Made by a program: the position numbers and the translations under genes. Below, piece after piece: positions 1 through 37,167 of a DNA stretch of 37,167 nucleotides (within the stretch, counting starts at the first letter, position 1; each line of letters begins with the position of its first letter). The notes under the pieces were generated by a model that saw only the letters and a list, made by a program, of their open reading frames with translations, was not told the DNA's origin and made no database searches. The stretch is from a virus, in the IMG/VR virus record IMGVR_UViG_3300043119_000437, positions 1 through 37,167 of that record. One strand, 5' to 3'.

Positions 1-224
1 ACCGTCGAGCCCTTCACCACCGTCATCGCCAACAGCCTGCGCAGACGGGTCAGCAGTTGCAGCACCACCCACCACCCCCTTGGGGGTTAGGGGGATATCC
101 GACTCCGACTCCGAATACGAATACGTGCGCGCAGGACGGTCATCTGCCGGGCGTTTGTCGGGCGCTTGCCCGTCATTCTCGCTTGCAAGTGGTTGATTCG
201 TAACGGCTGGCATGCCCCGCGCTG
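1..224. repeat. Terminal direct repeat, left copy
   Basis: These 224 bases recur at 36944-37167 with one difference (A at 97, T at 37040). The repeat lies inside the replication-initiator gene, which reads through the junction in the same frame on both sides. The simplest reading is that the sequence is a closed circle, or a circularly permuted or cohesive-ended genome, with the overlap left in. It is less likely to be a true packaged terminal repeat. Confidence 0.95.
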
Positions 225-534
225 GGTACTTTGACACCTGCGCGCGGGTGCGTTGGCGGAAATTCTGAATCTCCAGGTATGGCTTGCCGTCCACCTCGTA
301 GAGCTGCAGCAACTCGGTGTTGTCCAGCTCCTGCAGCCAGTCGGCGGTCATGTGTTCGTCAACTGACCGGCGGTTGACGAACGCGCGCCGGCAGATGACC
401 GACACCCGCCCGTCATAGCGCCCAAAGTCGTCGGCCAGCAGCAGCAGGCGAACGAACAGCAGCTCAGCCCCGATGGAGACGGCGCCGATGGCGTCGCTGT
501 CCAGCAGCCCCTCACGCAACACACGGCTGGGCAT
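1..534 (-). CDS. Phage replication initiator / helicase loader (O-like), N-terminal part
   Basis: The gene starts at ATG 534, overlaps the preceding stop as TGATG, and runs off the left edge of the window. Through the circular overlap it continues at 36943 and ends at 36611, giving about 288 aa in total. The N-terminus (MPSRVLREGLLDSDAIGAVS, followed by LLLADDFGRYDGRVSVICRR) matches the winged-helix start common in phage replication proteins that bind the origin and bring in the helicase. A low-complexity linker with a Ser/Glu run separates it from the C-terminal domain. It lies directly upstream of the DnaB-type helicase gene with an ATGA overlap, as expected for an initiator-helicase pair. 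The family call rests on motif pattern and context. Confidence 0.8.
   Translation of the reverse strand, partial: MPSRVLREGLLDSDAIGAVSIGAELLFVRLLLLADDFGRYDGRVSVICRRAFVNRRSVDEHMTADWLQELDNTELLQLYEVDGKPYLEIQNFRQRTRAQVSKYPARGMPAVTNQPLASENDGQAPDKRPADDRPARTYSYSESESDIPLTPKGVVGGAATADPSAQAVGDDGGEGLDG
75..124. other. Palindrome plus tandem hexamers inside the replication gene; candidate origin
   Basis: Bases 75-86 form CCCCC-TT-GGGGG. They are followed by GACTCC twice (101-112) and GAATAC twice (113-124). All lie in the linker-coding part of the replication initiator. In lambda the origin iterons lie within gene O in a similar place, so this is a candidate origin. The repeats could instead be a by-product of low-complexity coding sequence. 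A second copy is at about 37018-37067. Confidence 0.3.
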
Positions 535-761
535 CAGCGCGCCCCAGAGACGGCGAGCACGATCTCGGCCCGCGTCATCCACTCACACGCGCCCCGCGGC
601 CGCACCAGGCCCTGCTTGGCCAGCGCGTCGGTAATGGCATCAATGGTCGCCATGTCGCGGTCGGCGCCAGCGCGGCGCAGCTGCATCTGCACGCCCAGGG
701 GCAGCACGGCATGGGGCGGCGATGCCACCGGGCGGTCAGATTTGTGCTGCATGGGCGGCAT
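534..761 (-). CDS. Small early protein, unknown
   Basis: This is a 75-aa protein with ATG at 761 and a stop that overlaps the start of the replication initiator (TGATG), which implies translational coupling. It lies in the leftward early transcript after the Cro-like gene. The C-terminal half (TIDAITDALAKQGLVRPRGA, then MTRAEIVLAV) reads like a short helical fold, perhaps a DNA-binding accessory, but I do not recognise a family. No clear ribosome binding site is seen. The tight packing and coding-like third-position GC support it as a real gene. Confidence 0.6.
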   Translation of the reverse strand: MPPMQHKSDRPVASPPHAVLPLGVQMQLRRAGADRDMATIDAITDALAKQGLVRPRGACEWMTRAEIVLAVSGAR

Positions 762-779
762 TCACTGTGGATGCGTACA

Positions 780-962
780 TCACCCATGCGGGGGAACCCG
801 AGGTGTTGACGCGGTAGCAAAAATGGACAGCGCGGCGCACAGTCGATGCATGTGCCGCGCCAACCAGACGAAAAAAAGCCCGACCAGCATCGCTGCCAGG
901 CCGGGCATGAAGCCGCGCCCCAAAACCCAGGGGAACGCCAACAGCGGGCGCGGAGGAGACAA
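780..962 (-). CDS. Small single-span membrane protein
   Basis: This frame encodes about 60 aa from TTG 962, which overlaps the end of the Cro-like gene; an internal ATG is also possible. It has one clear hydrophobic segment (GLAAMLVGLFFVWLA) followed by basic residues, so a single membrane span is likely. The frame keeps a high GC third position, unlike the alternative frame opened by the ATG at 966. Function is unknown. A holin or inhibitor role is possible for a small membrane protein in an early operon, but nothing here proves it. Start codon uncertain. Confidence 0.45.
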   Translation of the reverse strand: MSPPRPLLAFPWVLGRGFMPGLAAMLVGLFFVWLARHMHRLCAALSIFATASTPRVPPHG

Positions 963-965
963 CCA

Positions 966-1259
966 TCACGCCGACGCCGCTGCGGGCTTGGCTTGTTTGA
1001 CCACTTCCAGCAGCGGGCGCCCTTTCGGGTGCCACGGCCATGCCGCGTCGGCTGCCCGGTGCCACTGCAGATCAGGGCGCAGCGACTCGCACGGCACGGC
1101 GCCGTTGGTCGCGCGCTCGATGTCGGCGCAGCGCTCTGCCGGCACCTGTCGCCGGCCGTCTGCCTGCGCCCACTGCCACACCAGCTGTGGCTGTGCATCA
1201 ATGGCGGCGGCTAATCGTGTTTGACTGCCCCGGGCGGCCAGGTACGTTCGGAGGTCCAT
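966..1259 (-). CDS. Cro/YdaS-like DNA-binding regulator
   Basis: This 97-aa protein begins MDLRTYLAARGSQTRLAAAI and continues with an HTH segment of the YdaS/Cro type (LVWQWAQADGRRQVPAERCA, then DIERATNGAV). Small phage regulators of this family sit opposite the repressor and repress or steer early transcription. It is divergent from the repressor gene at 1289-1822, with the AT-rich control region between them. It is the first gene of the leftward transcript that leads to the replication genes, the position of cro in lambdoid phages. The last 30 residues look like a low-complexity tail. Confidence 0.85.
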   Translation of the reverse strand: MDLRTYLAARGSQTRLAAAIDAQPQLVWQWAQADGRRQVPAERCADIERATNGAVPCESLRPDLQWHRAADAAWPWHPKGRPLLEVVKQAKPAAASA

Positions 1260-1350
1260 CCGCCGAGGTTAAACGGAGCGCTTTATTATTGCAAGCGGAT
1301 TGTTCAGCGCGGCGTAGATTGCTGGCCCCCACGCTGGCGCGTCCAATCTT
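1260..1350. promoter_or_regulatory. Divergent control region between cro-like gene and repressor
   Basis: This is the only AT-rich patch between the two regulators. It contains an inverted repeat, CGCTT at 1279-1283 and AAGCG at 1293-1297, around TATTATT, which is a plausible operator or promoter core. I could not assign convincing -35/-10 pairs with normal spacing on either strand, so the exact promoters are not called. The 5' part of the repressor frame overlaps this region if translation starts at TTG 1289. Confidence 0.5.
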
Positions 1351-1822
1351 TGGTGTGCAAGCCATCGGTCAGATCCGCCTGGAAAACCTCGAAACGCTCA
1401 TCAAGCAGTTCGGCACGGCTGACAAGCTGGCCGAGGCGGCTGAGACTTCGCCGGTCTACATCAGCATGCTGCGCAACCGCACGGTTGACAGCAAGACAGG
1501 CCGCCCGCGTGAGATGGGCACAGCCATGGCGCGGCGCATGGAGTCAGCCGCGGGCAGGGGCGACGGCTGGATGGACAAGACGCACGATGACCTGAGCCCA
1601 GCAGCGCTCACCCTGGCCAAGCTGTTCGACATGATCCCGGCCGGCACCGACCGCGACAAGTGCGCCGCGATCTGCCAGTACCTGTGCGCGCTGGCACGCG
1701 CTGGCAAGCTGCCGCCCGCTATCGAAGCGCTGCAGCTTCTCGGGATTGGAGCGCCACCCAGTGATGCGCCTCTGCCGGGTCCGTCGTCACAAAACGGCGC
1801 AGGCCAACCAGCGCAAACTTGA
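1289..1822 (+). CDS. CI-like phage repressor with N-terminal HTH, no peptidase domain
   Basis: The HTH is clear: IRLENLETLIKQFGTADKLA, then AAETSPVYISMLRNR, and the closing motif GDGWMDKTHD typical of Burkholderiales prophage repressors. The protein should bind operators in the 1260-1350 gap and hold lysogeny. Many relatives carry a C-terminal S24 self-cleavage domain. Here the C-terminus is short and helical (TLAKLFDMIPAGTDRDKCAA) and then low-complexity, so RecA-driven self-cleavage is not expected. There is no good ATG. TTG 1289, which has GGAG about 10 bases upstream, and GTG 1355 are both possible starts. The last 104 bp overlap the convergent gene at 1719-2120. Confidence 0.8.
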   Translation: MQADCSARRRLLAPTLARPIFGVQAIGQIRLENLETLIKQFGTADKLAEAAETSPVYISMLRNRTVDSKTGRPREMGTAMARRMESAAGRGDGWMDKTHDDLSPAALTLAKLFDMIPAGTDRDKCAAICQYLCALARAGKLPPAIEALQLLGIGAPPSDAPLPGPSSQNGAGQPAQT

Positions 1823-2120
1823 ACGCCTGAGCCCGCCACGCATCGGCGGCGGCTTCATCGGGCACAACCCACGCCATGGCCAGGCTGCTGGCCCCAGGCA
1901 CGGCAACGCGCGCCAGCGCGTCCATGTCATGGCCTGTCAGCGCCAGGGCTGAGCGCGTGTAATCCAGGCAGATCAACGGCGCCCCGTCGTTTGCGACCGG
2001 GGCCAGCTCGCGCCTGATCTGCTCAACACCCCCAAATGTCACGATGCCGCGCACCTGCGCATAGACAACGCCGCCGCAGGTTTCGGCTTGCAGGGAGGTT
2101 GACCGGCTCATCAAGGTCAT
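1719..2120 (-). CDS. Unknown protein, STAS-like appearance
   Basis: This 133-aa protein starts at ATG 2120, with a second ATG three codons later. The pattern of short strands and helices (VVYAQVRGIVTFGGVEQIRR, then PLICLDYTRSALALT) resembles a STAS or SpoIIAA-like fold of the kind found beside phage repressors, but I cannot confirm the family. It converges on the repressor and overlaps its last 104 bp, so the two transcripts collide. A weak promoter (TTGCGG, 16 bases, TACATC on the minus strand) lies upstream. It may be a lysogeny-expressed gene (inference). Confidence 0.6.
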   Translation of the reverse strand: MTLMSRSTSLQAETCGGVVYAQVRGIVTFGGVEQIRRELAPVANDGAPLICLDYTRSALALTGHDMDALARVAVPGASSLAMAWVVPDEAAADAWRAQAFKFALVGLRRFVTTDPAEAHHWVALQSREAAALR

Positions 2121-2199
2121 GACGAAACTTCATAAAGATGTAACAAGCGCCAGTGTGTCCGCAAACGCACAGACGCGCTAGACCGCCAAGCTGTTACAG

Positions 2200-2215
2200 C
2201 CCCCCCCCCCCCCCC
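2200..2215 (+). repeat. Homopolymer of 16 C
   Basis: There is an uninterrupted run of 16 C in the gap between the STAS-like gene and the rightward promoter. It is followed by a GGGCCGGCCC palindrome at 2224-2233. Such a tract is prone to slippage and to sequencing error, so its true length may vary. Confidence 0.9.
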
Positions 2216-2283
2216 AAGCTAGGGGGCCGGCCCTGACAAAGGCGCCGCCAGGGCGTCGGCTCAAAAAAACTTAAACGCGTCGC

Positions 2284-2311
2284 TTGACCTTGAAAGCGCG
2301 GCGTTTAATAC
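2284..2311 (+). promoter_or_regulatory. Sigma70-type promoter for the rightward operon
   Basis: TTGACC (2284-2289) and TAATAC (2306-2311) are separated by 16 bases. An A-rich stretch (CAAAAAAACTTAAA) lies just upstream and could act as an UP element. The first gene begins at 2360 behind a GGAGAG ribosome binding site. This is one of the two best promoter matches in the window. Confidence 0.75.
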
Positions 2312-2359
2312 TGCTCTCCGTGCGCTGCAGCCCGCAGCCGCAACCAACCGGAGAGCAGC

Positions 2360-2527
2360 ATGCGACCACGCACCAACCCCATCGTGCGCGACCTGTTCCG
2401 AAGCATGGCCGTGGTGGCCATGTGCCTTTTGCTGGCCCACCTGCTGGCCGGCTGCGGCGGCGACCCCGAGCCCGATGTCGCCACCCCGCAGGTCAACTGC
2501 GCGCTGCAGCCGGTGGTGTGCCAGTGA
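2360..2527 (+). CDS. Small lipoprotein (55 aa)
   Basis: ATG 2360 is preceded by GGAGAG at good spacing. The protein has a basic N-terminus, a hydrophobic stretch (MAVVAMCLLLAHLLAGC) and a lipobox LAGC, so it should be processed by signal peptidase II and lipid-anchored. The mature part is only about 20 residues and rich in acidic residues and proline. Its stop overlaps the GTG start of the next gene (GTGA). A small lipoprotein in an early operon could be an Rz1-type lysis protein or a superinfection-exclusion protein. No Rz partner is recognised, so the role stays open. Confidence 0.7.
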   Translation: MRPRTNPIVRDLFRSMAVVAMCLLLAHLLAGCGGDPEPDVATPQVNCALQPVVCQ

Positions 2528-2823
2528 TCGCCGCCCTTCGACAACTGGCTGCTGACGCCCGCGCCTGGCAGCAGCACGCCCTGGCCGACTTCAGCGCACT
2601 GGACGAAGCCTGCCGCAGCAACCTGCAGCACGGCGCCATGGCCGGCGGCGACCCGCTGACCGACAGCCTGTACGACCAGATGCAGGCCGCCGCTGAAGAA
2701 GGCGCGCGGCCGCCCACCCCCTACACCGCCGGCATGCAGCCCCAGCGCGAGCCCCGCGCCTGGTGGCTGGCCGCCGGCACCTTGCTGGCCGCGCTGGTCG
2801 GCCTGTGCTTTTTCCCGAGGTGA
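2524..2823 (+). CDS. Tail-anchored small membrane protein
   Basis: GTG 2524 overlaps the lipoprotein stop, giving a 99-aa product. The first 75 residues look soluble and helical (VIAALRQLAADARAWQQHAL). The last 20 hold one hydrophobic span (WWLAAGTLLAALVGLCFF) with the C-terminus at the membrane. The coupling to a lipoprotein gene makes a joint envelope role plausible. I recognise no family. The long open frame upstream of 2524 contains the promoter and the lipoprotein in another frame, so I do not extend the gene. Confidence 0.6.
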   Translation: MIAALRQLAADARAWQQHALADFSALDEACRSNLQHGAMAGGDPLTDSLYDQMQAAAEEGARPPTPYTAGMQPQREPRAWWLAAGTLLAALVGLCFFPR

Positions 2824-2827
2824 CGCG

Positions 2828-3166
2828 ATGACCTACCCCACCCTGGCCGCGCCGCGGCATTTCGCTGGTGAACTGATCGGCAAACAGGTCGACAGCTGCG
2901 CCGGCCTGCACCGCATGGAACTGCGCCTGGTCGACGACGACGCCCGCCACATGCACATCGTCTATCTGGCCTATGGCCGGGGCGATGCGGCGGCACGCTA
3001 CGCCCGCGCACAGTTCGACGCCCTGACGCTGGGCACCTGGTATCACAGCAGCGCCACCCTGGCCCGCAACACGCCCGGCCAGACGGAGTGGGCCGGCCAT
3101 GTGGAGCCGCTGGAAGCCTGCGAGCGCCGGCACCGTTTCAGCGCCAGCATGAGGGCTGCCGCATGA
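2828..3166 (+). CDS. Unknown early protein
   Basis: This 112-aa protein starts at ATG 2828, four bases after the previous stop. Its stop overlaps the next start (ATGA). It is a compact soluble protein with several short strands (HFAGELIGKQVDSCAGLHRM, then HIVYLAYGRGDAA). No membrane span, metal cluster or known motif is seen. The context is the rightward early operon of phage accessory genes. Confidence 0.65.
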   Translation: MTYPTLAAPRHFAGELIGKQVDSCAGLHRMELRLVDDDARHMHIVYLAYGRGDAAARYARAQFDALTLGTWYHSSATLARNTPGQTEWAGHVEPLEACERRHRFSASMRAAA

Positions 3167-3633
3167 CCGGCAAATACAAGTTTCTTTCAGATCGCCAACT
3201 GAGGCTGCGGGGCCGCTGGACCCCTGACGAAGCATTTTCGGACATCCCAGGAATGCAGCTAAAGGCGCCGCTTTCTCAAGGCGTCTACGAAGCAGCAATG
3301 ACAACCCGCAGAAAGCCTCGTTCTGACCATGGGGCAGCCGCATTTATAAACGTTGAGCGCTTGGCTTTTCGGGTCATATATCTTGGCGGCGAACCTCAGC
3401 CCGTCATTCCGATGTCAGCTGGATCGGCGTGGTTGGCTTTGGTTTGTCCCGACCTTAGTTCGGAAATGGCACACGGCCTGATGCTTGCAGCATGTTGGCG
3501 CACGGCGTGCCGCGTAGCTCGCGGCTCGCGCGACCGCACGAACATAGCAAAGATTGCGTTCAAAGCCTACGCGGCAGCGTATCCGACGGACCCGCGTGTG
3601 GCGCGGCAACCATTGGCCGGGGCCGCAGCATGA
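3163..3633 (+). CDS. Unknown protein of lower GC content
   Basis: This 156-aa protein starts at ATG 3163, coupled to the stop of the previous gene, and its own stop overlaps the next start. The base composition is visibly less GC-rich than its neighbours and the codon choice is more relaxed, which suggests a recent arrival. No domain is recognised. A central hydrophobic stretch (GSAWLALVCPDLSSEMAHGL) is followed by a basic, Arg-rich segment and an Ala-rich C-terminus. Confidence 0.6.
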   Translation: MTGKYKFLSDRQLRLRGRWTPDEAFSDIPGMQLKAPLSQGVYEAAMTTRRKPRSDHGAAAFINVERLAFRVIYLGGEPQPVIPMSAGSAWLALVCPDLSSEMAHGLMLAACWRTACRVARGSRDRTNIAKIAFKAYAAAYPTDPRVARQPLAGAAA

Positions 3634-4271
3634 CCGGCCCCACCCTGGCCGACGCCAGCGCGCACATGGTCACCGCCCACGGCAACGAGGTGGACCTGCG
3701 GTATCCCCAGGTCAACACCATCACCCTGCCCGACATCAGCCACCACCTGGCGCAGATCAACCGGTACACCGGCGCCTGTCGCCGCCCCTTCAGCGTGGCC
3801 GAGCATTCGCTGCTGGTGCTGGAGATCGTGGAACGGTGCATGACGCTGGACCTGCACGGCCGCATGGCTGCGCTGTTCCATGACGCGCACGAGGCGTACA
3901 CGCAGGACCTGAGCACGCCGGCCAAGGGGCAGGTTGGCGATGCGTGGCATGCCTTCGAGGGGCGCCTGCAGCGCACGGTGCTGAAGGCGTTTGCGCTGCA
4001 TGCCGCCACGCACAAGCACGCGGTGGCCATCAAGCAGGCCGATCTGATCGCGCTGGCCACCGAGCGTGCGCAGCTGCTGCCCAGCGGCCCCGGCATCAGC
4101 CTGTGGCCCTGCCTGGTGCATGTGCAGCCGGTGAGCTGGGTGGACCTGATGGCGCCCGAGCGTTGCGCGATGACGTGGATGGACTGGCGCGACCGCTTCA
4201 AAGACGCGGCCGATGCGTTGGACTACGGGCGCAACGATGCGCTGTGGAAGAAGTGGAAGGTGACGCTGTGA
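3630..4271 (+). CDS. HD-domain phosphohydrolase (YfbR-like)
   Basis: This 213-aa protein carries the HD metal-site pattern: His in FSVAEHSLLVLEI, the HD pair in LFHDAHEAY, and a later Asp in AIKQADLIALATE. Phage members of this YfbR-like group act on deoxynucleotides (5'-nucleotidase or dNTP triphosphohydrolase). They may adjust nucleotide pools during replication. The opening NTITLPDISHHLAQINRYTG is typical of the phage subgroup. ATG 3630 overlaps the previous stop, and the end overlaps the GTG of the next gene. Substrate is not readable from sequence. No PurZ-like gene accompanies it, so a modified-adenine genome is not suggested. Confidence 0.85.
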   Translation: MTGPTLADASAHMVTAHGNEVDLRYPQVNTITLPDISHHLAQINRYTGACRRPFSVAEHSLLVLEIVERCMTLDLHGRMAALFHDAHEAYTQDLSTPAKGQVGDAWHAFEGRLQRTVLKAFALHAATHKHAVAIKQADLIALATERAQLLPSGPGISLWPCLVHVQPVSWVDLMAPERCAMTWMDWRDRFKDAADALDYGRNDALWKKWKVTL

Positions 4272-4795
4272 GCCGCCCCCGCAAGTACCGCCCGCGCCCG
4301 ACCTACGCCAACGCGGTGCAGATCGCCATTGCGCGTGTCAAGCCGCTGAGCGCGGCCGATGTGGCCGAGGAGAGGGAGCTGATCCAGCACGCGCTGGCGC
4401 AGTTCTGCCAGGGCGCCCACTGTGACGCGCACTGGTGCAGCCTGGCCGACGCAGCCAACATGGCTGAAACCCTGGCCGGCATGGGCCTGGGCAGCGGCGA
4501 CGACGCCAGCCGCGTGATCGAGCTGGCCCAGCGCGCCCTGGCCGATGTGCACCAGCGCCACACCAGCCGCGGCAGCTGGACCCTGTACGCCGATGAGATC
4601 GACGCCCTGCACTGGCTGGTGCGCCTGCACTGCAGCGCCCAGCTGCCGGCCTGCAGCTACGGCGAACTGGCCGACGCGATGACCGCCACCCGCAACCGCA
4701 TGCAGCAGGCGCTGGCCGGCAACGCCGCCCGCGGCACGCTGGTTATCGACGGCGGCATGGGCGCCACCCACAACCCCACCACCCCCACGCCATGA
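4268..4795 (+). CDS. Unknown phage protein
   Basis: GTG 4268 overlaps the stop of the HD hydrolase, giving a 175-aa product. It starts with a basic segment (SRPRKYRPRPTYANAVQIAI) and is then mostly helical, with His/Cys residues (FCQGAHCDAHWCSLADAANM) that could bind a metal. A C-terminal helical part (YGELADAMTATRNRMQQALA) follows. Proteins with this opening are common in betaproteobacterial phages but have no assigned role that I know of. Confidence 0.65.
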   Translation: MSRPRKYRPRPTYANAVQIAIARVKPLSAADVAEERELIQHALAQFCQGAHCDAHWCSLADAANMAETLAGMGLGSGDDASRVIELAQRALADVHQRHTSRGSWTLYADEIDALHWLVRLHCSAQLPACSYGELADAMTATRNRMQQALAGNAARGTLVIDGGMGATHNPTTPTP

Positions 4796-5328
4796 CCACC
4801 GACACCCAACCCAGGCGCACGCGCGCTGCCGTCTGCCCCATCACCACCGCCGCCATGCAGATGGTCGTCGAGCGCGGCCACCTCGGCATCACCAACAACA
4901 TGCTGCAGCAGGCCACCGGCCGGTGCAGCAAGACGGTGGGCACGGTGCTGGCCAAGCTGACCCACCGCGGCCGGCTGGCCGTGGGCCGGCTGGCCACCCA
5001 TCCGCACCACTGGTTTGCCAGCCAGGAACTGGCCCAGCGCTGGATGTCGACCACCCCGCCGATCCTGCACCGCCAGCCGCGCACCGCAGCGCAAAACCCG
5101 CGCCTGGCGCGGCACCACGGCGCCCCGGTGGTGCTGGGCCGCGCGCCAGACACCACCGACGACCACGTGGTGGTGCCGGCCGGGCTGGCCATCCAGCGGC
5201 TGGCCACACCCACGCACGACGCGCGCTACCAGTGCGCGCCAGGCGAGCGACCGCACGGCGCGGGGTTTGCGGCGGCGGGCATCGGGCGTGATGTGACGAC
5301 CGGGCAGCAATGGGGGCAGCAGGCATGA
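4792..5328 (+). CDS. Probable winged-helix DNA-binding protein
   Basis: This 178-aa protein starts at ATG 4792, overlapping the previous stop. Residues about 18-80 look like a winged helix: helices in TTAAMQMVVERGHLGITNNM and a recognition-type helix in KTVGTVLAKLTHRGRL, followed by a wing (AVGRLATHPHHWF). The C-terminal half is Pro/Ala/His-rich and probably disordered. It may regulate early genes. The fold call comes from pattern only. Confidence 0.6.
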   Translation: MTTDTQPRRTRAAVCPITTAAMQMVVERGHLGITNNMLQQATGRCSKTVGTVLAKLTHRGRLAVGRLATHPHHWFASQELAQRWMSTTPPILHRQPRTAAQNPRLARHHGAPVVLGRAPDTTDDHVVVPAGLAIQRLATPTHDARYQCAPGERPHGAGFAAAGIGRDVTTGQQWGQQA

Positions 5329-5543
5329 AAACCGAAACCATCACCTGGCACGAAGTCGCCACCGACACACTGCCCGATGCAGAGACCACCGTGCTGATGC
5401 AGGTGCGAGACCATGATGGCGACAGCACCGAGGTCATCACCGGCTGGCTGGGCGAGCAGGACTGGTGCGACATCACTGGGTATCCGATCCAGGCGCAGCG
5501 CGTGGTGGCCTGGGCGGATGTGCCGGCGGGGGTGACATGCTGA
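5325..5543 (+). CDS. Small acidic protein (DUF551-like appearance)
   Basis: ATG 5325 overlaps the previous stop, giving 72 aa. The pattern ITWHEVATDTLPDAETTVLM, then TGWLGEQDWCDI and VVAWADVP resembles the small DUF551-type proteins common in phages, which have a W-x-x-V...LP...VL layout. Function of that group is unknown. The stop overlaps the start of the methyltransferase, so the two are coupled. Confidence 0.65.
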   Translation: MKTETITWHEVATDTLPDAETTVLMQVRDHDGDSTEVITGWLGEQDWCDITGYPIQAQRVVAWADVPAGVTC

Positions 5544-6988
5544 GGCCGCAGTTTCTGCTGCCGCTGGCTGACGAGCTGGTGGTGGATCTCTTTGCCGGCG
5601 CCGGCGGCGCCAGCACCGGCATCGAGGCCGCCATCGGCCGGCACGTTGATCTGGCCGTCGACCACGACGCCGCAGCCGTCAGCCTGCACGAGGCGAACCA
5701 TCCACAGACGCGGCACTTCGTCAGCGATGTGTTCGAGGTAGACCCGCTGGCCGTGACCGATGGCCAGCCGGTGGGCCTGCTGTGGGCCAGCCCCGACTGC
5801 AAGCACTTCAGCAAGGCCAAGGGCGGCAAGCCTGTCAGCAAGCGGGTCCGCGGCCTGGCCTGGGTGGTGGTGAAGTGGGCCAAGCTGGCGCGGCCCCGGA
5901 TCATCTGCCTGGAGAACGTCGAGGAGTTTCAGACCTGGGGGCCGCTGGTCGGTGGCCGGCCCTGCCCCGACCGCAAGGGCCGCACATTCCAGCGCTGGGT
6001 GGGCCAGCTGCGCAGCCTGGGTTACGCGGTGGAGTGGCGCGAATTGCGCGCCTGCGACTACGGCGCCCCCACCATCCGCAAGCGCCTGTTCCTGGTGGCG
6101 CGGCGCGACGGCCAGCCCATTGTGTGGCCCGAGCCCACGCATGCGGCCAAGCCGACCAAGGGCAGCGGCCTGCGGCCCTGGCGCACGGCGGCTGAATGCA
6201 TTGACTGGGGTCTGCCCTGCCCGTCGATCTTCGAGCGCGAGCGCCCGCTGGCCGAGGCCACGCTGCGGCGCATCGCTCATGGCGTGATGCGCTACGTGAT
6301 CAACGAGGCCCAGCCGTACATCGCGGAGCATCTGCTGGTCAGCCCGACGCTGGTTCAGACGGGCTACGGCGAGCGCGCCGGCCAGGCGCCGCGGGTGCCT
6401 GGCTTGGACAAGCCGCTGGGCACGGTGGTGGCTGGCGCCAGCAAGCACGCGCTGGTGGCTGCGTTCCTGGCCAAGCACTACACCGGCGTGGTGGGCAGCA
6501 GCATGGGCGCGCCCATCGGCACGGTGACCACGCAGGACCACCATAGCCTGGTGGCGGCCAACATGGTGAAGCTGCGCGGCACCAGCAACAGCACTGCAGC
6601 CGATGAGCCGCTGCACACGATCAGCGCAGGCGGCCAGCACCACGCTGAGGTGTGCGCATTTTTGACTGCCTACTACGGCAGCAACCAAGACACACCACTG
6701 GACGACCCCATGCACACGGTAACCACCAAGCCGCGCTTTGCGCTGGTGATGGTCGACGGCGTGCCGCATGAGATTAGCGACATCGGGATGCGCATGCTGC
6801 AGCCGCGTGAGCTGTACACCGCGCAGGGCTTCCCCGCCAGCTACATCATCGACCGCGGCCACGACGGGCGCGTGCTGCCGAAGGATGCCCAGGTGCGCAT
6901 GTGCGGCAACAGCGTGTGCCCGCCGCTGGCCGAGGCGCTGGTGCGGGCGAACTTTGCAGAGCGCCAGGCGCTGAGGGCTGCAGCATGA
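5537..6988 (+). CDS. DNA (cytosine-5) methyltransferase
   Basis: ATG 5537 overlaps the end of the previous gene, giving a 483-aa product. Motif I is DLFAGAGGAS (residues 17-26) for S-adenosylmethionine. Motif IV is SPDCKHFS with catalytic Cys88, with PDC in place of the usual PCQ as in other phage enzymes. Motif VI is ENV (126-128). An RKRLF motif lies in the middle, and CGNSVCPPLAEAL near the C-terminus is motif X. The long section between the RKRLF motif and motif X (about residues 230-400) should hold the target-recognition domain. No restriction enzyme gene is nearby, so it is an orphan enzyme that probably shields phage DNA from host restriction. Target sequence cannot be read from sequence. 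Confidence 0.92.
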   Translation: MLRPQFLLPLADELVVDLFAGAGGASTGIEAAIGRHVDLAVDHDAAAVSLHEANHPQTRHFVSDVFEVDPLAVTDGQPVGLLWASPDCKHFSKAKGGKPVSKRVRGLAWVVVKWAKLARPRIICLENVEEFQTWGPLVGGRPCPDRKGRTFQRWVGQLRSLGYAVEWRELRACDYGAPTIRKRLFLVARRDGQPIVWPEPTHAAKPTKGSGLRPWRTAAECIDWGLPCPSIFERERPLAEATLRRIAHGVMRYVINEAQPYIAEHLLVSPTLVQTGYGERAGQAPRVPGLDKPLGTVVAGASKHALVAAFLAKHYTGVVGSSMGAPIGTVTTQDHHSLVAANMVKLRGTSNSTAADEPLHTISAGGQHHAEVCAFLTAYYGSNQDTPLDDPMHTVTTKPRFALVMVDGVPHEISDIGMRMLQPRELYTAQGFPASYIIDRGHDGRVLPKDAQVRMCGNSVCPPLAEALVRANFAERQALRAAA

Positions 6989-7365
6989 CCACCCCCACCC
7001 TGCCCCCGCTGCCCGCCGCAGTTGTTGCATGTCCTGCAACAACTCAGCCCCCCACCCTGCGCGAAGCCGCGGCCGATGCACTGCGCATCTTTGACTGGCT
7101 GGCCCGCCGTTCGATCTACGGCGACACCGACATGGCGACCGTGCATGCTGCCCTGCGCGCCGCCCTGGCGCAGCCAGTGCCTGATGCGGCCGTCTACGCG
7201 GCAACGTCCGAACGCGCATCGCCGGATTGGCACGCGGGTTTCCGCGTTGGGCTGGATGCTGGCAAGGCTTGTGCTGCCGCAGCGCACCCCCAGCCAGCGC
7301 CGCAGCCGCTGACCCACGGTGAAAAAAATTTGAACAAAGCCGCGCAGACGGGGGCGCAGCCTTGA
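6985..7365 (+). CDS. Unknown early protein
   Basis: This 126-aa protein starts at ATG 6985, overlapping the methyltransferase stop. Pro-rich ends flank a helical middle (LREAAADALRIFDWLARRSI, then MATVHAALRAALAQPV). A later part (DWHAGFRVGLDAGKACAAAA) also looks helical. The stop overlaps the TTG start of the excisionase-like gene. No function is recognised. Confidence 0.6.
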   Translation: MTTPTLPPLPAAVVACPATTQPPTLREAAADALRIFDWLARRSIYGDTDMATVHAALRAALAQPVPDAAVYAATSERASPDWHAGFRVGLDAGKACAAAAHPQPAPQPLTHGEKNLNKAAQTGAQP

Positions 7366-7670
7366 GCCTGCCGGCCCCTGACACCATCGACGCCGACGAA
7401 TGCGCGCAGCTGCTGCGCTGCACCGCTGGACAGGTCGAAGAAATGGCGCGGGCCGGCGACATCCCTGGGCTGAAAATCGGCCGGGGCTGGCTGTTCGTGC
7501 GCGCCGACCTGCTGGCGTTTCTGGCCGAGCGCGCCAGGGCGGAAGCCGCCGACCGGCGCGCCAAGCGCTGCCCGAGCCCGAAGGTGCAGTCGATCAGGAG
7601 CCGCCGCGCGCCGCCGGCCCTGCCGGTGCCGCTGCGGGCCACAGCCGCTGCGCCAGATCCTCGGCCCTGA
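7362..7670 (+). CDS. Excisionase-like HTH protein (MerR-type winged helix)
   Basis: The gene starts at TTG 7362 (TTGA overlap with the previous stop), giving 102 aa. Residues about 8-55 match the helix-turn-helix 17/excisionase pattern: IDADECAQLLRCTAGQVEEM, a turn, then IPGLKIGRGWLFVRADLLAF. The C-terminus is Arg/Pro-rich. It is the last gene of the rightward operon, and its final 77 bp overlap the 3' end of the convergent integrase gene. A role as recombination directionality factor (Xis) is likely from family and position. Confidence 0.75.
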   Translation: MSLPAPDTIDADECAQLLRCTAGQVEEMARAGDIPGLKIGRGWLFVRADLLAFLAERARAEAADRRAKRCPSPKVQSIRSRRAPPALPVPLRATAAAPDPRP

Positions 7671-8808
7671 AGCTGGCGTAGCGCTGGGCCATGGCCGAGC
7701 CTGGCGCCCAGCCCATCACGCGGTTGACCTCCTCGCTGCGAAACATCCAGCCGCCGGCCTGGTCGCGCAGTTCAAACCACCGACAGGTCGCCTCATGGCG
7801 CAGGTCATGCTCGCGCAGATCGTCGCAGCCGGCGTAGGCAAACGCTACACGGAACCGATCCGACAGCCGCTGCGTGACCGTCGTCAGCGTCATCCCCGGT
7901 TCCTCGGTCTGGAAAGGGAACAGATCGGCGGCGGGCAGCATCGAGCGGGTCGACAGGTACGCCACCAGCGCGGCGTGCACCTCGGGCCGCATCGGCACAT
8001 CGCGCCAGGCGATCTTGCCGCGCCACTGCTTGGATGACTGCACCCGCAGCACCTTGGCGTCCAGGTCAACGTGGGCGCGCTTCAGCCGGTACGCCTCGCG
8101 CAGCCGCAGCCCGCTGTTGACGATCAGCAGGTAGAGAGTCAGCAGCGCATTGCCGCCAGGCAGCAGCAGCGCCCGCTCCCGGTCTAGCCGCTGGATGCCT
8201 GACAGCGCGGCGACGATGCGGGACTCTTCGCCCGGCCGCAGCCGGCGGTCGCGCGCCGTGTCGACCTTGGGCTCGACACCCCCGGCCACGGCCAGCGCCT
8301 TGTCGCGGTCGCTGTACGTGCTGTAGCCCTTGGGCAGTAGCCGCACGGCGTTTTGGTGCACCAGCTTGGGATGGTGGCGCAGGTACTCATCGATGGCCCG
8401 GCCCAGCGCCTGCACCCGGTGCCGGATGCTGTTGGGCGCCAGGTTGCGCTCCCGCGTCTTCAGTGTCTCGATGTAGCCGGCCAGCCAGGCGTAGTCGGCG
8501 CCCGACAGTTTGCGGTCGCCCACCTCGGCAATCAGCGTGGCGATGGTGATCTGCTGCGAAGGCGCGGCCAGCCCGCTGTTGGCCCAATCCCGCAGCACCA
8601 GGCCCAGCGGCGGGTCGTGCCCGGCCAGCGGCTTCAGCAACTCGGCCGGCGGCTCGATGCCGGCCATCTTCATGGTGCGCCACTGCTCGGCGTAGGCGGT
8701 TGCCTCGGCCTCGGTGTCGAAGGTGAAGTAGCGCCGGCCGCCTGGCAGCGACGGGTGCCGCAGTCCGATTTCCCAGCGCCCGCTGTCCTTCTGCCGTGGT
8801 CTTGCCAT
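7594..8808 (-). CDS. int: Tyrosine-family site-specific integrase
   Basis: I start it at ATG 8808, which has GGGGGC upstream and gives the usual opening MARPRQKDSG; the frame is open to 8868. The product is 404 aa. Catalytic residues are visible: Arg235 in SGLRLREA, Lys260 in SSKQWRGK, His334 and Arg337 in EHDLRHEA, Trp367 in the place of the second His (MGWAPG), and the nucleophile Tyr377 in AQRYASF. The N-terminal 60 residues look like an arm-binding domain and residues about 85-160 like the core-binding SAM-like domain. It integrates and excises the prophage. The phage is therefore temperate. Confidence 0.95.
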   Translation of the reverse strand: MARPRQKDSGRWEIGLRHPSLPGGRRYFTFDTEAEATAYAEQWRTMKMAGIEPPAELLKPLAGHDPPLGLVLRDWANSGLAAPSQQITIATLIAEVGDRKLSGADYAWLAGYIETLKTRERNLAPNSIRHRVQALGRAIDEYLRHHPKLVHQNAVRLLPKGYSTYSDRDKALAVAGGVEPKVDTARDRRLRPGEESRIVAALSGIQRLDRERALLLPGGNALLTLYLLIVNSGLRLREAYRLKRAHVDLDAKVLRVQSSKQWRGKIAWRDVPMRPEVHAALVAYLSTRSMLPAADLFPFQTEEPGMTLTTVTQRLSDRFRVAFAYAGCDDLREHDLRHEATCRWFELRDQAGGWMFRSEEVNRVMGWAPGSAMAQRYASFRAEDLAQRLWPAAAPAGPAARGGS

Positions 8809-8850
8809 CGTCGCCCCCAACTCAGTCCGACGGCTATGGTATCGGCTCAG

Positions 8851-8867
8851 TGGCGGCTCAGCCGCCA
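8851..8867. repeat. Perfect inverted repeat upstream of integrase
   Basis: TGGCGGC (8851-8857) and GCCGCCA (8861-8867) flank TCA. A third TGGCGGC lies at 8873-8879. Their position in the integrase leader suggests a protein-binding site or a hairpin that limits integrase translation. Confidence 0.6.
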
Positions 8868-8879
8868 ATCCGTGGCGGC

Positions 8880-9013
8880 TTTCGGCAATTTGAGGTGTAT
8901 TCGAGGCGGTTTGTATGTGCCTGAATATCTGCTAACTCATTGATTTTTAAGGATTATTAAGATACTTGGTATCTGAATCAAACCGCTACAAGATCGAAAT
9001 AATCCAAAGATAA
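8880..9013. other. AT-rich gap with paired repeats; candidate attP
   Basis: This is the most AT-rich stretch in the window, between integrase and the end of the late operon. AGATAC-TTG-GTATCT (8960-8974) is a perfect 6-bp inverted repeat of core-site type. GCGGTTTG (8906-8913) and CAAACCGC (8979-8986) form a second, wider pair that could be arm sites. No tRNA-like segment is seen. The attP call is inference. Confidence 0.4.
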
Positions 9014-9364
9014 TCAACAGGTTAGGCCATCGGCCGCCATTCTCTCGCCAATAGCCGCCCGCATCCTGCCCGCCGCATCGGCCAGCAGTACCTGCAGCGC
9101 CTCGATGCCCGCCAGGTCGAGATGCGCGCCCGCCATCGCCGGCCCGATCACCCACAGCGTGATGCGGTCCAGCACATCGGCCGGCAGATCCAGTGCGGCG
9201 CGGGTGCCATCCAGCCCGGCCACGTCGCCGCAAAGCATGTGCGGAACGTGGGCGGCGGGCTGTAGCATCACGCGCCCATCATCTCGGGGCACACCGTCGC
9301 GGCGGAAGCATCGACAGTCCCCGCACGTTGGTTGAACTTGAACCAGTGCAGGGGCTTGCTTCAT
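9014..9364 (-). CDS. Unknown protein, last gene of the late operon
   Basis: This 116-aa protein starts at ATG 9364, which overlaps the previous stop (ATGA). It has a Cys motif near the N-terminus (CGDCRCFRRDG), resembling a small knuckle, and a helical C-terminal half (DLAGIEALQVLLADAAGRMR). It follows two small membrane proteins at the end of the tail operon, where lysis genes usually sit. It shows no lysozyme, amidase or peptidase motif. Confidence 0.6.
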   Translation of the reverse strand: MKQAPALVQVQPTCGDCRCFRRDGVPRDDGRVMLQPAAHVPHMLCGDVAGLDGTRAALDLPADVLDRITLWVIGPAMAGAHLDLAGIEALQVLLADAAGRMRAAIGERMAADGLTC

Positions 9365-9576
9365 GGTGTGTCGTCTCGGGTCTTGGGTTGGTCGATCAGC
9401 CGCGCCAGGATGACGCCCAGCCCGATCACGCCGGGGATGCGCTCGGGGCCAATGCCCAGCAGCGCCAGCACGGCTGCCTGCTGGTCTGCGGGCAGCGCGC
9501 TGTAGACCACGGCCACGGTGGCGATCTGCACCGACAACATGCGCCAGGCGCGGCCGGCGTTGGGGATCAGCTTCAT
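9361..9576 (-). CDS. Small membrane protein, holin-like
   Basis: ATG 9576 overlaps the previous stop, giving 71 aa. The opening MKLIPNAGRAWRMLSVQIAT matches a small phage family with two hydrophobic stretches (VQIATVAVVYSALP and IPGVIGLGVILARLI) joined by a short loop. Members of this group lie near lysis genes and are often labelled holin-like. If it is a holin, no partner endolysin gene is evident. Membrane location is well supported; the lysis role is inference. Confidence 0.65.
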   Translation of the reverse strand: MKLIPNAGRAWRMLSVQIATVAVVYSALPADQQAAVLALLGIGPERIPGVIGLGVILARLIDQPKTRDDTP

Positions 9577-9923
9577 GATGTGGTCGCCTGTCCTTTGACC
9601 AGCGCCAGCACGGCGCCCCAGCCGCCCAGGATGTAGACCCCGGCGATGATCGCAACCACCCAGGCCACGCGCGTGGCCGCCGCTTTGATGCCGCCCAGCA
9701 GCCAGCCGCCGGCCGCACTTTGCGCCTGCTGGCGCATGGCGACCCCTGCCGCCTCCCACAGCGCCGGATTGCTCACGGCGCGGGTGATGCCCAGCTCGAC
9801 GGCTGACGCAATCGCCGCCTCGTTGGCGCGTTTCATGGCTTCGATCTCACCGTCAATGCGTCCGATTTGGCTGGCCAGGTAGTCGTCGGCCCTGTCGCGC
9901 GCGGGGTGGTCTTGGGGGCTCAT
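9573..9923 (-). CDS. Membrane protein with N-terminal helix, possible holin
   Basis: This 116-aa protein has an N-terminal helical, possibly coiled-coil part (SQIGRIDGEIEAMKRANEAA) and a hydrophobic C-terminal half (VAWVVAIIAGVYILGGWGAV). It sits between the last tail-tip gene and the holin-like 71-aa protein. The pair could form the hole-forming part of the lysis system, or a holin-antiholin pair. No function is proven by sequence. Confidence 0.6.
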   Translation of the reverse strand: MSPQDHPARDRADDYLASQIGRIDGEIEAMKRANEAAIASAVELGITRAVSNPALWEAAGVAMRQQAQSAAGGWLLGGIKAAATRVAWVVAIIAGVYILGGWGAVLALVKGQATTS

Positions 9924-9935
9924 GGTCGTTTGGGC

Positions 9936-10274
9936 TCAGCGCTTGATCAGCTCGGCCGTGATGTGGATGTTCCACCAGTCAGCAGCCACGGCGCCGCTGA
10001 TGGTCCCGTAAATGCCAACCTCGCAGGACGCGCCCGCCGTCACCGCAAACACGCCGCGCGCCGTCTGGCTGCCGCGGGTGGTGCTCATTGGGTGGGCTGT
10101 GCCGTAGGTGGTCGTGCCGCTTTGCGCGCAGAACACGCTGGTGGTGAACGCCGTGCCCCAGTCGCCGCCGCTGGTGCCTTTGCAGTCATAGGTCACCGTC
10201 ACCACCAGGCTGCCCGCCGCGTCTGGCGTGAAGGTCTCGCTGTGGACGATGCCGCTTCCAGATCCACTTGGCAT
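9936..10274 (-). CDS. Small beta-rich virion protein downstream of tail-tip protein
   Basis: ATG 10274 lies two bases beyond the J-like stop, giving 112 aa. The sequence is rich in Thr, Ser, Gly and short strands (GSLVVTVTYDCKGTSGG, then CEVGIYGTISGAVAAD), with no membrane span. A small beta-sandwich at the tail tip, possibly an accessory to receptor binding, fits both sequence and position. No family is recognised. Confidence 0.6.
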   Translation of the reverse strand: MPSGSGSGIVHSETFTPDAAGSLVVTVTYDCKGTSGGDWGTAFTTSVFCAQSGTTTYGTAHPMSTTRGSQTARGVFAVTAGASCEVGIYGTISGAVAADWWNIHITAELIKR

Positions 10275-10276
10275 GG

Positions 10277-13045
10277 CTAGAGGATGTTGCTTCTGGTGAT
10301 GGGGCCGGCCAGTGGTGTCAGGTCGTAGACCTTGGTCACCGCTTCAGTCGCCAGGGCATTGGTGCCCATTTGCAGCGCCACCCAGGCGCTGCCGTTCCAG
10401 CGGGACAGCTTGTTGCCGTCGTCGCTGTCCAGCCACAGGTCGCCCACCGCCTCGGCCGTAGGCGCGCTGGTCGCCACAAAGGTCACCACTTTGCCGTCGG
10501 CCGTGGCCTGGGCATCGCTGGCCGCCAGCACCGCGGCGCCGATGCGCGTGTCGGCCGCCAGCGTCCAGCTGCCGCCCGCGGCCACGTACTGTTTGTTGCC
10601 GTCGTCGGTGTCGAACCACAGGTCACCGTTGTCGAACACCCCGGGCGGGGACGCCTGGTAGAAGCTGGCGATCTTGGCATCGGCCGCGGCCTGGGCCAGC
10701 AGCACATCGGCGGCAATGGTCTCGATGAGGTCGGCCGCCGTCACCGTGGCGGTGGCTGTTGCGGCGGTGTTGGACTGGTTGCCGCTGGTGTCGAAGTGCT
10801 TGACGTAGCGCGTCAGCGCCCCGGCGGCGGCCACCGGCTCCAGCCACTGCGATGCCGTGCCCACCCACAACGCCCCGCTGCCGCCCCAGCCGGTGTTGGC
10901 GCTGCGCACCTCGGTGTGGCTGTAGTCGGTCTCGGCCAGCGCCGCCCAGGTCCAGCGGATCTGGCCCTTGTTGACGGTGCCGGCAAACGATGACGGGCTG
11001 CCGGGTGCCGCCGTCTTGCCCACCACCACCCCGCCCACGTAGGCCCAGTTGCTGCGCACGCCCAGCGGGTTGCGCTGGCGCAGGCGCACCACCAGGGCCT
11101 GGCCATCGGGCACCGGGGCGATCCATGCCTCGGTGGTGCTGCCGGGCATGGGCGCCAGCTCCTGCCAGTCTTCACTGCCGCCCGCCGACCACTGCAGCTC
11201 GATGGCGCCGGCCTCGATCACGAACTGGTCGACGCTGGCCGGCCAGGTGATGTAGGCGCGGCTGATGATGGTGCCGTCAGCCTGCTTCCACAGCTGCGCC
11301 GTGCCGCTGGCCAGCGTGGGCGCGCCCAGCGCGGCCGGGCGGGTGTAGGGGCTGGGCAGGTCGGTGTCGGGCGCGGGGTCCACCACGGTGGCCTCGCCGT
11401 AGTTCCAGGCGTACACCGCCGATGCGGTCTCGCGCCAGGTGTAGGGCAGCGTGCCCTCGGGCGACCAGGTGCGGTCGATCACCTCGAACACCTTGCCGCT
11501 GCCCCAGCCGTAGCGCGGCAGGATCAGCAGCGTGGTGTCGGTGGGGGCGTAGTCGTAGGCGCGCAGGTTGGTGGTGGCCTGCACCGTCACCGCCTGGCGG
11601 CCACGCTCCAGCTCGATCTTGCCCAGCCGCTGGGCGCGCAGGGCGTCCATGGCGCCGGGCATGCTGATGTCGCGCACCACCTGCACGCCACCGTCCTGCG
11701 TCACGTAGGTGGCATTGGTGACCAACGGGGCCTGAACCTCGGCCCAGCCCTGGCTGGGGTCGCGGTACGTGACACGTACCGCATTGAACAGCGCACTGCG
11801 GCTGACCTTGGGCGTGACGGTCACGCCGCCATCGGCCAGATGGTCCTCGGTGATCTCGGCGCCAGCGCCGGGCGTGCGGTAGGCGCCTGGGCGCAGCAGC
11901 CAGCGGCCCTGCGTCCACACGCAGTGCCCAGCCATGCTGCTGAGCAGATCCTCCAGCACATCACGCGGGGCCTGGTCGGCGCCGAAGCTGCCGTTGTAGA
12001 TGTAGCGCTTCTGTGTTGTACCGCCCACATTCAGCGTCACGGTCTCGTCGCAGATGTTGGCCGCGGCAATCACCTCGGCCGATGGCACCTCGCCCGCACT
12101 GGCGCGCATGCCGTAGGTGGTGTCCTTCAGCCAGTCGGCGGTGATCAGCGCGGCGTTGTCGGTCCAGACCGTGGTGCCGGTGCGCGGGTCGGGCACCTTC
12201 TTGCCGCGCACCGTGCACAGGATGCGCGACAGGTCGAAGTTGGCGAACATCTCCGGGTCGAACTTCAGCATCACGTACAGGTAGCAGATGCCGGTGCCCT
12301 TGTGCGCCGTGGTCCACTTGCCGCCGCTGGCGGCCACCAGGTCGGCGTCGGCCGTCTGGCCGGCTGCGCCCAGGAACTTGCGGATGCGCACTTTTTGCGC
12401 GGGCGTGCCGTATTCATAGCCGACCGTCAGCGATTCGCCAGCGGGCAGGCCCGAGATGGTGGCCGACCCCGGCGTGTGCGTGCCGCCGTAACTAGCGCCG
12501 TCCACACTTTCGCTGGCAGCCCGGCTGATGTCGGTCACCTTGCTAGCCGCCTGCGGCAGCGTGATGGTGCCGCCGCCAGACACCGTGGCGTAGTGAGTGG
12601 CCCGATTCACGATGTCGGTGCCGAACGCGCCCGATGTGATCCAGCCGCTGCCGTCAGGCGCGGGCAGCAGCTCGTCGCCAAACCAGACCTCTTCGATGGC
12701 GTCGCATTCATGCGCGGCCAGAGCGATGATGGCGTGCAGGAATTCCTTCTTGGTGCCGGTGGACTGCGCGAACACCAGCACTCCGCCCACGCGGTCGCGC
12801 CCGTAGATCACGCGGCGCGGGGCCACGGCGCTGCGGAATGTGATCTCGCGGTCTTTGAGCGATGCGTTGTAGGCCGCGCGCGCCTTGGCCTTGGCGCGGC
12901 GCTGCATGGCTGCGCTGCCGGCAATGGTGGCCGCTGTCGCCGTGACGTAGGCGATCTGCGTGGCGTACATGATCAGGGTGGCGCCTGTCGTGCCCCCGAC
13001 AGCCGAGCCGATGGCGGCCAGTGCAGCGGTGAGCGGATCAACCAT
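10277..13045 (-). CDS. Tail-tip / host-specificity protein (J-like)
   Basis: I start it at ATG 13045 (MVDPLTAALAAIGSAVGGTT), giving 922 aa; the upstream open frame is a shadow of the NlpC-like gene. The N-terminal 100 residues include an Ala-rich hydrophobic segment, then a region typical of phage tip proteins (ITFRSAVAPRRVIYGRDRVG). The middle has J-like and fibronectin-type strands (RAYITWPASVDQFVIEAGAI). Near the C-terminus are two tandem units with the shared core GDLWFDTDDGNK and GDLWLDSDDGNK. Order after tape measure and three tip proteins is that of lambda M-L-K-J. It should form the tip and contact the receptor. Confidence 0.88.
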   Translation of the reverse strand: MVDPLTAALAAIGSAVGGTTGATLIMYATQIAYVTATAATIAGSAAMQRRAKAKARAAYNASLKDREITFRSAVAPRRVIYGRDRVGGVLVFAQSTGTKKEFLHAIIALAAHECDAIEEVWFGDELLPAPDGSGWITSGAFGTDIVNRATHYATVSGGGTITLPQAASKVTDISRAASESVDGASYGGTHTPGSATISGLPAGESLTVGYEYGTPAQKVRIRKFLGAAGQTADADLVAASGGKWTTAHKGTGICYLYVMLKFDPEMFANFDLSRILCTVRGKKVPDPRTGTTVWTDNAALITADWLKDTTYGMRASAGEVPSAEVIAAANICDETVTLNVGGTTQKRYIYNGSFGADQAPRDVLEDLLSSMAGHCVWTQGRWLLRPGAYRTPGAGAEITEDHLADGGVTVTPKVSRSALFNAVRVTYRDPSQGWAEVQAPLVTNATYVTQDGGVQVVRDISMPGAMDALRAQRLGKIELERGRQAVTVQATTNLRAYDYAPTDTTLLILPRYGWGSGKVFEVIDRTWSPEGTLPYTWRETASAVYAWNYGEATVVDPAPDTDLPSPYTRPAALGAPTLASGTAQLWKQADGTIISRAYITWPASVDQFVIEAGAIELQWSAGGSEDWQELAPMPGSTTEAWIAPVPDGQALVVRLRQRNPLGVRSNWAYVGGVVVGKTAAPGSPSSFAGTVNKGQIRWTWAALAETDYSHTEVRSANTGWGGSGALWVGTASQWLEPVAAAGALTRYVKHFDTSGNQSNTAATATATVTAADLIETIAADVLLAQAAADAKIASFYQASPPGVFDNGDLWFDTDDGNKQYVAAGGSWTLAADTRIGAAVLAASDAQATADGKVVTFVATSAPTAEAVGDLWLDSDDGNKLSRWNGSAWVALQMGTNALATEAVTKVYDLTPLAGPITRSNIL

Positions 13046-13472
13046 GCCCCACCCCCCACGCCCGCGTGGCCAGCGCCATGGGGCCGCTGGCCAACCCGGT
13101 GACGCTGGGCACCCACCAGTGCGGCCCATCAGCCACGGCCAGCCACTGCCGCACGGCCCGGCCAGCGTGCACCGGCGCCTGCACCAGCACCACATCGCCG
13201 CGCTGCGCCAGCGCCGGCGCAGCCAGTGCCGGCAGCACGGCATCCACCGCCACCGGCAGCGGCCCCAGCTGGCGCAGCACGCGCGCGGCATCAGCCATGC
13301 TGGCCCACTGCCACTGCAGCACCTGGGCGCCGGTGGTGGCGGCAATGGCGCCGGCCGCAAAGCGCACGCAGTCGTGCGTGCCCCAGGCGAAGCGGTGCGG
13401 GCGCATGGCGGCCAGGTAGTCGGCCAGCCGCTCGGGCCAGTCAGGCAGGCGCTGAAGGGTGGCAGCGGTCAT
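13038..13472 (-). CDS. NlpC/P60-like tail assembly protein (DUF6950-type)
   Basis: This 144-aa protein has the conserved opening RFAWGTHDCVRFAAGAI with Cys35 in the W-G-x-x-D-C motif, plus a GDVVLV strand and a later His118 (GPHWW). These are the marks of the DUF6950 group, which resembles NlpC/P60 cysteine peptidases such as lambda gpK. In tails these proteins process or mount the tip and may cut peptidoglycan on entry. It is also the only visible candidate for a peptidoglycan-acting enzyme in the window. Confidence 0.8.
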   Translation of the reverse strand: MTAATLQRLPDWPERLADYLAAMRPHRFAWGTHDCVRFAAGAIAATTGAQVLQWQWASMADAARVLRQLGPLPVAVDAVLPALAAPALAQRGDVVLVQAPVHAGRAVRQWLAVADGPHWWVPSVTGLASGPMALATRAWGVGHG

Positions 13473-14047
13473 TGGCGAAAAAAGGTCTTGTCAGGCCACA
13501 CGATGGTGGCCTCGGTCAGCGCAGCGGCATGCTCAAAGAACAGGTCGCTGGCGTCGATGCGCTGCTGTTCCTGGTGGCTGAACAGATGCCCAGGCGGCTG
13601 CTGCCATGCCAGCATGGAATGCTCGGCCGTCACGCGGATGACCGGCGCCGCGGGGTTGTCGTCGATGGTCATCACATCGAGCGTGCCGCTCCACACGTTG
13701 GGGTCCACGCGCAGCGTGGGCGGGGCGGTGGTTTCGTCCACGATGCCCAGGCGCAGGATGACGGCGCGGCCCTGGACCTCTTCAAACGCGCCGGCCAGGT
13801 TGGCGCTGCCGTGGGCGGCCAGAGTGAAGGTGAGCCCGCGCGCCTCGGTGTCGGTCTCGGTGGTGGGCTCGATGGTGCCGATGCCCTGCGCGGCCACGTA
13901 GGTGTTGCCGCTCCACACCACATCGTGCGGGGTGCTGGCCAGGTACTGCGTGCCGCCGTCCAGGTACAGCTCGATGAGCAGCAGCATCGTCACATGCGGC
14001 TGGCCCACCGCAGTGACGAACTCCGTGGCCAGGCCGGTGCGGCTCAT
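13469..14047 (-). CDS. Tail hub / minor tail protein (DUF2163-like or gpL-like)
   Basis: This 192-aa protein starts at ATG 14047, with ATGA overlaps at both ends. Beta-rich segments such as IELYLDGGTQYLASTPHDVV and ARGLTFTLAAHGSANLAGAF, and the late part EHSMLAWQQPPGHLFSHQEQ, fit tail hub proteins that sit between the tape measure and the NlpC-like gene. The gene order matches lambda gpL or the gp13-type protein of gene transfer agents. The family match is by pattern. Confidence 0.7.
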   Translation of the reverse strand: MSRTGLATEFVTAVGQPHVTMLLLIELYLDGGTQYLASTPHDVVWSGNTYVAAQGIGTIEPTTETDTEARGLTFTLAAHGSANLAGAFEEVQGRAVILRLGIVDETTAPPTLRVDPNVWSGTLDVMTIDDNPAAPVIRVTAEHSMLAWQQPPGHLFSHQEQQRIDASDLFFEHAAALTEATIVWPDKTFFRQ

Positions 14048-15180
14048 GCGAACGCCTCCACCAGATCCAGAGACATGCCGGGCTCCACGTTGCCTGGCAT
14101 GCGCGGCAGGGCGATGCCGGCCTCGGTGCGCACGTACAGCGCGGTGGGCTTGTCCAGCGTGACGGCGGTGCCGCTGGCCACTGCCGCGCGCAGCATGTGG
14201 CGCACCTCCACGGTCATGGCGCCGGCATCGGTGGCGGTGGCGTCAGCCACCACGCGCACCAGCTGGCCGCCGGTCAGGCCCAGCCAGTCGCCGGCCAGCA
14301 GGGTGGCGGGGCCGGGGTAACCAATGAACCCCCCGGCAACCAGCGACACCGAATCCACCAGCATCACTGCAGCACCACCCGACCCGGTGTGCTGATAAAC
14401 GTAGATGTCAGCCAAGCGCGCAGCCCCAGGGCAGACACCGGCAATGCTGATTGACTGCTGCGCCCCATTAGCCGTGATGCTCTGGAAAATGTCAGAGCCG
14501 ACCGCAGAGCCGCCCGCGTCTTTCCACACCACGTAGAGCATCAGCGCCGTGCCTGCCGTGCCGGCAATTGAGCAAGACGCGGTTACCGCAGAACCGGCCA
14601 AATGAGCTACCGGCGCAGCCAATTGAGCAATGCCATTGCGGTCCGCAAAAGTCACCCCAAGCGCCGCGGCAAAGACCTCCTGGCTGAAAACCCCGGTCGT
14701 GACGCCCGTGATGGAGTTCAAGCCAGCCGAGAGCGCGCCCGTTGTGCCGTTGCTGTACCTGGCCCAGCCGTCGCCCACGTTGTCGGCGTTGCCGTCGACC
14801 TCGAAGTTGCCCCCAAGCACCGCATTGGCGCCCCGGCACCCTGCCAGCGTCAGGCTGGTGGCAAACTGCGCCGCCGTCGCGCCCAGCGCCACGCCGGTCA
14901 GGCCGATGCTGCCGCGCGGCCTGGGGTTGCGCAGATCCCACATCTGCACCCGGTGCTGCCGGCCGCTCAGGCGCAGCAGGTACGCCTCGACCTCAGCGCG
15001 CTGCGCCTGGGTGTGCGGCGCAAAGTCCATGCCCCAGCCCCAGCGTGCGCCGGGCATGCCGGTGGTCTGCACGTAGCCCGACAGCGCGCTTTCGGCGGTG
15101 CGCTGCGTGTTGTCGACCACGCGCAATTCATGCGTGGCGGGCACAAAGTGCCGGCTGGTCGGCCAGGCGTAGGTGGTCAT
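14044..15180 (-). CDS. Distal tail protein with inserted jelly-roll-like domain
   Basis: This is a 378-aa protein. The first 118 residues (MTTYAWPTSRHFVPATHELR, later AEVEAYLLRLSGRQHRVQMW) and the last 90 (TLLAGDWLGLTGGQLVRVVA, later VTLDKPTALYV) look like one tail protein split in two. Between them, about residues 120-284, lies a Ser/Gly-rich beta domain opening with GGNFEVDGNADNVGDGWARY. That is the usual start of a carbohydrate-binding jelly roll (CBM4/9 type). The inserted DNA is visibly less GC-rich than its flanks. It should be a tail-tip component with a sugar-binding arm (inference). Confidence 0.75.
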   Translation of the reverse strand: MTTYAWPTSRHFVPATHELRVVDNTQRTAESALSGYVQTTGMPGARWGWGMDFAPHTQAQRAEVEAYLLRLSGRQHRVQMWDLRNPRPRGSIGLTGVALGATAAQFATSLTLAGCRGANAVLGGNFEVDGNADNVGDGWARYSNGTTGALSAGLNSITGVTTGVFSQEVFAAALGVTFADRNGIAQLAAPVAHLAGSAVTASCSIAGTAGTALMLYVVWKDAGGSAVGSDIFQSITANGAQQSISIAGVCPGAARLADIYVYQHTGSGGAAVMLVDSVSLVAGGFIGYPGPATLLAGDWLGLTGGQLVRVVADATATDAGAMTVEVRHMLRAAVASGTAVTLDKPTALYVRTEAGIALPRMPGNVEPGMSLDLVEAFA

Positions 15181-17228
15181 GCGGCGCCCTCGGCATAGGT
15201 GCGGCGGCGGGCGTCGGCCACGGCGCGCACCGTCTGGATCTTGGCCACCTGCATGGCGGCCATCACATCGTTGCGGCTGACCTGCGAGCCCACGGTGATG
15301 TTCTGCACCACGTTGACGGCGCCGCCGCCGGCCAGGGCGCTGTTGGGTGTGACCTTGCCGCCGCGCGGCCCGGCCAGCAGCCAGTCCTGCCCGCCGCGGC
15401 TGAACATCTCCACGCCGGATTCATTGACCCGCTGCATGCTCCAGGGCTGCACCGTGCCGCCGGCCGCCTTGCCGGTGCCCAGGCCGAACAGGCTGCCGAA
15501 GATGGCGCCGAACAGCCCCGCGCCACCAGCGGCCCCGCCCGACGCCTTGAGCAGGTCACCGAACAGGGCGTTCCCCAGGTCGGCGGCGATGGCCTCGGCG
15601 GCCAGCTTGATCAGCAGGTTGCCCCACAGCCGGCCGATGCTGTCGACGTCGCCGCGCAGCGTGGCCTCGACGGTGGAGCCCAGCGCGTCCTGCACGTTTT
15701 CGGCGAAGCGCTCCAGGCTCTTGTTGCTGGCGTTGAAGGTCTGTTCGGCCGCGTCCTTGATGCCGCCGATGCCACGCACGATGCGGTCCAGCTCCTCGGG
15801 GCTGAATGCCTCGCCTGCTGCCAGCCGCGCTTCCAGGCGGGTGGTCTGCGCCCGCTTCAGCGCATCGGCGGTGCGGCCGGCGAAGCTGTTCAGTGCGTCG
15901 TCCAGCCCGCGTTGCTCGTCAGCCTGGCGCTGCAGCTCGGTGGTCATGGCCCTGGCGAATGCCAGGCCGCGCTCGCGCTCGTCGGATTCTTCCGCCAGGG
16001 CCAGCACCAGCTGGCGCACCTGCGGGATCTGGCCGGTGGCGCCGATGCTGCGCAGCAGGTTCAGCGCTTTCTGGCGCTCGGTCAGGTCGGCGGCCTTGTC
16101 GGCCTCTTTTTGCAGCTGGTCGACATAGCGCGCCAGGGCCTGCGTGCTTTCGTCAATCTCAGTCTTGGGTGCCGTGACCGCCTTGGGCTTGGTGCTGGTC
16201 GGCAGCGACGGTAGGCTGCCGCCGATCCCGCCACGCCCTTGGCCGGCGCTGCCGGCGTTGTTGAGCGTGCGGTAGTAGTCGGCAACCTTGGCGACCTCGC
16301 CGCGCTCTTTCTGCAGGGCCTCGATGCGCTGCTGGCTGAAGCGGCCGGCAAAGCCGTCCGATCCGTCGCGCACCTTGGCAATGCGCGCGTCGATGTCGGC
16401 CAGCTGCTTGTTGTACTCGGCCAGGCCCTTGGCTGGCGAGTCTTTGAACTGCGTTGCGCCAGACAAAACCGCCTGGATGGCCGCAGCCAACCCGCCAAAC
16501 GATGCGGTGGCCGTGGTGACGTTGGCAACGGTCCGCTGGATGGACACCGCCATCTCGCCCAGCAGGCTGCGCGATGCGTCCTGCACATTCACGCGCAGCG
16601 CTGCCAGCGCCTTGTTGAACCGCTCGGCCTGCTCGGCCTGCTCGCGGGTCACCGTGGCATTCAGCTCACCAGCCTCGGCCAGATCCTTCAGGAACGGGGC
16701 CGCCTCGCGGATGCTTTTGCCGAACAGCTCCTGCGTGATGCGCGCCTTGTTGCCGTCGTCGGCAAAGCCAGCCAGCGCCACGGCGGTGCGCTGCAGCGCC
16801 ACCGCGGGGTCGATCTGCTGCAGCTCCTTGGCCGACAGGCCCAGCGCCTTGAACACGCCGGCCGCGTCGCTGGCGGGGTTGGCCGACTGCGCCAGCGCGG
16901 CGTTGAACTTCACCAGGATGCCCGACACATCCTGCAGCGTGCCGCCGTTCAGCCGGGCCACACGCTCCAGGCCGCTCAGGCTCTCGATGCTGGCGCCGGT
17001 GGCGTCGGCCACATCGTTGAGCGCGTCCACCGCGTCGGCCACGTTCTTGACAAAGGCCACCAGGCCGGCCGCGCTGGCCAGGGTGGCGAACGCCGGGCCG
17101 ATCAACCCCGCGCTGGCGGCCAGCTCGGCCGCGCTGCTGCTGGTGCTGGCCAGCTGGCCGCGCACCTGCTGCAGCACGCGGCTGGCGCGGTCTTCAGCGG
17201 TGACGGTGATCTTGGCCTGGCCGGTCAT
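15177..17228 (-). CDS. Tail tape measure protein
   Basis: This 683-aa protein follows the G/GT chaperone, the usual place of the tape measure. It begins with ITVTAEDRASRVLQQVRGQL and a hydrophobic stretch (GLIGPAFATLASAAGLVAFV), then has long Ala/Glu/Arg-rich helices suited to a rod. A Gly-rich segment near residues 560-590 and the tail-proximal motif GGEMFSRGG-like sequence (SGVEMFSRGGQDWLLAG) close it. It sets tail length: at about 1.5 angstrom per residue one expects roughly 100 nm (inference). No lytic domain is visible. Confidence 0.9.
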   Translation of the reverse strand: MTGQAKITVTAEDRASRVLQQVRGQLASTSSSAAELAASAGLIGPAFATLASAAGLVAFVKNVADAVDALNDVADATGASIESLSGLERVARLNGGTLQDVSGILVKFNAALAQSANPASDAAGVFKALGLSAKELQQIDPAVALQRTAVALAGFADDGNKARITQELFGKSIREAAPFLKDLAEAGELNATVTREQAEQAERFNKALAALRVNVQDASRSLLGEMAVSIQRTVANVTTATASFGGLAAAIQAVLSGATQFKDSPAKGLAEYNKQLADIDARIAKVRDGSDGFAGRFSQQRIEALQKERGEVAKVADYYRTLNNAGSAGQGRGGIGGSLPSLPTSTKPKAVTAPKTEIDESTQALARYVDQLQKEADKAADLTERQKALNLLRSIGATGQIPQVRQLVLALAEESDERERGLAFARAMTTELQRQADEQRGLDDALNSFAGRTADALKRAQTTRLEARLAAGEAFSPEELDRIVRGIGGIKDAAEQTFNASNKSLERFAENVQDALGSTVEATLRGDVDSIGRLWGNLLIKLAAEAIAADLGNALFGDLLKASGGAAGGAGLFGAIFGSLFGLGTGKAAGGTVQPWSMQRVNESGVEMFSRGGQDWLLAGPRGGKVTPNSALAGGGAVNVVQNITVGSQVSRNDVMAAMQVAKIQTVRAVADARRRTYAEGAA

Positions 17229-17491
17229 GGTTGCTTGTCCTCGATCTCGCGCAGGGTGCCGCGGATCACGCGCAGCAGCTCGATGTGGTGGTGCCAGTCA
17301 GGCACCGGGTGCAGGGCCTCGTAGACCGGCCAGCGCTCGGGGTGCCAGCCAGCGCAGAAGCCCCAGCAGTCCAGCGCCATCTCGGCCGCGGGGCTGAGCG
17401 GCGCGGGCCGCTCTTGCAGGTCATCCAGGCCGGCCAGCTGCAGGGCGCGCATGTCATCACGGCTGGCGTGGTGGTTGACATGCGCCGTTAG
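17225..17491 (-). CDS. Tail assembly chaperone T part, read by -1 frameshift
   Basis: This is the -1 frame downstream of the G gene. It is open from the slippery site (17491) to the stop at 17225 and adds 88 residues (LTAHVNHHASRDDMRALQLA onward) to make a GT product of about 221 aa. An internal ATG at 17452 would give a 75-aa protein, but it lies inside the stem of the frameshift signal and has no evident ribosome binding site. The T part has Trp-rich motifs (DCWGFCAGWHPERWPVYEAL). GT-type proteins bind the tape measure and tail tube during tail assembly. The stop overlaps the tape-measure start. Confidence 0.85.
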   Translation of the reverse strand, partial: LTAHVNHHASRDDMRALQLAGLDDLQERPAPLSPAAEMALDCWGFCAGWHPERWPVYEALHPVPDWHHHIELLRVIRGTLREIEDKQP

Positions 17492-17497
17492 TTTTTT
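17447..17497 (-). promoter_or_regulatory. Programmed -1 ribosomal frameshift signal
   Basis: On the minus strand the end of the G gene reads GCA AAA AAC TAA, which contains the slippery heptamer A-AAA-AAC (17497-17491) in the correct phase. After a 5-base spacer comes a perfect 10-bp stem, GCGCATGTCA (17485-17476) with TGACATGCGC (17456-17447), and a 19-base loop. The -1 frame then stays open through the T part. All three canonical elements are present. Confidence 0.93.
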
Positions 17498-17889
17498 GCG
17501 TCGGCCTCGACCGCCGCGGCGCGCTGGGCCATGCGCTCGTTGATCAGGTCGGCCAGCTCTTGCGCGGCCTCGGGCTGCGCGTCCAGCAGCAGCGGCACGG
17601 CGCCGGCTTCCCAGGGCAGCGGCGTGTCGGCCTCGCCCTGCGTCTGGTCGGGCGGCAGCACATGCCGCACCCGTGCGCCCTGCCAGCCGATGACGGCGGC
17701 CTCCAGCACCGCGCGCTGGGTGACCAGCAGCGCCGCACGGTCGCCGCCGGCCTGCATGGCGCCGCTGCGCTGGGCAGCCAGCAACACCTCGTGCCGGGTG
17801 GGCACGCGCAGGCGGTAGGTGATGTCGCTGATGGTGTGCGACAACTCCCGGGCGGCCAGTGCGCGCTGCTGCAGGGTTTGCAGGTCCAT
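17488..17889 (-). CDS. Tail assembly chaperone G
   Basis: This 133-aa protein starts at ATG 17889 and ends at TAA 17488, right after the slippery site. It lies between the tail tube gene and the tape measure, the place of lambda G. It is largely helical and acidic at the C-terminus (EAAQELADLINERMAQRAAA). It should coat the tape measure during tail assembly, with a minor share of ribosomes making the G-T fusion. Confidence 0.85.
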   Translation of the reverse strand: MDLQTLQQRALAARELSHTISDITYRLRVPTRHEVLLAAQRSGAMQAGGDRAALLVTQRAVLEAAVIGWQGARVRHVLPPDQTQGEADTPLPWEAGAVPLLLDAQPEAAQELADLINERMAQRAAAVEADAKN

Positions 17890-17899
17890 GCGCGCCCGA

Positions 17900-18550
17900 T
17901 CAGGTGGCGTAGCGGGTCGGGTCAGCCACGAAGCTCAGGCTGATGCTGCCGCGCAGCGTGCTGTCCTCGATGGTGGGCACGGCCTGCAGCGACCAGTAGG
18001 CGTTGGCCACCAGACGGCTGGCGTTGGGGAAAATCATGCGCATGCCCGTGGCGGTCGCCGTGTCGCTGGCGCTCTGCACCGTGCCGTACCACGCCAGGCT
18101 GGGGTCATCGAACAGCGGCAGCGTGACGTTGACCGCACCGCGCACGGTCGGGATCTGCTTCTGCGTCCGGTCAGTCAGGGTGGTGATGTCGGCAAACTGC
18201 TGCTCGCCGCCGCTCACGCTGATGCCGCTGGTGATCTGGCTGAGGTTCGTCCACGCGGTGATGCGCCGGATGGTGCCGGTGCCGGTGCCGGCCGGGTACA
18301 GGCTGGCGCTGGTGGTGGTGATGCCCTCGAACGTGATGTCGTTCGTGGCCACGGCCGACACGCGCACGATGCGCCCGTTGAGCCGGTCCCAGCCGCTGGT
18401 GACTTCGAGAAAGTCGCCCACCACCACGCTGTGGCCGCCGGCCAGCGTGGCCACGGCGGCTGCCGCGTTGGTGATGGCAGACATGGCGACCGATGCGCCG
18501 TAGGTGGACGCAATGGCCACGAGGGTGCCGGTTGCAAGGGTGATTGCCAT
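17900..18550 (-). CDS. Major tail tube protein
   Basis: This 216-aa protein is beta-rich with the usual tube layout: a binding-loop region (GDFLEVTSGWDRLNGRIVRV), a strand-rich middle (EQQFADITTLTDRTQKQIPT) and a C-terminal segment (SRLVANAYWSLQAVPTIEDS). It sits between the tail terminator and the G chaperone, as the tail tube gene does in lambda-like phages. Polymerised rings of it form the non-contractile tail tube around the tape measure. Confidence 0.85.
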   Translation of the reverse strand: MAITLATGTLVAIASTYGASVAMSAITNAAAAVATLAGGHSVVVGDFLEVTSGWDRLNGRIVRVSAVATNDITFEGITTTSASLYPAGTGTGTIRRITAWTNLSQITSGISVSGGEQQFADITTLTDRTQKQIPTVRGAVNVTLPLFDDPSLAWYGTVQSASDTATATGMRMIFPNASRLVANAYWSLQAVPTIEDSTLRGSISLSFVADPTRYAT

Positions 18551-18562
18551 GGTTGGCCTCCG

Positions 18563-18991
18563 TCAGGAAAGGATGGATTCCGGCAACGCCGGCTGAACGT
18601 AGAACAGCGCCTGCAGGCGCAGCGTGATGCGGCCGGTGGCGGCCTCACCGTCGTTGGACACCTCGCGCCCGATGCCCAGCAGCTGCAGGTCGTAGGGCAC
18701 CGGCGCGGCGAACAGCAGCGGCAGCGCGCCGGCGGCCAGCGCGTGCATGGCGTCGTCGGCGTCGGCCGTGGCGCGCACGTAGGCGGTGGCGTCGACATCG
18801 AGCCGGTGGGCGTTGATGCCGTCGATGCTGCTGCGCTCGGTCACCTCGTCGGCCGCGGTCACTTTCCAGGCCGGCAGGCTGGCCTCGTCCAGCGGCCACA
18901 GCCGGCTGGTGTAGACGCGCCCGCCGGTGGCGGCCAGCGGCACCAGGCGCGCGGCCAGGGCGTCGATGACTTGGGCAGCAGCCAGAGCCAT
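18563..18991 (-). CDS. Tail terminator (gpU-like)
   Basis: This 142-aa protein has the layout of U-type terminators: an N-terminal helix (AAAQVIDALAARLVPLAATG), a strand with a Trp/Pro motif (LWPLDEASLPAWKV) and a later alpha-beta section (DDAMHALAAGALPLLFAAPV). It lies between the head-tail joining protein and the tail tube protein, where this gene is found. It should cap the finished tail and connect to the head. Confidence 0.75.
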   Translation of the reverse strand: MALAAAQVIDALAARLVPLAATGGRVYTSRLWPLDEASLPAWKVTAADEVTERSSIDGINAHRLDVDATAYVRATADADDAMHALAAGALPLLFAAPVPYDLQLLGIGREVSNDGEAATGRITLRLQALFYVQPALPESILS

Positions 18992-18994
18992 GGG

Positions 18995-19270
18995 TCAGCC
19001 CCTCGCCAGCACCAGGCGCTGGAAAGCGCCCTCGGGCGGCAGGCGCAGCACCTGGCGCACGCGGTAGGTCACGCCGTCGGCCACAAACACCTGACCAGCC
19101 GCAGCGGCTGCCGTGTCAGACGTGCGCACGGTGGCCGCGGGGCCTTGGGTGATCATGTCGTCCAGCACGATCTCGGCCGCGGCGTCGACGATGGCCACCA
19201 CCGGCGCACCGGCCAGCGTGGCGGTGGCGCCAAACAGGTCCAGGTACAGGGTGGTGTCGTCCAGCGGCAT
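18995..19270 (-). CDS. Head-tail joining protein (FII-like)
   Basis: This 91-aa protein, four bases upstream of the terminator gene, has a small beta-barrel look (AAEIVLDDMITQGPAATVRT, then VFVADGVTYRVRQVLRLPPE). Such proteins sit on the connector and receive the tail, as lambda FII does. The assignment rests on length, fold pattern and gene order. Confidence 0.7.
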   Translation of the reverse strand: MPLDDTTLYLDLFGATATLAGAPVVAIVDAAAEIVLDDMITQGPAATVRTSDTAAAAAGQVFVADGVTYRVRQVLRLPPEGAFQRLVLARG

Positions 19271-19273
19271 GGC

Positions 19274-19498
19274 TCAGCCCGCCAGGTTGCGCGGTGGCGC
19301 CTTGGGGCGGGCCTTGGGCGGCGCCATGTCGGCCGCCGGCTGCACCGACACCTTGCCGGCGTTGGCCAGCTCGCGCGCCTGCTGGCGGTTGAGCTGCACC
19401 ACCTCGCCCACCTCCACCCGCAGGCCCGCCATGAAGATCGGGCGCAGCACGGTGTGCGGCTGGGTCTCGGGGCCGGGCTGGGGCAGTTGGTTGGCCAT
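19274..19498 (-). CDS. Small head-region protein, unknown
   Basis: I start it at ATG 19498, giving 74 aa. A short ordered middle (EVGEVVQLNRQQARELANAG) is flanked by Pro-rich ends. It lies between the capsid hairpin and the FII-like gene. Small proteins here can be connector or head-completion accessories (compare lambda FI), but the sequence does not settle it. Confidence 0.6.
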   Translation of the reverse strand: MANQLPQPGPETQPHTVLRPIFMAGLRVEVGEVVQLNRQQARELANAGKVSVQPAADMAPPKARPKAPPRNLAG

Positions 19499-19530
19499 GG
19501 TGGGCGCTGCGGGTGGGTGCGGGCGGGTGC

Positions 19531-19559
19531 GCCGGCCCCAGCGTTGTGCCGGGGCCGGC
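19531..19559 (-). terminator. Strong hairpin after the capsid gene
   Basis: GCCGGCCCC (19531-19539) and GGGGCCGGC (19551-19559) form a perfect 9-bp stem with an 11-base loop. It lies 8 bases past the capsid stop and ahead of the next gene. No T-tract follows on the minus strand, so this is a pausing, RNA-stabilising or partial-termination hairpin rather than a classic terminator. It would favour capsid over downstream expression. Confidence 0.7.
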
Positions 19560-19566
19560 TGGCCGA

Positions 19567-21483
19567 TCAGGTGATCGACGTGGCGCGGCTGAAGGCGGCG
19601 GCCTGGCGGATGCCAACGTCCACCGACTGCATGGCGCGGATGCCGGTGATGCCGGCGGCGAAGTTGGCGTAGGGGTTCATCGCCAGTTCCAACATGCCCC
19701 ACTCGGCGATCACCACCTGGCTGAAGTCACCGAACACCATCGACGCGGCAGTGACCTGCGTGGTGGTGGTGGCGCCAAAGCCGGCCATCTGGCCGTCCAG
19801 CACCGAGCCCGACCACAGCGGCGTGTCGGTGGACGCAAACCGCTGGCGCTGCATCAGCAGGCCGGCCACGGCCGGCGTGGTGACGTAGGCGCTGCCGGTC
19901 GACAGGGCATTGCCCGCGGCCACATCGGTCTGGAACTCGACCACGCCGGCGTAGGCCAGCGACGTGCCGGTGACCGAGCCGATGCCGGCCGTGGCGCTGA
20001 TGCCGGTGGGCTGGCCCGATGCGCCGCTGCCCTCCAGGCCGGCCAGGTCGATGGCCAGGCCGATGACCTTGGTCAGGTCGTTCATCACCAGCATGTCGGC
20101 CGCCGGGGTGCTTTGCAGCATCAGCAGGCGCGACAGCTCGGTGTAGGCACCGACCGTCTTGGGCGACATGGCCAGCTGGCCGATGGTCTGCTGGCTTTCG
20201 GTGATGGCGGTGGCTTCCGTCGCCAGCCAGTAGCCGGTGGCAGCGCCGGTCAGCTTGGGGATGGTGACCGAGCCGACCAGGCCGGGCAGCATGGTGGCGC
20301 CCAGGCGGGCCAGCACGCTGCGGGCGCGCAGCAGGTCGATGAACGACTGCGGCTGGATGTCGGTGCCGACCATGAACCCACCCGCCGTGGTGGTGCCCAC
20401 GGTCAGGTCGCGCTTGGCGGCCATCACGTCCAGCGGCACGTAGAAGCCGCCGTTGACCGCCTCGGCAATGCCGGCGCGCTTGCAGATGGCGTCCGAGCAT
20501 TCCTTCTCGAAGCCGGCCTGGCGCCAGTCGCGGTCGACCATGGCGCGGATGGCGCGCATCACGCTGAAGCGCTGCTGGTCCTTCTTGCTCAGGTCCAGGT
20601 TGGTGACCTGCGTGGTCTGCGCCGCGGTGATGGCGTTGGCCATCAGGTTGCGGAAGCCCTGCACCGACTCGCCAGACTCGATGGCGGCGGTGGCCTTGGC
20701 GGCGCCGTCGAAGCGGCTGAACTGGTCGCCAATGGCGCGGATCTCGGCAGCGCGCTGGCGCTCGGCCTTGATGACATCGGCGGCGGCCGGGGACAGGTTG
20801 AGCGCGGGCGCGGCCGGCTGCTCGATGGTGGTGGTGGTCATGGTGCGGGTCTCCGAAGGGGTGGAGGTGGTGGCGGGGGTGGCGGCGGGCATGGGTGCCA
20901 GCACGGCCTGGGGTGCGGGTTGGCGCGGGTCGTCTTCCGCGTTGCGGCCCACGCCCACGGAGGGGTCAGCGGGCACAGAGACCAGGGACACCTCGTAGGG
21001 CTCCCAGTCGGTCACGCGGTAGGTGTCGGCCTGGCTGTCGCCCTGGTTGGGGTCGCCCTCGACCTTGACCAGCTCAGCCTCATGGATGAGGTAGCCCACC
21101 GAGACGTTGCGGCGGATGCCATCCACCACGTCCTGGAAAACTTCCTCGGCGTCGGCGCTCTTCCCAAAGCGCACCACGGCACGGCACACCCGGTCGGCGC
21201 CAATGCTCACGGACTCGACCACGCCGATCTGCTCATCGGTGTCGTGGTTCCACAGCAGGGGTGCGCCGCTCATCAGGCGCGACAGGCGCACGGCGCGGGC
21301 GCTGCAGTCCAGCACCTCGACACCCCACCAGCGCTGGTAGGGCAGCTCACTGGCAAAGCTCAGCTCGACGGTACGGGCCTCGGCGTTGACCGCGGCGCGC
21401 TCGACGCTCAGGAACCGCTCGACCCGGGTGCCGGGGCGCAGCGCGGTCGCTGTTGCTGAGAGTTGGGCGGGGTTGCTGCTCAT
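19567..21483 (-). CDS. Fused prohead protease - HK97-type major capsid protein
   Basis: This is a 638-aa fusion. Residues 1-190 look like an HK97-family (U35) prohead protease, with His80 in LLWNHDTDEQIG and Ser128 in VSVGYLIHEAEL as catalytic candidates. A Pro/Thr-rich linker and a helical delta-like region (DVIKAERQRAAEIRAIGDQF) follow. The HK97-fold capsid section runs from about residue 330 (GGFYVPLDVMAAKRDLTVGT; later IPKLTGAATGYWLATEATAI) to the end. Such fusions are known in other phages. An internal Met215 (ATG 20841) has GGAG nine bases upstream and could give a separate capsid precursor of about 424 aa. The main ATG lacks a clear ribosome binding site. Confidence 0.93.
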   Translation of the reverse strand: MSSNPAQLSATATALRPGTRVERFLSVERAAVNAEARTVELSFASELPYQRWWGVEVLDCSARAVRLSRLMSGAPLLWNHDTDEQIGVVESVSIGADRVCRAVVRFGKSADAEEVFQDVVDGIRRNVSVGYLIHEAELVKVEGDPNQGDSQADTYRVTDWEPYEVSLVSVPADPSVGVGRNAEDDPRQPAPQAVLAPMPAATPATTSTPSETRTMTTTTIEQPAAPALNLSPAAADVIKAERQRAAEIRAIGDQFSRFDGAAKATAAIESGESVQGFRNLMANAITAAQTTQVTNLDLSKKDQQRFSVMRAIRAMVDRDWRQAGFEKECSDAICKRAGIAEAVNGGFYVPLDVMAAKRDLTVGTTTAGGFMVGTDIQPQSFIDLLRARSVLARLGATMLPGLVGSVTIPKLTGAATGYWLATEATAITESQQTIGQLAMSPKTVGAYTELSRLLMLQSTPAADMLVMNDLTKVIGLAIDLAGLEGSGASGQPTGISATAGIGSVTGTSLAYAGVVEFQTDVAAGNALSTGSAYVTTPAVAGLLMQRQRFASTDTPLWSGSVLDGQMAGFGATTTTQVTAASMVFGDFSQVVIAEWGMLELAMNPYANFAAGITGIRAMQSVDVGIRQAAAFSRATSIT

Positions 21484-21501
21484 GCCCGCATGGTTGCGGG
21501 C
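21484..21501 (-). repeat. Hairpin abutting the capsid start codon
   Basis: GCCCGC (21484-21489) and GCGGGC (21496-21501) form a perfect 6-bp stem with a 6-base loop ending immediately before the ATG at 21483. No ribosome binding site is seen in the leader. The hairpin could modulate initiation of the protease-capsid fusion. Confidence 0.6.
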
Positions 21502-21514
21502 GGGGCGGTTTCAG

Positions 21515-21547
21515 ATCAGGGGGAAAAATGCGACAGGTCAGCGGCGC
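21515..21547 (-). repeat. Duplicated intergenic element, copy A
   Basis: ATCAGGGGGAAA, two bases, TGCGACAG, a short variable part, TCAGCGG, one base, GCC. The same blocks in the same order occur at 29541-29577. The TCA is the reverse of the stop codon of the preceding minus-strand gene. It lies just ahead of the capsid gene. Confidence 0.85.
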
Positions 21548-21825
21548 CGGGTGCGCAGCGCCATGCGCCCCAGGCGCGCGTTGTCGGCGCCGGCCGGGCC
21601 GCGCAGCACGGCGCCGTAGTTGAAGCGGTCAGCGGCCACGGCCACCAGCGCATAGGCTTGCAGGTTGATGCTGGCGCTGCCGCTGATGCTGGCCAGCGCC
21701 GTGGCCTGGCCGCTGGCGGTGAACACGAAGGACGCGCTGCCCGCAAGCGTGGCGGGCGGGGCGGTGCCGGTGGCGCCGTACCACTGGCCAGCCCACTGGC
21801 CGGCGTAGCCGCCCGCCCAGGCCAT
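21538..21825 (-). CDS. Small virion-type protein with repeated beta motif
   Basis: This 95-aa protein starts at ATG 21825. The opening is Trp/Gly-rich (MAWAGGYAGQWAGQWYGATG). The middle (GSASFVFTASGQATALASIS, then GSASINLQ) resembles a segment of the neighbouring 262-aa protein (GAASFAINGNGNLLASLSAV, then GSASLSI). It ends in an Arg run. It is probably a small structural or decoration protein of the head. Its stop codon lies in the duplicated element. Confidence 0.6.
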   Translation of the reverse strand: MAWAGGYAGQWAGQWYGATGTAPPATLAGSASFVFTASGQATALASISGSASINLQAYALVAVAADRFNYGAVLRGPAGADNARLGRMALRTRRR

Positions 21826-21830
21826 GGCTG

Positions 21831-22619
21831 TCAGGCCCCGCCGTTCAGTGCGTCGATGGTGCGGTTGCCGGCGCTGTACGCGCCGTCAATGCGCACCGTG
21901 CTGCCGTCCAGCCCATAGAACTGCGGGTTGCCGCCCTCCAGCCCGGTGGCGGCGCCCGCCGCATGGGCGGCCACCAGGCGCAGGATCTGCTCGGCGCTGT
22001 AGCCGGCCTCGACCACCCTGGCCCACACCGCGCCGGCAATGGCGTCGGTCGTCAGCACGCCACCGTCGACGGTGCTGCCCTGCATGTTGCCCACGGCATA
22101 GGGCACCAGCGTGCCGCTGAACGTCATCGACGCCGCGGCCACCAGGTCGGCCTTGGCGCCCAGGATGGGCGTGTTGGTGGTGATGCTCAGGCTGGCCGAC
22201 CCCACCGCGCTGAGCGATGCCAGCAGGTTGCCGTTGCCGTTGATGGCGAACGATGCCGCGCCGCCGCCCGACGTGATCAGCCCGCCGGTCATGTCGGCCA
22301 CCGGGAACGACATGGTGGCCGTGCCGGTGGTGGTGACGCCGCGCAGGCCCGATGCGTCGGCGGTGAACGACATCACCATGTCGTTGCGGCTGCTCATCTC
22401 GCCGCTCTTCTGCGGCAGCATCCAGGTGCTGCCGGCATAGTTGCCGCTGGGGATGGCGTACAGCACCAGCGCGGTGGTGCGGCCGCTGACGTACAGGCTG
22501 TTGCGCGCCGCGCCGCTTTTCTGCCAGTTGCTGGGAACCTGCACCGCGGCCGATGTGGTGCTGCCACCAAAGAACCGGCCAGGCCCCTTGGTCAGCACCG
22601 AATAGTTGCCCAGCAGCAC
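21831..22619 (-). CDS. Virion structural protein, unknown
   Basis: The start is GTG 22619, just after the previous stop, giving 262 aa. The first half is beta-rich, with repeated G-x-A-S/T-x-S/T patterns. The C-terminal 75 residues carry a module seen in many phage structural proteins: LTTDAIAGAVWARVVEAGYS, AEQILRLVAAHAAGAATG, then STVRIDGAYSAGNRTIDALN. It lies between portal and capsid genes. A head or connector surface role is likely. Confidence 0.65.
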   Translation of the reverse strand: MLLGNYSVLTKGPGRFFGGSTTSAAVQVPSNWQKSGAARNSLYVSGRTTALVLYAIPSGNYAGSTWMLPQKSGEMSSRNDMVMSFTADASGLRGVTTTGTATMSFPVADMTGGLITSGGGAASFAINGNGNLLASLSAVGSASLSITTNTPILGAKADLVAAASMTFSGTLVPYAVGNMQGSTVDGGVLTTDAIAGAVWARVVEAGYSAEQILRLVAAHAAGAATGLEGGNPQFYGLDGSTVRIDGAYSAGNRTIDALNGGA

Positions 22620-22620
22620 A

Positions 22621-23742
22621 TCAGCCCCAGAGGAAGTCGAGGTTGCCGTAGAAGGCGCTGTTGACCGGCGTGGCCGCGCCGGCGTACATCAGCCATTGCA
22701 GGTTGGCGCCGTCGAACACACGCGGCAGGCTGGGCAGCTGGTTGAGCAGGTCACGCTCAGCGGCCACGCCCACGGTGGTGATGGGTAGCGTCAGCAGCGG
22801 GCGGCACAGCACCAGGTTCATGCAGCCGCTGGTCATGGTGGCGCTGAAGTTGACCGACTGCACCGACAGGATGCCCGCATCCCCCGCGGCCAGCGGCAGG
22901 AACGGCCCGTACTTGCCCACGCCGGTGCCGCTGTAGGGGATGGCCCCCACCGGCGACGTGGCATTGATGATGGGCAGCGACGGCGCGGCCGGTGTCAGCC
23001 GGCCCGCCACGCTGGCGGTGTTGGTGTAACTGAGCTGCACCGTGGGCGTGCCGGCGCCCATCACCACGCTGGGCACCAGGTAGGCGCGCAGGCCCTTGCC
23101 GTCAGCGTAGCGCGGCAGCGTCTGCGTGCCCAGCAGGGTCTGGGCGCCGGTGGTCGTCACCGTGCTGATGGGGAACACGGCCACCTGGTCAATCAGCATC
23201 AGCACGGCCGGCGCGGTGGTGGCCGCGGCGCTGAACGCCGACACGTTGGCGATGTGCTTCACATCCGTGCTGACGTTGCCGCCGTGGTCGATGCCGTTGG
23301 GCGTCTGCGTGCCGGTGATGGTCTGCGCCGTCACCGTCTGGCTGATGTTGACGGTGTAGGTGCCGCCGTTGTTGGCGCCGGTGCCGGTGCCCAGCGCGGT
23401 GATGTAGGTGCCGGCGGCCACGCCGGTGCCGGTCAGCAGCGTGCCCACGGTGAAGCGCCCCGAGCCATGCGTGGTGTCGGTGAACGTGGTGGTGGCGATG
23501 CTGCCGCCCAGCGCGGCCGTGGCGGCGCTGATGCTGGTGGAATCACTCAGCGCCTGGAAGGTCAGGTTGGTGCCGGCGCCGATCACGCTGGACTGGATGG
23601 GGTTGCCGCCGCCGGTGCTGAGGTCGTACCACAAGCCGGCGGCCTGCGCGGTGGCGGGCAAGGTGTTCTTGTTGAAGTCGCTGCGGAAGAACTTGCCGCC
23701 AGACAGTGACGCGATGATGGCGTCCATGGATTGGATGGGCAT
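22621..23742 (-). CDS. Virion structural protein, paralog 1 (with insertion)
   Basis: This 373-aa protein is homologous along its length to the 287-aa protein encoded next to it. Shared blocks include AGLWYDLS / [19 protein letters not shown] / [24 protein letters not shown] / [13 protein letters not shown] and [10 protein letters not shown] / [10 protein letters not shown]. It differs by an insert of about 80 residues (about 70-148) containing [19 protein letters not shown] and [12 protein letters not shown], a motif found repeatedly in phage surface proteins. It is probably a head-associated structural protein made by gene duplication. Confidence 0.75.
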
Positions 23743-23746
23743 GGCG

Positions 23747-24610
23747 TCAGCTCCAGATGGTGGTGATCGTGCCGTGCAGCGGTGCGCCGGCCAGCGTGCC
23801 GTTGGGGCAGGCGATCAGGTTCAGGTAGGCGTCATCCTCGATGACGGGCAAGTCCAGGAAGTCGGTGAACGGGATGCGTTCAGCCGGTGCGTCGATGGTG
23901 CGGATGGCCAGGTTTTCCACCGCCTTGACCAGCACGAAGCTGATCAGCCCCACATCGCCAGTCAGGAAGGTCACCGCGTCGATGCTGCGCACGCCACGGT
24001 CGCCAGCCTGCAGCGGCAGGAAAGGCCCCGCACTGTCGGCGGTGTTGGGCGCGCTGGTGATGATGGTGCCGTTGACCACCTGGGTGTTGCACGCCACCGT
24101 GGGCGTGATGCGACCGGCCACGCCGTCGCTGTTGGTGTAGCGCACCCGGAACTTCGGGTTGCCGATGCCCGACTGGCCAGCCACTTCCACCGGCAGGATC
24201 TCGACGCCCAGGCCGGTGGTGCTGCGCGGCAGCGTGACGGTGTTGTCCATCACCTGCTCATCGGTGACCGACATATCTACGAACGGGTAGTACAGCAGGT
24301 AGTCGCACAGGATCATCGGCAGCGGCACGGCGGTGGCCGTCACCGTCATGGCGGTGATCTGCTTCAGGTGCTTTTTGAGCGGCGCCACCGCGCCACCGTG
24401 CGGAATGCCGCCATCGGTGGACTGCCGCATCGCGATGGCGATGTTGGGGCTGGCGGCGTAGTAGTTGGGCGTGGGGTTGCCTGGCGACATTGACAGGTCG
24501 AACCAGATGCCCGCGCCGGTGGTCTGCGTGGGCGTTTTGCGCCAGGTGCTGAACCAGAAACGGCCGTCATTCTCGGCCGCCACCAGGTCGCGGACGTTGC
24601 GCAGCGCCAT
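23747..24610 (-). CDS. Virion structural protein, paralog 2
   Basis: This 287-aa protein starts [20 protein letters not shown] and lacks the insert found in its tandem paralog. The rest aligns block by block. The C-terminal part ([20 protein letters not shown]) corresponds to the less conserved end of the paralog. The pair sits between the portal-side 134-aa protein and the capsid gene, so both are likely head or connector proteins. Lower similarity at the C-terminus suggests the two have diverged in function. Confidence 0.75.
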
Positions 24611-24612
24611 GC

Positions 24613-25017
24613 TCAGTCAGCAGCAACCGACAGCGCGGCGGCTGAGAACTGCGGCTGGATGCCCGACGACACGTTCAGCGTGGACGACAGCGCGCCGCTG
24701 ATCATCAGCGCCACGGCGCCCGATGCGGTGTCGACCACGGCAAAGTGGGTCAGCGCGTTGCTGCCGGCCGTGCAGGCGCCGAACTGGATGAGCGCGGCGT
24801 TGGTGAAGGTGCTGCCGCTGTCCGTCCAGGCGCTGGCCTTGGTGAGTGGCACGCGGGCATAGCCGGTGTAGTTGGCCTCGGCGGCCAGGCTGGCGGCCTC
24901 GCCGGGGTCGGCGGTGAACAGCGCCAGGTACTGCGTGGCGCCGGCCCGGTAGCTGGGGTCGGTGCCCTGCAGAAACATCTTCAGCGCGGCATTTTCGGTG
25001 GTGTTGCTCAAGCTCAT
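24613..25017 (-). CDS. Small virion structural protein
   Basis: This 134-aa protein has the typical run NALTHF-type and YLALFTADPGEAASLAAEAN, TGYARVPLTKASAWTDSGS of a widespread phage structural family sometimes labelled tail fiber or minor capsid protein. The first helix (TTENAALKMFLQGTDPSYRA) and the beta-rich remainder fit. It follows the portal gene. The exact virion site is unknown. Confidence 0.72.
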   Translation of the reverse strand: MSLSNTTENAALKMFLQGTDPSYRAGATQYLALFTADPGEAASLAAEANYTGYARVPLTKASAWTDSGSTFTNAALIQFGACTAGSNALTHFAVVDTASGAVALMISGALSSTLNVSSGIQPQFSAAALSVAAD

Positions 25018-25029
25018 GGTGCGGCCTCG

Positions 25030-26592
25030 TCAGGTGGTGCCGGCCGCAGCTGCGGCGGGCGTGGGTCGGGCTGGTTTGGGCGCCAGGCCAGCGCGCTGGC
25101 GGGCCTGCTCGGCCTGCTTCAGCTCTTCCAGCAGGTCTTCATAGTCGCGGCCCAGCTTGGCGGCCACGCGCTGCGGGCTTTGCAGCTCGGCGCCGATGGC
25201 GGCGATGTCGGCCTCGATGTCGCGCAGCGGGTCCACCCACTCCCACCGGCGGCCCTGCCACAGGTGCTTGGCGAACTTGTCGCGCTTGGCCAGCGGCAGG
25301 GTGCTGCCATTGGGCAGTGTGATCTGGCCGAAGGCCAGCGCGCTGCCGATCCACTCGCGGTAGATGGGGCGCAGCACGCCGTCGATGAACGACTGCTGCA
25401 ACATCATCCACTGGTCGCGCTCTTCCAGCGTGCCGCTGCGGATGCTGGAAAAGCTGACGCCCTCCAGGTCGTTGGCCAGCGCGTGGTAGGCCACGCCCAG
25501 GCCGCTGGCGATGCCGCGCAGGTTGGCCTTGCAGAATTCCCCGAACATCGCCGCCGGGTAGTCGGGGTTGAAGGGCGTGAAGGTGGTGCCAGGCGGCAGG
25601 CTGCCGAAGCTGCCCGCCTCGGCCTCGGTGTACAGCTCGCCGCTGCCGTCGCCCACGCTGTCGCTGTCGGCCAGGGTCGACAGGTCGGCGCCATCGGGGC
25701 CGGTGAAGAACCCCATCTTGCTGGCGCCCACGCGGCTGGCCACGATGGCGGCCTCTTCATAGCCGCCCAGGTTGTTGAGCCGCAGCATGGCCGCATGCAT
25801 CCACGGCACGCCGCGGAACTGCTCGGGCCGGTCGGCCACGAAGTAGTGCACCACGTCCTCAGCCGGCACGCGCACATGGGTGTTGCCGCGCAGGTCACCG
25901 GCGGCCTGGTACACCTCGCCCGGGTGGCGGTTCTTCAGCCACAGGGCCAGCGGGCGGCCAAAGGCTGACACCTCCACGCCCATGCGGATCTGGCCGTAGC
26001 CCAGCTCGGCCGGGCGGTTGAGCGCGGTGTCGATGCGGTCGACATCGAGCAGCTGCAGCGACAGGCCGAATCGGTTGCCGCTGTCGGCGCCGCGCACGAA
26101 GCGGATCAGGCATTCGCCATCCCGCGCCACGGTCAGCTCGGCGGTGCGGCAGATGCCGGCAAAGGTGCTGCGGCCGGCGGCGTCGGCCACCTCGCACCAG
26201 TCGGCGTGGGCGGCCTCGATGGCGGCATTGGCCAGGGTGTCGGGCGTGCCGCTGGGGTCATAGCAGCGGGCCTGCAACTGGAAGCCGGCCGCGCCGACCA
26301 CGTTGGTGGCCACCAGGTTGCCGAACTTCTTGGCGTAGGGGTCATCGCGGAACAGTTGGCGGCTGCGGGCGCGCAGGTTGTCCAGGCTGGCATGGATGTC
26401 GGCGTTGGCCGACAGGCTGGTGGTGGTCCAGCCCTCGGTCAGCCGGTTGACCTGGGCGGCGGCATAGCTGCGGCGCTGCGGGCGGGCGGCCGGCGCAGGC
26501 GCGGCGCCTGCCCAGCCGGCCAGCGCCTGGCCGATGCGCTGCATCGTGCCTGCCAGGCCGGCGCGCTTGGGTGCGTTGGTGGGTTGCTGCAT
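25030..26592 (-). CDS. Portal protein (lambda gpB family)
   Basis: This 520-aa protein has the family features of the lambda portal: an N-terminal RSYAAAQVNRLTEGW segment, the conserved LRARSRQLFRDDPYAKKFGN, the VVGAAGFQLQAR stretch, HYFVADRPEQFRGVPWMHAA, and a late SFSSIRSGTLEERDQW. It forms the dodecameric ring at one head vertex through which DNA enters and leaves. The C-terminal 60 residues are helical and Ala/Pro-rich. ATG 26592 follows a stop by a few bases. Confidence 0.93.
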   Translation of the reverse strand: MQQPTNAPKRAGLAGTMQRIGQALAGWAGAAPAPAARPQRRSYAAAQVNRLTEGWTTTSLSANADIHASLDNLRARSRQLFRDDPYAKKFGNLVATNVVGAAGFQLQARCYDPSGTPDTLANAAIEAAHADWCEVADAAGRSTFAGICRTAELTVARDGECLIRFVRGADSGNRFGLSLQLLDVDRIDTALNRPAELGYGQIRMGVEVSAFGRPLALWLKNRHPGEVYQAAGDLRGNTHVRVPAEDVVHYFVADRPEQFRGVPWMHAAMLRLNNLGGYEEAAIVASRVGASKMGFFTGPDGADLSTLADSDSVGDGSGELYTEAEAGSFGSLPPGTTFTPFNPDYPAAMFGEFCKANLRGIASGLGVAYHALANDLEGVSFSSIRSGTLEERDQWMMLQQSFIDGVLRPIYREWIGSALAFGQITLPNGSTLPLAKRDKFAKHLWQGRRWEWVDPLRDIEADIAAIGAELQSPQRVAAKLGRDYEDLLEELKQAEQARQRAGLAPKPARPTPAAAAAGTT

Positions 26593-26600
26593 GCGGTGCC

Positions 26601-27149
26601 TCAGCGCACGAAGCGCACCAGGAGCTTGTTGCGTGATGCCAGGCCCTGGCGCAGGCGGTCAGCGGCGTCTTCACGCGACACCTCGGCGCGCAGGCGGCTG
26701 ATGAAGGCCAGGAAGTCGCCCGGGCTGGTGAAGGTCTGCTTGCGGTCGCCCATCTCGATGCCCTGCAGGTAGGCGCGGGCGCCGTGGGTGGCCAGCGCGG
26801 CCTCGGCCGCCTCCAGCGCCTTGCGGTAGTTGCTGCGGGTGTCCAGCGTGGTGGCGGCGGCCAGGTCGGGCAGCACCTGCACGGCGCCGGTGGCCAGCGT
26901 GGTGCGGGCGCCGGCCAGCGTGGCGTCGACCGACCAGCTGTAGCTGCCGGCGGCCCAGGCGGCGGTGGTGGCGGCCGGCACGGTCAGCGTGTAGTCGGTG
27001 CCGCTGCCGCTGGCCGTGGCCTGGTAGCGGGCGCCGCTGTTGATCAGCGTGAGCCGTACCGCCCAGCCGGCCGCGGCCGGGTAGTCAGGCAACGACCAGG
27101 TGGCCGTCAGCGTGTCACCGGCGCGGAGGGTGGGGGGCAGAGTCGTCAT
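26601..27149 (-). CDS. Head-tail connector, Ig-like domain fused to gpW-like domain
   Basis: I start it at ATG 27149 (MTTLPPTLRAGDTLTATWSL), giving 182 aa. Residues 1-105 look like an Ig-type beta domain (YPAAAGWAVRLTLINSGARY, then SYSWSVDATLAGA). Residues about 115-182 look like gpW (ALEAAEAALATHGARAYLQG, then TFTSPGDFLAFISRLRAE). The place directly before the portal is where gpW lies in lambda. The extra Ig-like domain may decorate the connector or mount it to another protein. Confidence 0.72.
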   Translation of the reverse strand: MTTLPPTLRAGDTLTATWSLPDYPAAAGWAVRLTLINSGARYQATASGSGTDYTLTVPAATTAAWAAGSYSWSVDATLAGARTTLATGAVQVLPDLAAATTLDTRSNYRKALEAAEAALATHGARAYLQGIEMGDRKQTFTSPGDFLAFISRLRAEVSREDAADRLRQGLASRNKLLVRFVR

Positions 27150-27165
27150 GGGCACCGGCGCGGCA

Positions 27166-27363
27166 TCAGGGTGCCGGCTTGCGGCACAGCACCGCCGCAT
27201 CGGCCAGATCGACCAGCGAAGCCACGCCCAGCGGCCCATACATCGAGCTGACGATGGCGCGCTGGCCGTCTGCCGTGCAGCTGACGCGGTTGGCGAAAGT
27301 CGTGGACAGCGAGCCGCAGCCGGACAGGCCGATGGCGGCGCAGAGGATCAACAGGGGTTTCAT
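27166..27363 (-). CDS. Small lipoprotein (65 aa)
   Basis: I start it at ATG 27363, or at GTG 27372. The opening MKPLLILCAAIGLSGCGSLS is a signal peptide with lipobox LSGC, so the mature protein should be lipid-anchored from Cys16. The rest has Cys residues (VSCTADGQ, AVLCRKP) that could form a disulfide. It lies between the depolymerase and the gpW-like gene, an odd place for an envelope protein. It could be a superinfection-exclusion or receptor-blocking lipoprotein, which is only inference. Confidence 0.65.
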   Translation of the reverse strand: MKPLLILCAAIGLSGCGSLSTTFANRVSCTADGQRAIVSSMYGPLGVASLVDLADAAVLCRKPAP

Positions 27364-27387
27364 GGGGTGCACCGGCAGGGGATGGGA

Positions 27388-29475
27388 TCAGACCATCGGC
27401 GGGTTGGACTTGTAGGCATGTCCACCCGGCAGCGCGCTCTCGTTGCCGTACTTCCACGCCATGTACCCGTGCAGGAAGTCCTCTTGCCCGACAGTGGCCG
27501 CGCCCGACATCACCACCAGCTCGGAGAACGCGCCCAGGCAGTAGCTGCCGACCACGTTGGACCCGCCAGCGTTGCCGCCAATGACGCGCCGCGTAAACGT
27601 CGCAACGGGCATGCTCACGTTGTTTGCGCTGGCTGTACCGCCGTTGACGCTGCCCCGGCATGCTGCGGTTGCCCCAGCGCCGAAGCTGACCACGATGGAC
27701 GCATCCAGGCCGCTGATGGCCGGGCCGGCGTAGCCGCCAGTTGATCCGATGCGCAGGTTGCCGCCGTTGAAACCGATGGCCCGCGTTGATGCGCCTGCGT
27801 CCGACTCGCTCAGCATGTAGGTGAACGCGCCGCTGGCAGGGTCGGTGTAGTACTGCATGGCGTAGGTGATCGCAGCCTGCGATCCCGGCGTGCCGGTCAG
27901 GTCGGTCTGGATGGCCGCGTCACCACCGTCAAACGATGCACGCGGGATGCCGGCTGCCGTGATGCCGTAGGTAGGCCGCAGGCTGGCCGATGACGGCGTT
28001 GCACTGCGGGTGTTGCTGATCGGCGTCAGTGCCTTGATGGCGTTGATGTGCCGGATCACGCTGCCGTGGAAGTCCAGCGCGAACCAATCCACCAGGGCGC
28101 CCGCCAGTTCTACGGGCGTCCACAGCCGGCCGGATTGCCACGTCAGCACGATGGATCGCGTGGTTGTCTGCCCGCGCTCGTCGTATGCCTTGACCGTGAT
28201 GCGCCGCGTGCCACTCAGTTGCGGCTCGGCAATGATGGTGGCGCCCGATACGGTCACGCCGCCAGTGTTGCCGCTGATGATTTCCAGCTTGACCAGCGGC
28301 TTGTTGGCATGAATCTCACCGATCAGGCGCCGCCCTGGCAGCGCGCTGATTCCCCAGGTGTCAAGAACCACCGGCCCAAAGTTGCGCACGAAAGCCTGCG
28401 CCGCAGTGGGCCATTGATCGCCCGACAGCTTGCACTGAAAAATGCCGTTGTTCTGGTCCCAATACGAATGAAACTCCACTTCTTCGGTGCGGATGAAGTC
28501 GGCCATTCGCTCGATGAACAGCGGGTTCTCATAGTCCAGGCCCCACTCTGCAAGGCCAAACCGCTTGCCCCTGGCGCAGGCAAAGTCGCGCATCGGCAGC
28601 AGGCCACCAACGCTGGAGAACATGAATTCGGCGTGTTCCTGATTCGTCATCGCCCCTTTGTCATCGTCCAGGCAGTAAACATCCGGCGTGATGATGTCAA
28701 CCACATCGTCGCCGGGGTAACGGTCCTGCCAGGAATAGGCGCCATCCAGACGGAAGGCCGGGCAGTAGCCAATGCGAATTCGCGTATCGACAGAGCGCAG
28801 CAGCAGCGCGACATGCCTGAATGCCGCGATGTAGTTTGCCGGCACTGCGCCATCGAGCGTTGCCCCCCAAGGAAACGAAGTGGAAAAGTTCTGCTCCCAG
28901 CCGGGCCGGATGTCGATGTATCGCGCACCGGCAGGCGCTGCCGCCACGATGGCGCGGGCCATGTCCAGAATCACTGCGTTGTGCGTTCCGGCCAGCGTTT
29001 GCGCGATTGGCTCGGCAGTGGTGCAGATCGGGAAGGCCCATTTCTGCTCCACGTTCAGGCCAGCGAAGCGGGCCACCACAACGTCGATCCAGGCTCGGCA
29101 TGCGGCCCAGGTGGGGCCTCCGTTGGTTTCCGCTGCGAACTGGATGACATGCGTGAACCCGCTGCCCCCCAGCCATGTGTTTTGCGCAACTCGGGTGGCG
29201 TTGTCGGCCGCACGCACGCCGCAATCAAACAGCGGCATCAGCGCCCTGGCGGTGTTGGCATTCCAAGCACTTGACACCAGGGATGTGCCAGCCGTCGTCG
29301 CCTCGGGGCTCCAGCTGGTTACGGCCGGCATCAGCGCACGGTCGGTGTCGGTGGCGTAGCCGGCGCCCACCATGGCCGCGCCGAAGGCGTTCGACACGGT
29401 GTTGGTTGTGCCAGCCGCCAGCACACTGCCGGATTCACCCAGTCGGGCCTGGATCATCGTGATGCGCATGGTCAT
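27388..29475 (-). CDS. GH26-like glycoside hydrolase with Ig-like and lectin domains (virion depolymerase)
   Basis: This is a 695-aa, three-part protein. The N-terminus (RLGESGSVLAAGTTNTVSNA) looks like a short virion-anchor motif. Residues about 95-370 resemble a GH26/clan GH-A TIM barrel: DIRPGWEQN with Glu194, the barrel segment RYPGDDVVDIITPDVYCLDD, and FGLAEWGLD with Glu310 as acid/base and nucleophile candidates. Residues 385-450 look Ig-like (KPLVKLEIISGNTGGVTVSG). The C-terminus resembles a concanavalin/LamG lectin and ends in the typical FLHGYMAWKYG. It probably cuts or binds host surface polysaccharide. It lies between terminase and portal, inside the head module, and is less GC-rich than its neighbours, which suggests acquisition. 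Confidence 0.8.
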   Translation of the reverse strand: MTMRITMIQARLGESGSVLAAGTTNTVSNAFGAAMVGAGYATDTDRALMPAVTSWSPEATTAGTSLVSSAWNANTARALMPLFDCGVRAADNATRVAQNTWLGGSGFTHVIQFAAETNGGPTWAACRAWIDVVVARFAGLNVEQKWAFPICTTAEPIAQTLAGTHNAVILDMARAIVAAAPAGARYIDIRPGWEQNFSTSFPWGATLDGAVPANYIAAFRHVALLLRSVDTRIRIGYCPAFRLDGAYSWQDRYPGDDVVDIITPDVYCLDDDKGAMTNQEHAEFMFSSVGGLLPMRDFACARGKRFGLAEWGLDYENPLFIERMADFIRTEEVEFHSYWDQNNGIFQCKLSGDQWPTAAQAFVRNFGPVVLDTWGISALPGRRLIGEIHANKPLVKLEIISGNTGGVTVSGATIIAEPQLSGTRRITVKAYDERGQTTTRSIVLTWQSGRLWTPVELAGALVDWFALDFHGSVIRHINAIKALTPISNTRSATPSSASLRPTYGITAAGIPRASFDGGDAAIQTDLTGTPGSQAAITYAMQYYTDPASGAFTYMLSESDAGASTRAIGFNGGNLRIGSTGGYAGPAISGLDASIVVSFGAGATAACRGSVNGGTASANNVSMPVATFTRRVIGGNAGGSNVVGSYCLGAFSELVVMSGAATVGQEDFLHGYMAWKYGNESALPGGHAYKSNPPMV

Positions 29476-29540
29476 GGTGCGGGTCTTTCAGTGCAGTGGG
29501 GCCGGTCTGGCTGGCATGCTGCCGCGCCCGATGCGGCGGC

Positions 29541-29577
29541 ATCAGGGGGAAATCTGCGACAGCAGATCAGCGGGGCC
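29541..29577 (-). repeat. Duplicated intergenic element, copy B
   Basis: ATCAGGGGGAAA, two bases, TGCGACAG, CAGA, TCAGCGG, one base, GCC: the same blocks as at 21515-21547. The TCA is the reverse of the stop codon of the Mor-like gene. The minus strand also reads ATCTGC-TGTC-GCAGAT here, a perfect 6-bp hairpin that is not kept in copy A. Confidence 0.85.
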
Positions 29578-29842
29578 GCTTCAGGGGCTTGGCCAGGATG
29601 CGGTACGCGGTGGCGCGGTGGCACTTCTCGGCCTGCACGGCCTGGCTGATGCTGCTACCCTGCTGCAGGGCCTGGCCCATGCGCACGCCACGCGCCAGCG
29701 CGGGCCGCTTGGCCACGTAGCCGAACTCGCAGCCGCCCAGCTGGCCGCGCAGGTGCACCTCGGCGGTCTGGCGCCGCTCGGGCGTCAGCTCGGGCACCAC
29801 CTGCTGCATCAGTTCCAGCACTCGATCCAGCGCGTCGGCCAT
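29567..29842 (-). CDS. Mor-like HTH transcription factor
   Basis: I start it at ATG 29842, with GAGG five bases upstream (GTG 29848 is the other option), giving 91 aa. The first half (ALDRVLELMQQVVPELTPER) and the second half (SISQAVQAEKCHRATAYRIL) fit the Mor/C layout: a dimerisation part, then an HTH. Mor-type proteins activate middle or late promoters. Here the gene lies between terminase and depolymerase. A target could be the neighbouring duplicated element or the late promoter, but that is a guess. Confidence 0.65.
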   Translation of the reverse strand: MADALDRVLELMQQVVPELTPERRQTAEVHLRGQLGGCEFGYVAKRPALARGVRMGQALQQGSSISQAVQAEKCHRATAYRILAKPLKRPR

Positions 29843-29849
29843 CCACACC

Positions 29850-32006
29850 TCACCACTTGGTCACCCATCCGGCCCGCTTGGGCCGGCGCATTGGCGGGCG
29901 CGGCTGCGCCCTGCTGTCTGGCTGCGGGGTGGCGGGCGTGGCCTTGTGGGTGGCCGGGTCGGCTTGGGCCTGGGTGGCTGCCGGTGGTGGTGGGTTGCCC
30001 TGCTGCTGGCGAGCGGTGGCCGGTGCGTCGGCAGACTGGTCTGCGTCAGCGTCGGCCGCCTCCGATTGCGCGACGGCATCCATTGTCGCTGCCGGCGTGT
30101 CAAGGGTCAACCCCAGCAGGTCGGCCTGGCGCAGGCGGTTTTCGTACCGCTGCCAGTGGGCGTCGGTGTGGCGCGGCACGCCGATGTGCCAGGCCGCGGC
30201 CATGGCGTAGACCGCGCAGTCCAGCGCCTCGTTGCGCCGGCCGGCGGGCTTGACCCAATCACGCCGGGCGTGGCCCTTGATGTAGCGGGTGACCACGCGC
30301 TCGGCGGTGAGCTGCTCCCACACGTAGCTGGGCAGCGCGGCGCAGGTGTGCACGTAGCCGGGGCCGGCCTCCTGCACCTGCATGCGCCCGTACAGCAGGC
30401 CCTTGGCGGTGTCGGTGCCCACCAGCCACAACTGGCCGCCGTTCTTGATGCGCTTGCCGTGGTGGTTGAACTCGATGGCCGTGGGCTTGGCGATGATGGC
30501 CCGGCCCGGCATGCTGCTGCCCTTGACGGCCAGCACATGCTCACCGGCGTGGCGCCTGGCGTAGCGGTACACCATGTCGGTGTGGTGGCCGCCTGAGTCC
30601 ACCGCCGTGGCGGTGATGGTGATGGCCGCGCCGCTGGCGTGCTGCAGCGCCAGCCGGCGCCAGTCGGTCAGCGCGGCCCAGGGGCTGCCGGGCTCGGTCT
30701 CGGGCAGGCTGGGGTCGCCGTACAGCACCACATGGTCGACCAGCCAGGATTCTTCACCCCGGCCCCAGGCCCAGGCATACGCCTCCAGCCGGTCGCCCTG
30801 GGTGTCGACGCCGGCCGTGACCACCAGCGCGCCGTGGGGCACGGTGCGCAGCGGGTACGCCTCGGCCCGGCGGCGCAGGGCATGCTCGTCGGCCTTGTCG
30901 CCCTGCTCCTGGAAGGTCTCGGCCAGCCGGGTGTTGATGAACACGCGCAGCAGGCTGGTGTCGCCGGTGCGGGCCTTGTCGATGGCCTTGTGCCATTCAT
31001 CGGCCAGCTGCGCCCAGCTCAGCCAGCCCAGCGGGGCGTACAGGCTGGACAGGTGAAAGCTGCGCACCCGCCCGCCCTGGGCGCCAGGCGCATCGGCCAC
31101 CCAGGCGCCGGCCGGCAGCATGGTGGCCTTGTGGTGTTCGCGGATCTCGCAGCCGTTGGCGGCGCACAAGTACCGCACGCTGTCGCGGTCGGGCTGGCCA
31201 TCGGGCAGGCGGTCCCACTTGACGCCGTGGGGCTTGTCGGCGCCCCACTCCAGCACCTGGCGGGTGCCGCAGTGCGGGCACGGCACCTGGTAGCGGCAGC
31301 GGTCGGCCGCGTTGAAGCTGTCTTCGATGCGGCTGGCGTCTTTGGTGGTGGGCGTGCTGGTGCGCAGGCGCTTGCGGCGGCTGAAGGTGGACTGCCGCGC
31401 CTCGGCCAGCGTGCAGGGGTCACCCTCGCCGTCGACATCGAGCGGGTAGCCGTCCACCTCGTCCAGGAACAGGTCACGCACCGGCATGGACCGCAGGCCC
31501 GCGGCGCTGTTGGCGCCGGCCACGGCCAGGAACCCGCCGGCAAACTCCTTCAGCAGCGTGGTGTTGGCGTCGTCGCGGCTGCGGTTCTCGCGCACCTTGC
31601 GGCGCAGCGTGGGGCTTTCCTCGAGCATGGGCGCCACGCGCTGGCGGCTGTAGCGCTTGGCCATGTCGATGGTGGGCTGCACGATCATCACCGGGCCGGG
31701 GTTGGTGTCGATCAGGTAGCCCAGCCAGTTGCTGCCCACGCGCGTCTTGCCGGTCTGCGCGCCCCACATCAGCACCACTTCCTCGACGGCGCTGTGCTGG
31801 CTCAGGCAGTCCATCGGCTCGATGGCGTACGGCGTGCGGGCCGCCCGGTAGGGGCCGGGCTCGGCGCTGTCTTTGGCCGACAGGATGATGCTGCGCTCGG
31901 CCCAGGCGCTGACGGTCTGGATGATGGGCGGGCGGGCGAACTCGCGCAGGACCGCCCACACGCGGGCATCGGCGTCGATGTTGGTTATGCCGTCGCGCGC
32001 TCCCAT
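29850..32006 (-). CDS. Terminase large subunit (GpA family)
   Basis: This 718-aa protein has Walker A GAQTGKT (residues 82-88), Walker B LFLDEVD (179-185) and a zinc-ribbon pair CPHC (243-246) with later C281 and C286, as in lambda gpA. The C-terminal 450 residues contain the nuclease section (VVTAGVDTQGDRLEAYAWAW; ITATAVDSGGHHTDMVYRYA) with Asp clusters. A low-complexity Pro/Gln/Ala tail closes it. It packages DNA into the prohead and cuts the concatemer. GpA-type enzymes usually cut at cos sites, so a cos end mechanism is likely. Confidence 0.95.
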   Translation of the reverse strand: MGARDGITNIDADARVWAVLREFARPPIIQTVSAWAERSIILSAKDSAEPGPYRAARTPYAIEPMDCLSQHSAVEEVVLMWGAQTGKTRVGSNWLGYLIDTNPGPVMIVQPTIDMAKRYSRQRVAPMLEESPTLRRKVRENRSRDDANTTLLKEFAGGFLAVAGANSAAGLRSMPVRDLFLDEVDGYPLDVDGEGDPCTLAEARQSTFSRRKRLRTSTPTTKDASRIEDSFNAADRCRYQVPCPHCGTRQVLEWGADKPHGVKWDRLPDGQPDRDSVRYLCAANGCEIREHHKATMLPAGAWVADAPGAQGGRVRSFHLSSLYAPLGWLSWAQLADEWHKAIDKARTGDTSLLRVFINTRLAETFQEQGDKADEHALRRRAEAYPLRTVPHGALVVTAGVDTQGDRLEAYAWAWGRGEESWLVDHVVLYGDPSLPETEPGSPWAALTDWRRLALQHASGAAITITATAVDSGGHHTDMVYRYARRHAGEHVLAVKGSSMPGRAIIAKPTAIEFNHHGKRIKNGGQLWLVGTDTAKGLLYGRMQVQEAGPGYVHTCAALPSYVWEQLTAERVVTRYIKGHARRDWVKPAGRRNEALDCAVYAMAAAWHIGVPRHTDAHWQRYENRLRQADLLGLTLDTPAATMDAVAQSEAADADADQSADAPATARQQQGNPPPPAATQAQADPATHKATPATPQPDSRAQPRPPMRRPKRAGWVTKW

Positions 32007-32008
32007 GG

Positions 32009-32206
32009 TCAGCCGGTTTGGATTGGCTTCTTGGCTTCTTCGCCCACCACCCGCTGATCGATGATCATCCGCGCCGACATGAGCACTATGGCGATTGAGA
32101 GCGCCTGCCCCTTGGAAAGAACAACTTTCTCTTTCCCCGTATTGAGCAGCGATACCGCCGCATCAATGCGGAGCATTAACTCTTCGGCCGTTTCGTTTGA
32201 GACCAT
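32009..32206 (-). CDS. Small unknown protein between terminase subunits
   Basis: I choose ATG 32206 because AGGAGG (32218-32213) is 6 bases upstream. The ATG at 32212 lies directly on the ribosome binding site and is unsuitable. The product is 65 aa, acidic and helical (ETAEELMLRIDAAVSLLNTG), with a hydrophobic helix (GQALSIAIVLMSARMIID). The region is less GC-rich than its neighbours. Function is unknown; gpW-sized helper proteins are known near terminases. Confidence 0.65.
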   Translation of the reverse strand: MVSNETAEELMLRIDAAVSLLNTGKEKVVLSKGQALSIAIVLMSARMIIDQRVVGEEAKKPIQTG

Positions 32207-32242
32207 TTGCATCCTCCTGTTGATAAAAGATTGGCGGCCCGA

Positions 32243-32788
32243 CTATGCGGCATCGGTCAGCTGCAGCATCACCTGGCGCAACTCGGCATCGAGCAGCGCG
32301 TGGATGCGGGTCTCGTCGGTCTCAGCGGCCAGCTGCGCCGACAGCCGGGCGGGGATCTGCAGCAGGCCCTCGCGGAACGCGGCGGCACGGCGGGCCAGCG
32401 CGGCGGCCCACTCATCGGCGCGCACCAGTTGGCCCTGCAGTTCTGCCAGCTTGAGCTGGGCGATGCGCGCCTCGGCCGCCTCGCGCAGGGTCTTGGCGAC
32501 GTGGTAGCTGGTCACGGCCTGGTCGTCGCTGGCCGGCGTGATCGCCTGCCCTGCGGGCGGCTCTGGCGGCTGCGGGCCGTTTTGCACAAGTGCCGCGCTC
32601 TTGGCGCTCGGGCGCACGCGGTTGGCAATGGCCAGGCGCGCCATCTCGACGTCGATCAAGCCATCGGCGTCCTGCGGGATCACCCCGCGCTTTACCAGCT
32701 CGTTGATGCTCTGGCGGCTGCATTGCAGCATGCGCGCAAGCTCAGCTTGTCGCACGCGCTGGACGTTTGTCGATGCTGCGGAGCCCAT
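32243..32788 (-). CDS. Terminase small subunit (Nu1-like)
   Basis: This 181-aa protein begins with a winged HTH (RQAELARMLQCSRQSINELV), followed by a linker rich in Pro/Gln and a C-terminal helical region (KTLREAAEARIAQLKLAELQ, then ELRQVMLQL) that resembles Nu1/DUF1441 proteins. It should bind the packaging site and hand DNA to the GpA subunit. The first 47 bp overlap the end of the PLD-like gene. Confidence 0.85.
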   Translation of the reverse strand: MGSAASTNVQRVRQAELARMLQCSRQSINELVKRGVIPQDADGLIDVEMARLAIANRVRPSAKSAALVQNGPQPPEPPAGQAITPASDDQAVTSYHVAKTLREAAEARIAQLKLAELQGQLVRADEWAAALARRAAAFREGLLQIPARLSAQLAAETDETRIHALLDAELRQVMLQLTDAA

Positions 32789-33398
32789 GATAGAAGTCCC
32801 GGTAGAAGGCCAAAAGGTCAGCGCTGCGGTGAATTGCAGTCTGTTCGATGCGTGGGTTGGTGTTGACGTTGGCGCTTCCCTCCATCACCAGCTGGTAGCC
32901 CTCGGCCTCGTTGCTGGCCAGGATCACCTTGCTGTGGTTGCGTGACACGATCAGTCGCACGCCGTAGTTGTCGGCCATGTTGCAGGCTTGCTCGTACTCG
33001 TCGCCGTACTGGCTGGGGAAGATTTCACCGACGGCCAGCGTCAGTTGGTCGATGCGGCCGGAATCGACCCAGCCCTGCAACTCGGTCAGGTCCGGCCCGG
33101 CAATGCACCAGGTCGACAGCAGCACGAAGTCGAAGTGGCTAACGGCCTGCAGCGCGTGGCGCAGGTAGCTCAGCGCATCGATGTCGCCGTGGCTGATCAC
33201 GTGCCAGCTTTCCCCCTCGGTAAAGCGGGCGGGCAGGATCTCGGCCAGCTGCTTTTCGGCGGTCGCGCGCCGCAGTTCGTGGCGGCTTTGGCGCTTGGCA
33301 GCGCGAGCCTGTCCGGCGGCTTGGATGTCGGCGCCGTAGCGCGCACGCACGGCGGCCACCGTGGCCGGGTCGAAACCGTCGAACAGGTCTGCAGTCAT
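32742..33398 (-). CDS. Phospholipase D-like (single HKD motif) protein
   Basis: This 218-aa protein carries one degenerate HKD motif: RNHSKVIL (His155, Lys157), then EGSANVN (G174, S175, N177). The Asp expected five residues after Lys157 is replaced by Ser162. The upstream alpha-beta part (FDFVLLSTWCIAGPDLTELQ) matches a PLD-fold half. One-motif PLD proteins act as dimers and include DNases as well as lipases. It precedes the Nu1 gene, where other phages often carry an HNH nuclease, so a DNA-processing role at packaging is plausible. Function not shown by sequence. Confidence 0.75.
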   Translation of the reverse strand: MTADLFDGFDPATVAAVRARYGADIQAAGQARAAKRQSRHELRRATAEKQLAEILPARFTEGESWHVISHGDIDALSYLRHALQAVSHFDFVLLSTWCIAGPDLTELQGWVDSGRIDQLTLAVGEIFPSQYGDEYEQACNMADNYGVRLIVSRNHSKVILASNEAEGYQLVMEGSANVNTNPRIEQTAIHRSADLLAFYRDFYHGLRSIDKRPARATS

Positions 33399-33589
33399 TG
33401 CGCTTTCTCCCGGGTGCGGTCGATCAACTGCTCGATCCAGGCGTTGCGGCTGATGCCGGCCGTGTCAGCCAGGCGCTGCGCTTTTTGGGCAAGCGCCTCG
33501 GATGTCCGCAGCTCGATGCGGGCCGTCTTGCGACTCTCAGGCGGCAGCGGAGGCCGCCCGAGCTTTTTCTGTTCGGGCGCGGCGTTCAT
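33395..33589 (-). CDS. Ribbon-helix-helix regulator
   Basis: This 64-aa protein has a basic start (GRPPLPPESRKTARIELR) and an RHH core (SEALAQKAQRLADTAGISRN, then AWIEQLIDRTRE). Such proteins bind short direct or inverted operators as dimers. It is the second gene behind the 33918-33946 promoter, whose CCGTACA repeats are the natural candidate operator. ATGA overlaps couple it to its neighbours. It may repress this operon by feedback (inference). The antitoxin alternative is weaker because no toxin is recognised. Confidence 0.8.
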   Translation of the reverse strand: MNAAPEQKKLGRPPLPPESRKTARIELRTSEALAQKAQRLADTAGISRNAWIEQLIDRTREKAQ

Positions 33590-33870
33590 GCTTGGCGAGC
33601 GGCTCTGCGCTTGTCGGCGGCACGCATGGCGCTGTACTCGCGGCGGACGAGGTCAACCAGCTTGGTGCCGTCCTTGTACATGAGGGTGCTGCCACGCGAC
33701 GAGAGCTTTTCGCAGAGCTGCTTGCCGTCGTTGTAGCGGACGTAGCTGTAGCCACCTTCCTTCGGGATCGGCGCCCAGATTTCCATCGTGATCTGCTCGT
33801 CGCTCAGCAGGTCCGTGAAGGTGATGTAGACGTGGCGGTCGTCTTGCGCGGTGATTTGGGTCTTGCTCAT
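33586..33870 (-). CDS. Unknown protein, first gene of the late-side operon
   Basis: This 94-aa protein starts at ATG 33870 with AGGAGAG eight bases upstream, a strong site. Short strands (HVYITFTDLLSDEQITMEIW) are followed by a conserved-looking GGYSYVRYNDGKQLCEKLSS and a basic helical end. The layout is seen beside RHH proteins in other phages, but its role is unknown to me. It is the first gene after the promoter at 33918-33946. Confidence 0.7.
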   Translation of the reverse strand: MSKTQITAQDDRHVYITFTDLLSDEQITMEIWAPIPKEGGYSYVRYNDGKQLCEKLSSRGSTLMYKDGTKLVDLVRREYSAMRAADKRRAARQA

Positions 33871-33917
33871 GGCGTTTCTCTCCTGTGTTGCGCCGAACCG
33901 TTCAGCGCATAGGTATT

Positions 33918-33946
33918 AATGTACGGCATCAATCCCATTCCGTCAA
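33918..33946 (-). promoter_or_regulatory. Sigma70-type promoter for the leftward packaging operon
   Basis: On the minus strand TTGACG (33946-33941) and TACATT (33923-33918) are 17 bases apart. It lies about 50 bp upstream of the first gene of the packaging and late-side operon. CCGTACA occurs at 33926-33920, overlapping the -10, and again at 33960-33954, upstream of the -35, so the promoter is framed by two direct repeats. Confidence 0.8.
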
Positions 33947-33960
33947 GCATTTTTGTACGG
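33920..33960 (-). promoter_or_regulatory. CCGTACA direct repeats, candidate operator
   Basis: CCGTACA occurs at 33926-33920 and 33960-33954, 34 bp apart start to start. The first lies on the -10 side and the second upstream of the -35. In each case TTGACG lies a short way upstream on the minus strand (33946-33941 and 33973-33968). RHH proteins bind short repeats of this size, so the product of 33395-33589 is the best candidate binder. Confidence 0.6.
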
Positions 33961-34003
33961 TGTCAGGCGTCAAGATTAGGGGGTGTCAGGCGACCTGTCA
34001 GGC
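33961..34003. repeat. Three TGTCAGGC direct repeats
   Basis: TGTCAGGC occurs at 33961-33968, 33984-33991 and 33996-34003, in the longest non-coding gap of the packaging side (33871-34134). They could be binding sites for a regulator or for the small terminase near a packaging site. I see no further conserved element that settles it. Confidence 0.55.
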
Positions 34004-34134
34004 AATCCCAAACACCACCAACTAGCGCAATTCCGCGATCGTTTCGCACCCGCGCTTGGGAACCCCCAGGAGGACCCACAACCGAGGGGCGGGGGTCGCG
34101 GCAGAATCCGGGCAGCAACTCAGGGGCATGCGAC

Positions 34135-34407
34135 ATGGAGTGGTGGTTCTTCTGGCTGGTGCTGGCCGGCGTGATCGGTGCGGTGGCCGCGGCGCGCAAC
34201 CGCAGCGGGTTCGGCTGGTTCGTGATCGCCGTGCTGATCTCGCCACTGCTGGCCGGCCTGGTGCTGGCGCTGCTGGGGCGTGGAGATGCCGGCGTGGTGG
34301 CAGTGACAGCGGCCACGCACCGGCAGTGCACCGAATGCAGGGAGTGGGTGCGCCGCGATGCGCGCTTGTGCAAGCACTGCCGTAGCAAGCTCGACCCGAT
34401 CACTTGA
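34135..34407 (+). CDS. Two-span membrane protein with zinc ribbon (moron-like)
   Basis: I start it at ATG 34135, with CAGGGG upstream, giving 90 aa. Two hydrophobic segments (WWFFWLVLAGVIGAVAAA and FVIAVLISPLLAGLVLALLG) are followed by a four-Cys zinc ribbon (CTECREW, later CKHC). It is the only plus-strand gene between the late-side promoter and the replication side, and it overlaps the convergent gpZ-like gene by 8 bp. Independent genes placed this way are often expressed from the prophage. A role in membrane or superinfection control is possible but not shown. Confidence 0.7.
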   Translation: MEWWFFWLVLAGVIGAVAAARNRSGFGWFVIAVLISPLLAGLVLALLGRGDAGVVAVTAATHRQCTECREWVRRDARLCKHCRSKLDPIT

Positions 34408-34996
34408 GCCTCGACAAGGCGTAGCGCATCTCGCGGGCGAACACCACCGGGAAGCGCTCGTTGATCGTGGCCAGCACTCGGTCGTTGATGCGGCGGGCGT
34501 TGAACATCTGGCCCACTGCAATGGTGCGCACCGCCTTGATCGGCAGCCGGCTCTCGCCGGTGCGGATGAAAACGGTGCGGCCCTTGTTGCCGATGAACGC
34601 CCCATCGATTGCTTTCTTCCCACCCTGGCGCTTGATCTGGACGAACAGCTTGCGCAGCGTGCCCTGCTTGGCTCGGCGCTTTGCCTCCCTCAGTGACACG
34701 CTGTTCTCCACGAAGCGGATGACGTTGGCACTGCGCCCCTTGCCATCGCTGGCCGCTAGCTCGGCCTGCAGCGTGAACTGCCCGCCCTTGGCATAGGCGC
34801 GGCGCACGCGCAGGCGCTGGCGCACGTAGTCGGCGGGCAGGTTGTACTGGCTGCGGATCTCGCGGCCCATCTGCGTGCTGGCCTGGGCCACCACCACGTT
34901 GAGCGTGCGCGCCAGGACCTTGCTGGCCAGGTCGTCTTCCGCCTGGCGCAGGGCCTGGGCCACCTGGGGGAAGGTGGTGCGGATGTCGATCTTCAT
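34400..34996 (-). CDS. Minor tail protein Z-like (displaced)
   Basis: I start it at ATG 34996, overlapping the previous stop, giving 198 aa. The sequence is basic and fits the phage gpZ family: an N-terminal helix (FPQVAQALRQAEDDLASKVL), the YNLPADYVRQRLRVRRAYAK segment, and a C-terminal ERFPVVFAREMRYALSRLK. gpZ-type proteins act at the head-tail or tail-terminator joint. It lies in the replication-side transcript behind the helicase gene, not with the other connector genes near 19 kb. Confidence 0.75.
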   Translation of the reverse strand: MKIDIRTTFPQVAQALRQAEDDLASKVLARTLNVVVAQASTQMGREIRSQYNLPADYVRQRLRVRRAYAKGGQFTLQAELAASDGKGRSANVIRFVENSVSLREAKRRAKQGTLRKLFVQIKRQGGKKAIDGAFIGNKGRTVFIRTGESRLPIKAVRTIAVGQMFNARRINDRVLATINERFPVVFAREMRYALSRLK

Positions 34997-35250
34997 GCCA
35001 TCGTCGGCGCAGAGAACACGCACCGCCAGCCGCCCATGTCGTCCAGCTCGTACTGGTTGATCAGCCGCATGGGCTTGCCGTCTTGCCACACGCTGACCTT
35101 GCGCACCGCAGGCATCAGCGACCGCGCCACCTTGATGCACCCGCTCATGTCGGTGCTGTTGTCGACCGGCACCATGAGCGACAACTCAGCGCCCGACACT
35201 GGCGCCCAGTACACCCAGTGACACCCTAGCGTTTCACAGAAGACCATCAC
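34993..35250 (-). CDS. Unknown protein between helicase and gpZ-like gene
   Basis: This 85-aa protein starts at ATG 35250, with a second ATG next to it, 14 bp after the helicase stop. It is a mixed alpha-beta protein with three Cys residues (FCETLGCHW, SGCIKVARSL) and a strand-rich end (MRLINQYELDDMGGWRC). It is coupled by ATGA to the gpZ-like gene. No family is recognised. Confidence 0.6.
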   Translation of the reverse strand: MMVFCETLGCHWVYWAPVSGAELSLMVPVDNSTDMSGCIKVARSLMPAVRKVSVWQDGKPMRLINQYELDDMGGWRCVFSAPTMA

Positions 35251-35264
35251 ACCCTCCAGTTCGT

Positions 35265-36614
35265 TCAGTCCAACCCACCAGCCACCGACTGCACCCGCAT
35301 GGCGCGCCGGCTTGGCAGGGTTCGATCTTCCGGCCAGTCGATGAACCGCTGGTGCTCACCGATGAACCGCAGGTGCACCGTGCCCGCCGGCCCGTTGCGC
35401 TGGGCCACGATCTCCAGCTGCGCGTGCTGCTTGTTCTCGTCGGTCGGGTTGCGCACCGTGTCGCGGTACAGCATGGCGATGAGGTCGGCCGCGGCCTCGA
35501 TGGCGCCGCTGTCGCGCAGGTCGCTCATCACCGGCGGGCCGCTGCGCTCGTCCGCCTTGCGGCTCAGTTGGCTCAGCAGCACCACCCCCACGTTGAACTC
35601 CATGCCCATGGCCTTCAGCCCGTTGCTGATGCGGTCCAACTCGGCGTTGCGGTTGTCGCCCTCGCCCGCCATCAACTGCAGGTAGTCGACCGTCACCACG
35701 TCGATGCCGTGGTGCCGCTTGGCGTGCATCACCTTGCGGCGCACGTCCAGCAGCGTCAGCCCGCCCTGGCTGTCCTGCACCATGTTGAGCCGCTGCATCT
35801 GCTCGGTGGCGTCCGACAGGCGCGACCACATCTCGCTGTCTTCCGGCTTGGGCGCACGCAGGGCCTGCAGGTTCATGCCGCCCAGCGCCGCGGCGTGGCG
35901 CATGGTGAGCTGCAGCACCGGCATCTCCTGGCTGAGGTACAGCGTGCCACGGTCGGCGCTCATGTTGCGCTGCAGGGCCAGGGCCAGGGTGGTCTTGCCC
36001 ATCTTGGGCCGGGCGCCGATCACCCACAGCTCGCCCGGCCGGATGCCGCCCGCCGTGGCACGGTCCAGCCCACGCAGGCCGGTGCTGATGGCCGGGTTCT
36101 TGCCCTCGGCCATGTCCTGCACGTACTGCAGCAGCTCCAGCGCGGCCTTGTCGATGGCCACCGGGTCGCGCCCGTTGGCGCGCTGCTGCGCCATGGCTGC
36201 GAACGCGGCTTGCGCCTGGTCGATCTTGTCGGCCACGTCGATGCCCGGCTGCCTGGCCCGCTCGATCACCTGCCCGGCCTGCGCGATCATGGCCCGCTCC
36301 AGGCTGCGCTCTCGCACGATGCCGGCGTACCGGGCGATGTTGGCGCTGCTCACCACGCTGGTCAGCAGGTCGTGCAGGTACTTCAGGTCGTGCCCGCCCT
36401 CCTCGTGCACCGTGATCACATCGGCCGGCAGGCCATGGACCATCAGCTGCGCCATCGACCGCCAGATGGCCCGGTGCGCCGGGGCGTAGAAGTCGGCCTC
36501 CACCAGCTTGTCGGCCGCCCTGTCGAACGCCAGGTTGTCCAGCAGCAACGCACCCAGCACCGACTGCTCGGCCTCCTGCGACCATGGCGGCTCGTACTGC
36601 TGCGCCCCGCTCAT
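35265..36614 (-). CDS. dnaB: Replicative DNA helicase (DnaB family)
   Basis: This 449-aa protein has the DnaB N-terminal domain (SQEAEQSVLGALLLDNLAFD) and a RecA-type C-terminal domain: Walker A GARPKMGKT (residues 200-208), Walker B VVTVDYLQL with Asp310, and LLSQLSRKADER, then GAIEAAADLIAMLYRD. It unwinds DNA at the phage fork as a hexamer. The start (ATG 36614) overlaps the end of the replication initiator by 4 bp, so both are made together. Confidence 0.95.
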   Translation of the reverse strand: MSGAQQYEPPWSQEAEQSVLGALLLDNLAFDRAADKLVEADFYAPAHRAIWRSMAQLMVHGLPADVITVHEEGGHDLKYLHDLLTSVVSSANIARYAGIVRERSLERAMIAQAGQVIERARQPGIDVADKIDQAQAAFAAMAQQRANGRDPVAIDKAALELLQYVQDMAEGKNPAISTGLRGLDRATAGGIRPGELWVIGARPKMGKTTLALALQRNMSADRGTLYLSQEMPVLQLTMRHAAALGGMNLQALRAPKPEDSEMWSRLSDATEQMQRLNMVQDSQGGLTLLDVRRKVMHAKRHHGIDVVTVDYLQLMAGEGDNRNAELDRISNGLKAMGMEFNVGVVLLSQLSRKADERSGPPVMSDLRDSGAIEAAADLIAMLYRDTVRNPTDENKQHAQLEIVAQRNGPAGTVHLRFIGEHQRFIDWPEDRTLPSRRAMRVQSVAGGLD

Positions 36615-37167
36615 GGCGTGCCCTCGGTCGACATGGCTTCCTGCACCCGCTTGGCCTGCTGGCCCTTGGTCGTGAGGTGGCAGCTGCCATCGGCGTGCAG
36701 GTGCCAGATGCCGTACCAGTTGCCTCGCAGGCTGTTGAGCAGGGTCTTGCGCCAGTCGCGGTAGCGCTTGCGGTTCTCGGCGTGGCGGGTCTTGAACTCA
36801 CGCCAGTGCAGCAGCAGAAACTCGTCGGGCACGCCAGCCTGCTGGGCGTACTGCAGCGCCGCGCAGCCGGGTGGCACCGGCTTCTCGCCAGCCGCTGCGC
36901 ACTGCGCCAGCCAGGTGCGGATCTCGATGGGTCCAGAGCGTTGACCGTCGAGCCCTTCACCACCGTCATCGCCAACAGCCTGCGCAGACGGGTCAGCAGT
37001 TGCAGCACCACCCACCACCCCCTTGGGGGTTAGGGGGATTTCCGACTCCGACTCCGAATACGAATACGTGCGCGCAGGACGGTCATCTGCCGGGCGTTTG
37101 TCGGGCGCTTGCCCGTCATTCTCGCTTGCAAGTGGTTGATTCGTAACGGCTGGCATGCCCCGCGCTG
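36611..37167 (-). CDS. Phage replication initiator / helicase loader, C-terminal part
   Basis: This is the downstream part of the gene described at 1-534; the true start lies across the circular junction. The C-terminal domain includes the segment PDEFLLLHWREFKTRHAENR, then KRYRDWRKTLLNSLRGNWYG, a Trp-rich helical motif seen in many phage replication proteins and likely to contact the helicase. The stop overlaps the DnaB start (ATGA). The window end cuts the gene on its 5' side. Confidence 0.85.
   Translation of the reverse strand, partial: ARGMPAVTNQPLASENDGQAPDKRPADDRPARTYSYSESESEIPLTPKGVVGGAATADPSAQAVGDDGGEGLDGQRSGPIEIRTWLAQCAAAGEKPVPPGCAALQYAQQAGVPDEFLLLHWREFKTRHAENRKRYRDWRKTLLNSLRGNWYGIWHLHADGSCHLTTKGQQAKRVQEAMSTEGTP
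36944..37167. repeat. Terminal direct repeat, right copy
   Basis: This is the second copy of bases 1-224. The single mismatch changes one codon of the replication initiator: GAA (Glu) here and GAT (Asp) in the left copy. That fits a population variant or a consensus error at the contig join. Removing one copy leaves a unit of 36943 bp. Confidence 0.95.

Follow-up and report, generated by a model that had tools for sequence, protein, structure and literature searches.

The host-coat specificity of tailed phages is normally inferred from their tail fibres and spikes. The archaeal tailed virus HFTV1 carries glycan-directed domains on its head as well: its capsid-borne turret combines carbohydrate-binding and deacetylase-like domains, for which binding and modification of host glycans ahead of tail attachment were proposed, and its authors reported no homologues in other haloarchaeal viruses (PMC12494034). 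In the literature on head-borne glycan enzymes, HFTV1 was the only case found. Exchange of sugar-active segments is known from cryoconite phages, whose near-identical backbones carry exchanged host-recognition and GDSL or glycoside-hydrolase segments, according to excerpts of PMC7468147. Here we analysed a stretch of viral DNA of 37,167 nucleotides (IMG/VR record IMGVR_UViG_3300043119_000437; hereafter the window), in which a large enzyme-like open reading frame (ORF) lies among the head genes. Our preferred reading, to which we assign a probability of roughly 0.58, is that the ORF encodes a putative capsid-tethered, exchangeable appendage that degrades or binds polysaccharides at the phage head.

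The ORF (27388–29475, minus strand) is intact, starts with ATG and encodes 695 amino acids; a 100% identical copy is present on an independent viral contig (L001). Its host is an uncultured temperate lambda-like siphophage. The head cluster runs in the order TerS, TerL, a 93-aa HTH-like protein, the GH26 ORF, a 65-aa lipoprotein, the head-tail joining protein, the portal, a gp80-like protein and others, and a fused protease-capsid protein, followed by the tail terminator, major tail protein, tape measure, distal tail protein (Dit), J-type central fibre and integrase. An initial annotation, made from the window alone, had placed the ORF in the head module away from the tail fibres; indeed, it lies between the TerL and HTH-like genes on one side and the joining and portal genes on the other. 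The lower GC noted there was also borne out: GC in the cassette is 0.62–0.69 vs 0.70–0.74 in neighbouring genes, and the ORF is among the lowest 8 of 702 windows of the same length. A longer ATG start of the joining protein, at 27239, would fall within the cassette. None of 50,697 phage records matched the 695-aa protein, and scans of genome contigs found no relative.

Table 1 Features of the enzyme locus and its surroundings in the window.
Feature	Position	Strand	Basis or remark
Terminase large subunit gpA	29850..32006	-	Pfam
93-aa HTH-like protein, conserved backbone gene after TerL	29567..29848	-	
Putative docking module (anchor), residues 1–50	29326..29475	-	DNA shared with L002, AF2, post-capsid relation
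Linker past swap point, residues 51–100	29176..29325	-	pLDDT 35–41; no DNA match to L002
GH26-type TIM barrel, residues 101–370	28366..29175	-	Profile, AF2, Foldseek, invariant Glu
Glu194 codon, predicted acid/base	28894..28896	-	Aligns with CtLic26 HEANG motif; invariant in 16 homologues
Glu310 codon, predicted nucleophile	28546..28548	-	Column is Q in 2cip, E in other CtLic26 entries; invariant
Ig-like domain, residues 371–447	28135..28365	-	About seven strands, pLDDT about 75 (AF2); conserved in L166
Likely ConA/LamG-like lectin domain, residues 448–695	27391..28134	-	Phage-family homology, Foldseek
Whole exchanged cassette	27160..29325	-	blastn match stops at 29326, restarts at 27159; polysaccharide deacetylase cargo in L002 instead
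65-aa lipoprotein, LSGC lipobox, passenger of the same cassette	27166..27363	-	Absent from L002
Head-tail joining protein	26601..27155	-	phrog_5774, 4.6e-31; Ig-like N-terminus, gpW-like C-terminus (by eye)
Portal, lambda family	25030..26592	-	Pfam, 3.9e-95
Second exchanged cassette, portal-capsid interval	21549..25048	-	Unshared with L002, flanks 97–98% identical
Stand-alone anchor homologue, post-capsid DUF7210/phrog_2616 domain	19274..19492	-	

By full-domain homology and a predicted (β/α)8 barrel, residues 101–370 are assigned to glycoside hydrolase family 26 (GH26). On its own, the 695-aa sequence matched Pfam GH26 below threshold (13.5 bits, E 0.048). Streptomyces 'glycosyl hydrolases' found by tblastn clear the Pfam GH26 cut-off and align collinearly with the window protein over residues 101–366 (E 7e-18), and a scan with this alignment recovered about 20 phage loci with relatives. 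With a 16-member profile, CtLic26 was matched at E 6e-29, and the E-values for mannanases were about 1e-17 to 1e-23; nearly all of the 42 PDB sequences that the profile detected below 1e-4 were GH26. These matches agree with the GH-A clan, GH26-like barrel recognized by the initial annotation. Structure prediction and comparison with GH26 enzymes, which it had proposed as a check, returned a TIM barrel (AF2 pLDDT mostly 85–97 over about residues 200–340 and lower in the first barrel strands), and Foldseek ranked GH26 lichenases first among PDB folds (E 5.5e-11, probability 1.00).

The proposed catalytic pair, Glu194 as acid/base and Glu310 as nucleophile, was assigned by alignment columns (the family's catalytic glutamates lie on strands 4 and 7) and matched the catalytic columns of GH26. 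Both residues (E194 in GWEQN, E310 in AEWG) are invariant in 16 of 16 homologues; 2cip, with glutamine in the E310 column, is a Michaelis-complex entry. A homologue in a different phage (L166), 54–55% identical over the whole enzyme-Ig-lectin part, retains both glutamates, and the codon-position differences between the two (0.36/0.31/0.68) fit purifying selection. Hydrolysis would be of the retaining type, and the substrate may be a beta-glucan or beta-mannan-like polymer. GH26-like domains were also seen on other large phage proteins with varied N-termini or FN3-like segments (L081, L091, L094 and L095), and virion enzymes of the GH26-like kind therefore seem to be common among uncultured phages.

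Behind the barrel, the Ig-like segment and the LamG-type lectin end named in the initial annotation were both recovered. The former is an all-β domain at about residues 371–447, for which Pfam Big_9 (E 0.21) is a hint at most. Residues 448–695 likely belong to the ConA/LamG class. They are part of a large phage family with the terminal motif GYLAWKWGLxxxLPxxHPYK, in which one of 16 lectin homologues reaches Laminin_G_3 in Pfam (E 2e-4), the window domain itself having no Pfam match. The low-confidence model of this domain (pLDDT 59) gave Foldseek matches to ConA-like folds and a CBM40.

What had been described as a virion-type N-terminal motif proved to be a conserved module, residues 1–50, joined to an exchangeable enzymatic C-terminus. 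AF2 modelled the module as β-β-α-β, with pLDDT about 82 to residue 30 and 65–70 beyond. In L002, which belongs to a 47.8-kb contig whose head cluster is nearly identical, the anchor is 98% identical in protein sequence; the DNA of L002 is 96.6% identical to the window from TerL to position 29326 (codon 50), diverges abruptly there, and matches again from 27159 at 97.1% through the joining and portal genes. The intervening cargo of L002 is a polysaccharide deacetylase (PF01522, E 1.3e-5), and the lipoprotein is missing. Six contigs of a second phage type likewise show 96.8–99.9% identity across no less than 2.2 kb of upstream sequence and on through codons 47–72, after which they continue into unrelated cargoes: deacetylase-like (L006/L070), a GDSL hydrolase (L007, Pfam 8.9e-16) and proteins with no Pfam name (L008, L009 and L010). 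In distant relatives the cargo is GDSL-type (L018, L066 and, weakly, L017) or LamG-like with no Pfam match (L067), and in L015 the docking module stands alone (78 aa). L017 (contig IMGVR_UViG_2643221867) has the look of a prophage from an isolate genome. The anchor is seen on at least seven different cargoes. L166, in turn, carries the same GH26-Ig-lectin cargo behind an unrelated N-terminus, beside the head-closure Hc3 gene. Cargo swapped on one module, together with the same cargo on another N-terminus, indicates that both halves are exchangeable modules, and the point of exchange falls within the reading frame, at a fixed boundary between domains. L014 (5590–7227) has yet another layout, in which a 100-aa stand-alone docking module precedes a separate SGNH-like ORF that begins with a different N-terminus of repeat type.

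The initial annotation read the ORF and the lipoprotein gene as a two-gene insertion. The GH26 part and the lipoprotein gene are indeed exchanged together, but codons 1–50 are conserved backbone; the supposed insertion is therefore one allele of a swapped cassette. As that annotation also had it, the lipoprotein accompanies the enzyme: its gene lies in the same swapped segment and is present in the GH26 allele only. The lipoprotein had no match among phage records, and a Cor-like exclusion function (phrog_1119, E 0.07) was discarded as noise. Simple repeat-mediated insertion of the cassette was considered, and no convincing flanking repeats were found around it. The anchor had no match in the 50,697 phage records or in the PDB; weak DUF7302 matches to anchors (E 0.04) were set aside.

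Wherever the gene context was readable, genes carrying the anchor belong to the head cluster, and searches for the anchor gave one match per genome, none of them among tail genes. The description 'between terminase and portal' is correct for the window but not as the sole site: the gene occupies the interval from TerL and the HTH-like gene to the joining gene in the window and L002, whereas it directly follows the portal in most relatives. Both junctions are closed in VP882 and Alexa, with adjacent genes overlapping or nearly so, which represents the empty state of both slots. In L071 (2708–4150) and L072 (3310–4755), phages with the anchor gene behind the portal, large variable proteins occupy the TerL-to-joining gap, which looks like an exchange of contents between the two slots.

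A second exchanged cassette of the window encodes a gp80-like protein (PF23140, 1.2e-21) and proteins of 287, 373, 262 and 95 aa, among which the 287-aa and 373-aa proteins are paralogues (33% identity). L002 has other genes at this site, including one for a glycine-rich protein of 444 aa. The gp80-like protein had no sequence match in the PDB, so its GP4 name gives no location. In the J-type fibre gene (window 10277–10773), about the last 500 nt fall outside the alignment with the contig of L002, and the 165 codons at the C-terminal end seem to form another variable segment.

Profile comparison indicated a distant relationship between the anchor and the small protein whose gene directly follows that of the capsid. 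No family matches the anchor firmly; the best of the weak matches is to phrog_2616, which in the window hits two places, the ORF directly after the capsid gene and the anchor of the GH26 ORF. The post-capsid DUF7210 domain is found throughout these phage relatives, and its HMM detected the L067 lectin protein's anchor with an E-value of 8.5e-10. In hhalign, anchors aligned with the post-capsid family at 93.6% when intermediates were included (column-shuffled controls at most 0.4%) and window-type anchors alone at 52%, so that the link runs through the intermediates L066 and L067. In these two genomes the next gene after the stand-alone post-capsid copy is the anchored cargo gene, an adjacency that suggests duplication. 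The post-capsid family had no PDB match.

The stand-alone gene occupies the position of lambda gpFI (capsid, FI, Hc1). Anchor and post-capsid proteins share with gpFI a small β domain and the pattern ...G....y.vs...A.eLv..g.A in the same register. Against a three-member gpFI alignment, hhalign gave 50% for the merged anchor and post-capsid families (controls at most 0.33%), 12% for anchors alone and about 1% for window-type anchors, and HMMER found no match to the gpFI family PF14000; a relation of the merged families to gpFI is suggestive only. Lambda gpFI differs in that its N-terminus is helical and SAP-like and that it carries no enzyme cargo; it serves as a packaging chaperone, and a gpFI-like fold therefore need not imply stable attachment in the mature virion. 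As stated in an excerpt of PMC7889075, gpFI acts through the major head protein. The likeness of the anchor to a protein in the post-capsid, gpFI position lends independent support to head mounting.

Two observations concern the post-capsid proteins themselves. At 19274–19702 of the window, the DUF7210-like domain is encoded in a different frame from the capsid gene, whose end it overlaps, and might be a frameshift extension of the capsid, by analogy with proposals for TP901-1 and Listeria phages; for the gpFI equivalent of TP901-1, frameshift joining to capsids was proposed and blots did not confirm it, according to an excerpt of PMC4493119. The post-capsid proteins of Persinger (L228, 3653–3964) and Alexa (L229, 8948–9238) consist of a β domain followed by a C-terminal Rho_N/SAP-like domain, an order reversed relative to lambda gpFI, where the SAP-like part is N-terminal and the β part C-terminal.

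We propose that the appendage consists of the 50-residue docking module, the GH26-type glycoside hydrolase, an Ig-like spacer and the C-terminal lectin. A lambda-like gene order allows a prediction, not a proof, of where a protein is located; gene position and distant homology together suggest attachment to the capsid. The docking module, a presumed diverged copy of the small post-capsid protein, would most likely fix the enzyme outside the phage head, on the shell or at the portal vertex, during assembly. Near a cell, the lectin would hold and the barrel would cut polysaccharide of the host coat or of a biofilm matrix, while the J-type fibre on the tail finds the real receptor. Recombination just downstream of codon 50 would exchange the cargo, and one phage backbone could thereby be matched to different host coats.

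The same exchangeable enzyme could instead sit at the neck, on the portal or head-tail joining ring, as a collar fibre resembling the GP4 fibres of podophages. Anchored genes adjoin the joining and portal genes, and in L166 the same cargo appears beside Hc3 in a different phage. The adjacent second cassette encodes the gp80-like protein named for GP4 fibre I, which makes neck attachment a serious rival. We nonetheless consider it unlikely: the detectable relatives of the anchor are post-capsid proteins rather than neck or fibre proteins, and in the searches run the anchor showed no similarity to the gp80-like protein. A depolymerase of the tail tip or baseplate, encoded in the head cluster by chance, would fit the statement, in an excerpt of PMC12494034, that most known virion depolymerases are tailspikes or fibres. 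It is much less probable, given that the head-cluster position is kept in at least 10 relatives with differing flanks, that the tail cluster already has Dit and a J-type central fibre, and that the anchor has no copy among the tail genes.

Only marginally better are the odds of a non-virion moron, which with its lipoprotein partner would serve lysogenic conversion, superinfection exclusion or the release of progeny from a matrix. The integrase of a temperate phage, the low GC, the lipoprotein in the same cassette and the variability of the two-gene block all suit such a role. Yet no promoter or terminator signal of its own was seen at the cassette, and the N-terminus, with no evident signal peptide, is the conserved module common to all cargoes. 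The in-frame exchange at a fixed domain border also resembles that of receptor-binding proteins, and the other alleles do without the lipoprotein. The least probable alternative, and a very improbable one, keeps the protein on the capsid with an inactive barrel that binds polysaccharide only. Binding-only Ig or lectin decorations of capsids do exist, as excerpts on T4 Hoc describe (PMC10385173, PMC12494034), but here both glutamates and their surrounding motifs show no variation among the homologues, even at the 54% identity of L166, and the sibling alleles are likewise enzymes.

A head-mounted, exchangeable appendage thus remains our preferred reading. The occurrence of different sugar-active enzymes on one module in near-identical phages suggests that phages may retool their heads, beyond their tail fibres, and so pass the coats of different bacteria. 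More tentatively, at odds somewhat short of even, a capsid-binding domain derived from the post-capsid protein may be a general head socket of bacterial siphophages for interchangeable GH26, deacetylase, GDSL/SGNH and lectin-only cargoes, with the head, not the tail, as the fast-evolving surface for coat penetration. If the head carries an exchangeable docked enzyme, host-range prediction overlooks a determinant whenever it leaves the head cluster out. Head-borne glycan enzymes like that of HFTV1 would then extend to ordinary bacterial siphophages, and natural alleles of near-identical phages would make the role of capsid decorations in adsorption testable.

Each part of the locus has described counterparts. 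The barrel resembles CtLic26 and other GH26 enzymes (lichenase, mannanases) in fold, catalytic glutamates, YPGD(D/N) motif and full-length profile match; its acid/base motif reads W-E-x-N where GH26 usually has H-E. Those enzymes are bacterial and secreted or cellulosomal, whereas the window enzyme is a phage protein with a docking module and a lectin. Phage tailspike and tail-fibre depolymerases, such as the deacetylase fibres of Possum and Aristophanes, likewise join a conserved virion-binding N-terminus to an exchangeable enzyme C-terminus of the same enzyme classes; their anchors bind tails, whereas the anchor here is related to post-capsid proteins and is encoded by head-cluster genes. 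The exchanges in the cryoconite phages concern mainly tail-fibre ORFs, and the excerpts of PMC7468147 describe no head-docking module.

The nearest precedent for a head-borne enzyme is the HFTV1 turret. The deacetylase alleles of L002 and L006 gave no sequence match to the HFTV1 turret entries in the PDB. The order of parts in the gp31 turret head of HFTV1 is nevertheless comparable to that of the L002 allele, with a short N-terminal anchor, a middle region and a deacetylase. In HFTV1 the turret base is a separate protein and the stalk is trimeric; and while no allele exchange has been described for HFTV1, the cargo here is swapped between near-identical phages, GH26 included.
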